Shown in pieces: positions 1-64,000 of a stretch of DNA of 64,000 nucleotides. The translations under genes and the position numbers were made by a program. Position 1 is the first letter of the stretch, and every line of letters starts with the position of its first letter. The notes under the pieces were generated by a model. The model had not been told where the DNA came from, ran no database searches, and saw only the letters and a program-made list of their open reading frames with translations. This stretch comes from Arbacia lixula (Eukaryota > Echinodermata > Echinoidea > Arbacioida > Arbaciidae). The stretch is taken from positions 12,763,207 through 12,827,206 of the forward strand of contig OZ022591.1 of NCBI GenBank assembly GCA_963669155.1, given 5' to 3'.

Positions 1-738
1 AATCCAACTTGGATGATGGATGCACTGGGGGCACCTGCATGTTATTGTGCTGTAAGAGGTCACATGATAAGCTCAAAGGTCATTTGAGGTCATACATTAA
101 AGTTTACTTGCAAGACTCTTGGTGAAGGCTTCCTAACTTGTGCACAGAATTGTGTGAGCATGTGTGAGCATTACTGATGTAGATTTAGGCAAACATTACT
201 CATGCACATTTATGCAAATTTATTCAAAGTCACTATTTTGCACCTGGTTTTGATGTTGTCTGTTTAAAGTTGCTTATTGTTTGTTTCAGTTTTCTTTTGC
301 GTAGCAACGGAGATCGCGATATTTCTGGTTATTTTGGCAAGTGGGCGAGACACAATATTGCTAATGCCTTGTTAAAACAAAGTGTTACTAATTTGAAAGT
401 CAACATGATGAATATCGTTGCTCATAAAAGGCTCTGGTTGTGAATGAGAAAGGTCAGTCTGATGAATGCTCTGCCCTGTGTTAAGCCATGCTAAAGAGTG
501 ACGTGGACTGGCATGCAGCCACCCCCCCCCCCATCATCCTTTCTCCCCCCCCCCCCACCCTTTTTCCACCCCCCACCCCTACCCCCCGCAATCAGGACAA
601 CAAGTGTGGTGCAAATCTAGCACCGTTGTCAAGCCGATTTTACAAACAGATCGCAACATGAGTAACGTGTGGTGGAAATATGGAAAGACAATGCACATTA
701 ATGAGCTGACATAGTGTTGGGAATTTCTACACCAAACT
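1..738. other. Upstream part of the ankyrin-kinase locus, no exon recognised
   Basis: This is probably intron of the ankyrin-kinase gene. It contains a C-rich run (about 519-588). An acceptor-like pyrimidine tract and AG near 289 opens no frame with ankyrin similarity. Nothing else is supported. Confidence 0.4.
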
Positions 739-911
739 TTAAAGATGGCCCGTCCCTTTTACAAACATCTGCAAACTTCATGAAAGTTTGTACATACACT
801 GTATTACCCTTTGTCAATTCCAGGGAAGGGTTATGTAACCACACTCTCAAATTATGACAAAGTCAGTGAACTTTCAGAATTAGGTCTGCAAAAGGGACAG
901 GCTACCTTTAA
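739..911. mobile_element. TTAA-bounded element, family C, short copy (173 bp)
   Basis: TTAA at both ends. The inner termini form an inverted repeat: AAGATGGCCCGTCCCTTTT at the left, and AAAAGGGACAGGCTACCTT at the right. Related copies lie at 3110-3449, 34100-34624 and 51239-51767. There is no coding capacity. A non-autonomous DNA transposon is inferred. Confidence 0.65.
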
Positions 912-1148
912 AATACAGGCTGCTACCTGCAGTAGACTAGTCATTCTTAATTTGTTTTTCGCTGGCTCAGACTGAGAAAACAGGAGAATGATACAGTGAC
1001 TAGTCTTAGAGTACTAGACTCTATTTTTTAGTTTGCATCCGATCAGAATACCCAATAGCCAAGTTAACAGTGCCGGTGACGCGGTTTCAGTAAAGATTTG
1101 AGTAAGGCTTGTAGAAATGACTTTTGGGAATTATGATCCCTTTGGCAG

Positions 1149-1297
1149 GCTAACCAGCAGCATTCTGTGCGGACACCTCTACAAGTGGCCGCACACCAGG
1201 GCCACCTAAATGTGATCAAAGAGCTCATGAAGTACCGGCCTTCTCTGGAGGTCACCGACGCCGACGGGGACACCGCATTCCTCTACGCCGCCTACGG
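1149..1297 (+). CDS. Ankyrin-kinase gene, exon 1 of window
   Basis: The exon follows TTTGGCAG and ends before GTAAGT, carrying 49 codons plus two bases (phase 2 out). It encodes one ankyrin repeat (RTPLQVAAHQGHLNVIKELM) and the start of the next (DADGDTAFLYAAY). The reading frame is fixed by a clean join to the next exon, where the split codon gives Gly and the string AAYGNKPDIIEYL, a Mind bomb-like context. Earlier exons are outside the window. Confidence 0.85.
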
Positions 1298-4200
1298 GTA
1301 AGTTGCAACACCTCTTCTCTCTTAGTCTGGCTTTCAGACTCGTGGACATTTCTGGTCCAAAACAAAAAATTGAGTCTAATACTCTAGTAACCTTGGTCAC
1401 TGCATGCTTGAGCGAGCAAGCAGTGTGATGCATATTTGTTCATCACTAGAGCACACACGGGCCGTAGAGTGGCTGGGTGGGGAAACAAAATTCAGGCTGC
1501 TGATGCTGGGGCCTGTTGCATAAAAATTACCATTGATGGTAACTTTGCTACCAATGGTTACTACTATGGAAACCTCGAATTTGATCAGATGTCGAGCGAT
1601 GTTACCATGGTAGTTACCATCGATGGTAGAGTTACCATTAATGGTAAATTTTATGCAACAGGGCCCTGGTCTAAAAATCCTGTAGTAAACGTGTCGATGA
1701 TTTATGGATTGAATACCTTATTCCTACTGATAGAAACAAGCCGGACATCATTGAGTACCTGATTAGCTGCCGTTGCAATGTCCGCGCTGTCAACAAACAG
1801 AGAAGAAGTGGTCTGCACATAGCAGCGCGACGAGGTCATGTCGAGTGTGTGAGGATCCTCCTTGAGAAGGGAGTCAACTGCAATCTACAGGTAAGGCATG
1901 GGAAGAGTGGTCCATTACTACGTTGGATTGCCCATCTGTCCGTCCGTCCCCCAATTGGTTTATGGAATATCTTGAGATTTGCTTCAAACTTTGTAATTTA
2001 TGAAACAAATGATCCGTGTATTAATTACGGTTAAATCGCACTGAAGTCAAAGGTCAATGAACTGTGCCTAGAATGTGCATCCAGAGACCATTTCCGCATT
2101 CAATTAGGATTTAATCGCACTGAAGTCAAAGGTCAATGAACTGTGCCTAGAATGTGCATCCAGAGACCATTTCCGCATTCAATTATGATTAAATCGCACT
2201 GAAGTGAAAGGTCAATGAACTGTGCTAAAAGTGTGCATCCAGAAACCATTTTCACATTTATCTTAAGAATCACTACAGGATCACTACATAAAATGATCTG
2301 AACAATTTCAGTTTCTGTCATGAATTTTATCACCATCACCATTATCAACGTCATCATTACAATAATAATGATCATATTTATTATTATTTTCGCCACAATC
2401 ATCAGAATTACAATGATGATGATGATAGTCATCATTTCTATAATTGTTGTCATCCTAATCACTATTTATCTCTCTTTTTTTTAATCTATTTATTTATTTA
2501 TCAACTTACTCCTCAGGATAAGGCTGGAGACCTGGCGCTCCACGACGCCATTCAGAAGGACATGCGTGAGGTCATCACGTGCCTGGTGCAGTGGAAGCGT
2601 GCCGATCTAACCATCCGCAACAACAAAGGTCTGTCAGTCCTGCATTACGCTGCACTCCGAGGGAACGCACAGTAAGTTAACCCATTCTTTACCGGGCTCT
2701 TTTTTCACCCAGATCCTAAGCAACATGACTCCTGCATAATCCGCCGTTTGTACAATACACAACAGGCTAAGAATAAACTTCAGTTTCCTTTTATGGCATA
2801 ATTAACCCATTTTTTTACTGAGCCCGCATGTATATATATATATATATATATACATATGCAGCCTGGCCTTTCTCCACTCAAATCCCTAGCAGCGCGATTC
2901 CCACGTTATCTGCTGTACGTACAATAAACTTCAGGTTCTGAATGAATGTGAAATGCCTCGTCGGGTCCAGTTAACTCACTCTCTTTGGTTATTGCAGTTC
3001 CATGGCAAATTTTGACATCCTTCCTGGAACTGGGCTCACAAAGCCAGAAAATCTAACCATGAGCAATGGGTTAAAAATCAATGTAGAGTTATATACAAGG
3101 GCCCTGTCTTTAAAGATAATCCGTCCCTTTGACAAACATGTGGAAACTTCATGAAAGTTTGCACATATTTAGCACTTATCTTTGGGATACCAAATGTGAA
3201 ATTTTAAGGTCAGAGGTGCTATAAATCCCGTAGAATAAATGAAAATCTAACTTGTTTTCACTGAGATTTGACTATTTTTGTGTTATGAAAAAACGAAAGC
3301 TCGATCAATTATCGAAGGTTATTTCCTCAAAACCGAATATTGCGCTTTGTCAATTCCAGGGAAAGGTTATATAGCCATTCTCTCTCAAATGATGACAAAG
3401 TCAGGGAACTTTCAGCATTAGGTCTGCAAAAGGAATGGGCTACCTTTAATATATAAGATTTCAACTTGACTTGCAATTGATATCAATCGTAAACATAACT
3501 GTAGATATAGAAATAAGGGATTGGACTTGCAATTGATTCAGATTAAATGCAATTCTTTATAAGACAGGGGCTTCATTTGAATCAAGAATATATCTCAGGC
3601 TAGGAAACAATGAAAATGAAAAAAAAATGGATGTGGTGGATATAAATCATCTAATAGACCATGCAGCCTGCATTCCTGAAATGTTTCCGTGTGATTTTCT
3701 GCAGTGCTACAGAGTGCCTGGTCACTCAAGCACGACATCTGGTCGATACACGAAAGGACAACGGTCAAACACCTCTCCACATCGCGGCTAGCAACAACTT
3801 CAAAGAGGTGGCCAGACTGCTGGTTCACAAGGTGAGATTGTAACTAAGCCTGAGTCATATTCGAATCGAGTCGAATTTTCAGAAACCGGTGTTCGATGGC
3901 TTTGTGCCAATCGGACATCGAAGCATCGACAGCACATTGACAAATTGTGTACAACGGATAGCGGAGCACAAACGCTAGCGGTCGTGTACATTTTGCTTAT
4001 TACATGACGTCATTCAGCCACTGCCAAAAGCCAATTTACGAATGAAAATATAGTAAGCATACGCAGTGCAAGCCTTCCATTTCCCCACACGGTATTCCAC
4101 CCAAAGAAGTGTGCAATTCTCCATCACCTCATACCAAAATCGACGTAGAATTTCATTTTCCTATATTTTATATGAATTATGAAAGGTATTCTCAGAGAAT

Positions 4201-7200
4201 CTATTTTCTCACTGATACCGCACACGTTAGCAAATTTCAATTACTTCTTGCTTTTCCGTCAAAATCTTACGAATTAGCGTCAATATGGCATCGAGTTCGT
4301 TGGAATCTGTAGAGTCTATTGCAACATGCACAAAGTCAATCGGCTTCCATGTTTCGGACAACGTGACCGGATATCGTTATCACTATCGATGCTTCTGCAC
4401 ACAGTCCGAAGGCATTATTTTGGCGACCACGTGGTCATGACGTGATCTACGCGATGCACCAATCAGTGGTCTCCGGATTGGTGTGCGGAGACCTTGATCC
4501 GTTGTACACAGTCTATGGACAATTGTTCCTTGTGGAGTTGCGTAGTACAGTATATATAATAGTGAACGAATCGAAGACAAGTATGTAGTAGCTGCTTGAT
4601 CATCGAGCGACCAGTTCGTTCTCTTGATGCGTTACCTGCAAAACTCACAAAAGAGAGTAGGAACCAAGTAAGCAAATTAAAATTGTGGAAATATGAAAAT
4701 AAATTGTGTATAACAGGACTATCAAACAAAAGATTTTATGTTTTCTTGTCAATTTGGTAATTTCGTCGATGCATCAAATTCATCAAAACAAAATCGGAGT
4801 TCGACGTCTTTGATCGAACACGGGCTTAATAATCGATTCGACTCAGGCTTAATTGTAACTGCTATTGCAACAGCTAGAGTACTGAAAGCTCATTGGCTGT
4901 TTCTATGGTATTTACATGTGTTGTAAGTTAAAATAATTGAATATCAGGCAATGACAGCTCCAGAGATTATAAGTGACATATGAAAGAATTGTAAATCGCT
5001 TTACCATTATCACTACAATTGCAACCACAGGAACTTCAATATTCTAAACGTATTTCCTTTTCTGCTAGTACGTATAGTTACAATTGTTATATGAAACTTA
5101 CAATAATTGAAAGTCTGTGTTTAGCATGGTCCATAGACATTGCCAGTGAGAAATTCATTGTGTGCTTCTGTACCACACAAAAGTTTTACCAAAATTGAAT
5201 GAATATTAAAGAAGCAAAGGCTATTTGAAATTTAACCACACCTTTAACCCCTTCGCTCTAAAGTTTTAGACCAGCGCTTACAGCTTTAAACGAGATTATT
5301 TTGGGTTACCCAGCCACTGAACATGTGCACAGTGGGTGTCAGGCTATTGATAAATAAAGGTAGAATATCAATGGTAACTGGTTGCTCGTGAGCATTGCCT
5401 TTGTTTGTTCACTGGACAGTTTGGATTGTAACCAAAAGGTGCCGCCAGTGCATGCAACGTGTAATATGGTACAGATATTTCCTTCAGAGACAGATAAACA
5501 ACCTGTAGTAAAATCATCCTCAAACAACATTTCTCCAAAGAATTTCCACAAATATGATCTTGAAATGTAGCTAAACAGTTCAACTTTGCTCACAATTCAA
5601 CCGCATTATGATGAAGTACTTTAAACAAGTTGACATTGGTATGTTTCTTGCAAACGGGGCCCCGTTTTTGAGAAGAACACTTAGGAACCGGGTATACCTA
5701 GTTGCCATAGTAAATGGATTGATTGAGAACCCCATTTTCGATGTCATAAGGTGAGGTAAAATTGCACTTACATGTACTTGCCCATAAAAAATACAGAGAC
5801 ATAAGCAACCACAACATCACAGCTTCTCTCTAATCTTTTCAGGTTTGCAGATTTCAAAAACTTACATCTGTTGTTGAGCTTTGCCGATTCTCCTCAAATG
5901 TGTGCTAATCTGTTTTTCTTCTTTCTCTGACAAGAACATTTTGTTTGAGTAAACTACCACTTGAAATGAATTATGACCATTATAATTATTTGATTCTATG
6001 TTCATTAATATAGTCAATTAGAGGCACAAATAAAAGAAGAGGGAGGTGCTAATTGATTTTTTTTCTTTCCACAGGGGAAATGCGCGGTGAACGTATTTGA
6101 CAACCAGAAGCATACGCCGCTGTTGATTGCTGTGGCAGGGGGGCACGTTGAGATCATGGAACTGCTGATCGAAGCAGGGGCTGATGTGAATGCCAGTGAT
6201 GTGGATGGCGACACCTGCCTGCACATGGCTGTCATAAGGTTCAAGCATAACCCCTCTGGAGTAGAAGAGGAAGCTCTGCACCAGGTGAGGCTATAGTCCT
6301 TGTCATGCTGCATATTCATTCCAAGCTGGGTTCTTCCCGAAACAAAAACAAGGATAATATCTCATAGTAATGGTTTAATAGGATGGGCAATTAAGCAGCA
6401 AAGTGTGGAATTGGTACTTTGAATCATGGAATCACATTTTGAACCAGCATGGGTGATTGGAACATCATTTTTAGATGGTTCTCTTCCTCTCAGTGATGTG
6501 TTTGCTACAAAATGGGATGTTTCAAACATAAATAAGGATAGGTTTTCACTTTTCCTCAGAATATTTGTAAAGCTACAACCTTGAGATTTCATACATGTTT
6601 TCTTTCGGATATACTCTTATTATAATTCAATATATATTAAGCATAAGAAACATAGTAACAAATACAATCAAGAAAAATGACAAGTAAATTACAATTAAAA
6701 CAAACAAAAAAATCAAGCAAATTAATTACATAAATATATAGTACTAATGTGCAGCAAAACATAATCAAGGTACTTGAATAAAGAAATAGGGCAAAAATGA
6801 AGAAGAATCATATTTAAAATCTGCATTTATGAAAATGACTAGCCAATTTACCTTTCTTTTTGAAAATATATATTTCTTAATTTTTAAGTAGGGCTTGAAA
6901 GAGATCAAATGGAGGAATAATGTTCATCCATGCCCAGTTTCATGACTTTTGTTAAAGGGCTTCACTGAGACCTTTATGACTGACCTGTCCTCCCTTTCTC
7001 ACCTATCTGTGTTGCCATGGTTACCCAGCTCTGTGAGGGGACGGTAAAGAGCAGCTTGCTGGAGATCCCGGGGCTGAGTCTGCTGGTCTACCTCATCAAG
7101 AATGGGGCGAGGATCGACCTCCCCAACCACTCTGGCTGCACCCCTCTCCAGCTGATCCAGACGAAAAGCCTGGTCAAACAGCTGTCTAAGCTAGCGGCAA

Positions 7201-10200
7201 AGAGGCAGAAAAGGTAAGGCCGGTGGTGATAGCGGTGATGGTGGTATTGGTGATGGTGATGATTGTGGTGAGGGTGGAGGTGATGATTGTGGTGGTGGTG
7301 ATTGCGGTGGTGATAGTGATGATTGTGGTGATGGTGGAGGTAATGATTGTGGTGGTGGTGGTAGTGGTTGTGATTGCGGTGGTGATGATTGTGGTGGGGG
7401 TAGTGATGATGATGCTGGTGGTGGAGGTGATGATTGTGTTGCTGGTGGTGGTGGTGATGGTGGTGATTGCGGTGGTAGTGCTGTTGCTGTTGGTGGTAGT
7501 GGTGATGGTATTTTTTGTAATTGTGGTGGTGGTAGTGATGGTGGTGGTGGTGGTGGTGATGGTGGTGATTGCGGTGGTAGTGCTGGTGCTGTTGGTGGTA
7601 GTGGTGATGGTATTTTTTGTAATTGTGGTGGTGGTAGTGATGGTGGTGGTGGTGGTGGTGATGGTGGTGATTGCGGTGGTAGTGCTGGTGCTGTTGGTGG
7701 TAGTGGTGATGGTATTTGTTGTAATTGTGGTGGTGGTAGTGATGGTGATGGTGGTGGGGGAGGTGATGATTGTGTTGCTGGTGGTGATGGTGATTGTGGT
7801 AGTAGTGCTGGTGCTGTTGGTGGTAGTGGTGATGGTATTTGTTGTAATTGTGGTGGTGGTAGTGATGGTGATGGTGATGGTAGTGGTAAAAAAACATTAT
7901 ATCACAGAGTGAAGATTCTACAGTCTTTTTTTCACTTTCACTTCTCTCCTTTTCTCATTCTTCTGTATATTTTACTGAATTCCTCCTCTAGTCCTCCACA
8001 ATCTGTAACCCAGCCAGTAACCTCAGACGAATCCGTGAGCCGAGTTAATAATCTCCGGATCAGTAATCTTGATGAGAGTCCCCACCAGGAGCAACATCCA
8101 CAACATCAGCAGCAACAGCAACAAACACAACCACAACAACATCACAAACAACCTTGTGGCAGCAACGCTGCAGGAGGTAAGTAACATAACAAGCACCAAC
8201 AAAGAAATAAGCCTGGCAAGTTCTCCAGGCCCTCGCTTGGTCCGTCGGAACACAAAAAGGTACATTTTCTAGTGAGCACTCTCCTGGCTGCAGTTCTTCT
8301 CGGACCATCTTCAAATTTGGTATGAAGGTGTACTATGGTAAAGCGAAGAGGCTTATTGTTGTTGGTGGTGGCGCCCTCGCTTGGTCCGTCTTTGTACACA
8401 AAAAGGTTCTTTTTTCAGGGTCTGCTTGTGCGCACGATTCTGTAAGCATTTTTCAACAGATTTTTTAAAATTTAGTTTGTAAATGTATCATAGTGAACTC
8501 TAGACACCTCTAAATTTTGGTGATGCTGCTCCCTATGTTCTGCCTTTTACAGGGTCAAAGGTCAACCTGATAAGTCTCAATTTGCAAAAATGCTTATTTT
8601 TCAATTACTTTATTGTTACCCAATAGATTTTATTCAAACATGCTGTATAGGTGTATGTGTGGTCATTCTACATGTAGGCCACATAAGTATTCAGTGATGG
8701 CGCCCTCAGTGTTCTGACTTGGTGCCATGTAACATTACTTGTATGTGATCTATCGGCCACATGTCATAACTATAAGCAAAACTAGAAGATAAAGTGAAGA
8801 TGCCTCTCATTTTTGGTGGGGGGGGGGGGGGGGGGGGGTTATATCGCAATGATGGATGTGCGGTGGGTTCGGGGGATACATGTGCTCGGCCGCGTGACCC
8901 GCCGAGCATTTCTAGTTATGTTGAGATTTGATTTTAAAAATGTGAGCCCCCAATCACATATATTTGGTGCTTGGTCCGGAATGGGTTAACCTCTGCTGTG
9001 CCAAGAAGAACCCTGCTCTGTCGTATCTGTGTGTGTAAATGGTGCAAAATGCTGGACCTCTTGCTCAAGTTAAGATTTTCTGGCTTTGTGAACCCTGAGT
9101 CAGTTAGGATGTCAACAGTTACCATAGAACTAAAGTATCAAAAGAGGTATGGCTGAATTGTATGAGGAATTGAAGTGTATTCGTAGGCTGTTGTCTATTT
9201 TCCCTACAGCAGATTTTGCGGGAGTCCCGCTGCTCAGTCTCTGAATGAAAAAAAGCCAATCTGCAATTATGTTGGCTCAATAAAGAATGGGTGAAGAAAG
9301 TCTTCATTTTTTTTCTTTCTTTCTCTCCTGTTACGTTCCACTGATTTGATCCTTTGATGTTTATGGCAATAAAGTGCAGAAATTGTCATGTCAGATACCA
9401 CATAACCTATCTTTCTCTTTGAATGGAAGATGTCATGTTGGGATTTTGAGGATGTCTGTGCGTGTATAAAATGTGTGTGAAAATACTCAATGGCACATAA
9501 AAAGTTGCATGTAAAGCAATCCTTACTAGTACCTCATTGTGTTTTATGGGGCAGAATGGAAATTTGAGGCGAAATACATACAAATATCAACTATTTATAC
9601 AGTCAATATTAAGAATGAACTTGTTTTTGATGCAGGTTTCGAAGGCGTACACAGAATCGAAGTATCAGAGTTGAAAATCACAGAGAAAATTGGACGCGGT
9701 AGTTACGGACAGGTTTCTAAAGGTCGCTGGCGGGGTACTACTGTAGCAATCAAGAGGATGAGCATTGAGGGCAGCAAACGATCTGATATCGAGAAGGAAG
9801 TTGATATTCATAAGTGAGTATTTCTAGTCATGTCAACTGCTGTAACTTTCTGCTAATTTTTCTTCAAGTCTTCTTATTTTTCTTTATTTCTATTTATCAG
9901 CATCTGGTTTTGTTAGTCCTGGGATTAATGCAGAAATATGAAAGAAGCAGAGAGCAAATGGACAAACGATAAGAAAGTGTATTTTTTTTTAATATATGAA
10001 TAAAAAATTAGCAATTCAAAAATTAGCAATCCAGCAGCAATGTTTCTGGACACATCTGTGATGCATTTGTGTTCCAGAATGTATGAACATGTATATGTCT
10101 ACATTTCTTGAAATATGCGTTGACTTAATGTCTCAACGAATACATACCTCAAAACTGTTTTCTCCCGTTCTTTATAGTATCAAGAACAAATTTGTCGTAA

Positions 10201-13200
10201 AAAACTTTAAATATCCAAAGAGATCCACAAATGGCAAGACTAGAAGAAGGGTGATGTTTTTACTATTTGTCTTTTCTTTACTTCTAAAATACCTCAAACT
10301 TTCACCAATCTGCTCCTGTGAATTAATGAAATAGTTATTTTGGTTTTGGTGCTTTGCCGATTCCTTGGGTAGACTAGGTTAAATGTTAATGTTTGCTCAC
10401 TGTAAATGTGTGATTCTTTCCGAAGCAGGGAGTTGCGTGAGCCTAAGCAGACATATTTGTAGCTCTCAAAATGGCAGCAATTAAAACAAATCAGATTGTT
10501 ATCATGGTAATGTACAAGAATATTAATAGCAATTTGCAAAAGATAACAATACCATTTAGCGCAAACCCATAGTCTTGAAGAGAAAAAAATGGGATTACCA
10601 TAGTTTGGGAATGTCTGCAATTTCGAGATTTAGTGATAATTTGGCATGTTTGTTGCTTTGAAAAATGATAACAAAAATACATGATACTTGTCACTGAATG
10701 ACAAAACTGGGTTCAGTGCAGAAATGTACCAATGTGCTCTCTCATATGATGCATTTGATGTGATTTGTTATAGTTGATCTCAAAAGTTGAAGCCCCAAGT
10801 CACATAATTGTGGTTCCAGGTCCCAAATGGGGTTATTTAAAGAAAGGACTGGTTCAAAATTAGTGACGATGTTTTGTTCAATTCCTTTCTCCTTTTCACC
10901 CTGTAAGAGGGTTCGATATCCTGATGGAATACAACCCCATTGTATTACTTAAAGTGTTACTTTTTTCGAAATAGTGTCCAAACAACGATTACTCTCAGGC
11001 CCTATTACTAAACCATTTCCCCGAATATCAGAGCAGTATATATGTTATTGACCGTTATATTCCACACTAATGTATTCCAGTTTGTTGATTGGTTCAGAGT
11101 GTATCACATGACCACAAATGGTTCGAAGAGCGAAAGAAGCTCAGAGGGATGAAAAAAGACTATTTTGTGACGCCATTAGAAATAGTCGCCCTTTTCCCTC
11201 TGTTCCGATATCAGTTCATCCAATGTAAATGCCCGACACGCAATATGTATGCGATATCTTTACTTCCAGCTGCTTTTTATTGTTTTAGCAGATAAATATG
11301 GGCCGCGCTCAGGGAAGTTTGTGGTGTTGTGGCCAAGGCGCAACGTGAATTTACGTTAGTTTGCTCAAGCCGCAGGAAATCCAGAACAAATTAATAGCTC
11401 CTCTAATGTTGTAAAGCTTAGAGTATGGACACTACCACAAGGTCCATGATAAGGATCCATGTAGTGAACGAACGAATATATTAACGATGGATATAAAACA
11501 AATATTTACATCTTTATTCGGGATCGGTGTGGAATCTATTGGTCAAAATAGTACCGCACGCCCTCTACTTCATCCAGGGAGCTAATAGATTCCACAAGAT
11601 TCCTCATGATCATGACTTTCTTGCGTACTATTTATGCTAGGGTGGTTAAATCTATGTCATGACTTCCAACCAATCAGGTAATAGGATTAATAGGATGAGG
11701 AAGGTGATATTTAATAGTGCACTCTTGCCATGGAAACATTAATGTTTTGGCCATTCTGCTCGACAGGCAAGCGATGCATCCCAACATTGTGCAGCTGATG
11801 GCGCTGGGCTACAGCGATATGAACGCCTATCTGGTCATGACCTATGTTAATGGCACCGACATGCAGACAGCCATCCTATCAGAGGTAAGGGCTTAATACA
11901 GCATTGGTGGTGTTTGTGGTGGTGGTGGTGTAATGGTGGTGCTTATAGTGGGGAAGTGGTGTTGGTGTAAAGATGGTGCTTATAGCTGTGTTGGTGGTTG
12001 TGGTGGTGATGGGGGATTGGTGTTTGGTGTAAAGGTGGTACTTATTGTGGTGGTTTTGGGGAGTGGTGTTGTTGTACAAGTGGTGCTTATAGTTGTGGTG
12101 GTAGGGAAGTGGTGTTCGTGTAAAGGTGGTGCTTATAGTTGTGGTTGTCGTATTGGGGATGGGAGAGTGGTGTTGGTGTAAAGGTGGTGCTTATTGTGGT
12201 GGTTTGGGGGAGTGGGGTTGTTGTACAAGTGGTGCTTATAGTTGTGATGGTGGTGGTAGGGAAGCGGTGTTGGTGTAAAGGTGGTGCTTATAGTTGTGGT
12301 TGTGGTAGTGGGGACGGGGAAATGGTGTTGGTGTAAAGGTGTTGCTTGTACCTGTGGTGGTTGTAGTTGTAGTGGAGGGGGAGTGGTGTTAATTTATAAT
12401 TGGTACCTCAAGTTGTGATGGTGGTTGTGGTGGCTGTGGTGATTATACTCATGGTGATCGCAGATGGGAAGATTTTTTTTTCAAGATTCTAGATTCAAGA
12501 TTAAATTTTTATTGTCTATATAAAAATACAGAAAATTGGCCTCCACTGGCAAGAAGGTACAGAAGAATTACAGAAAATTACAAAAAAACACACACAAAAA
12601 TAACAGTGCATTGGAACAAAAAAAATGTACAAAATACAGAAAATGTAGAAGGGAGAGAACCTCCCGAAAGTGTTATCGGTGAGTATAGTGTTACTTGTAA
12701 TAATAGTGAATGTTGTGGCATTGTTAGTGGTGCTCATTCAGAGATGATGAGTGTCCTTGCAGTGGTAATTGTACGGGTAATGGTGGTGGTTGCTTTACTG
12801 GAGGTTGCTGGTGATGAGCAATATTGTGGTTGTGGTAGTGGTAGTGACACAGGTGCATATGTGGTGATTGCAGATAAACATATATGTCGTTTGTGGTTAA
12901 AGATTGTAAAGTGGTGATGGTTGTGGTAGTGGTAAAGGTAATTTTATTGCTGGTTCCAGGGGGAAATTTTCTATATGCCTGTAGGTGAATGTCGTGGATT
13001 TGATGACCGCTACAGTGGTATTCATGGTCATTGGACTGTTGGATTGCAGATAAAATGTTCTTTATATTGTGGTGGTGGTTGTTGCACAGGGTGAAACAAA
13101 ATTGTTGCTTATTTAAAGAATTTAATGCTGTGCAGAAAGATAGTAAGAGAGACAAGGTGTATTCATACAAAAACAACTGTTGACACTTTTGAATCATTAT

Positions 13201-15394
13201 TAAAACTTAGTTACAACTTGAATGAAGCTGAAATTTACATATCATAATGTCAAATTTTTAGAAGCAGGGCTCGTGGCATTTCATTGATTATTATTCTTGT
13301 AATAATCCTATGAATATTTCATTAAATTTTCACTTTTGGACAAAGTTGGACCAACGAAACGTGTGTATCAGATCAGTCATTCAGAACACATCAACAGCCG
13401 TTGTGTATCACACCCGTCAATCCACTAGCAACTGCCTTCACAGTGTCATTACTAAGTCATGATGCTTCTGGCAGAAAAGACTTTGTGGGTTGTCAGGTGT
13501 GATGCCCTTTTTAAAGTTTTGACAAAAATGTCTCCTTGTCCAACACAGGACAAATGGGAGATAACCACTGTCCAGAAGTACCACATCGCTCGTGACGTTC
13601 TCTCAGCTCTGACGTATATGCACGCTAGCGGGCTGCTTCACCTTGACATCAAACCCAGCAACATTCTGGTACGAAATGGTGGCCCTCCTTTGAAATGAAA
13701 TGTACCCTAGGTTTTATTAGATTTTAAAAAAAGGGGATTAAATTTATCCTAGGTTAAAATCCCTAAAAGGGGGATTACATTTACCAGGACACTTAAATTT
13801 ATGAAAGTGGTAGAAAATGTTTTCCTACATCAAGAAAAGCCAATGAGGGATTAAATTTATATTAGGTTTAAATTCAGAAAAGAGGGATTTAATTTATCCT
13901 AGGTTAAAATTCTTAACAATGGAATTATGTTTACTCGGTTGAAAATCCCTAAAAGTGTATTAAATATACCTGAGGTTTGAATTCAGGAAGGGGGTATTAA
14001 ATTTATCCTCCAAACCAGGACTGAATTTACCCTAGGTCCAAGACCTCAAGTGAAGGGCACTCAATTCAACTCATCCACTCCTTGTGAATTGTTTTGATTC
14101 TGAGATGAAATTAATAAACAAAATAAATCTTAATCGATAAAGAATTATTTAATGCCACTTTACATGAAGTTGCAAAATGAATCAATAGCACTTCTTGCAT
14201 TGATATTTGAAAAGAGGGTTTTAATGCAGAAATCATTAGTCCCTTAACTTAATAGCTTTTTCTTCCATTTCAGAAAAGCATCATTCAGGTTTGGTGTTTC
14301 GAGAACAGGTGCTAGATAATGAATTGTTGGCCAAGTGTAAATGCGCATTTCATGTTATAGTACAGCTATCACTGCAAGCTAGCTCCCTATAGGAGCTGTG
14401 CATCTCTTACCAGTATATGTTGTTTTGTGAATTTTCTGATTTGTGATGTATCAATTAGTATGCCTGTGTTTTTGGCCTGGGTTTGCTCACAAAACTAAAT
14501 GCTTGTGAAATGGTCAGGGTTGTCTGTAACTATTAACTCTATAACTCTTGGGCTGATACATGATGGATTTTTCTCATACACTTTGTTCTCACATCATGCA
14601 GATAATGCTAGATAAGGAATCCTTAGACGTTTTGTTTTTGGTTGACTCTCCTTCAGTAACGAGTAACTGATACCTTGGGTTCATACGTGATAAATTTTCT
14701 CATTTAAATTGTTCTCCCAACATGCAGATAGTGAAAGATAATGAATCGTTTTACTGTTTGGGGGGTCGATTCTCCTTCAGTAATAGTAACTGAAACATTG
14801 AGCTCATATGTGATAGATTTCCCCATCCAATTTGTCCTCTTATCATGCAGCAAGTGCTAGATAATTAATAGTTTTCTTTTTTTTGTTGGTCGACTCTCCC
14901 TGAGTAGAAAGGTAACTGTAAAACCTTGGGCTGATATCTCTCCATTTCCCCATCACCTTTGTTCTCCCGTCCTGCAGCTTGAGAAGGTCACCTTCAAGCC
15001 ATACCTATGTGACATGGGCCTGTCCCACGTGAAGCGGCGGGCCAGCATGCTGCTGTCCAGCCGCATCGCCCACGCCCGTGGCACGCCCATGTACATGCCC
15101 CCGGAGATGCACAAAAGCAGCAGCAGCATCAGCATCACAGGCGCCCAGGACATCTGGTCCACCGCCTGCACCTTCATCGAGCTATTCGGCGAGATACCGG
15201 TGCACTCTCCAACCATGACGATGTGGGGACTGGTGAAGAGGTTCACACGCGGGCAACTGAAGCCGGAGTCTTTGAACAAACTCGATCCCCAGTTACAGAC
15301 CATTTTAGAGCCATGTTTTCAGGAAGACCCGAAAGGGAGACCGAGCGCGAACGAGCTGTTGGATAGGTTTGAGGAATTGTGCGAGGCTTCGTGA
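1149..15394 (+). CDS. Mind bomb-like ankyrin repeat protein with C-terminal kinase domain (5'-partial, 11 exons visible)
   Basis: Eleven exons (1149-1297, 1734-1890, 2517-2671, 3705-3831, 6075-6284, 7029-7213, 7992-8176, 9636-9813, 11767-11884, 13549-13668, 14978-15394) have GT/AG borders and join in phase to 2001 nt, 666 codons plus TGA. Visible residues 1-327 are ankyrin repeats resembling the Mind bomb array, with family-like strings such as TPLQVAAHQGH, DGDTAFLYAAYGN and LVDTRKDNGQTPLHIAA. Residues 328-390 are a Gln/His-rich linker. Residues about 400-660 are a kinase domain: GRGSYGQV loop, VAIK Lys429, HLDIKPSN with Asp521 and Asn526, DMG Asp540, PPE at 569-571. Mind bomb is an E3 ligase that drives Notch ligand endocytosis; its RING fingers normally follow the ankyrins, and none are seen here. 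The N-terminal MIB/HERC2 and ZZ domains, if present, lie upstream of the window. The kinase looks catalytically competent; its substrate is unknown. Exon structure is firm and the Mind bomb relation is likely, by inspection only. Confidence 0.88.
1507..1667. mobile_element. Small palindromic element in intron 1
   Basis: About 160 bp with inverted ends (GGGGCCTGTTGCATAAAA and TTTTATGCAACAGGGCCC) and an interior of repeated TTACCAT/ATGGTAA words. A diverged relative is at 21645-21790. It is a MITE-like sequence inside the intron of the ankyrin-kinase gene. Confidence 0.6.
1734..1890 (+). CDS. Ankyrin-kinase gene, exon 2 of window
   Basis: The acceptor is ...CTGATAG and the donor is GTAAGG. The exon encodes NKPDIIEYLISCRC then a full repeat core SGLHIAARRGHVECVRILLEKG, so it completes one ankyrin repeat and adds another. 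It ends in phase 0 at CAG. Confidence 0.88.
2025..2262. repeat. 79-bp tandem repeat, three copies, in intron 2
   Basis: Three near-identical units (AAATCGCACTGAAGT... ...CCATTTCCGCATTCAATTA) start near 2031, 2110 and 2189, exactly 79 bp apart. The third is the most diverged. Confidence 0.85.
2517..2671 (+). CDS. Ankyrin-kinase gene, exon 3 of window
   Basis: The acceptor is ACTCCTCAG and the donor is GTAAGT. The exon encodes DKAGDLALHDAIQKDMREVI followed by a second repeat beginning NNKGLSVLHYAALRGN. The Mind bomb family has the comparable motifs GDTPLHDAI and LLHHAALKGN at this place in its array. It ends in phase 2; the split codon with exon 4 gives His. Confidence 0.88.
2830..2852. repeat. 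(TA)n microsatellite
   Basis: About 11 TA dinucleotides in intron 3, with nothing coding around them. Confidence 0.9.
3110..3449. mobile_element. TTAA-bounded element, family C, 340-bp copy
   Basis: TTAA ends with AAGATAATCCGTCCCTTT at the left and AAAGGAATGGGCTACCTT at the right. Shared internal words with 739-911 (AACTTCATGAAAGTTTG and TTGTCAATTCCAGGGAA) show common descent. It lies in intron 3. Confidence 0.65.
3705..3831 (+). CDS. Ankyrin-kinase gene, exon 4 of window
   Basis: The acceptor is TTTTCTGCAG and the donor is GTGAGA. The exon encodes ATECLVTQARHLVDTRKDNG and the repeat core QTPLHIAASNNFKEVARLLV. The ARxLVDxxKxDG segment is one of the clearest resemblances to Mind bomb ankyrins. 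It ends in phase 0. Confidence 0.88.
3832..6074 (+). other. Intron 4 of the ankyrin-kinase gene
   Basis: A 2.2-kb intron. Short open frames on both strands show no recognisable similarity. No repeats stand out and no regulatory element is claimed. Confidence 0.7.
6075..6284 (+). CDS. Ankyrin-kinase gene, exon 5 of window
   Basis: The acceptor is TTTCCACAG and the donor is GTGAGG; the exon is 70 codons, phase 0 on both sides. It encodes GKCAVNVFDNQKHTPLLIAV, then AGGHVEIMELLIEAGADVNA and DVDGDTCLHMAV, two successive ankyrin repeats, and ends in a more polar stretch rich in Glu. Confidence 0.9.
6285..7028 (+). other. Intron 5 of the ankyrin-kinase gene
   Basis: AT-rich intron with no recognisable feature beyond A-rich stretches near 6600-6730. 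Confidence 0.7.
7029..7213 (+). CDS. Ankyrin-kinase gene, exon 6 of window (last ankyrin repeat)
   Basis: The acceptor is GTTACCCAG and the donor is GTAAGG. The exon encodes LSLLVYLIKNGARIDLPNHS and GCTPLQLIQTKSLVKQLSKL, the closing repeat of the array. Mind bomb has an analogous IACYLAQEGADINYANHKGK segment just before its RING fingers. Here a basic tail (AAKRQKR) leads instead to a linker exon. Phase 2 out. Confidence 0.87.
7219..7888. repeat. GGT/GAT minisatellite filling intron 6
   Basis: Nearly pure G/T/A sequence of GGT, GAT, AGT and GTT triplets starting five bases after the exon 6 donor. A higher-order unit is visible: GATTGCGGTGGTAGTGCTG begins near 7465, 7567 and 7669, a 102-bp period, with a diverged fourth near 7792. 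Both strands lack stops over long stretches, which creates false Val/Met-rich and His-rich reading frames. Confidence 0.92.
7992..8176 (+). CDS. Ankyrin-kinase gene, exon 7 of window (Gln/His-rich linker)
   Basis: The acceptor is CCTCCTCTAG and the donor is GTAAGT. The exon restores the frame with a Ser split codon and encodes about 61 residues of low complexity, Ser/Pro first and then dense in Gln and His (many CAA, CAG and CAT codons). No fold is recognised. It reads as a flexible tether between the ankyrin array and the kinase. Confidence rests mainly on the phase match on both sides. Confidence 0.78.
8177..9635 (+). other. Intron 7 of the ankyrin-kinase gene
   Basis: Contains a short duplicated phrase (CCCTCGCTTGGTCCGTC near 8230 and 8372, about 142 bp apart) and a G homopolymer at 8818-8838. 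No exon is recognised. Confidence 0.65.
8818..8838. repeat. Poly-G run
   Basis: About 21 consecutive G residues in intron 7. Confidence 0.9.
9636..9813 (+). CDS. Ankyrin-kinase gene, exon 8 of window (kinase N-lobe)
   Basis: The acceptor is TTTTTGATGCAG and the donor is GTGAGT. The exon encodes the start of the kinase N-lobe: ELKITEKIGRGSYGQV glycine loop, WRGTTVAIK with the catalytic Lys (visible residue 429), and the alpha-C region DIEKEVDIH containing a candidate salt-bridge Glu (442 or 444). Phase 2 out. Confidence 0.92.
9814..11766 (+). other. Intron 8 of the ankyrin-kinase gene
   Basis: A 1.95-kb AT-rich intron between two kinase exons that join in phase. No feature recognised. Confidence 0.7.
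11767..11884 (+). CDS. Ankyrin-kinase gene, exon 9 of window (kinase hinge region)
   Basis: The acceptor is CTGCTCGACAG and the donor is GTAAGG. The exon encodes QAMHPNIVQLMALGYS followed by AYLVMTYVNGTDMQTAILSE, matching kinase strand beta-4, beta-5, hinge and alpha-D. The HPNIVQL motif is typical of the family. Phase 0 out. Confidence 0.92.
11905..12460. repeat. G/T-rich minisatellite in intron 9
   Basis: Irregular repeats of a 45-60 bp phrase built from GGTGTTGGTGTAAAGGTGG and TGCTTATAGTTGTGGTGG. It begins about 20 bases after the exon 9 donor, much like the intron 6 array. Confidence 0.88.
13240..13440. repeat. Dispersed repeat fragment in intron 9
   Basis: Resembles 21885-22100: both contain TTTTTAGAAGC, CATTTCAT, TTGTAATAATC and then GGACAAA with similar spacing. 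Unclassified repeat. Confidence 0.5.
13549..13668 (+). CDS. Ankyrin-kinase gene, exon 10 of window (catalytic loop)
   Basis: The acceptor is TCCAACACAG and the donor is GTACGA; the exon is exactly 40 codons. It encodes alpha-E (YHIARDVLSALTYMHASGLL) and the catalytic loop HLDIKPSNIL. The loop has Leu where most kinases have Arg (HRD), a variant found in some active kinases such as Mos. Catalytic Asp521 and Asn526 are present. Confidence 0.92.
13706..14040. repeat. Degenerate minisatellite in intron 10
   Basis: Repeated variants of GGGATTAAATTTATCCTAGG followed by TTAAAATCCCTAAAA, roughly 35-60 bp apart, six or more copies with decay. Confidence 0.75.
14500..14977 (+). repeat. Tandem repeat containing copies of the 3' splice site of the last exon
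   Basis: Units of about 125 bp each end in a pyrimidine tract and ATGCAG or CTGCAG: AG at 14600-14601, 14726-14727, 14849-14850 and 14976-14977. Only the last is followed by kinase coding sequence. The first three are followed by versions of TGCTAGATAA with early stops. Confidence 0.82.
14978..15394 (+). CDS. Ankyrin-kinase gene, terminal exon (kinase C-lobe and stop)
   Basis: The acceptor is CGTCCTGCAG. The exon encodes YLCDMGLS (DMG in place of DFG, metal-binding Asp kept), an activation segment ending GTPMYMPPEM, DIWSTACTFIELFGEIPVHS with the structural Asp-x-Trp, then PCFQEDPKGRPSANELLDRF with the conserved Arg near the end of the C-lobe. TGA occupies 15392-15394, only about 15 codons after the domain, so the kinase is the C-terminus. 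This exon is more GC-rich than its surroundings. Confidence 0.93.
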   Translation, partial: LEKVTFKPYLCDMGLSHVKRRASMLLSSRIAHARGTPMYMPPEMHKSSSSISITGAQDIWSTACTFIELFGEIPVHSPTMTMWGLVKRFTRGQLKPESLNKLDPQLQTILEPCFQEDPKGRPSANELLDRFEELCEAS

Positions 15395-15537
15395 TTATTG
15401 CTTATACTGTTAAAGACAGCTGACAGCTAAATCACAGGACAGAATTGAGAAAAAATCAGCATCTAACATGATTGAACTGCTGGACGCATTTGAAGACTTG
15501 TGCAAGATTCCAGATCCTGGAACCACATTTCTTCATC

Positions 15538-15543
15538 AATAAA
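15538..15543 (+). terminator. Candidate poly(A) signal of the ankyrin-kinase gene
   Basis: AATAAA lies about 144 bases after the stop codon. It is the first perfect hexamer downstream. Longer 3' ends cannot be excluded. Confidence 0.45.
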
Positions 15544-17548
15544 GCCCTCCTAACTACAAGTTCATCGTAGGGCTATCTTGTGGAAAGAACCATCATCGAG
15601 ACTGAGCTTGGGGGAGCCACTCAAATATTTAAAGATTCCATATTCCATTTGCAGGTGCAAAAAGAGTTTTGATAAAAAACACAGAAAAATGGAAGAAGAT
15701 ACTCTATAAGAACTTCCCTCCCAATAACTGAGCTGGAAACTGACTTCAAGTCGAATTATAGTGATTGCTAAATTTTGAGGTTTTGGTCATCCAAACGACA
15801 TCATAGCCCTTTAGCTGGTCGAAAAAAAAAGGATAATACTAGAAGGTTTTTGGCAGGTTGTCTAAAAACTTCTGGTTCTTTGTACTTTTGAGACTGGGGA
15901 CCGCTGTCCCCAATGGTCCGCATCGCAGTGCTTGAGTTCAATATGAGCAATGCTCACTGCCCGAAGCATTGCATGGTGACAGGGGCAGTACGATTATGAA
16001 TGTAGACCATGGTTGCTACCTTTCAAACGTGAACAAGAATCGTTCTTCATGTTTCCTGAAAAAATTTGCAAAGCTTTGACTTTGATGTTTCATGCTGGTT
16101 ATCGATATGGAATGTTGCTGATTCCTGCCAAGTTTCCTGACTTTTACAAATGGGACACCCCGTTTTTAAGAAGATATGCGAGACTGTGTGAAACGTTATG
16201 TCTTGCCATGAACAACTAGTTTTCACAGTAGTTGTTCAGTAATCTATGGGGCTGATGTATGTTTGGGGGGCTGAGCTGTTCTGAGAGCTGCACCTTATAT
16301 ATATGTTTTTGCTGGTTCTCTTCTGGAAAATCTTCACGGCAGCTTTGATACCACCCATTATTGGTACCAAGATGTGAAATGGCATCAGCAAAAAGCCTCC
16401 GTATACACATACTTTCCAAGTCGCATTTCTGTAAAGATAGCCTGTACATGTATATGAGCCATCAGAATCTATAAAATGATTTAGATTTCTATGCCATTAA
16501 TGAAGAAGCTATCTGAAACGATATACCATTGAATAACTGAATGAAACAATAGTACACTAAGTGAAACCAGAATCATGTCATGAGATCCTTTATATGTCTC
16601 AATGATATATAAAAATTACTTCATGCCAGTGTTGGTAATCATTTGAATGGCATCTTTAGCACTCAAGTTGACATTGACTTGATTAGTCAATAACAGACTA
16701 CAGGATCCATTTTTTATGTGCTGTCACTTTCATGCGTCTTCAACTTTTACCAATCTGTTTCATGGATTTTCTCTGTTTTTTAATGCAAATTATTATCAGG
16801 GATACTGTGACATTGCTTTTTTAAAAATGGTGTGAAATTTGCGAAAAGAAAAAGAGTGCAGTAGTGAAATGATGACCGTGGAAAATCCCGTTTATGAATA
16901 CTCTGCTAGGTGACAAAAGGAAGTACATGCAGTACTGAACCTGATATTGACCTTATTTGGAAAGATTATTTTTATTGAGTTTATGACAGTCTGTTTTTAA
17001 AAGTTGTGTATCATCTTCTACAGTTTGTACCAAATACTGTAAAATATTGCATGAACTACAAGACCAACATATATGTCTAGTTTGTGAAATATGAACTGTT
17101 ACATAATGGATAGAGTATAAGAAGCATACCGCTACTTAATAATAGGTACCTTTGGGTCTAATGTATGCTAATGATGATTTGTATTTATATGGAACTGAAT
17201 ATGAAACAGTTTCATCTCTATGTGCTTTACATTTTTTTTTATAAATTCATATAAAGTCCAGAGATCCCCTTTTGTGCAGACAAAAGGAATTTGTCCTGGT
17301 ATTGCGCCTGCTTTAACAATAGATGTCAACCTTAGCTTTCAGTATAATAGTTGTTTTTTTTCTTGAAATTTGTTCATATCTGCATGATAACCCAATGAGC
17401 TGCAGATCGAAAAGCTTCATTATCTAACATGCTACTTTTAAAAGCAATTTGGAATTTTTTTTACTACCCTTGTCATGAGATGCTTGCAAGTCTTTGTGAT
17501 GCCTTTCCAATCCCAAGGGATGATTTTAGCATCATGGCAGCTACTAAA
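15544..17548. other. Downstream of the ankyrin-kinase gene, no feature recognised
   Basis: AT-rich sequence with short open frames lacking any similarity. It may include 3' UTR. Confidence 0.5.
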
Positions 17549-18030
17549 GGTGCATCTTCATTAGCCCGATCAGACAAAATAGCGAGCTGTTTTGCTGATC
17601 TGGGGAACTAGCCTGAAGTTGCAATCGCGTCTTCATTAGCTCGAAACTCGGGATATGTAAGCTCGAGCTCAGGTTGCATAAATTATCCCGAGTTTTGCAC
17701 ATACCAGCAGTGTGTGACGGGAATAGGCCATGGCCGCATGGCTTCGGTTGTGAGCTCGCATTCACGCACGTGTAAAAACCTATTACGTAAACAATGCCTC
17801 GTGGGCACTGATGCATGCCGGAATCGAGAAATTTTCAGGCTAATGAAGACGCTCCGAGCTCGAGCTAGCTCCATCTAGCTCAAGATTTCTTGGGAAATTT
17901 TCTCGACCAAATAGCGAGCTATTTTGCCTGATCTGGCTAATGAAGACGCAAATAGCTAGCTATTTCGTGATCTGGCTAGCTAACCCGATCAGAACAAGCT
18001 TGCTATTTTCGGGCTAATGAAGACGCACCT
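17549..18030. mobile_element. Inverted-repeat element, about 482 bp
   Basis: The left end starts AGGTGCATCTTCATTAGCCC and the right end is CTAATGAAGACGCACCT, its reverse complement with one mismatch. Internal copies of GCTAATGAAGACGC and its complement occur near 17627, 17843 and 17938. Words such as AATAGCGAGCT recur inside. It is a foldback or MITE-like element with no coding capacity. Confidence 0.7.
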
Positions 18031-18337
18031 CAAGGCGCACTCATTCCATTCCTACAAGGTACCCAATTATACACCTGGGTAGAGAGCAGCAATGTGGATG
18101 GAATGTACTTCAACCCAAATCCCTCTTGATTATTAGTCCAGCGTTCGAACTACTTAGACCTCGGTACCTACATTACCTATGGCATCAATATGACTCCATT
18201 TTTTCCCCCCTGTTCTGCCCCATGGGTTGGAGCAAAACTCCACGGCAATCAGTCTACTTTTTTGTCTTGCCTGAACAATGCTCAGTTAAATTCCTAGATA
18301 GTAATTACTTTTCCTGTTAGTCTGTTGGTCTGCTACT

Positions 18338-18735
18338 CTGTTACAAAAATGTGAAAGTTTTGTTTTAAATTGCTCTCATTTCTTTATTTCTGCATCGATT
18401 ATGTTCATATTTGTACAAATGAGCCTTGGGCAGTACCACATGTGTGTTGATGAGGATGATGAGGTCAAAGGACATCTAGGGGTCAAAAGGTCAAATGATG
18501 TTAGTCATTTGGTCTGTTACAAAAATGTGAGATTTTTGTTTTAACTTGCTCTCATTTCTTTGTTTCTGCATCAATTATGTTCATATTGGTACAAATGAGC
18601 CTTGGGTAATTCCACATGTGTGTTAATGTGGATGATGTGGTCAAAGGTCAAGTAGGGGTCAAAATGGTAGATAATATGAGGCAATGTGCATCATTTTTCT
18701 GAAAGTTTTACTTTAACTTGCTCTCTTTTTTTTTT
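18338..18735. repeat. 176-bp direct repeat, two copies and a partial third
   Basis: CTGTTACAAAAATGTGA begins at 18338 and 18514; both continue through TTGCTCTCATTTCTTT/ACTTGCTCTCATTTC, ATGAGCCTTGGG and CCACATGTGTGTT. A third partial copy starts near 18695. Confidence 0.82.
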
Positions 18736-18825
18736 ATTGATCGCAAAATCAGGTGAGACTCTTGGTTCGCTAAACACCTTGTTCAGACATGTCTCTATAA
18801 ATCTGTCCCACATACATGATTGTTG

Positions 18826-18945
18826 GATTAACTCCTTCTCTGCCAGACTCTATACTGCCCTATCGGAACGGTGTGTATTGCCTGTGCAAGAATGCCTCAA
18901 TGATGCATAAAGAGTTAACTCCTTCTCTATCAGTCTCCATACTGC
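18826..18945. repeat. 86-bp direct duplication
   Basis: TTAACTCCTTCTCT followed by AGTCTC/AGACTC and ATACTGCCC occurs near 18828 and 18914, so about 86 bp was duplicated. Confidence 0.6.
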
Positions 18946-18954
18946 CCAATGGGA

Positions 18955-19165
18955 ATACTGTATCCACCATATATTTTGCGGGTTTTTTATTTTCGTGAAT
19001 TTCGCGAGTCAGGTGCTATTCGCGAATTTAACAACACGTGAAAACATGAATACGAAATGCACAAGCACATGTACTAATAGTACTAGAACTCCACGATTAC
19101 GAATTTAACCACTTGCAAAATTGTGGAGAAGTCCTGATTCGCGAAATATATGGCGTATACAGTAG
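18955..19165. mobile_element. TA-flanked inverted-repeat element (about 210 bp)
   Basis: The left end reads ACTGTATCCACCATATATTT and the right end, complemented, reads ACTGTATACGCCATATATTT. Both continue into CGCG-containing sequence. TA at the borders suggests a Tc1/mariner-type non-autonomous element, which is inference. Confidence 0.65.
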
Positions 19166-20240
19166 TGTGTTTTACAAACACTAAAATGCCTCCTTGGGGC
19201 ATAAAGAGTTTCAAAAAAATATGATGCCCAACAACCCATTTTGCAGGAAGACATAGAGCGAGTGCACAATGAAATATCTGAAATTATTTTTGTTATTCCT
19301 TGCTCTATAGAAAGATAAGAGTAGGTGTTCCAGTTTATACAGAAGGGTGCTGAAGTCAGTAATGGGATGAATATGATAGAAATTATGTTTGACCTGATAA
19401 TGCTTTAATTCATGTGAAGAAGGAATTATGACCATTTAACAAGTTTTTTTTTTGTCACTTAGGTAAGCCATAAAGTGTACCAGTATTTTGAAATATATTT
19501 TATCTCACTCAGATAACCCATGTAGATACATGTATAATACTCTGTCATGCAATATCATTATTATATACCAGCGCTGCCATATTAATGGCTTTATATGTTT
19601 GTAGCTTAGTTCAGTTTATCTATGTCCATGGCCAAGAATTTCAACTCTTTATTTAGAAACTTGTATCACATTGTAACTTTGGCAATATTTTGTAAACATT
19701 GTCATCAATGCTATGTACATATCAGTGTATTGTAACGTGATATAGGCTGCAAGCCAGAGATTTCAAAATGAAATCAATATGTTGATATGTGTTATCACAT
19801 AACACACTTTATATTATCAGTACTTTACTGATAAAATCTGACATTTTTATATTTATGTAAATATAGAATTATATTAAATTGTGCCATATTATGGAATGGA
19901 AATGCCATATTGATCTTGTTTTTGTTTTTGTTGCTGTTGAACATTTTAACAGTTATGTTGAACCAGTCATAATGTTTCATGTGGTTTTATTGGGCTTCCC
20001 ATTAAGTTAGTCAAAGTATTGTACACTGGTTGCGTTAAACCTCTGTTCTGAATTCCGACCTCTCTCTCTTCAGCATGCGATTCCTTTCTCTGTGCCTGTG
20101 TTCCACAGAGCCATGCCGTATGCAGTATATACGGCACTTACCGGCGAAGTGCAATAGCGCCATCTACGACGAGAAGTACGCCAACTCGCTAGTCTGAGGT
20201 CTGACCACTGAACTATACCACGACGTAGTAGTATAGTGAA
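19166..20240. other. Intergenic, no feature recognised
   Basis: AT-rich sequence without supported genes. A tRNA A-box-like motif on the minus strand near 20203-20220 is treated as a finding. Confidence 0.5.
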
Positions 20241-21026
20241 CAGTGGGTCTGACCCACTGAACTATCGAAGCGGTATACTGCCCTACTCTGACAAAAGGAA
20301 GCAAGTGACAAATCACTCAAATCTGGGTTATTGGTACTCTTAGATTGTGCCCAGCATTCCCTACATACAGGCAAAATCTGGACAAGAAATATTCATCTTG
20401 CTGCGAGATATTCAATCTAACATGATGTGGTGTTGCACAGTATACAAATATTGACTGCTATGAGGGGCACAGTTAAAATTATAAGCCCAAGATGGTGTCA
20501 AAACCATGACTATGCCCGAAGCGAAGCTGAGGGCATAGTCATGGTTTTGACATCACCGAGGGCCTATGATTTTAACTGTGCCCCGAATATTAAGCAGTCA
20601 ATATTTGTTTTATAAACCGAATGTATAGATTCTTCTCATCGATTGGTTAAAAGATTTCCTGAACTGACAAGGCCTACAAGATAGCATGTAATAGGCATGT
20701 AAATCAACACTCATTGCGCGTACAGGGATTGCGCACACACGAGCGATATCGCGCGGTGTTGAGGTTGTCTTATTATTTTCCGGGCACAGTCGATTGCCAT
20801 GCCCCGGGCACAGTTAATTTTGACGTCATCTTGTTAAAAACGGGGGCACAGCTATTTCGATGACTCTACTTTTAACCAATCAGATGAGAGGAATCTATGT
20901 ATGAGGTATATAAATGCAAATGCAAGTGACAGACAGATTTCGCTGATTTACAAGAAAAAGTCTCTTTTGCTAGTTGCTTCCTTTTGTCACATCAGGGCAG
21001 TATAGTTCAGTGGTCTGACCACTGAT
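20241..21026. mobile_element. Nested inverted-repeat complex
   Basis: Outer arms: GGTCTGACCCACTGAACTAT and ACTGCCCT...TGACAAAAGGAAGCAA at the left reappear complemented at 20975-21026. Middle arms: TAGATTCTTCTCATCGATTG near 20622 pairs with CAATCAGATGAGAGGAATCT near 20878. A third palindrome occupies about 20449-20605. The phrase GGGCACAGTTAA or close variants occurs at least four times. No coding capacity; probably a composite non-autonomous transposon. Confidence 0.65.
20449..20605. repeat. Near-perfect palindrome
   Basis: Arms GGGGCACAGTTAAAAT and AACCATGACTATGCCC are mirrored by GGGCATAGTCATGGTT and TTTTAACTGTGCCCC around a short centre (GAAGCGAAGCTGA). The arms of about 70 bp could form a long hairpin. 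Confidence 0.85.
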
Positions 21027-21644
21027 CTCTCCACTAACTCATGGAGAGATCATAATTTTGACGATTATTGCATCCCAAAATTTCCGGAAGGTAAGAAATT
21101 TATGAATTTGTAAGTAATAACATTTATCTCATTTGTTTCTTTATTCATCATTCCTAAATCTTTAAAAAGAAAGCAGAGTTCAAGTTCTCTAATGACCCCC
21201 TAGTCCTACTCACTACAATTTTGTATCACACTTGACGAAGTGCTGCAGCGGCTAAACGTGACCCCTGATCCCTCGTTGGCCACACATTGCGAGACAAACG
21301 ATTATCACTAGCGATTTATCCGCAATTAGTAATATATTTAGCATTTTCTCTAATGATGTTGCCCATAACTTCCCTGAAAACTGACCAATATGTTGATACG
21401 AAACAAAGCGTCTAGAGACAAAATAGGCAAAATAAGATTATTACACCGTATTTCCTTCCAGGTCGACATCCGCTAAATATCTGCCCTGAGCACGGGATAT
21501 CAAAGCATTGTCATGATGGGGGAATGCTTATGGCATTTGGAAGCACGCTAAGGTATCCATGCAGATGTTTGAATGTCACGTTCGCTTGTCCAGTTCTGGT
21601 AATGGCATCGATACTTTTTTTAGACATGGACTCTTTTTCACCAG

Positions 21645-21790
21645 GGCCATGTTGCACATAAGTTTTCAGTTATTGTTACCTAACATCAATGGTAACTTCC
21701 ATGGCAACAGCCAATAAGCTCTCATTATTACATATATGGCCATGGTAGTTACCATTGATGGTATGTTACAACAACTGAAACCCTAGGCAC
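21645..21790. mobile_element. Small palindromic element related to 1507-1667
   Basis: Inverted ends (CAGGGCCATGTTGCA left; ACAACTGAAACCCTAG right, diverged) around repeated ATGGTAAC/GTTACCAT words and GGCCATGGTAGTTACCATTG. Confidence 0.5.
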
Positions 21791-21884
21791 AGCCAAGGTG
21801 TTATAAAAACTAACACTTTTTAAGGAAACAAAAATATCAAATAGTGACTACTCGAATCAACGTGAAATGTGTACATCATAAAGA

Positions 21885-22345
21885 TCAAGGATTTCAACGT
21901 TTTTAGAAGCGGGTTTCGTGACATTTCATGAATTATTGTTTTTTGTAATAATCATGGGAATGTGTAATGACATTTGGCTTTAGGACAAATTTGGATGTAA
22001 AAATGGTTATGTATTTGATAATTGTTCAGAGCACAACAATGCCCATTGAGTACCACACGTGTCTGCCCACAAGGTATTTTCTGCCAGAGGCATCATGTAT
22101 TATTAATGATACTCTAATCATGACAATAAGCCATTTTTGTAATGTATTCTCAACTTTTCCCCCTCACTGCCTGGTGACGCGTTATTACCCCCACCTGTAC
22201 AGTGTGATTCAGTTTGAATGGATGGAACGCACTCTGAATCTATTAGTTGTTGCTACTCAAACAAACTTCGGACAAGCTTTGGGGTTACCATTGGTAACTT
22301 ATTCTTTGAACGACGTGAATAAAATTTACAACATAAAGAAAATAG
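21885..22345. repeat. Dispersed repeat, longest copy
   Basis: The left part matches 13240-13440 and the right part (22142-22340) matches 59635-59828, including GGATGGAAC, TTAGTTGTTGCTACTC and AGCTTTGGGGTTACCATT. The open frame across it (21967-22356) is not conserved in the other copy, so it is not called a gene. Confidence 0.65.
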
Positions 22346-22448
22346 TCTCTTGCTAGTGGGTCAATTGACAGGAGATATTTCCCTCCACACGATTTCCCCT
22401 CTTTATCTCTTTCTCCCTCCCTCTCTCCTCTTCCTCTTTCACCTTCTC

Positions 22449-22451
<3 letters not shown>

Positions 22452-22510
<59 letters not shown>

Positions 22511-22540
22511 CTCTCTCTCTCCCTCTCTCACACATACACA
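22452..22540. repeat. (CT)n microsatellite
   Basis: More than 35 CT dinucleotides with a few interruptions at the end. Confidence 0.95.
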
Positions 22541-22605
22541 CATCAACAACGTACTAACGCACATCTTCTTTCTTGTCTTACCCTTTTCCTATATGCATTT
22601 AAACA

Positions 22606-23946
22606 TTTAATCTTTTTGCGCGGTTTTCTATGCGACTCCCTGCTAAGATAATTTTGTTTACAAAATATTCCTACCCACTTTCCAAGTACTCCAACTTTTT
22701 TTTTAATACTGTTTCAAACCTTCCTATCATATTGTCTTCTACACGCTTCCCTGCCCCTCCCCCACTCCCAATCATCCCTCCATTAAGATTTGGGGTTTGC
22801 ACCTGTAGGATGATCCGTTACTCAAACTGACGTGACATCTTCCGGTAAAAGAAAAAACAGAAACAACCTCACTTTTTTCCTTTCTTCAGCATCTTTTTAA
22901 AGGCAAGGCTGATGGTCTCATTTAAATTCCTAAATGCACTGGTGGAAAGCTTATTAGGCCTATACCTCAACGATCCAATGGTGCGGATCCTTGCCAATCT
23001 TTTCCTAAAATACGTATACAAAAAATACAAGGGGTGTGAGATTAAGGGGGAGGGGGTGATTAGCACAGACAATGCCTTAATCCGTACCCCCTTTGGTCGT
23101 AATTAAGGGATGATTAAGGTACAATGAAAGTGGGCAGTGCGTGGCGTGCCCGGTGATTAGTCTTCTAAAGAACTCTGGAAAAGGCCCCAGACTTGGGTTC
23201 TATGCTCGTGAAAGGGGGTCCTAATTACGTTAATTGAAATAAACCCGGGAAACCCTATAAGAAGCTTTATTACCCAAAATGGAATTTTAGACGAAAAAGA
23301 CACTTCTAAATGGCCAGCGCATACCCACGCAACCCATTGGCTATGACTACTTGGCAGAAGGGAACAACTAACAGACCGCTCAAAGTTGAGTTATTGGTGT
23401 TTTCAGTTTACAAGTGGCATGTCCCACTCGTCATGCTCCCAATGGCAAAATCGGGGTATGGGGTGCTCATTTTGTTCTTGAATGTTCCACTTCTTTAAAC
23501 AAAACAAAAATCAAATCTAAACATGATTTGGTACATGTATATTGCGCGACGCCAAATCAAATGACAGGCACATTGTTACGATGCTCCCGATCTAAAAGGA
23601 ATTACTCGTTGTGCACTTGTTTCCCTTTTGCCCAAATATAGAGGCAGAGCAGTACTATCATGGTAATTATGGGCGTCCTGCTTTTATCGTTGCAAAGCGC
23701 CGTGGATTGGTAGAAATGTGCATCATCTCGGCTATGGCCATTAGCAGTGTAATTTGTATTACCGTAGACTACCGTACTAAAGCTATGATGTAATCGTCGA
23801 AAAGGGGGACCAAATCATCTAACTCCATTTAGGTAGTTCAGTCGATAGCAATAATCAGACATTTTCGTCCGATAAAGCTGACGGATTGATTGCGCCCTTA
23901 AACAGGTTGATATACGTTATTTCCATTATACCCTAGTCACTAGAGG
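22606..23946. other. Intergenic, no feature recognised
   Basis: Short open frames only, with no similarity recognised. Confidence 0.5.
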
Positions 23947-24423
23947 CGGAATAAGCTGGAATGACGTCGGAATGAAAATTCTTGGCACATTCCTGGATAT
24001 TCTAAATACATTCTAAAAATTCTGACTGCATTCTGAGTGCATTCCAAATATTCGGGTCCATTCTTGTGTCCGGCCCGAATGTTTTGCTCATGCTCAAAAC
24101 TTTCGAGGTGCATTCGAACTGTAAATATATCGAACAGCATTCAAAGTTCAGTCCAAAAGCACTCTGACTGCACTCCAAACATTCTGACGACGTTTCAACA
24201 GCATTCGAAACATTCCGATCGCATTCACGGGAGAATGGAATCGCATAAAAGCACGGCTAGCTGTTGCTGCAACGTCGGTCAGCATTAAGGAGTCACTGTT
24301 TAAAGAGCATTGAGGTCATGCCGCCAAGAAAGATCAATTCGAAATTCCCTCCCGAATGTGGCTCGAATTTTTAAGAAAAAAAAAGTCATTCCGGCTGGTT
24401 CTGCTGGATTCCTACTGATTCCG
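23947..24423. repeat. Element with ATTC/GAAT words phased at about 10.5 bp
   Basis: GGAAT recurs at 23949, 23959 and 23970, then ATTC at 23978, 23989, 23999, 24010, 24020, 24030, 24041, 24050 and 24060. After a weaker stretch it resumes from 24112 to 24223 at 9-12 bp steps. The right end has ATTC/GTTC words at similar spacing, and the two ends are roughly inverted. No gene is present. Confidence 0.75.
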
Positions 24424-26435
24424 AAATAAGTGTGACGGGAGCTTTAAGAATTTCAAATTCTTAGCAACTCGGTCACGGAACTATCATGTCATAGTCTCAC
24501 GTTACTTCAAGCATGTTGCCTGTTCTATTATCACATATCTCAAAAAGACTGAATTGCAATTGTTTCTGTCCAAATTATTTGACGATTGAGTGTTACTAAC
24601 TATCCATGGTGAGCCATAGTAATGTTTTCGATGGGATTTTGTGCGACAACAATATTGATAACAAAATATACTGTGGTAAGGAGGGAAGACTAGGCCTATT
24701 ATTTTTTATGTCACTGATTTGGATAAATTTGAATGGAAACGACATGCTGGTATGATGTAAACTGACTCAAGTCAAACATTATGCCAGTAAGCCAATCATA
24801 GTGATGGATTGTTACGGACGTAAGTCCCTTTTCAGAACACTGCCACCGGCCTGGATTTCGACAACCACAATTATTCATGTACATGTATTGGGAGAAATAT
24901 CATCATGTAGTGCGCCATCTATTGACACGTTTTATCCCTGTTGGGTTTTCTCGGCTTGTCAGCGGTTTCATCAATTGTGCGCAACAAAAACAGGGTTTGG
25001 ACGTTTGGACTATAAGTAAACTTCCCCTCGAGATTGTCGTCCTAGCAATATTTCAGTGGAGGATAAGCAAGGATCATAAGGAGAACCAAGGAGGAATATT
25101 TGGCTCACATTCAATTATTCAGCCACTTCCGAAAAACATGAGTTTGTCTGTAAGTTAACTTAGCGCCATTGACAGCGTTGGATGTTGGTCCCTGCAGACC
25201 AAATGACGAGAGTTTTTGTATGCTTAAGAAAATTCCAGAAATATGTTTCAACGTGTTGACCTATCTCCGATCACACACTGCATTCACATTTCCTCTGAAC
25301 CCCCCCCCCCCCCCCCCCAAAAAAAAAAAAAAAAAAAAAAAATGCGATGACTTTGGTGAGCTCCATCCATCAAAAAGAGCCCCGGTAAATAATTTTGAAT
25401 TTTGAAGGTATTTGTTTCCACGTATGAACACATGCATGCGTATACAGATAAGTTAATATAGACCGACATTAATAAGATAGGTACATGTATAATGCATTTC
25501 AAATTCCAAAGATTGTTTGTACATTTCAATTATAAAAAATGAATGACACATTACACTATGCGGGCGAGCCTTTGATAAACAGGGAAGATCATGGGGCTAT
25601 AGGCCTCCCATGCATTACAATACCTGGAATTATGTTATTTTCTAAAATATGAATAAGTATACGTTCGTGGAATTACAAGAAAATGTTGTGAAGGGGGAAA
25701 CGAAAGAAGAAACACAAATTCTACAGAAAATAATGTGGTCATTAGAATCATGAAAGTAAAAGGGGAAGGGCAAATAGAAGAGAACATTTACAATATCTAG
25801 GCCCAAAGAGTACCGAAGTGTGACGTCATTATTGGCAAGAGAACTGGTTCTAAACAATGCGGGTAGAGCAAGCCGCAGTGATCACAGCGGGGACTGTAAC
25901 TGGAAATGCCTGACACTAGCCCGATAGATAATATCGGACCGCTAAACCTCTCACCGGAGTGATTTTGTTTAGAGCCGATTGTCTTGACAACATGCTCATA
26001 TGACGACACCACTTCGGTACTCTATGCGTCAGCAGGAACTGTACGATCTGCATTAAATCTCGGGTTGCGCTTTAATCTGCGCTTGAATGCCATAACTTAA
26101 GAGCCCATGTCAAAAATCTAAGTAAAGAAGCACAGCTTGATTCCGAGTGTTCATTCATGCTATCAGGCCCCCGTCTGGAGACGGCAAGTGGGGCTCAGTC
26201 TGTGTTTCCAGGCATAGTTGTTAACAAATTCGGTTGTGCCCATGTACTTGACAGCCGAGAACCTCGGCTACATTCTGTGAGAAAAAAACGACCAGAAAAT
26301 CACTTTGTCTGCCGTGATATCATTACGTCTCGCCCAATTCAAATGGCTTATAGAATTTCCACCTAATTGGATGACTGCGGACAATGCAGTCGACGGGTTT
26401 GGACAATAGGCCCGTCATTGAATCGAAGCCAATGT
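24424..26435. other. Intergenic, homopolymer tract only
   Basis: Contains a C19 run followed by a long A run at 25300-25342. No gene or element recognised. Confidence 0.5.
25300..25342. repeat. Poly-C followed by poly-A
   Basis: About 19 C then about 24 A. The adjoining A run could mark an old retrotransposed 3' end, but nothing else supports that. Confidence 0.85.
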
Positions 26436-26976
26436 TCTAGGAGGAACGTAAGGGTTGGTTGAGACACGATAACGGGCTCTTTTCTACAGTCAAGTGTCAC
26501 CGGACAATGCTGACCCCTATCAGACAGACACTACCCGTTGACCAGTCTATACGCTGGGCCCGCCGTACGCCATAATGAGTGTTTCTTTTTATGACCCCGC
26601 ACTGTCTTGTTTTATGTATAATGTGAGATCAGACGGCGGGGGAACTTCTAAACAAAAGAGATGGTTAAAGGATTTTTTTAATGATTGTGTCAAGTGTCAA
26701 GATACTTCTTTCATCGGTGGACGGTGCCATTCAATCGTTCCTTAGACATACGTCGTTGACCAGTCATTGGGTATTTCTTAGGCCAGTCGCATGCGATACT
26801 GAATGCTTCTTTGTAGACTTATCAATGAATTGTTATTTGATATCAGACGGCCATGGCGGTGAGGTTGAAGAGACACGACAAAAGGCTTTTCTTATATAGC
26901 GCCAAGTAGAACTTACTTTTTTCAGCCATCGGAATGATCGGTAGACGATAGTCACTCAGACAGAACCCCCGAACCC

Positions 26977-26981
<5 letters not shown>

Positions 26982-27020
<39 letters not shown>
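26982..27020. repeat. (CT)n microsatellite
   Basis: About 19 CT units directly abutting the left TTAA of the family A element. Confidence 0.95.
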
Positions 27021-27024
<4 letters not shown>

Positions 27025-27514
27025 GGGGAAGTTTACCCTGAAATTATTTTGGTTTCAGAGACAAATGAAAGAAACATATGAGTGAAGGTTTGACGGAAAT
27101 CGGTCAAAGCAAAAGAAAGTTATTTTATTTTGAAGTTTTGATTTTGTGACGTCACGTGCGAGGTGCTTTCCCATATATTGTGTACAAAATGAGTCGATTA
27201 AATGTTTTGTTTTTTTGACAACGGAATGATTTTTTTCGTACAGGTATGTGTGTAAAAACGTATTTCTAAAAATGTATCAAATGCACAAGTGAAAGGATGC
27301 ATATCTTTGTGAGAAAATGCACATTTTCGAGAAAAAAATTGTACACAACATATGGGAGAACACATCGCATGTGACGTCACAAAATCAAAACTTTAAAATC
27401 AAATAAATTTCTTTTCCTTTGACCAATTTTCGTCAAACCTTCACTCATATGTTTTTTTTTATTTGTCTTTTTTTAAAGAAACCAAAATGATTTCAGGGTG
27501 AACTTCCCTTTTAA
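27020..27514. mobile_element. TTAA-bounded palindromic element, family A, copy 1 (495 bp)
   Basis: The left end TTAAAGGGGAAGTTTACCCT is mirrored by AGGGTGAACTTCCCTTTTAA. The arms are nearly symmetrical throughout: TGAAGGTTTGACG at left, CGTCAAACCTTCA at right. Each arm carries TGACGTCA (27147-27154 and 27372-27379), the left one overlapping CACGTG. There is no transposase; TTAA borders suggest a piggyBac-type non-autonomous element, which is inference. Confidence 0.82.
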
Positions 27515-27999
27515 GGGCCGCCACATACCATAATGAATGTTTCTTGGAAGATCTCCGAATTAATTGGTATATGATCCCAAGTAGGCATAGTGATGAGGTT
27601 TAAGAGAAATGACACGAGACTTTTCTTCTAGCGCCAAGTAAGGCTTATTCTTATCGGTCAACGACATTAGCGTCTTTCAGACAGACATTCACCATCTCGT
27701 TTGAGTATAAACGAATATTTCTTTGAAGACCTCTGACCGACTTGTTATGTGATACCAGACGGTCATGGCGATGAGATTGAAGAGACACGACAAAAGACTT
27801 TTCTTCTAACGCCAAGAAGGGTTTACTCTCATCTACCATTGGTGGATGATCGTCGTCTATCAAACAGACATTCACACTTTTTCTTGAGGGCAGCCGACAT
27901 ACTGTAACATTTCTTTGAGAACTCATCAGACGACGAGGCTTAGTGGCCTAATAGTGGATGTACAGACAGACGTGCGTCGTTGCTGATCAGTCATCATGC

Positions 28000-29142
28000 A
28001 TATATATAATGTCTTGGTCAAGCCACATACTTTGACCAGCATGACCACTGTTTTCTCTGAAGATCCTCTCCTTTTGAAATAATTGAAGGCGATGCCAAGT
28101 CTTACAAAAACGCGCGGGAGACCGCAGACTAGGATGAATACAAAATACCACTCGTGACGCGTCATTCGGTCGTCTGCGTGAATGGGGCGTGACGAGACCT
28201 TGCGTTACCATGGTTACATTTCACTTATTGTCTTGTAATCATTCTCGGTCAGCTAATAAGCAGGATTATCACACACATAGTTTCTTCTCGGAATAGGTAA
28301 GAGCTGGGATGACATATGAACCAATACATTACAGGAAGACCAGTTTCAATCAATTCATGCCAGTGCCCCTATAAATGACCGCACTATGACTCACAGTGCT
28401 GGCGTTTTCGACAACCTCAAAATTCACCGCGGTGTTCGATTCTTGGGACTAGGCCTTGTGTTGTGATACCTGTTTTAACAACATGATACAAAGAAATTTA
28501 AATGAAAGAAACCAATCAACAACATTAACAGCTACAAAAACACAGTCCAGACCAAATTTGAAGAAAAATGTTAAATCGAGAATGCCACAAAGTAAATCCA
28601 AGTAATTATGATTTTAAACGACTCACATCTTCTTATAAAAAAAAGGGTGATATTATCAATTATCTTCTAGAGGGGCAATCTTTTTGTTTTTTTGTTTCCT
28701 GAATTCTGGAAAACGTTTACCAAGACTAACCAAAGAGAATGTCAAGTTAAACGCTATGAAGAATTAAAAAAAAATATATATTGAATTTTAATGCAGGGAA
28801 TAACGAAACCTAAAATTTCGTCTCCTTAAGAACATGTCATTTACTTAATAGAAAATGTCTTGAAACTATATATAATTTCATGAATTACCTCATCAGAAAA
28901 TAACCAATATATATGCGTATGTTTTGGGGGAAAGCGTGATTTGATTAATTTGGAATGCGAGACTCTCCTACTACATGTACATGTATATGTGACCACTGTA
29001 GTTCTTGCTACAATGTCATGAAAGACACAGAAAAAAGGACTAGCGCCATCACTCGGTGGTTACTAATGACTATTTGGGGAGAGTATCGAGTGAAGGGGGA
29101 ACGACACAGTTGTTACACTGTTGGTATAAGAGTGAGGGGATA

Positions 29143-29143
<1 letters not shown>
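28000..29143. other. Intergenic, no feature recognised
   Basis: AT-rich with small open frames of no recognised similarity. Confidence 0.5.
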
Positions 29144-29214
<71 letters not shown>

Positions 29215-29215
29215 C

Positions 29216-29276
<61 letters not shown>
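29144..29276. repeat. (GA)n microsatellite
   Basis: About 130 bp of GA with occasional AAAG and GCGAG interruptions. Open frames through it encode only Arg/Glu or Leu/Ser runs. Confidence 0.95.
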
Positions 29277-29279
<3 letters not shown>

Positions 29280-29414
29280 GCCCACTTAAGCAGTGGTATA
29301 TCCATTCAAGAATCTAATAATATACAACCGGTACTCCACATTTTCCTGAGAACCAAACGTTCTGGACTTTTTTCACTTTCTCACTTTTATCCGGACTTTT
29401 ATCACAAATAACAA

Positions 29415-29890
29415 CATTAAAAGGATAGTTTATCACGAAAGTATTTTGGTTTCAATAAAATGGAGACACATGAAACTGACGAAAGATACATAAAAGTGAA
29501 GGTTTGACGTAAATCCATCAAAGGATAAGAAAGTTATGATCTTTTAAAATTTTGATTTTGTGACGTCACGTGCGAGGCGCTCTCCCATTATGTTGTGTAC
29601 AATATTTTTCGAAAATGTGCATTTTCTCCCAAAAAATGCGTCCTTTTTCCTGTGCATTTGATACATCAGAAAAGCATTTTTTACACACATACCTATATGG
29701 ACAAAAACAATCGTTCCGTTGTCAACAATAAAAAAAGAGCCATTTATGTAAGTATATTGTGCACGACATATGGGAGAGCACCTCGCACGTGACGTTACAA
29801 AATTGAAATTTCGAAAGATCATAACTTTCTTATCCTTTGACGGATTTTCGTCAAACCTTCACTAATACGTTTTTTGATGTTTTATCTTAT
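29415..29890. mobile_element. Family A palindromic element, copy 2 (right end truncated)
   Basis: Shares with copy 1 TTAAAAGGATAGTTTATC at the left, GTGAAGGTTTGACG, TGACGTCACGTGCGAGG (TGACGTCA at 29561-29568) and the mirrored CGTCAAACCTTCACT. The right terminal inverted repeat is not found after about 29890. Confidence 0.75.
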
Positions 29891-30098
29891 TTTCTTTTTA
29901 CAAATGCCTAAAAATCAACAAAGTATGAATCAATTGTCACCCCAACTTGAAAGACAGGAAAAGAACATGATGAACTAAGTCATCCACAAACTGAAATAAC
30001 TTTCGATTTATTTGTCCGACTATTTTTAGCAAAATAAGAAAGAAAAAGGAAGAAATATCAAATAATAGGAAGACTGTGGAGTGTCGGTATGCCGAGTC

Positions 30099-30222
30099 CG
30101 TGGGAATTCAAGCGACAGGGCACGCGCTCCCCGTACTAAAATTAGAATTAGTTTACATTTCAAAGCATAGGGATGAGATAATGGGAAGAAAAGCCGCGAT
30201 ACCCATGCACCCCTAATCTATG

Positions 30223-30279
<57 letters not shown>

Positions 30280-30688
30280 AGTCGTCCACACGTCTCGCTG
30301 GTATTGACGACGCGAACAGAGCATTTTTGAAAAGGGGATTACCATTCCTGCACACAGTCACACACGTACTCCTACCTCATTAGCCCCCCCCCCCCCCCCC
30401 TCCCCTCTCAACCTTCACTGCTCTTCTCTTACCAACTCTCTTTGCTTTAGATTCTCCCGCCTTCTAATCCGGTTTTCTTTTCTTTTCTTTCCACGGGTGA
30501 AGGAGGGGGGCGAGTCGCACCCCTTCTTCTTTATTCTTTAATTCGCGTGTGAGACCAGGGGTGCGCGAGTGTTCCCACGCCGGGATTATACCCCCTACAC
30601 CCTATAGAAGGCATGGGGGAGACGTTTGTTCTGGGGAACAGGTGGATTGGGGGATTGGGGGCAGGGCGAGAGGTAAGGACTGTGGGAA
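30099..30688. promoter_or_regulatory. Group of Su(H)/RBPJ consensus sites
   Basis: CGTGGGAA at 30099-30106 (+), its complement TTCCCACG at 30572-30579, and TGTGGGAA at 30681-30688 (+). All match the Su(H) consensus YGTGRGAA. No other enhancer evidence exists here. Confidence 0.4.
30227..30278. repeat. (CT)n microsatellite
   Basis: About 26 CT units. A C-rich run follows at about 30386-30400. Confidence 0.95.
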
Positions 30689-31216
30689 TGCGAGGAAGGG
30701 TAACGGTATTGGAATGCAATTTTAATGGGGAGGGAAGCGAGAGAAAGGATAATGCGGTGAGCGGTGAGAAAGAGTGAAAGTTATCCAAACAAAAGAGCCG
30801 GTGACGCTAGTGACGATCGTATGCTCATGTGCAGTATATAATCAAAATTTATCATGAACATCGCCCTAAAATATAATCGAGAACAATCTAAGCGTAGAGT
30901 TGATTTCAGTGACGAAAAAAAAGAAGGATATTTGCGGAATCCCTATGAACAGTTAGTGAGAGTGTTCATATTTGACTCAAATAGTAAAACATCGTCTTTT
31001 TATATTTATTTAAAAATATCGTCTTTTTGATAATCGTTCACAAAAATTGAGACATTACTTGCATTCATAAACTTATCCAAAGGTAGGTTGATAAAGGATG
31101 GATGCAAGAATGGATGCATTTGAAAATTGCAGAAGGAGAACAATATTTTATTAACTTAAGATTGCATAAATGATTAGTCCAGTTTGTGACAAGTCAAACC
31201 TGACGGGGACCTAAAA

Positions 31217-31454
31217 TTCACATTTGGAGTAATGAGTGATTAAATCACAAGTCCTCAAAATGTTCGGGCCGAACATTTTGAGGATTTAATCATTAATCAT
31301 TAATTACTCCATTTGTGGATCATTTGAGGGCAAATAACTTTCAGCAAGCTTCTAAAATGGTCAATACATGAATTTAAGACCATTGGTAAGAAGATTGCTA
31401 ACAATTACCTTTTGAAGGCTTTTTTGCCTTCCCAGTACAGTATATCCCCTTTAA
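31217..31454. mobile_element. TTAA-bounded palindromic element, family B, right half
   Basis: Matches the right half of the complete copy at 50189-50561, including AACATTTTGAGGATTTAATC, TTCAGCAAGCTTCTAAAATG, AAGAAGATTGCTAACAATTA and the TTAA at 31451-31454. The left arm breaks off shortly before the palindrome centre. Confidence 0.75.
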
Positions 31455-34099
31455 GGGTCTGCATTAACTGACTGTAATTTTAGACGACCCGATCAACATT
31501 CCAGATGCAATGTAACGGTCAGTATACCACTATTGAAAGTCACGGATGAGTTCATGTTTGTGAGGATGTTCTTAGACAGTGTATCGTAATATTTACATCA
31601 CTTTAATGTTTACACCTGCAAAAGGGCATACTGTACTACCTTTGATATCTAATATGGGGCTTATTTTATTTATTTATTTTTCCCATCCCATCCATGGAAG
31701 AGTGGTAACAAATATATCATTATGATTCTGATTACTATAAACCATTAATGTTAATGAGGTAGACTGATCGTTGACGGTTTTTGTAGTACAAGAGATTTAG
31801 TGAAAAGAGCTTTCTGTTGTTTTGTTTTTTATACATCGCCTAAAAAACCGCTCGCGCATGATTCGCTAAGTGAAAGAGCACGATTCATCAAATATTTGAA
31901 ATGAAATAAAATCGGTTTATATTCGTAAAAGGAGAAACCTGTTCGTCTTGATGATAAAACGACAATATCTAAAAAAAAAAAAAAAAACGTTAGGTCGGTT
32001 GCCTTGGCATCGACTTCTCTTTTTCTGTTTCTTTTTTTTTTCTTTCCTTTTTTATTTGCGCTGATACTGCCCGCCAATTTCTTCTCACTCACGTCTTTTC
32101 AAATCACGCAAATGTCTCGCTCTCGCTTTCCAGATTGGGTCTTCAGACGAGGAATATATCTAGTTACAGCACCACAATGCAGTGTGTTGCCTTTTGCAAA
32201 GGCATACAAAGCCAAACATCTTTTTTTCTTAAATACCCCGATGAGATTACAGTGGGAGCTGTGCGATGGAATTCTTATTGGCTAATCGTTTCTTTTCTCA
32301 CGAGGCTGTACCTTGTAGATTTTAAGAACGAGAAAAGGGAAAAGAGAGAAAAGCGTCTCTGTGATAAAAGGGGAAATTTTGTCGGTTGTTGCACCTGTCG
32401 TGACACGATGTTTAGTACGCGTAAAAACGAGGGAAAGAATACGAAGGAATATGAAAAGGCAGAAAAATAGGAGATAGTTGAAGGGGGTACCAAAACGAAG
32501 AGAAAGTAAGATAAGTGAAGGAAAAGCAAAAGAAAAACGGATAAGATCTTTAAACAATTATTACTATTATTATTATTAGTAGTAGTAGTAGTAGTAGTAG
32601 TAATGCCATTAGTTATAGAAAAGATTACAGTTGTTGAATAAAAAGAAGTTAAAGAAGAATAACGAAGAAGCGAGAATATGATTCAAGAGATGAAAGAAAA
32701 CATCATACATGTATCATGTGAAAGTGATTTCGACCACTTCTTCGGAGATTCTCTCCCCCAATCTACTCCGTAACTCTCTGGTAATATTATGCCAATATGA
32801 TAAATTTGTCTTATTGTGATATATTTGTCTTATCATCCAATACCAGGGATTCATTCATCTTTCTAGTTCGATCAAGGATGAATGAAGCGAGTACGTCTTG
32901 GCCTTATCACACAATCTCTCTTCCTAATAAATCGTAACTCTATAGCTGTGATTCCAGAGTTATACACACCGTAAAACGGTCTCATCGTTGGATCCGCAGG
33001 GATTGCATCTGGCTCCTCTGAACGCCCTACTAATGAGAAGGGTAAGTAAAAAAAAAATGTTATTTCGATTACAGAATGCCCCGAATTAGACGTTTATTCC
33101 TGTCTTTGGTGCCTTTTGCCTAACCATGTGGCAGCTTCTTTCCCGCGCATTTGAGTCAAGCTTGTGTCTGGACACACAGACTAGGCCCTCCCATCCCCAT
33201 CAGTATGTGATTAGTAGTAGGTAGCCACATACCCATGTCCTTCGTATTGTGCATGAAGTAGAGTCTGCGCTCCGAGACTATGATAAGCTAGGTACCATGT
33301 AGCTGCCCCGGACAACGCACATCCAGGGAGTGTGGAATAGTCTTCACTCACGGCACGAGAGATTGTATTGAAGTGTCAACGTAATGTCTCGTGGCGTCAT
33401 CTAATCGAATCGTGTCAAAAACCGTACGTGACACCAGACAACTCATTGGTGACACGGAACCACTTACGTAGACTGCAAGGATGGACAAATACATTGGTTC
33501 ATTGAACATTTTCAAGTTCAGGAGGAGTCTGGATGGATGGCTTCGGACAGACAGATGAATCAATGTTACTTTTATTGTTCAAAATCAGTAACGGGACAGA
33601 CAAGAGAATGCCCCTTGGATTTTTGGAGCATGAGTGGTTCTTTGAGGAGAGCTTGTGAGAGCGTGGCGAGGGGGAGGGGGTGGGTGGGTATAATGGGAGA
33701 AAGGAAGGGGGCACAGACAGATATCTATACCCCTAGGGTCATTTATAGGTACCCCTGTTGTTTTGACTAGACGCTGAATTGAAAATGGCGGCTAAAGGAA
33801 GACAGGATGCTATACGTGATTGACAGTAAACAGTGTGGACTATTTAATTAATACGATGGTTGCTACTCCTATTACCAACCATGCTTATGCCAATCAGGGA
33901 TATGGGGCATCCTAAGTGGGACTCGCACTTCCCTGTCTATCAGTCTGCGAGTCTTAAATGTAGACTAGGTACACATGACGCTGTAGTCTGAGTCCATCAG
34001 ACACATAAATAGTGTGGAACAATGTCAGACAACTGACTTGTTTGTTTGAAACAAATGTTAGAGAAAAATGCTGAATTTCCTAAGAGGACGACGTCATGA
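31455..34099. other. Intergenic, simple repeat only
   Basis: Contains a TTA/GTA trinucleotide run (about 32566-32602) and a CGTGAGAA-type site on the minus strand (32295-32302). No gene recognised. Confidence 0.5.
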
Positions 34100-34624
34100 T
34101 TAAAGACAGGCCGTCCCTTTTTCAGATCACCACAAAACCATCGAAACATTGGCAAAATATACGGAGAAGTTTTAGCAAGCTGTATATTCATAATTTGAAA
34201 CTGATACGTAGTGTAAAATTCAAATAATGCACGTAAACAACGTCTGATTAATAGTCTTTACCTCAGGCTCTTAACAGTTTGTGTTGAAATATCTGCTTTA
34301 TTGATTCATCTGTTTTATTAAATTATAAATCGCATTATGAAAAAAAAAATGTTCTTAGAAGGAATCATCTCCAAAGTTTGGTAATCACTCATAAAATTAG
34401 GATTTCACACATGCATAATAACCACATAGATACTGTAACAAAGTCACTTTTTTCGTGGTACGAAAAAAGTCGGTTTGAAATTTAACGGCTGAAATTTTTA
34501 CACATACAGAAAGCTTCAACATGCTATATTCTTAGAAATGGTCTTGAATCACACTTTCTTCAATTTACGATCGTGATAGACGATTTCAAATTTTAAGCTT
34601 GCAAAAGGGACGGACAATCTTTAA
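34100..34624. mobile_element. TTAA-bounded element, family C, long copy 1 (525 bp)
   Basis: TTAA at each end with inverted termini (AAGACAGGCCGTCCCTTTTT and AAAAGGGACGGACAATCTT). An internal hairpin reads CTTTTTTCGTGGTACGAAAA. It is nearly identical along its whole length to 51239-51767. No coding capacity. Confidence 0.82.
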
Positions 34625-35709
34625 GGTCATAACATGTTGATACAATGGGTGCCAATTGTGAAACTGAAAAGAATGTATAAACATTTATATAATTTTTACA
34701 TAAAAATATTTCTAAACATAAAAAGGGAGGGGTTGATTTAAAAAAAGACGAGGAAGATGGATCTTTTGATGAAGTTAATTTGCATTCACAGACTCCATTG
34801 TAACACCTTCTCAACACGCGAGTCTGGAAAAAAGGCTACAGCCTGATTCAACGATCCTGTCCTTCAGGCATGTACACATTACAGATAGTCTTTTCGTTTC
34901 AGACCCTGCGTTTTGTAAACTAGGATGACGTGGTGTCAAGGTGTGTGACGGGGGGCCTGGCTGTGTGTTTTGACAAATGAGACAAAGGAATCGTCGTGAT
35001 TGACGTTCTTATGACAAGAGTCGAGTGAAATCCCTCATTCTTCCCAGCAGTAATGAACCCTTGGAGGACAGCGTCAGCTTTCGTCACCCTACAGCATCAA
35101 ATACAAGTGTCTATCATCACGAGTACGTTCATAATACTTGACAGTGACATGAAGCTTAGCGGGGAGCCAAACTTGAAATCCGCCTGTGGTCCCGCATTCG
35201 TAAACGCGTTTAACCCTCTCACTACCATGCCAGGAAATGCCTTCTGAGATATGACACATTCTATGCACCTATGGTACTGAGGGGGTTAACACGTTTCAGC
35301 TTCATGAACATATCCTTGTTTGAACTATATTGTCGATCATGCATTTATCATATGAAAAAATATATACCATGAGTCGGCCTATAAATAATGCGTTATATAA
35401 GGGTTATCTATGTAAAAAATAATATGTTATTTTAGATTATTTCCTCGTCTTTTTATATCTTTTCAATGACCGCCAATGATTTGTATTTTTCTGTAATTGT
35501 ACGTGACTATATGATAATAAAACATGGGAAAACGTGTTGGATATCGAAGGAGACACTGTGGTTACCATGAAAAACTGAGGACGCAGAAGTTAGAAAGTAG
35601 GGAGCACCTCCCACAAACAATCGACAGATTCTTCGTACGACGCACTTCAAGTTCATCCTACACGTTGAGAGTGGGCCGTGGGATGAGAAGCTCCCATGGT
35701 GAGAGAGCA

Positions 35710-35719
35710 GGAGAGAGAG

Positions 35720-35751
<32 letters not shown>

Positions 35752-35779
35752 CAGTTGAGAGGGGGGGGGGGGGGGGGGC
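35710..35779. repeat. (GA)n and poly-G
   Basis: GA repeats at about 35712-35750, then about 18 G residues. Confidence 0.9.
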
Positions 35780-35854
35780 TGAAATAAGACAGAAACATGA
35801 CTGACGTTCATGTAGCAAAAGTCAAGTGGGACCTCCATTCTCCTTAGGTCCTAT

Positions 35855-36344
35855 TTAAAGGGAGAGTCCACCCTAACGTTTAATTGGTTTTGATTTTAGC
35901 AGAAGGTTTGATGAAAATCTATCAAAGGAAAAAAGAAGTTATAACTTTGTAAAGTTTTCATTTTGTGACTTCACTTCGGAGTTGCTCTCCCGTAATATTG
36001 TGTTCTGTATGATTCCATATATCTCCTTTTTGTTTTGTTTTATATGAAGGAATACAATTTATTCATATACTCGGTATGTGAGTGTACAAAAATGTGTCTA
36101 GTGACATATATAATCCACAGGTAAAGTGGAATACATCCTTTGAGAAAAATGGACATTTAAATAGTACACAACATATACTCATAGGAGAGCAACTCGCACG
36201 TGACGTCTCGAAATTTGATTTGGAATAAATCATGACTTTCTTATTCTTCGACGGATATGCGTCAGACCTTCATTGATAATGGGGTTTCTTTCATGTTTAA
36301 TTTTATCAAAAACAACATAATTTCAGGGTGAACTAGCTTTTTAA
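35855..36344. mobile_element. Family A palindromic element, copy 3 (490 bp)
   Basis: TTAA at 35855 and 36341. The left end is TTAAAGGGAGAGTCCACCCT and the right arm has TTTCAGGGTGAACTAGCTTT. It is more diverged than copy 1; the left TGACGTCA is now TGACTTCA and the right arm keeps CACGTGACGTC. Confidence 0.78.
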
Positions 36345-39300
36345 ATCCTGGATGTCACTTCGAGCTTTCAACGCCATTCAACCTCAGAAGACAAAAGTAG
36401 GTTGTGTTAGAGAGTTGTTGATTACCGGTTACTGTGATGTGAAATTTGCATGTCCTAATGAAATATTCAGATGAACGTGACGCAATATGCATATTATTGC
36501 TGGTTAAGAGTAGCTGCCAGTCACAGTCACAGAGACAGTAAATGATCGCGGTAATTGGCAGCGGGCTTTAAAAAGATAGCGGGGTGCCGATGTCGATGTT
36601 CTGCTTTAAGCATGTGAGGATGTAAATGAACTCTGGAAGCTGAAAGACGCATCGTGATTGATGTTCGTGAGGCGATACTCATGGAGCCCCACCCTTTCTT
36701 CTCGGCTCTACTTAAACACAGGATGACACTGCCAGCTTTCGATACCCAAGTAACACCGAAGACATGTGTCTGTTCTGCTCATCATTCGTTAATAAAGCAT
36801 AGCGGGAGGGGGCTTCAGGTTCAGATGAGTGACATGTCAGTATACAGTACTTACATTCTTGTCCAAACTTTTTCCCACGATTTTGTATTGAAGCCTTTAA
36901 AGTTCAATTTCAAGTGTTTAAATCACTCTCTAGTACCCGTGGCAACGTTATCGCTTTCAATTGAATATCAAACCATTAGTTTCAGTGGCTTGCCTTGTTA
37001 GTAGGTCGATTTTATAACCATGTCATACCTATTCATCAACTTTCTTGAATTCTCAGTAGGCGAGATCTTTGGGAATAAACATGGTTGAAAGAAGGAGTTC
37101 CAAATATCAAAAGATCATCCAAATGATTTCCCTATACACCCCCTCCCCCCCCCCCCCCCCCCCCGTCATTAGTCATGTATATCTCTAACATGACTTAAGG
37201 AATTTAGGAAAACCACATGTGACCCCACCCCCTCTCTTCGTCCCAGGAACTTTCCATGGGGTTGGGGCAAAATTTTTCATGCGATGTCCATGTAACGGAT
37301 GTATCAACCTTTGCAGTTCACCAGGAAGATCAATTCAAATGTGGTTAAGTTTTGACCTGTCAATAGAAAATTGCTCTCTTTTCTCAGTAATAGACGTTAA
37401 AATTTGAAAAAAGCATACAAAAATCTACCACCGTTACATGGACATAATATTGTCTTTACATGGACAAGAAATTTTCATAAGTCAAATTGCAATATCCCAT
37501 GGTCTTTGAGAAATAATACTGGATGGGACCCCATTCTTTTTACCCATGCCATTATTGGACTATATTTTCCTGGTTTGAAAAAGATATGGATTCGGAGTTG
37601 TGGTATGTCACAAGAACTTGCCCCAACTCCGTGGAATCATGTGACTTTTTTCACACAATTCGCACAGAGCAAGAGTTAATCTGTTAATCTGGCACTAAAA
37701 GGGTTAACTTCTGATTGAGGAAACCGCTAACGAATATAGAGCGCCGGAAATCATTCTGATTTGTGAACAGTTTCGTCACAATCGTCAGGAATCTACGGGG
37801 CAAACGTGAGAATATGTGATTTCGGTCAACAACGCGGCAAAATATCAAAGGAATCCAGAACGTGATGCATCTATAAGGGAGTGTCACGCCAAGGATGTAC
37901 GAAGCGTGCATCTTTGGTCACACCGAACAAAAATGACCGTTAGCCCAATTACCCGATATGAACTGATGGGGGAAAATTTGCAATGAAGGGAACTGATTCA
38001 AAAGCGTAAATGACCAATAAAACCTTTGCACGATTATTGCATTGTGGTGGCATATTTATAGGGACACACGAAAAATAATTGTGACTCTGTTAAACTAACA
38101 AGGTTTATTTGCTGATATCATGCATGAGTGAATTAAACTTCCTATTTTTTGTTTTTGAGCGCGGTCGGCGTTTTGTTGCTCCCTTTTATCTTCAAGGACA
38201 TCATAATTGAAAGACAATAGGATGATACTGAGGCCACATCATTATTGATTTTTAACTCTCTTATCGTGGGTTGTATCTTTAGGAGCAAACATGAAATAAA
38301 AATTTGCATTGGCGGAAACAATTTGAGAGACAAACCTTGCTCGAAGCCATAATGGGGTGGGGGGGGGGGGGGGGTTGGGCGTGACAGAGATAAGATCTAT
38401 AACCAGACAATGATTCGAATAATATAGATTGATCCGCCCCGTCTGAATCGACACAATAGTACAGTTACAAAGAAAAAGAAATGTTTGTGCATGATACTAG
38501 CCTGTCCATACAATTTTCTTGACATATTCGGTCCTAAATGGATCTGGACAACAACAACTACAACAAAAAAAATAAAAAATAAAGATATAAAATTCACTTT
38601 AGAAACAAAATAGAAATGAAGTTAATCTTTACAGGCCTAATACACATGTACGGTGATATGTAGAATACATGTGTGTGTAAGAACTGCTCTCGTAATACAG
38701 AAACTGAAAAGTGAGTTTTCATTAATTTGAAACTACCTAAACATTCGTTGGCCTGATCGACTAAAATTCTAGTCGAGTAGTTGCAGACCCGTGTGCAACT
38801 CAATCACATTAATACGGTTCTCAATCATATCATTCATCGACTTATGCAAATAGTAGTTGATAGAAGCTTCAAATTTCATGTTGCAATTGAAAAAAAAAGT
38901 ATATTTTGTCGTGCGGTTTGTGGATTTTACCATAACATGTACACTGTTAAGTTTCATATTTCACAAACTGGACATAATGTTCTTGTACTGTTTATAATCA
39001 GTTGTTTTCCTCTTCAAATGTGACACATTACCTTTGAACCAACATTATAATACATAAAGCGTAATTTATGTATGTTTAAGTGTTTGACCTGATATGGACC
39101 GCATTTGTCTTCTGCGATTGAACAAAAAACGTTATTTGTGTTATGAGAATTGAATAAATTAATGTGATTCAATTCAATTTAAGGTTTATCAAAACATCTT
39201 CGCATTCATACAACTAAATTGTGGCAATTTACAAGGTAAAACAGACAATCATACAACATAGGCCTGTTTACAGTAATGGGTACATTTCTGTTACATTTAC

Positions 39301-39430
39301 TGTAACATTTGCATAAATCTCTTAAATTACTTTTTTTTGTCTCTTACATAAACCAGCCAACAATAATAAGATGTCAAAGAAATGTATTGATTTGCACTTT
39401 GCAAGGTTTTGTACGCTTCAGAAAATTCGC
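36345..39430. other. Intergenic, no gene recognised
   Basis: Contains C and G homopolymers near 37141-37164 and 38353-38374 and a TTCCCACG site at 36872-36879. Open frames at 36654-37001 and 37404-37679 show no recognised domain. Confidence 0.5.
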
Positions 39431-39532
39431 CCTGTACAAATTTGCCATATAGCACATTGGTAACGGGACAGACGAATTTGTAACACAGTCGTCTGTCCCG
39501 TTACCAACGTGGGATGGCAAATTTGTACAGGC
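39431..39532. repeat. About 100-bp hairpin
   Basis: The left arm has CCTGTACAAATTTGCCAT and TTGGTAACGGGACAGACGA; the right arm has TCGTCTGTCCCGTTACCAA and ATGGCAAATTTGTACAGG, around a loop of about 15 bases. The arms match almost completely. Confidence 0.85.
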
Positions 39533-40751
39533 TTAGTTTAGAAATATATCATAAATGAACATTCAGAGCAGGATTTTAGCTGAATTTATTTTGGAGGAAA
39601 TTAATTCAACACTCTGTCATATTTTAGTGGTGCAAGGTGGTCATAATTTCAAATGATTCAGTTGTACAAAAAAATATCCCTTTACTGTAGACAGACCCAC
39701 ATGTCCTCTGCATGAATATAAATTCGATTGATATAATTGTAGTATAAAGAGGTCTCCACTACCGTAACGGTTCAATATCAAAAAGTGCAATGTTCATCCT
39801 GATTTTCTTGACGAACAATTGAAAAAAAAAAGAAAAAAAAAAAAAAGATAATACACAACAAAATAAAGAAATCCGAGCAGATTTACAGCAGCATTGAGAT
39901 GCGTCAGTTAAAAGTTATTGTAAAGTGCAGATTATAAAGTTATGCGGTATAAATAATTTGAAGGTCCTATAGATAATGATTAATATGCTTCGTAGCAAAG
40001 TGATTATGATTTCCTTGGAGATTAATTTATCAAAAAAAATTGATGCACAACAAAATTTCGATAATTGCAGATGCGTTATTTAATTTTCGTCTGTACTCAT
40101 CACCACATGCACCTATGTTTTATCCTTCTTTTTATTTACAAAAAGTTTGTCTTGATAAAGATACGAATATTGTACTGCTCGCCTTTAATGGCGAATACAT
40201 TGATAAGGTTCATCATGGTTTTAATACCATTTGGGGAAACTTTCAAGCCTATGGTGTGAAAGATACCCCGGAAGACAGCTGATCACATGACGAGCGCGCG
40301 TCCGCCTTGATGGTAACGACGTCCGAGCCGGTGGACGAAAAATGTCTGAAAAATATGAAACATTGTATTATTTACACAATCCGCTTCCTCCCCCCCCCCC
40401 CCTCCTCTCAACAAAGGAAAAGTATCGAAGTAGATAAAAAATATATGTATAAAAAAAAGTTATGAGTGCTCCATCTGAGAAGGCCGCTTAACTGCTGTTC
40501 TGGTTTCCATAGGTTTGACTGTTTACATCTGGCAAACAGAACGTGTAAACAACAGCACCAGTGGAGAACGACGGAGATGGCGCTGCCTGATAATAATTAT
40601 GAATCTTGTTTTGAAACGTTTGCAGAGAGTAATGTTTGTTTCGATAAGGTATGGGGAAGCCAGAACCATCGCCAGCATTATAGTCAATAATTAGCGATGT
40701 GTGCGCCACGCGGATGCGGAGGTACCAACACGGGGGCGATTTTGTGGGAAG

Positions 40752-41036
40752 CACTCGTTATTCCGAAGGTTCGTTATTCCGAAAGTTCACTATTCCGGAG
40801 GCTCGTTATATAGTCCGAAAACAAAATAAGGCTCGTTATTCCGAAGGTTCGTTCGTCCGAAAAAGAAATAAGTTTTTTTTTCCGAAGGCTTGTTAATCCG
40901 AAAACGAAATAAGGTTCAAACCTTATTCACGAAGTTTCGGGAAAAAAACGAACCTTATTTCGTTTTCGGATTAACGAACCTTCGGAATAACGAACCCCAA
41001 TTTATTTTCGGATTAACGAACCTTCGGAATAACGCC
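40752..41036. mobile_element. Foldback element of CGTTATTCCGAAGGTT units
   Basis: The left half repeats TTCGTTATTCCGAAGG about every 16-50 bp; the right half repeats the complement CCTTCGGAATAACGAACC. The centre near 40925 contains AAGGTTCAAACCTT. It is tandem repeats in inverted halves with no open frame, followed closely by the family B copy at 41047. Confidence 0.78.
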
Positions 41037-41046
41037 ACAAATGCTC

Positions 41047-41365
41047 ACAAATCTTCTTGGCGATGGTCTTAAATTCATGTATTCTCCATTTTAGAAACTT
41101 ACTGAAAGTTATTTGCCCTCAAATGATCTATATTTGGAGTAATTAATGATTAAATCACAAAAATGTTAGGACCAAACAATTTGAGGATTTGTGATTTAAT
41201 CACTAATTAATCCAAATGTGGACCATTTAAGGACAAATAACTTTCAGCAAGTTTCTAAAATGGAGAATACATAGATTTAAGACTATTGGCAAGAAGATTG
41301 CTAATGAAGACCTTTTGAAGGCCTTTTAATTTGTTTGTCTTCCCAGTGCGGTATATTCCATTTAA
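41047..41365. mobile_element. Family B palindromic element, copy 2 (left end lost)
   Basis: Contains both arms, including TGAAAGTTATTTGCCCTCAA, and the mirrored AATAACTTTCAGCAAG. The right TTAA is at 41362-41365. The left terminal repeat is missing where it meets the foldback element. Confidence 0.75.
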
Positions 41366-43298
41366 AACCTCCCATTACCTTGACACACATTGATACTTCA
41401 TACATCCTTGATCATACAGCGTCAGGGATCGATAAGTGCATATGGACACCACCACAGTTTGACATGAGAGTGTTATCTTTTCATACTTATCGTGGAAAAA
41501 ACCACGTACGTTTCAAGTTGAAGAAGGTCTTTACAGTAAGCAGCTTTCGGTCTAATCGTGTTTAGCACGTAAAAGGGGGGTTCGACTAGGAAACATTCAA
41601 AAACATGTTTTTCTTCGCCTCGTTTTTGTAAGGAATTGTTTTTTGAGCTCAAGCATCTTACATCGGATTCGACTCTTCCTTATTTACTTAGTCATCTTTA
41701 ACATTCCAAAACAGATTATCGAGACAAACTCCTCACAATAATCGATTATGGGGTGAGATTTGGTGTTGGTATCGATCAAGTTTTACACGTAATCTGTGGT
41801 GAAGTCCAAAGTAGTTTGGCGATGGAAGCTAATTGTCGGTCGAAATTTGACTGAGTGCCACAATTATAAAACAACAAGTGTTTCGGGAGCAGCTATCGTA
41901 GTCTCATTATACAGACTATACTTCATGCGAATTAAACAAAAATATATTACTAGTTTGAGGCCCAACCCGTAAAATTCATTGAAAGCAATACTTTAAATTG
42001 AAGGCTTCGACTAAAATTGTATTTTGAGGTAAAATGCGCACTCACACTTATTGTGTGCTGATTGTTAAAAAAAAAACAAAGAAAGTAAAACAAAAAAAAA
42101 CAGTAATCTTATAAAATGGGTCCGCAAAATAGCAGCAAGTGTCGCGCTCTCGCATGGGGTTCGCTAATCGCACCGCTTATATGGGTTGAACATATCACCA
42201 TCGCGTGTTAGCTCTAGCTAGGGGTGTGGAGAGAATCCAGCTGTACAAAACAGCGCAATGTTATGGCTTTTTCGGTGTGTATGAATGGCGTTTTTAGAGG
42301 CTGGCTGAAAACTTTCTTACCGACGTGCATCGGTAATAACAGCGGTGTCATCATGATGATGGTATATGAACAGGGCTGTGACATTCTCAACGTTTTCAAG
42401 CTTTTGACGGTTGCGCCGCAGCTTTTTTCTCTCCTCCTCCTCCTCCTCCTCCACCCTCCTTCTCACTATCTCTCTCTATCTTTCTGACTTGGCGGTTTAC
42501 TCACCTAAATTGTTCTCTCTCTCTCTCTCTTTCTCCCCCCCCCCCTCTCTCTCTCTCTCTCTCTTTGACTTGACGGTTTGCTCACCTCTTAATTTTCTCC
42601 TCCTTTCCCACGCCACGTGTGGACGGGTTAACATGACAAGAAATCGAGAAAAGCTGTAATCTCCTTTCTCGTTTTCTCTTTCACTTTTCTCATTCGTCTC
42701 CCTTTATTCCTCCTCCCACCCATCAATTTTCTCTACACCTCACTTCTCATGATGGCTAGCGTAGGATTTCTGACCCTATTTTTTTTTACTTGAAATTACT
42801 TAACGTAACTTTACAGGCCTCCAGAGAAACCGATCAATACTAGTGCGGAGAAAAAAGTCAAAAGTAGGCCTCTACGATTTGAGATCACTGTACCTCACTC
42901 CTCTATCTTGCTCCTTCTCTTTTCTGATACACGTAGTTTATAATGACTTGATCATGCTACACAAACCTATTTCTTTTTCTAAGTAAATCAGGTATAACCC
43001 TACATTTATCATTCGAATACTATCATTTAGTGGAATCATTACTCTCGTCAAAAGCCAACGTTCAATACGTTTACATATTTCCCTCCGATTTTCCAACGGA
43101 AATGCGCGTTTGGGTGGAGGCCGTTACATTTCAACGTGTCTGAATTACAAGACTAGCGCCAGGGGTGTTGCGTTTGCCGTCGCGTGGGCAAACACAGTGC
43201 GCGTCCATTGTCCAGCAGATTTTCCCACGAGGAGAGAACAATGGAGCTCGGCGGGTCGCTCGCACGCGCGACCATTCAGCGGGTTACATACGTGGAGA

Positions 43299-43300
43299 GA

Positions 43301-43350
<50 letters not shown>
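43299..43350. repeat. (GA)n microsatellite
   Basis: About 25 GA units with one AAAG interruption. Confidence 0.93.
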
Positions 43351-44378
43351 AGGAGCGGGCGTTTGCCCCGTGAGATGATTTTACATCTCAGTTCCCCCAT
43401 CCTCCAGCCCCCCCCCCCCCTTCCCACCACACACACTCCCCCTACCATGATTCTGCGGACACAACCGATGTTTGAAATTTAACGCGCAATAATTGAAATA
43501 TAATTGACGAATGACGAGAGAGCAGTTAGACCTCTGTGTCAAAGTAGTTTAGTATGCATAATTATGTCTATGCCTTTATGCGATAAAGGATTGATAAAGT
43601 TTGTAAGTCATGGGGAAAGTAGTACATTGTGGTTGCCCGTCTTGACTTAAAATCTGATGATGGGGTCTGTGAGCCGTTGTGAGGAGTACGTTTGTTACCA
43701 TATCGCTTTCTTGATGTAGTCTTTATGCGCCATTGAGGTATTTTTTTTATTTTTTTTTTTTGCACTTGAAACATATTTCCATTGGACAGTAGATGGGGTC
43801 TGGTAAAAGAAGAGGAAAATAAAACTTCGAGAAAAAGAAGTGAAAAATAAATGAGAGAAGGGACAGTGTGGGTACATAGCGGGGAGGGGCTTAGGGTGAA
43901 GTGGGGGGGGGGGGGGGGGGCGTCAGCAAAAACGCAGCCCAGACCACCTCCCCCCTTCAACAACCCCCCCCCCTCCCACTCCTACCACGCTCCTCCTACC
44001 AAATCCACCTAAAACGAAACCCATTCAAGGACACATCTCCGTGGTCCTTTTTTTTTTTTAAGTTCAGCCAATGACGCCATGTACTAAAATTAGAAAGGTG
44101 ATTTCACGACTTGAATATGAATGGTTATGGTGTGATCAAATAGCTGCCGAGTAAACCCTTGGTTTGGTCAGGGTCTTTGGTTTGATGAAGCGGATATGCA
44201 CTTTCGTGGTCAACAATGGACATTCTTCAAATATTTAGGTAGTGTCATCTTTGGTGTCTTTGTGGGGTAAACGCTCTTTTTCAGTATCCAAAGAAAAATG
44301 AAAAAGTAGGAAAACAGCTGCAAAAATTAGGGTGACTTTGGAATACTTTTTTTTCTAGTACCACTCCCCCCCCCCCCC

Positions 44379-44379
<1 letters not shown>

Positions 44380-44435
<56 letters not shown>
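44380..44435. repeat. (CA)n microsatellite
   Basis: About 28 CA units, preceded by a C run. Confidence 0.95.
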
Positions 44436-44437
<2 letters not shown>

Positions 44438-44783
44438 CTCTTGTAAAAAAAAAAAATAATGGGTAAGTCTGATATTATTTCCAACTCGAGAGCAACCAGG
44501 CCACTTACGTAATGGACCATTTTCCAGATTTCTTCAACTTGTGTACTAAGGTTGTAACAAAACAAAACGGCATCACCTGATTAACATACAATACATTCTG
44601 CTTTGTTTTGTTAACAAGGTTTACGTTTTCGGGAACTTGGGCGCAGTGATAAGTTTCTAGTCCAATTAGAAGAGAGAGGAAAATAGGTCAAACCAAAGAC
44701 CCTAACCTCGGTTTGGCCAACTATAATTCCAGATAAGTCAGCAGCGACCTTAGTGTATAAAGATCATAATTAAAATGTACCTC

Positions 44784-44785
<2 letters not shown>

Positions 44786-44829
<44 letters not shown>

Positions 44830-44835
44830 CTCTCT
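44786..44835. repeat. Poly-C and (CT)n
   Basis: A C run followed by about 20 CT units. Confidence 0.92.
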
Positions 44836-46315
44836 TTACCTCACCCCACCCGCGCAATAGGACCCTCCTGTATCTGATTATTCCACGTCGTAACCAAATC
44901 ATAATTACGAAAATGAGAATGGCGTGACATGGGGCCAACTCTATACAATCGTTAGAATTGGAGAATGTTACCCCCCCCCCCCCCCTTTCTGTTTATGGAC
45001 CCCTTTCTGATTCATTTCTCGAATTTTGGTGACAATGTACACCTGTATTAGTAAGGTGGAGCCGGTGTTTTGCATTGTTTTGCAGGTTATGAATTGTATG
45101 TTGTCATACCTATACCAATAATGTTATTGAAGGGGGGGGGGGTACCTTTTTATCCCCCCTCCTACCACCACTTGTTGGTTGACTACGCCCCTCCCCGTGC
45201 ACCTGTATTGTCTGGGAGAACAGGTGTTTTGCACGTGCCAGACAGACTAGAATAAAAACGGGTCACGACTTCATATTAATCCACTTTTATTGATCGTTCC
45301 ATCCGTGATCAGCGGACTGTACGTGATCAACGCATCGATTAGTCTCAGCCGCAGACTCCGTAAGGGTAGCGTTATGTAATTTAATACAATCCTTCAGAGC
45401 TTGCGTGTATTAGTACTAAAAATATTAAGTGTTTTCAGTTGAAATAATGTTTGGAGTTTGAGTTAGATAACTAATGAAGACGGGGTTTGGCATGATTGTG
45501 GCGGGGTCGGAGGGAGGGGGGGGGGGGGGGGGCGTCGGATGATGATCAGACCATGTCGATCATTTCCTAGTCTTGCGTGCACAGACCCCAGTGTGGCAAG
45601 TTGAAGTCAAGTGTTTCAATCGTCTTCTGGTCTTGGATAGGAAGCCAGGGAATTCATTTCTCCATATCTGTCGGCATATGGTCCGAATTTTGTTAATTTC
45701 AACAATTAAATAATTATGGGATGATTCCATCCTAGTATCTTAAAATCAAACAAAAACGAGACCCATGGTCTTGGAAAATGTCCCTCCATTGATCGCGGTC
45801 CTAAAGTCTTAACCACCCCAACCCCTGAACTGTAACGACAACTTCAAAGCCATAATCAAACAAAAATAAAGAGAAAAGTAAATGGTTAAACAATAGAATC
45901 AAAACACAACAACAAGAGGGATTCACAACAACGTGAGTTCACAGAAGGAGGGCACATATAGAATGAAAGAGATAAAGTATGGGAAGAGAGGACAAGCCAA
46001 GGAGAATATTGGCTAAAAAGATTTGTCACTGTTTTTTCCCTTTTCTTTCTTGTCGGCGTCCATTCCACCAGTCAGCCCGAGCCCAGGTGTGAGTCTTGCT
46101 CCTCTTCCCCTCCTGCCGCAAATTCCGAAACAAGGATCAATGTTTATCCGCTTTCTTTCATTTTCCTCTTGTCTTTCTTTCTTCCTTTTCAAGCTCCCCT
46201 ATTTTGAGGAGCTGAATCAAAAGAGAGGGGGGAATTCTATCGATAATACGTAAAGTCTGTGAGCACTGAGCCGAGTCTTGCTCCTGAAAGAAGAAGTCAT
46301 CCTGCGAGGATTCCT

Positions 46316-47664
46316 TTCCCACGGTTCCACCACGCATTGTTTCACACCGGGCACTTCGCGACGCGAGCGTCTTAGCTAGTCTCGTACTTCAAGCGTAGTT
46401 TCACCTGACGGAAATTACATGAACCGCCAAATTGCATTGTCAGGGATTCAGAAATCCGGATTATGCCACAGCTAACACTATTCGCATCTAATACATTTCT
46501 TTTGTTGTATTATCTGAATGACATAAGAGTATGGGCACACTAGGTAAGAGTTTGATTTGTTTTTATGCGAGGAAGTCTTATATTGGGTCTGAAACGTGAG
46601 ACTGTATAGGCTCGCGGCCTACCGTGGGAAACTGCGCGCGAGAACAATAGTGCAATACGCCCCCAACGGACCCCTCGCGTGGCGTTTTAAGGAGGCCACT
46701 AGCTGTGATTAGCTACGAACAGAAAACCGCACCAAATTATGAAAATGAGGGGAACATAAAAGAGAGAATGAGAGCAAGTCGCCTTCTCTCTTTAGTGGGC
46801 AGTAATTTTCTCATGATTACTTTGCGTTTTGGTTTTTTGATGGTTATCGACGATGTAGTTTTTTGCCACGTTTTTTTTTTCTATGCGGTTGCGACACGCG
46901 CGCGCACACAGGGTTGTTGGGTAACGAACGGCGCTCCGTGCATGTGTCGTTTGTTTGCGAGTTGAATTCAAATGTATTTTATAATTTTTTTATCGATGAT
47001 TAGTAGTAAAGCGTGTGCATGCACGACGCATGTCGTTGTTTGGTTTAGATCACACATAATTTCCGATATACGGGCACGCGAGTTCGAACGACGAACGCAC
47101 ACTGATAATTTCATTTTATTCTTCGTATGCAAATATCCAGATGGTTAATTTCGTATTATAATCCAACGTGTCTTTGTCTTGAGATAGTAGCAAAGTCGGT
47201 TAAATGTGATGAATAACAAATTTCGAAAATAATTATCGAAGTTTTCTTTGTAGGTTTTACTCCATATAATATAGAGACGTAAACCCTTGCTTATAATTTG
47301 ATTCTTCAATGTTTCCTAATTTGACTGAAATAAATTGCTTCTTTAATTTCCAATCATTTGCGAGTTGATTCGAGTAGAATTGAGATGATTTGTCATCAAT
47401 CGGTAAAAACAAGCTTAACGGTGCTTTGACATCATGTATATTGCTGTTATCATCACTTTCCTGATGTGTGTCTCCCGTGAAGAAGAAGAAACTGGAGAGA
47501 AATGATTCTGTGCATCCTGAGAATTTTATAGTGCATCTGATGGGACGGTATGCTCCTGCGTAAATAACTCGCGAGGTCTGACAGCGAGGCCACAATCCGT
47601 ACCTTCTTCATCCTCATCATCATCAGCAGTCCAGACCAGACGAAGCGAGGGGAGACCGTGGGAA
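46316..47664. promoter_or_regulatory. Group of three Su(H)/RBPJ octamers
   Basis: TTCCCACG at 46316-46323, CGTGGGAA at 46623-46630 and 47657-47664, three exact high-affinity sites within 1.35 kb. The stretch between is comparatively rich in CG dinucleotides (near 46600-46930). A distal Hes enhancer is possible, but this is inference. Confidence 0.42.
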
Positions 47665-48770
47665 AGTTTGGAGCACAGTACGGCCCGTGAAAGGAAATAA
47701 TTATTTTGATTTTTCAATCGGGTGGCTCGGAGGCGGGGCGGAATGCCCGCCTAAGCCGTCAAGTACAAGGTCACTGCGCGGCGTGTGCGGGGCTAGCCTG
47801 ATTCCAGGCTTTATGGCTAATATGAACTTAATATTGATTAAAATAAGAGTCTAGCACTCACAATACTAGTCAACCTTTCATTCTGCTTGTTTCTCCCTTC
47901 CAAGCTGGAGAAGAAATTTTTACTGACATGTCTCCTGCGGCCATACCCGTTGGATTGAGAATTCCCAATCGCCTTGAAGCGAGGCTCGAGCGGGGCGAGT
48001 TTAGAACCGGCTCGGTATGCACACGCGGGAGTCATTTACATTCACATCCTTCTTTTAGTCTACCACAGCAGACTGCATTCTCTACAACATCGCATAAGAC
48101 TATCATCTGCTCGACTAATTGTGGGAGTACGCGTTTTCTGTTTGTGTGTACGTGTGTTGTATGTGTGTTTGGGTAATCCTGAATACATACATTGTACATA
48201 CTTTGCATTGTACTTAATGATAACAACGGACAAATATTGTTATGTGCCATTATTTTTTTAAATAATTTCATTTGTATCGTAACTTGTCACTCAAAAAAGT
48301 ACATCATGAACACTTTAAATCAACACCTTTTTTCAACGTACATGTAATTGAAATGTGATAGACAGGAAGGTTTTACACAATGCGCCTTCTTCAACGATGT
48401 ATTTTTAAAATTCCTAGTAAAAGCCACTATAATGATATTAATCGCCACAGATGGCAGAAAAGTGTCATTTACAGACAGTGCTAGGACAAAACACCGCCCA
48501 TGTGTTGTGGATTATTATTTCTATTGTATGTGAAAACAAATCCCCAATGACAGAAAAACTAATTTTAGTCTCTCTTATACTACCGAACCAGACAGACAAG
48601 GTTATAAGCACAATGTAATGCCAACCATTTGTCAAATTACGCTGGTTACGAAAACAAAAGGAAAACCTGAAAACTGGACACCATGAACTGCGACGCTTAC
48701 TATTTTTTTCTTTTATTATCATTATTATGAGGTTATTGGTTCCATCGTCTCTTTAATTCAGGTTATATAA
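47665..48770. other. Intergenic, no feature recognised
   Basis: Small open frames with no similarity. Confidence 0.5.
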
Positions 48771-48955
48771 ATAATTTGTCCTGTGAATGTGGTTGCCCTT
48801 TTAAAGGGATGACTGGACCAGAGAAAGGAAGGAACTACGTACAGTGCCCTCGGGGACGAAGCTCAGGAAATGCTGATAGCGGATGTCAAGCAATAATCTT
48901 CCGCGCAGCTAGACGAGAAGTTCCACGTTCATCTTCATTATTACGGTCTGGTATA
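48770..48955 (+). other. Open segment with a Cys-rich, GRF-zinc-finger-like motif
   Basis: Translation in the frame ending at 48958 gives CECGCPFKGMTGPEKGRNYV then QCPRG and a later Cys. The spacing Cys-x-Cys, (x)PxKGRxY and xxCP is reminiscent of GRF-type zinc fingers, which also occur in some transposon proteins. The segment is short, has no clear exon borders, and may be a decayed mobile-element fragment. Weak call. Confidence 0.25.
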
Positions 48956-49302
48956 TAGACTACTTCACGCTGTCTACCAGGCCAGCGCAACAGGAGACGG
49001 AACCGACAGAAGCGCTACGCCAGGCCCCTGGATGGTCAAGAATGTATTTCTTCCACAAAAAACACCTCAAATATTAAAACACACAATTACTATTGGTTAT
49101 TTATCCATCTAAATGTCTTTTATCAAAACTTAAGTAAACCTGATTATTCCGCGTTTACAATCCTGTTTCTGCGGAGATAGTTATGTGTTTTCCTTTGTAG
49201 TAGTTGATAAGGTTAAGCATCGTTTTACACCCCGGATGCGGATGGCATTCATTACTAAATTATCACGAAGTGGAAAGATCAGTTCAATTTTAGAGTCCGG
49301 TT

Positions 49303-49584
49303 GTGGTCAAGTTCAAATCTCTTCGCATTATCAAGGATGTATTATATTGGTTAGTAGGACACATCTTCAGATTGAAAGGTTTGAAGCAGGACATCGTCCA
49401 AGTGAAAGTATTAAGTATAAGGAGAAGAGGAATACCGGCGAATAGATGGTTAGAAGGAATTACTAAAGAAACTAGGCAATCTTTGAGGGAACTAATCATG
49501 CTTGCACAAGATAGAACAGCATGGGGAAAGTTCATTGGGTCATCAGGAATCGAGAACGAGTCGATGGCACTTAACAACAAATGA
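49303..49584 (+). pseudogene. Remnant of a LINE reverse transcriptase 3' end
   Basis: The translated segment contains YWLVGHIFRL, then RRRGIPANRWLEGI and a Leu-rich stretch ending LAQDRTAWGKFI. This order (GHxxR, RRGRPxxRWxD-like, AxDRxxWR-like) is the usual C-terminal tail of non-LTR reverse transcriptases. The catalytic core is absent upstream, so it is a 5'-truncated dead copy. The clade cannot be assigned from this tail. Confidence 0.7.
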
Positions 49585-49883
49585 TATTGGTATTTAAAAC
49601 AAATTTCGTTTTGTTTTGTTTTGTTTTAAATCACCTGCTAAAACGATTTTGGTTTCGGAATGCAAAGGGATCATGCGAGGCTGATGGGCGGCAATGCTCG
49701 TTTTCTGATGACACCCCTTCCCCCATCCTGTCCCCACCCCACCCCCACCCCTCCCCATCTCGTGGAGCTGTCGTCACGGCATGCCCGTTGCGATGATGTC
49801 GGCACGCGCCGAGCCAAACGCGGCTAACAGCTGGGGAGCACAGGCCGTGTGGTGGTGTCTCGGGACCAGGGCACGCATGTCAT

Positions 49884-49996
<113 letters not shown>

Positions 49997-50188
49997 CAAG
50001 ATAACTGAAGTGCTAGTCTAAGTTAAAGGTTGCTGTGTGTGACCCCCTTTCCCTTCTTTTGCAGTACGATAATCACAAATTAGTTTGGACACATAGTTTC
50101 TAGGCTGCCGACTTCATGGTCACAGCTGAGTCTGTTAACAACTATGTCTAGTAATACAGACTAGGTCCTAATTCCTGATCGCATTGAG

Positions 50189-50561
50189 TTAAAGGGCATA
50201 TACTGTACTGGGAAGGCAAAAAAGCCTTCAAAATGTAATTGCTAGCAATCTTCTTGCCAATGGTCTTAAATTCATGAATTGTCTATTTTAGAAGCTTGCT
50301 GAAAGTTATTTGCCCTCAAATGATCTACATTTGGAGTAATGAGTGATTAAATCACAAATCCTCAAAATGTTCGGCCCAAACATTTTGAGGATTTAATCAT
50401 TAATCATTAATTTCTCCATATGTAGATCATTTGAGGGCAAATAACTTTCAGCAAGCTTCTAAAATGAACAATTCATGAATTTAAGACCATTAGCAAGAAG
50501 ATTGCTAACAATTACATTTTGAAGGCTTTTTTGCCTTCCCAGTACAGTATATGCACTTTAA
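50189..50561. mobile_element. TTAA-bounded palindromic element, family B, complete copy (373 bp)
   Basis: The left end TTAAAGGGCATATACTGTAC is mirrored by GTACAGTATATGCACTTTAA. The two arms are complementary almost to the centre, which reads AAAATGTTCGGCCCAAACAT. Partial copies lie at 31217-31454 and 41047-41365. No coding capacity. Confidence 0.85.
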
Positions 50562-51238
50562 GGCTAAGTGATCGTGAAAAACCAGGCACGAGCCGAAAAC
50601 GCGAAATAATGAGGATAAAACAAGTTGTAATGGATCGGGCGGAGGTGTGGGCGGAGATTCATCATATCACACCAACCGTGTCCAAACGAGTTTTCAAACT
50701 CTCTTCTGCTTGGGTAATATCATGCAGAATAAATTGTGAAGTGAGAGAATCAGAGAGCAACCTTTCAATAACGAATGGAAAAAGAAGGAATTGAGAACAT
50801 CCCTCGGCTCATAGAGAATAGCCTTACTCCTAGGCTGATTCGTCTGTTTTTATCTCAAACATTTCCGAATCCATTCGGGACGAAGACCTTTATAGAGCAA
50901 AACTGATCACTAGTTAGCTTTTTCAATTGGTAACATGATTGTTTTCAAATTACAGTATTATTATAAAATTGTAGGCACATTCACTTAAGAATTAAAAAGA
51001 CGTCAAAACGACACAATTTAGAACAATAAGTGTACCAATTTAAAAAGCGAAAGTGTGATTTCAACTTTTTCGGCGCATCGCTAATTTCAAGAGTCAGTGA
51101 TCATTTTTACCGTTATTTTGCTTTTAAAAATCATTACAAAGGTAATATCACTAAATGCCACAAATGGATTCATCTTGTACAGTTGTGCTCTTTCATGTGA
51201 TACGTGTTGTGTTTTTTCTTTAGAGTTGATATCAAGAC

Positions 51239-51767
51239 TTAAAGACAGCCAGTCCCTTTTTCAGATCATAACAAAACCATCGAAACATTGGCAAAACATA
51301 TAGAGAAGTGTTAGCAAGCTCTATATTCACAATTTGAAACTGATACGTAGTGTAAAATTCAAATAATGCACGTAAACAACGTCCGATTAATAGTCTTTAC
51401 CTCAGGCTCTTAGCAGTTTGTGTTGAAATATCTGTTTTATTAAGTAATCTGTTTATTAAATTATGAAACGCATTATGACAAAAAATTGTTCTGTGGAAGG
51501 AATCATCTCCAAAGTTTGATAGTTATTCATAAAATTAGGATTTCACACACGTATAATAACCACATAGATACTGTAACAAAGACTAATACTTTTTTCGTGG
51601 TACGAAAAAAGTCGGTTTGAAATTTAACGACTGAATTTGTTTACACATACAGAAAGCTTCAACATGCTATATTCTTAGAAATGGTCTTGAATCACACTCT
51701 CTTCAATTTACGATCGTGATAGACGATTTCAAATTTTAAGCTTGCAAAAGGGACGAACAATCTTTAA
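51239..51767. mobile_element. TTAA-bounded element, family C, long copy 2 (529 bp)
   Basis: Same orientation and nearly the same sequence as 34100-34624, including GATACGTAGTGTAAAATTCA and CAATTTACGATCGTGATAG. It has TTAA ends and inverted termini. Confidence 0.82.
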
Positions 51768-53131
51768 AGCACCAAACTACATGTACTTATTTGTGGTACT
51801 TGGTGTCCCGAATGCGTTAAATCTGAACTTAAAAACTTTTCCCTCTTTATTCTATCGTGCTACCTCCATTTTATCCCGTTTTTCTGTTTAAAACACCGAA
51901 AACCAAAGCTAAAGTAAAGTAAAGTAAAGTGTAAATGAAATCACTTCTCCTCTTTTTCACTTTTCATTGCCTTTCTTCACCCCATAAGTGGGTCAATTAT
52001 CCAAAAGAATGCAACCACACGCTTTCACCTAAATTTTTACTATTTTCTAAAAAGTGTTTATTAGTGTAATACCTTGTTATGGTTGCAATACATCATAAAG
52101 AAATTTACTCGACAGCCTGGAATCTAGACTACGCGCAGAATCAAGGGTAGGAATTCACGATTTACGATGATGAGGGCGTTATTGTTGTTGGAGAAGAGGT
52201 TTAGTCAGTCGCCTAATAAGATTTCAGCTTCAATAGAGAGCGGTGAAACCTATATGTTGGTTTTATTTGGGTGGTTGTTGTGTTGCAGGTATTCTGGAAC
52301 AATTCAGAGCTGTTTCGAAAACCCCTTTTTATTATCATTCCGACCTTTTTGTGACTTTCGTATTAACTTCAGTCCCTTCTCCCTCTCCTCCTCCTTCTCG
52401 TCTTCTTTTTCATCTCATTCTTCTCCATGATCTGTATGTTGGTTGATGTAGAGACGCGTTCCAAACTTCGAATAACATTATCTTCATGTTTTGTTATTCA
52501 CTTCTTTTTAAAAAAAAAAAAAAGTCACCATTGCAACATTGCCTGCATCCAATAACAATGAGAATAAACTATCAAGGAATAACGGTTGAAACATTATTAT
52601 CATAATGTCACTCTTATCTCTTCAGTACTAATCAAACATTATAGTTAAACATTATAGTTTGGTTTGTACACAACAATCGTGTACACTATCGCAACATTAG
52701 ACATGATACCACAGAGACAGAAGGTATGTGACGATCAGTTCCTTACTGGATTGGACTGCTCATCCCAACAGTCAGCATTGGGAATAAACGCTTGAAATTC
52801 TGATAATAATGCCTTGTTTTGGTACCATCACGCACATATCCCCGTACATAACACGTGCAACAGGAAGATACCCCATGCAACAAGCTTGGTACCTGTAGGA
52901 GAGAGTGGGGAGGATACGGGGGCTCCAGATCGGGACTGGGAAGGGCAGTTTAATTCGCATTCTTAGCTATTGTTTCCCAAATCCTATTGAGCGGTTATTG
53001 AGCAGATGTGTGGAGGAGGAGGAACAGAAGATGAGAGAGAGGGAGAGAGAGAGAAAAAAAAAGAATCGTCATACCCTCTCAATTTGCCCCGTGGGCACTG
53101 CGGGGAGAGCGATACAATAGACGGGCGAAGT
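51768..53131. other. Region upstream of the Hes promoter
   Basis: No gene recognised. It includes short pyrimidine tracts and a small GA run near 53030-53054. Confidence 0.5.
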
Positions 53132-53139
53132 TTCCCACG
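53132..53139 (-). promoter_or_regulatory. Su(H)/RBPJ site upstream of Hes
   Basis: TTCCCACG, the complement of CGTGGGAA, about 0.55 kb before the inferred start of transcription. It is the nearest upstream exact site and so the best candidate for direct Notch input. Confidence 0.5.
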
Positions 53140-53471
53140 CTCGTCGAGCGACGAAAAGCCCACGCGCTCCCACGGTTCCACTGCATTGTATGGGATGACA
53201 TAGGATTAAGCCAACAATCATTGCTCTTTCATTGTTGCCCCAGCGTTCGATTTTCTCTTTTTTCTCTCTCCCCCGTCAAACATTTGCGGTGAGCACGGCG
53301 GGTGAATCAGTGAAGCGACTTGCTCTTTTTCCCCCTCGTCCATCGGCAGTACGTGGGCCTGCCGGTGGTAGCAGTGAGTGACCTCCGTGTGTATTATTGT
53401 TATCGTTTCGGACACAAGTCACGCGCCGGAGCTGTTTGCTCAATAAAGCCACCCAACAAACGCGTGCTCCC

Positions 53472-53610
53472 ATTGGTCGCCTGACCGGCCCCGGTGCCTT
53501 AGTCAACAGTGGCCGCGACCAATGAGATTAGCGCGTCCACGCGTGGTGCGCCCTCCCAGGGAGCCCCGTGCGAGGCGAGCGAGGCGGATGCACAGCGCGC
53601 TGTGATTGGT
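53472..53610 (+). promoter_or_regulatory. Three CCAAT boxes of the Hes promoter
   Basis: ATTGGT at 53472-53477, ACCAAT at 53518-53523 and ATTGGT at 53605-53610, at 50-190 bases before the TATA box. The spacing is typical of NF-Y sites in animal promoters. Confidence 0.6.
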
Positions 53611-53659
53611 CGGTGTGTGGGGGAATGTGCACGCTCGAGCGCCAGCGGCACGCGCTGCC

Positions 53660-53690
53660 TATATAAGCCGGTCGCTCGCCGTGTAACTTT
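53660..53690 (+). promoter_or_regulatory. TATA box and inferred transcription start of Hes
   Basis: TATATAA at 53660-53666 sits in GC-rich sequence. Transcription would begin near 53690, giving a 5' UTR of about 150 bases. An in-frame TGA at 53811-53813 precedes the start codon. Confidence 0.7.
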
Positions 53691-53837
53691 ACCAATTACT
53701 CTCTCGCTTCCAGTTCTAGCGCTATCCTCTCAAACACGCGTGCTACTACTCTACCACTACCACTACTTCACCGCCACTCGCTTGGGAGTTTATACTTGAT
53801 TTCGATCAGCTGACACTACTTGCATTACCAACCAACC

Positions 53838-53891
53838 ATGCTTCCCACAAGCGCCTATCAACAGATGGATCTATGCAGCAGCCGACCTAGG
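53838..53891 (+). CDS. hes: Hes exon 1
   Basis: 18 codons, MLPTSAYQQMDLCSSRPR, ending before GTACGT. It joins in phase 0 to exon 2 at the start of the basic region, the same junction used in vertebrate Hes1. Confidence 0.85.
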
Positions 53892-55781
53892 GTACGTTGC
53901 ATCTTCAACTTTTCTCTCCTGTCTCCTAACCTCAATAGCTGATCCTTCTATTTTTGTCCTCGCTGACTTCTTCTCACTTGTTGCATATTTTCTGATGTTA
54001 TTTTCTTTAACTTTATATAATTCTTTTTCTATGTATCCTTAGGCCTAAGTTCCTATCTTTCGTTCACATATATGATTTACACATGTCAGTGTTATATTCC
54101 TGTACTTATGATTTTTGTATCCTTGTTTTATTTCTCCAGACTGCCAAGCACTTGACAGAACGCAAGAGGAGGGCACGAATCAACGACAGCCTTCTCCAGC
54201 TCAAGAGCATGGTCTTCCCTGCCGTGCGAAAAGATGTAAGTATTCCCAATCATTTCAAACTCAACTGTACATCTCCTCAATATCTACCTATTGCAAAATA
54301 CCATGCAATTCTTACAGCTATGTGGGATACATCACTCTTTAGCTCTTTGCCTATATCGATCTTGCTCGAACTTGTGCACTTGCCATCCATAGATTTTCAA
54401 ATTTGGCGCTTTCTCTTTGGCCGCGAGATCCATAGGCCACCCAGCCGTGATTACGCGGGAAGTTACCCATCCTTTTTGTCTCTCTCAAGACGTATCTTTG
54501 TCCTTCTAAAGAATCTTCTCTTCATCCAGTTATTGATTAATTAAATCCACAGCTCGCTTTTTGTTTGCTATGGTGCATCTCTCTAGTGTGTGAGAGACGG
54601 GAGAGCAAAACGTGCGAACATTTGTTTGTTCGAAGCTAACAGCAACCGCAGTTTACCCGGTTGAAGCCAATACACAATTGAATAGAAGAAGGGGGGGGGG
54701 GGGGGGCAACTTTGGTGGGAGCTATTGATGCAGGACCGTGGGAAAGTCGGAGCGAGGGGTAATCCACGGTGCTTACCTCGCCCGCCGTCCTAACCGCAGC
54801 TGGGCGGTCGAGGCTGGGCTGCCCCGCTTCGCTTGGTGCGTGGGTCTTGACTCGACTCTCCCATGGTCTTGTTTACCGAAGCATTTTTTTTTTCGGCGTG
54901 TGGTGGTTTTCGAGTTGCCACTTACCATCTTAAACAGTCTGGCACCAAAAGTGACCTTTCTCGTTCCTAGTATTTATTTCGATTAAGATTTAAAGTGTGA
55001 TCCGCATTCATGTTTCTTGTTGAATCGCAATACTTATGAATTTTCTCCTTTTTTTTCTTCTCATCTCTAGATCACTCGCCACCCTAAGATGGAGAAAGCC
55101 GACGTCTTGGAGATGACCGTTCGTTATCTGAAAGACATCCAGAACCCGACTTCTGCTGGCAGTGAGACGACGGGCGTGACCAACTACCACGCTGGCTTTA
55201 CCGAATGCCTGAGCGAGGTGTCTACCTTCATGGCCTCCTGTGAGAGCATTGACATCGAGACCCGACTTCGTCTCCTGGGACACCTCGCTGATCGTTGCAG
55301 CACCATCAACGAGCCCGAGCAGAAACCCGATGTATCCCGCCTGCAAGTGCCGACGCCGCAACAGTCACCGTGCACGACACCAACTCCGCCTCCCGCTCCT
55401 GCATCGCGAGTTGCGGCGCCTCCCACCGTTCCAGCAGCTCAGATTGTTACCCCCGCCATGTCATCACCGCAGCAGTTCGCCGCTGCGCCCGGCGGTATGG
55501 TCCTCCTCCTCCAAGCCATGCAGCAGCAGACCCCACCCACGGCACCAACAACGCAGGTCATCTCCGTCCGAGTTCCCTGCAACGACGGCGGTGTCCTCAC
55601 CCCGCCTCAGTCGCCTATCTCACCCGAGCCAGTCATGACGACGACTCCCACCACCCGACTGACCCCGTCCCCAGTCGACCTCAAGCCGTCCAAGGCTGCG
55701 CTGGACATCCACAGCCACCGCATGTCACCGTACCAGAAGCCGGTGCGAGCCGCCGAGAAGCAGGTGTGGCGACCATGGTAG
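53838..55781 (+). CDS. hes: Hes family bHLH-Orange transcriptional repressor (complete, 3 exons)
   Basis: Exons 53838-53891, 54140-54235 and 55071-55781 join in phase to 286 codons plus TAG. Residues about 19-75 are the bHLH (ERKRRARINDSLLQLKSMVF, then RHPKMEKADVLEMTVRYLKD), about 87-128 the Orange domain (YHAGFTECLSEVSTFM, RLRLLGHLADRC), followed by a Pro/Thr/Gln-rich region and WRPW at the very C-terminus. Hes proteins are nuclear repressors that recruit Groucho through WRPW and act downstream of Notch. Intron positions before the basic region and after RKD match vertebrate Hes1; the third Hes1 intron is absent. The basic region reads KHLTERKRRARIN, with His where Hes proteins have Pro. The start at 53838 has A at -3 and follows an in-frame stop. 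In sea urchins, HesC is a candidate identity, but the paralogue cannot be settled here. Confidence 0.95.
54140..54235 (+). CDS. hes: Hes exon 2 (basic region and helix 1)
   Basis: Between TTTCTCCAG and GTAAGT; 32 codons containing the basic region and helix 1, ending at RKD. Phase 0 on both sides. Confidence 0.95.
54690..54706. repeat. Poly-G in Hes intron 2
   Basis: About 17 G residues. Confidence 0.9.
54737..54744 (+). promoter_or_regulatory. Su(H)/RBPJ site in Hes intron 2
   Basis: An exact CGTGGGAA about 0.5 kb inside the 835-bp intron. Its flanks (GACCGTGGGAAAGT) are identical to those at 47652-47666. Confidence 0.45.
55071..55781 (+). CDS. hes: Hes exon 3 (helix 2, Orange, WRPW)
   Basis: Starts after TCATCTCTAG with ITRHPKMEKADVLEMTVRYL and encodes the remainder of the protein, ending WRPW and TAG. 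Codon use is GC-rich compared with surrounding DNA. Confidence 0.96.
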   Translation: MTRHPKMEKADVLEMTVRYLKDIQNPTSAGSETTGVTNYHAGFTECLSEVSTFMASCESIDIETRLRLLGHLADRCSTINEPEQKPDVSRLQVPTPQQSPCTTPTPPPAPASRVAAPPTVPAAQIVTPAMSSPQQFAAAPGGMVLLLQAMQQQTPPTAPTTQVISVRVPCNDGGVLTPPQSPISPEPVMTTTPTTRLTPSPVDLKPSKAALDIHSHRMSPYQKPVRAAEKQVWRPW

Positions 55782-56190
55782 AAAACCCTTTTCTACCACA
55801 CGGACATTAGCTAACATGCCTACAGATTTCGTCATGAAAGTACTACATAAATCCTGTGCCTTGATGTTGTCACGTCGCCATCTTGTAAATGAACAGTGCA
55901 GTGAACTTTGTGAAGGGATGATGCGGGATAAATAGCAGTGAACTTGTAGACGATTCATCAACATCACGTCATCACTTACATCATCGTCATCATCACACAC
56001 TAACAAGATGGAACTGCACGCATGATCAACTGTTCACGGACATTTTCAACATCTTATATTTTGTTATTGCTTAAAGTTATATTTTCTTGCATATGTACAA
56101 AAGAAAAGAAATTTACTATTTATCGCTGGCCGATGGCAGCAAATATAATTCTTATGTATTTGAAATAAACGACAAAACAACCTTAACCAT
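55782..56190 (+). terminator. Hes 3' UTR and poly(A) signal
   Basis: AATAAA at 56164-56169 follows the stop by about 380 bases and is the first perfect hexamer, preceded by AT-rich sequence as expected of a 3' UTR. Confidence 0.7.
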
Positions 56191-57528
56191 TTTGTGTCCC
56201 TGAACTATCGTATACATTGTGATGTAGTGAGAGTGCGTGTATTGATGGTTTATCAGCGTATAATACGATCGAGGAAGGTGTGTACGTACGAGAGGAGTAA
56301 AAGGAGGTATTGTAAACATAAGGGAAAGTGAAGTGAACAGTTATGGGAATACTTCTTTTTTGAAAATGAGAGAGATACTGTATATTTCTGATGCTTTGAG
56401 CGTGAGAGAGTGTGGGGAGGGATGTGGAAATGTGTTCTCATGAAAGAGCGGTGAAAATAACATGTCTGATGACATGATTACAGCCATCCATTCGTCTCTT
56501 ATCTCATCTTTCTTTCAATCTTTCCGATTATCTTCTTTCTCCCTTAAATTTTCAAAAGACGCTTGCCTACTGTATGCGCGTTACCCAGCCACATGCCCTT
56601 TCTCGCCTCTTTCTTTCTCTCTTTTATTTTAACTCGTCTCACTTTCCTGTTTTCTTCTTTCCTTCCGTTGCGTCCCTAATTTCCTAGACTCTTTTTCTTT
56701 CTGGCCGACCTTTAACTTACTGTATCGCTTTTTCCTCTCTCTGCTGCAGTTTCTTGAACTGCAGTCCACATAAACCACACACACACAAACATAAAATATA
56801 AGCTATTGTGGGACGTCTGCATGACTCATGTTCAGAGATCAGCTCTCTGGCGTGAGCTACATCGATTCAAAAATAAGAATCGAAGAAAGAAGACTGAGAG
56901 AGAGGGGGAAGAACAAAGGAAGATACTGGGCTGAGGGCGGGAACTTAGAGCAGGTCCTTCACTCTTTCTTCGCTCACAACAATGGCACCTGTCTCGCTTT
57001 CCTGCTAGGCTTACGAACCGCCGCGTGGAGTGCCCGAATTAGCGATATCTACCCAACTCAGTTCGGCAACCGCGGAAGAAATGTGTACAGCGCCCTCCCT
57101 CGCCTATGTCATTATAGTGTGTTGTCATTACTAGTCGGAATTTTTTTTACTTTGGAAGTCTATTTTCCTCGTCTTCGCTTCATCCCTCCCATTCTCTCTG
57201 TCATACCCTCCTTATCTGTCTTTTCAGCACGTGTATTAATTTTGTAAATTCATATACATATACTCCTATATATATTTCTTTATCTGTCTCTCCACATGTA
57301 CCCGTAGGCCTAGATCCATATCATTGTTTTCAAAAGCTATTCAGAATCTTCCCTCCACTATCTTTCCAACTATAATCTATCAATACATCAATCAATCGAC
57401 CTTCCTAATTTTTTCTCTCCCATCATCGCCCAGGATATCTGATAGGCAAATCGTATCAACGTTGAATGTTCATGAATATCTAGCGTTCTAGTTAATATGT
57501 AATTTAATATACTGTAAAGGCTATTTCG
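56191..57528. other. Intergenic, no feature recognised
   Basis: An open frame at 56828-57247 has no recognised domain and is not called. Confidence 0.5.
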
Positions 57529-57872
57529 TAATTTGATAGACTGTAGTAGACATACCTGATGCAACGTTTTTTCCCCCACACGGTGTCTAATATTCCATTA
57601 TCTCTTTCTTACACCAGTAGTAAAATAAACCCAAACTCTCTGGCTATGTTTAACAGGTACCCGGGGTTGGCATACTTCTAACACGTACAACCAAGGCGCG
57701 TAATTTGATAGACTGTAGTAGACATACCTGATGCAACGTTTTTTTTCCCCACACGGTGTCTAATATTCCATTATAACTTTCTTACATCAGTAGTAAAATA
57801 AACCCAAAATCTCTGGTTATGTTTAACAGCTACCCGGGGTTGGCATACTTCTAACACGTACAACCAAGGCGC
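57529..57872. repeat. 172-bp tandem duplication
   Basis: TAATTTGATAGACTGTAGTA starts at 57529 and 57701; both units run to ACGTACAACCAAGGCGC with only scattered differences. Confidence 0.92.
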
Positions 57873-58373
57873 AAGCTATTGAGCGTGGATCGAATGCAGC
57901 TCCATGAAATTAACTCTTTGTGTGCCATTGACGCATTTTTACATACGAAATGCACACAAATCCCATAGAGCAGCAGTTTTGTCTGGTATACACAGGGTTA
58001 AGTGAGGTACCTCGCTGGAAGAGCGCGGGGAGAGAGACGAGGGAGGGGACACGGGAAAGATGGAACACGCGACCACAACTTGTGGCCACACGAGCTCCAC
58101 TCGACCTGAGTCAGACAACAAACAAGCCCAAATATGTGTACACAATCACTCCACGGAAATAGCTGCCCACCTCCCGCCAAAAAACAGCATTGTGGCGGTA
58201 AAGCCCGTGTTTTTTTTTCTCCCAAGCGCGTGTGTTCGTGTGGAGTGGGCTTATGTATTCTGCTGTCTGATGTCATCTTTTCGACCACGAATTAGTCACA
58301 AAGCTAATTTATTTAGCTGTGATTAATTTGAGGGGTGATTAAGACATAATAAAGAGAGGGAGAGATAGGAATG

Positions 58374-58383
58374 GAGAGAGAGA

Positions 58384-58415
<32 letters not shown>

Positions 58416-58438
58416 TAGAGAGAGAAAGAGAGAGATAA
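58374..58438. repeat. (GA)n microsatellite
   Basis: About 30 GA units with GATAG and AAAG interruptions. Confidence 0.93.
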
Positions 58439-58439
58439 A

Positions 58440-59634
58440 GATAACAATCTCATTTGAAGTCCAAGCATGCACGAGTGACGTTTTCAAAGATCGGCTCTTA
58501 TCCAAACATTATTCTATTCTAACCATCATGTCTAAATGCCGACCAATAAATCACAGCACCCTTCATCATTAAGCACCCTTATCGTCCTTATAGTGACCAC
58601 TGATAACGAAAATAAAATAAAATTTGATTTCCTTTCAATGATCATCTCTAATAACAATTATAATGTATAGTCTTAATATTACCATTGCCTTTGGGGTTGT
58701 AACATTGGAATCTTACCGAAAGAACCTCCCTGAAGACATGTGACACACAAAAAATCGATTTATAATACTGCATCTTACAGTATCCATAAACGCCAACATA
58801 ATATAAAATATCATTGATTATAAGATCAAAGAGCGTTCGAGAAATAGGTGTGTCGTCTGACAATCATTCCAGTGATCATTGCAGTCAAATGTTAGGACCT
58901 TGACTAACCGTACGATTTCTTATGATGTTTTTGCTTTTACACGTTGTGTTTTTGGTGATAATACGCACATAAAAACTGACATACAACAGTCAAGGGAGCG
59001 ATGCATCCCCACGTTTTGTTATGAGTACTTGGGTTAACGACTTTCTTCAACCCTGAAATTTTACAGCACGCAATGTCCAACGTTATCTGATTTAGATAAA
59101 GTGGTATAATGTCCAATGATACATTTAGAGTAAATGAAAATAGAAATACGTATTTATTTTGAAAGAAGTGAAAGAAAAACATAACAACATAGTTTAGTGA
59201 TAAATTATTACGGGAGGGGGTATTAATAAGACTACGGAATGAAAAAAGAATGAAAAAGATGTTATATGCAGTAAAGCAAAGCTGTAATATCTGCATCCTA
59301 ATAGATATGAGCTGAAACATTTTTTTTTCGCAGGGGGTAATAATTGTTAAGGACAAAAACTATACAATTGCTTCACAAGATCTGAGGGTCCTTGAAAGAA
59401 ATAAATCCCTAGTTTTTCAGGCCCCTGGATAGATTTTCACATTGACTAAAATCACATCGCTTTGTGCTAATTCAACCCTTATAATCCACGATAAAACCCC
59501 TCGATCTAATTAAAATCAATCCCCGTACCTACCAGCATAACGATGGTGTAATCGTTTCAGAGGAACACAACTCTTTAAAGGTATAAATGGATAAAAAGTC
59601 TTGGCATCATTTTGATAAATAAGGCGTTCTCGTA
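58440..59634. other. Intergenic, no feature recognised
   Basis: AT-rich, with no supported gene. Confidence 0.5.
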
Positions 59635-59828
59635 ATGTATTAACAACTTTGCCCCGAACTGCCTATAGCAGTGACGCGTTATCACATTCACTTGTGTTTC
59701 GTGATTCAGTTCCAATGGATGGAACACTCTAAATCCAGCATTAGTTGTTGCTACTCGGGCAAACCTTGGACCAGCTTTGGGGTTACCATTAGGAACGTAT
59801 TGTTTGAACAGCACAAATAAGATTTGAG
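59635..59828. repeat. Dispersed repeat fragment related to 22142-22340
   Basis: Shares TGACGCGTTAT, CCAATGGATGGAAC, TTAGTTGTTGCTACTC and AGCTTTGGGGTTACCATT in the same order as the other copy. Confidence 0.7.
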
Positions 59829-62675
59829 TCCGTCACGAAAATGGTCTTTTCTCCAAGGTATTTACAACCAACACGGATGTAAGACTGCGAACACGCCATT
59901 CTCTCCTTTGTCGTAGGGTCCATGGTCAAAATAAGGATGGTTGTCGCAGTCAAGTGTGAAGCCGGGAACTTAAACTTGTTGGCTTATCAAGCAATACGAA
60001 CGCGGATGTAACACTAAGTACATCCTTACTCATCGCGTTTATTATGTCTGTAAATACGTTACGAGCTTGGATCTACAACAAATCGTTTTAAAGCCTTTTA
60101 CTTAGTGTTGTAGCAACCAAAGTGGACGAAATAGTCTTAAGGGATTACAGGGCTTATGTTTTGGCCCAGAAAGCCACGTTTTTGTTCGATGTTTCAACCA
60201 ATTTTGAAACAAAAGGAGTTCACATCATACTAATGCAAGAACAATGTATCCTAGCAATATGTTCACGGAAATACAATTAAATATGGGCAATTATGTCAGC
60301 AGATGCTTCATAATTTTACTCTCTCTCTCTAAGATACGGGCGACTGTTCCAACACAAGTTGCTCTCAACATAATAGGGCAACTCTGAGAAGCAGGTACAA
60401 AAATAATTGAAGAAAATAAGATAACTAATGAGATAGTTATGAACGATTTGATAATACGAAGGCTTACACTTTAGTTTTGGAGGCAAATTGGTAACTTTGT
60501 CGTGAGACGAAGCTGTCACAGGCACACCTTTTATGGTATTAGTTTGTAGACGTTTACAGTTTATATTTATCTTTTTACTTAATCTAAGAACACTATTTCC
60601 TAATGTGTTTACATATTTCAGTGATAGTAATATGTCTCCACATGCAGGCGGTAATATCGAAGTGGTCACCAAAATGAAATACAGCATGAATTACGTAAAA
60701 TTATGGCAAAATTATATCAATAAATAAATTATTAATTGATGTATATGAAAGGAAATGTTATTCCCTAAAGGTGTGTATATAGCGTATCATGTTACTATGA
60801 ACGAAAGTTTGACAAAAACATTAGGACAGCCAATATCTCAGGGCTCTCTTGGCAGGCCCTCGGGCTCTGTAAATGTATTAAACAATTGGAATATTAATAC
60901 ATTAATACATCTCGGGTGATACAAAATGAAATTTTGGATATTAAAAACGGAGAATCATATCAAGAAAAAGCGTTTGTTACGTCATATCCTCATGACCGCG
61001 TTACTAATCTACCTCTCCAAAATGGTAATCTTCGTAAAATTGAAATATTAATAACTTTTTAGTTGTGCGATTTTCCTCAAACCTTTTTGTTCTGTTTCTC
61101 AGATTAATTTGGCAATGCATCGTTTGAAAAACATTTTAATTAGTGTAGTAACAACATAATTGAGCGAAATCATCGTAAAAACTGGAAGAAAATAGCAAAG
61201 CGGTATTCAGTCAGAAGGATGTCACCCACGCCCAACAAGAAAATAAACGCGCATTCCAAATTGAAATTAAAGCACGTCAGCACAATGGCGTCCTAGCTAT
61301 TAGCCCAACAAAAGCTCTTTTAAATAACAAAATGAAGAATTTATAAAAAGGAATAGAATTGAGTACCAACAACCAACACGGATGAACGGTGAAGCTGTGT
61401 TGGATGACGGATATAAGGGCATTCTGTTCGTAACCAAACAAAAAAGCGTTTCGCCAAATTCAGCTCAAACTAATTTACTTACCAGCATGATGAAGTTGGC
61501 TTTAAACGACTCTTTAAACGATCTATTAAGAACAAAAGGAGACTCGTTATCCAAGCAAAATAACGAAGTTTTAGCTTTTCAACTTTAGAAGACTCCGTTA
61601 AAAAGCTTTAAAAGAACAAAAGAAGATGCGTTATCAAGCAGTACTAAGGGTAGTTAACATCATCAAGGATGTGAGGGGAATAATTGGATGTTAAGCAGGA
61701 TATAATACTTAAATGCTTCTTACCAGAATTATAATACTTTGAGTTGCGCAAATCCGTTTATTTTGTGTTGCAAGAAGCACAATCAATAGAATGTCATAGA
61801 AACGGGTTTCAAACATCTAGTACACAGTAGTCTGATACCCAAAGGGCACCCAAACATACCCAAGGCCTGATGCAAAAGCAAGTTGTCTTAAATTCAGTTA
61901 TTGTCGATAGCATTTCCATGGCATATTTTCTCACATCATATAAGGTATCATATCAAAGAGGATTAGATTTACTACAAGACAGTATCAGGTTTAGCGGGTG
62001 TGTGGGTGATTTTTTATGACACATTTGGGCATCAAATATGATTTTATAATTTAATGTTGTATATATATATATATATATTGTGATTGCTTCTAAATTTTGA
62101 GCCATTCGAATGCACGCTCTTGATTCATTTCGTGGAGCGAAATGTTCAAAACACGAAATCTGTATTTGCATACTACATTTTGCATGTTGTACAGAAGGCT
62201 GTGTATAACTAATCCAAATTGATTGTAGAGTTGGGGGATACACAGTCGACTAGTACAGTGCCCGACTATTATCAGGAATTATGATTATGATCATGGAACA
62301 GACTACATTTTGAATGTTCAATGGAGAGTCATTGCCGTCAAATGAATTAACCTTCAGTTGAACTCATTTTCTTTTAATTCATCTTCGCTCCCATTGGGAT
62401 TTATAGATGGATCGGGAAAATTTATTCTGACAACACGATTTCTGGGAGCGCCAAATATGGCCGACTATAGGTTGCATCTCAATATGTCTCAATGTCTCAA
62501 AGAGTTAATGACCAAAGACGATTAAAGAGGTATTACAAATTATGATAATATGGTGCAGGATGAAGAGCGGATGCAAATTAGGTAAACAAAGCGCGAGAGA
62601 AAAGGAGAGAGGTAAAGAAAAATAATGAGTAGGGGGGTGGGGAGTGATGGTGCGAGATAAATGAAGAAGATGAAA

Positions 62676-62717
<42 letters not shown>

Positions 62718-64000
62718 GATGATATCAGTGATATTTACAAAATAACTCAGAATCAGATTCAAAATTATATGGCACACTCCATTCCTTCATCCTCCATTAT
62801 TCACATCAATTATTAAATCAATGTTGTTTGTATTTAATAATTCGATTTCCTGTAAATAGATATTCCATGTGTACAAAAGGAAAACAACAGTGTGTCAGAG
62901 ATAAAGACAGATGTTTGTTGAATAAACGATACAGGAAAATCTTATTGTGCAAGGTCGCTTGTTGCAGAAATTGATCCGAATCGCCCACACTTCTAAGCTT
63001 CAAATCAAACTTTTACACCCCCTTTTTCCTTCTTCTAAAAAAAACAAGGGGCACACAAAGTTTCGCGAGAACAATGCCCACTTGTCCGCCAAACTTAAGC
63101 TCTTAAAATTTGACATTGGCTCCACGCACCATGCACGCTAGCCACACTCCGCACAAAAGCCGCCCATTTCTAAGGGATGATGAATTGGCGCGCGGCGTTT
63201 AGTCTGGGTCTATATTCTATATAGACCTGATGTACTAGTTCCATTCCAACACCGACTAAAAGGAATGATACAATGCGACTTCTCTCTCTTTTCAGACCTT
63301 CCCCTCTTTCTTTTGCTCTTTAAAGAGCCCCGTATCCTTCACCCGTGAATTAACAATCGCGACAATTTTATGAAGCTATCGCGAATATTTTAGTCCACTT
63401 TGAAAGGGATTGCAAAGAGGCATTAACATCTGACAATTGAAGATCCAGGCCGGTGAATAGGCGATTGAAAATGTAGACGTTTTCCCACGCTCCAAGAACA
63501 ATTCGTCATGTTTTCATCCGCAAAGAAGATAGATCACTCGAACTGTAGTTGATATCCAGTCATTATATATATCATGGCAGAGCCATTAGAGATTCTTCTT
63601 AAAAGAAAACACGTTTGCAAGAAGAAAAAATGGCAGAAGATAATTTGAGAATGAAAGTTCAACGGGATAGTGTGTGTCTGGGGGGGGGGGGGGGGGGATG
63701 TGGGAGGTTGGGGAGGGGGTGGGGTGGAGGGGTGGTATGGAAAGACTTAGATGAATGTTAGCGATATAATGAACTTTAATCGACCCACAATTCATGCAAT
63801 AAAGGTTAATATATCATCCGTTGAAGTTAATTCCTATAAATCATTATTTGTTCCGGAGACATTTTGCGACAAATATCTTGACATAAATCTTAATTACATG
63901 TAGAGAAGAGAATGGCATAAACCATATTCAGGTAAATAACATCACCATAGTAACGGTACCCGCAATAACTCTGTCAAATCACCAAATAATGTTACAATGT
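59829..64000. other. Intergenic to window end
   Basis: Contains (TA)n near 62059-62078, (GA)n at 62682-62715, a Su(H) octamer TTCCCACG at 63482-63489 and poly-G at 63681-63698. No gene is recognised. Confidence 0.5.

Follow-up and report, generated by a model that had tools for sequence, protein, structure and literature searches.

A predicted Mind bomb-type gene with kinase exons in the place of the RING fingers in the sea urchin Arbacia lixula

Introduction

Ankyrin repeats and a kinase are found together in one protein in TNNI3K, RIPK4 and ANKK1. The ankyrins lie ahead of the kinase in TNNI3K, and the kinase comes first in RIPK4 and ANKK1. MIB_HERC2, ZZ and SH3_15 domains are not known from any of the three. 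The gene analysed here is like these proteins in combining ankyrins with a kinase and follows the order of TNNI3K, which is opposite to that of RIPK4 and ANKK1, but unlike any of them it also encodes MIB_HERC2, ZZ and SH3_15.

The closest likeness is to the E3 ligases MIB1 and MIB2, which have MIB_HERC2-ZZ-MIB_HERC2, SH3_15 repeats and ankyrins in the same order as our gene. In addition, intron positions of its MIB part are shared with RING-type Mind bomb genes of the same genome. The difference lies at the C terminus, where our gene has a kinase and a stop codon in the position expected for the RING fingers, and a RING was not found at the locus in the searches given below. The available portions of two papers list Mib-herc2, ANK, RING and ZZ as the diagnostic Mib domains (PMC2770060) and MIB_HERC2 with six partners, given there by number and not by name, in animal-specific combinations (PMC2394772). 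A MIB-kinase protein is not mentioned in the available portion of PMC10970066, and the terms 'mind bomb', 'MIB' and 'ankyrin' are absent from the available main text of the oyster kinome paper (PMC4883820). Our literature search found no description of a MIB-kinase architecture; predicted animal proteins so built may already be on record.

Results

Exons of the window

The window, by which we mean the whole analysed stretch of 64,000 nucleotides, corresponds to C16:12763207-12827206 of the 607 Mb assembly. An earlier note on this DNA had joined eleven exons without a frame break into ankyrins, a linker and a kinase, and this gene structure was confirmed. The exons at 1149-15394 form a single open frame of 666 codons followed by TGA, all ten introns between them are of the GT-AG type, and the two alternative frames of the joined exons contain 34 and 33 stops. 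In the joined product the ankyrins, which are of the Mind bomb type, are followed by a Gln/His-rich linker and then by a kinase domain that ends at its own stop codon. The exons are listed below with the evidence for each.

1149..1297, + strand: exon A, first ankyrin exon, the gene extending upstream of the window (AG/GT borders, open frame)
1734..1890, + strand: exon B, ankyrins (splice borders, open frame; intron positions compared)
2517..2671, + strand: exon C, ankyrins (splice borders, open frame; 155-nt exon also in models G2, G3, G4, M1 and M2)
3705..3831, + strand: exon D, ankyrins (splice borders, open frame; 127-nt exon also in models G2, G4, M1 and M2)
6075..6284, + strand: exon E, ankyrins (splice borders, open frame; paralogue models)
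7029..7213, + strand: exon F, last ankyrin region (splice borders, open frame; MIB1 ankyrin alignment; paralogue models)
7992..8176, + strand: exon G, Gln/His-rich linker (splice borders, open frame; linker sequence varies among paralogue models)
9636..9813, + strand: exon H, kinase N-lobe with GRGSYG loop, VAIK lysine and, by position, helix-C glutamate (splice borders, Pfam, kinase alignment)
11767..11884, + strand: exon I, kinase hinge region (splice borders, kinase alignment)
13549..13668, + strand: exon J, kinase catalytic loop HLDIKPSN (splice borders, kinase alignment)
14978..15394, + strand: exon K, DMG motif, activation segment ending in PPE, C-lobe and stop codon (splice borders, Pfam, kinase alignment)

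With Pfam profiles, Ank_2 (5.7e-48) and Pkinase (PF00069, 6.7e-45, profile positions 3-259 of 263) were detected in the window protein. The ankyrins aligned colinearly with those of human MIB1 (8v0e) in a single stretch (query 3-320, 195 bits). Ankyrin-1/2 entries had a higher total through the summing of several stretches, and their best single stretch among the matches listed (two chains) was 112 bits. GGT-rich tandem repeats are present inside two introns of the gene, at window 7222-7887 and 11951-12347, and give rise to long spurious open frames there.

Upstream half of the gene

The interval 1149-15394 covers less than the whole gene, which begins some 10 kb ahead of the window. Eight further exons, on the same strand, occupy C16:12752955-12759942, a region that runs from about 10.3 to about 3.3 kb ahead of window base 1. 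They encode MIB_HERC2-ZZ-MIB_HERC2-SH3_15 in this order, colinear with human MIB1, and the upstream half matched human MIB1 (4xi6) in a single stretch (residues 4-359, 264 bits, 1.6e-77). MIB_HERC2 (PF06701, 1e-41) was detected as two stretches flanking ZZ (PF00569, 4.6e-9), and SH3_15 (PF18346, 1.6e-20) passed in one stretch, as compared to two in the paralogue G2. Because of this upstream module the Mind bomb reading is firmer than it would be from the ankyrins alone.

The last SH3_15 exon found is followed by a donor in phase 1, which does not fit the phase 0 of ankyrin exon A, and therefore at least one linker exon between the two halves is missing from our model. The predicted product most likely has at least some 1,060 residues, in the order MIB_HERC2-ZZ-MIB_HERC2-SH3_15-ankyrins-variable linker-Ser/Thr-type kinase. 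Just before the window, an intron of the gene holds a tandem array of 157-bp units with 96% matches among copies (L022 9154-9987, on C16). Near-identical 157-bp units were also seen near C16:19446200-19447480, in an apparently different intron of the paralogue G3.

Paralogues in the genome

Searching the whole genome with PF06701 gave 22 matches, 20 of them above the curated cut-off. Fourteen fell in seven loci with two matches each, seven were on C18 and one was on C7. The seven double-MIB_HERC2 loci are as follows.

G1, the window gene, C16: kinase-type
G2, C16:14.14-14.16 Mb: kinase-type paralogue
G3, C16:19.44-19.46 Mb: kinase-type paralogue
G4, C16:20.24-20.26 Mb: kinase-type paralogue
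M1, C16:12.94-12.97 Mb: RING-type
M2, C16:0.20-0.23 Mb: RING-type
M3, C11:10.60-10.63 Mb: MIB1 orthologue

The kinase query gave at least 39 matches in the genome (96 candidates scored), with 14 inside four of the seven loci and none at M1, M2 or M3. The paralogues were modelled with a spliced aligner that used the window protein as query and rewarded good splice sites, with no intron positions supplied. In these alignments the assembled G1 protein was 42, 38 and 41% identical to G2, G3 and G4 over 1,035, 1,030 and 1,028 residues, respectively. The domain order was the same, on one strand, at all four loci. Pfam detected MIB_HERC2, SH3_15, ankyrins and Pkinase in all three paralogue models, and ZZ in the G2 and G3 models but not in that of G4. 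In G2, G3 and G4 the kinase alignment was followed by a stop codon after 1, 1 and 21 residues, respectively. The low-complexity linker (exon G) was unlike in sequence among the models, which have small doubtful exons in this region.

Introns were counted as shared when they had the same phase and lay within 4 residues. The intron positions of the G1 model recurred in G2 (17 of 17), G3 (15 of 17) and G4 (15 of 17). All four introns at or inside the kinase part were common to the four genes, and the linker-to-kinase intron was in the same place and phase at each locus. M1-M3 were aligned over the MIB part only, which leaves 13 positions; M1 shared 9 of them with G1, M2 shared 11, and M3 shared 5, its model being poor and reaching only the second ankyrin exon within the 30 kb aligned. 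Three paralogues with the same order and nearly all introns are not expected by chance, and the four predicted genes of one build look like a real gene family rather than a prediction error.

The seven MIB_HERC2 matches on C18 lie within 180 kb (C18:19868229-20047011), each without the close second match typical of Mind bomb loci, and are possibly a separate tandem family.

Searches for RING fingers

A strict and a CGH-type RING pattern had no match on either strand of the window, nor in the 158 kb holding G1-G4, where the gene strand was read in unspliced frames; because of this reading, a RING split by an intron would escape the pattern search. The CGH-type pattern was found twice in M1 and once in M2, and no match to the RING patterns was seen in 30 kb of M3. 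A genome-wide search with zf-C3HC4_3 (PF13920) gave at least 98 matches, with M1 and M2 included (150 of 164 candidates scored); none of the 98 matches listed was inside G1-G4. Three others were on C11, on the same strand as M3 and about 220 kb downstream of it, and this triplet may be the end of M3's MIB1 gene. Kinase exons are present at four of the seven double-MIB_HERC2 loci and RINGs at two, while M3 has the distant downstream triplet.

The earlier proposal of a kinase where the Mind bomb RINGs should be was thus supported by the Pkinase domain with its stop codon and by the lack of RING matches at G1-G4, in the patterns and among the listed PF13920 matches.

Kinase domain

The kinase domains of G2-G4 were 44-46% identical to that of the window gene. 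In all four genes the catalytic residues K40, E55, D132 (HxD), N137 and D151 (DxG) were invariant, as was the Glu of PPE; the catalytic roles were assigned by position and motif, that of the helix-C Glu by position. The catalytic loop reads HLDIKPxN, with HLD in the place of HRD, which makes this a non-RD kinase, and the DFG position reads DMG or DLG.

Among the best relatives of a four-kinase profile in solved structures were the kinase domains of NEK7, CTR1, B-Raf and TAK1, at about 116-135 bits (NEK7 134.9, CTR1 134.6, NEK1 117, B-Raf 116.9 and TAK1 116.5 bits). These scores fall across several kinase groups and do not place the kinase in any one of them, TKL or other. The window kinase by itself scored 94 bits with NEK7, and there was no close relative among the solved structures.

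The top-scoring kinase-query matches outside the MIB loci were at C12:3836423 and C5:27424978 (35 and 36% identity), and a further match was at C21:791528 (33% identity). The first two were rejected as Mind bomb-kinase genes, being single-frame kinases with no MIB or ankyrin part by eye. They (L010, L013) have nearly the same long single-frame kinase sequence, with HQDLKPEN and DLGLAK; at C5:27424978 the frame runs out of the common sequence and stops sooner, still within the kinase domain. A candidate fifth gene at C19:18694109 (L044 465-959) was also discarded, as by eye it apparently holds only a diverged duplicate of the first kinase exon of G2, and further kinase exons were not seen within 4 kb.

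Relationships and origin

Over 209 residues of MIB_HERC2-ZZ-MIB_HERC2, the identity between M3 and human MIB1 was 82%. The MIB_HERC2-ZZ part of G1 was 45% identical to human MIB1 (218 residues) and equally close to RING-type M1 (49%, 231 residues) and kinase-type G2 (49%, 230 residues). Free-alignment trees of eight sequences, in which the M3 and human MIB1 rows held the MIB_HERC2-ZZ part only and the M3 row had a poorly modelled tail, separated the kinase genes from the others by a branch that was weakly supported (47/47 and 63/80). A tree from a G1-anchored alignment left the four kinase genes ungrouped, with their grouping unrejected (p-AU 0.262). We treated this alignment as biased, in view of the short branch for the window row and the masking of poorly matching stretches. 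A whole-genome ankyrin search (218 matches) was set aside as evidence of kinship since it was swamped by other ankyrin genes. The Mind bomb kinship claimed for the repeats agrees with their colinearity with the MIB1 ankyrins, but support in the eight-sequence trees is weak.

The four kinase genes, M1 and M2 are all on C16 and the MIB1 orthologue M3 is on C11. This distribution points to descent of the kinase family from a MIB2-side copy on C16. That the kinase introns are shared speaks for a single fusion event and later duplication. The mitochondrial COX1 stretch of the assembly, on the 15.7 kb contig C590, was by eye best read with genetic code 9 (AAA = Asn, ATA = Ile, AGA = Ser), which echinoderms and flatworms use, and had 93% identity to a generic COX1 sequence, in keeping with an echinoderm.

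Discussion

On the strength of these sequence comparisons, we think it probable that the 3' half of a single predicted gene, a MIB2-side Mind bomb copy, lies in the window. In this copy a set of kinase exons would have taken the place of the C-terminal RING module on one occasion, and duplication of the fused MIB-kinase gene would then have given at least four genes on the same chromosome. The MIB and kinase halves would be on one transcript and the kinase would be an active non-RD kinase. As in known Mind bombs, the MIB half would pick and gather cargo, either Notch-ligand tails or MIB2-type immune partners, and the kinase would phosphorylate cargo or partners in place of ubiquitinating. The available portion of PMC3979679 reports that in yeast two-hybrid assays with zebrafish Mib the N-terminal and ankyrin parts were the main binders and the RINGs were not, and that vertebrate Mib2 acts with TAK1, BCL10 and IKKgamma. 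From these data we infer that the window protein may bind MIB-type cargo and phosphorylate it or its partners, and our best reading is of a putative MIB-type substrate scaffold with a kinase replacing the E3 module.

It is very unlikely that two neighbours, a RING-less Mind bomb fragment and then a separate kinase gene, were wrongly joined. Such a join would agree with the low complexity and lack of sequence conservation of the linker exon at 7992-8176, but not with the recurrence of one order on one strand at four loci, with the linker-to-kinase intron always in the same place and phase. Moreover, read on past exon F, the frame meets a stop after one codon of intron, which leaves the ankyrin part no further C-terminal end of its own. 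The fusion could also be real and the kinase inactive; such a pseudokinase or scaffold would lack RINGs but still bind Mind bomb cargo, and so compete with the E3 forms. HLD for HRD and DMG or DLG for DFG make kinase activity uncertain, and the variable linker and the failure to find RINGs at G1-G4 (patterns on the gene strand; PF13920 matches listed) would also fit. Nevertheless we regard an inactive kinase as unlikely, as the catalytic Lys, Glu, both Asp and Asn and the PPE Glu are retained in all four copies although these differ from the window kinase at more than half of positions, which suggests selection on catalysis.

Somewhat doubtful, but to be kept in mind, is an active kinase fusion that works in innate immune or NF-kB signalling, like vertebrate MIB2, and not in the handling of Notch ligands. 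The action of vertebrate Mib2 with BCL10, IKKgamma and TAK1 (available portion of PMC3979679), the RAF, NEK and TAK1 kinases among the best solved relatives and the expansion to four copies are in line with it, whereas the spread of the profile scores over several kinase groups assigns the kinase to none of them.

An active kinase fused to a MIB2-side Mind bomb remains our preferred reading. A wider proposal, which we put forward tentatively, is that of an echinoderm kinase-Mind bomb family, in which the half of a Notch/NF-kB ubiquitin ligase that chooses substrates would have been recoupled to a kinase, and the same cargo might be ubiquitinated by RING paralogues or phosphorylated by kinase paralogues in one animal. 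If this is true, the E3-to-kinase swap separates what Mind bomb binds from what is done to the cargo, and provides a natural way to test whether cargo is chosen by the MIB half alone. With four kinase copies and RING copies together in one genome, the two forms could be compared in pairs.

A gene of the Hairy/Enhancer-of-split type, which is a Notch-target type, was also seen in the window at 54011-55778 (+ strand), some 39 kb away from the gene with the kinase exons. A partial bHLH (PF00010, 25 of 53 positions) lies in one open frame, with Hairy Orange (PF07527) and, by eye, a C-terminal WRPW in the next, the two frames presumably being split by an intron.
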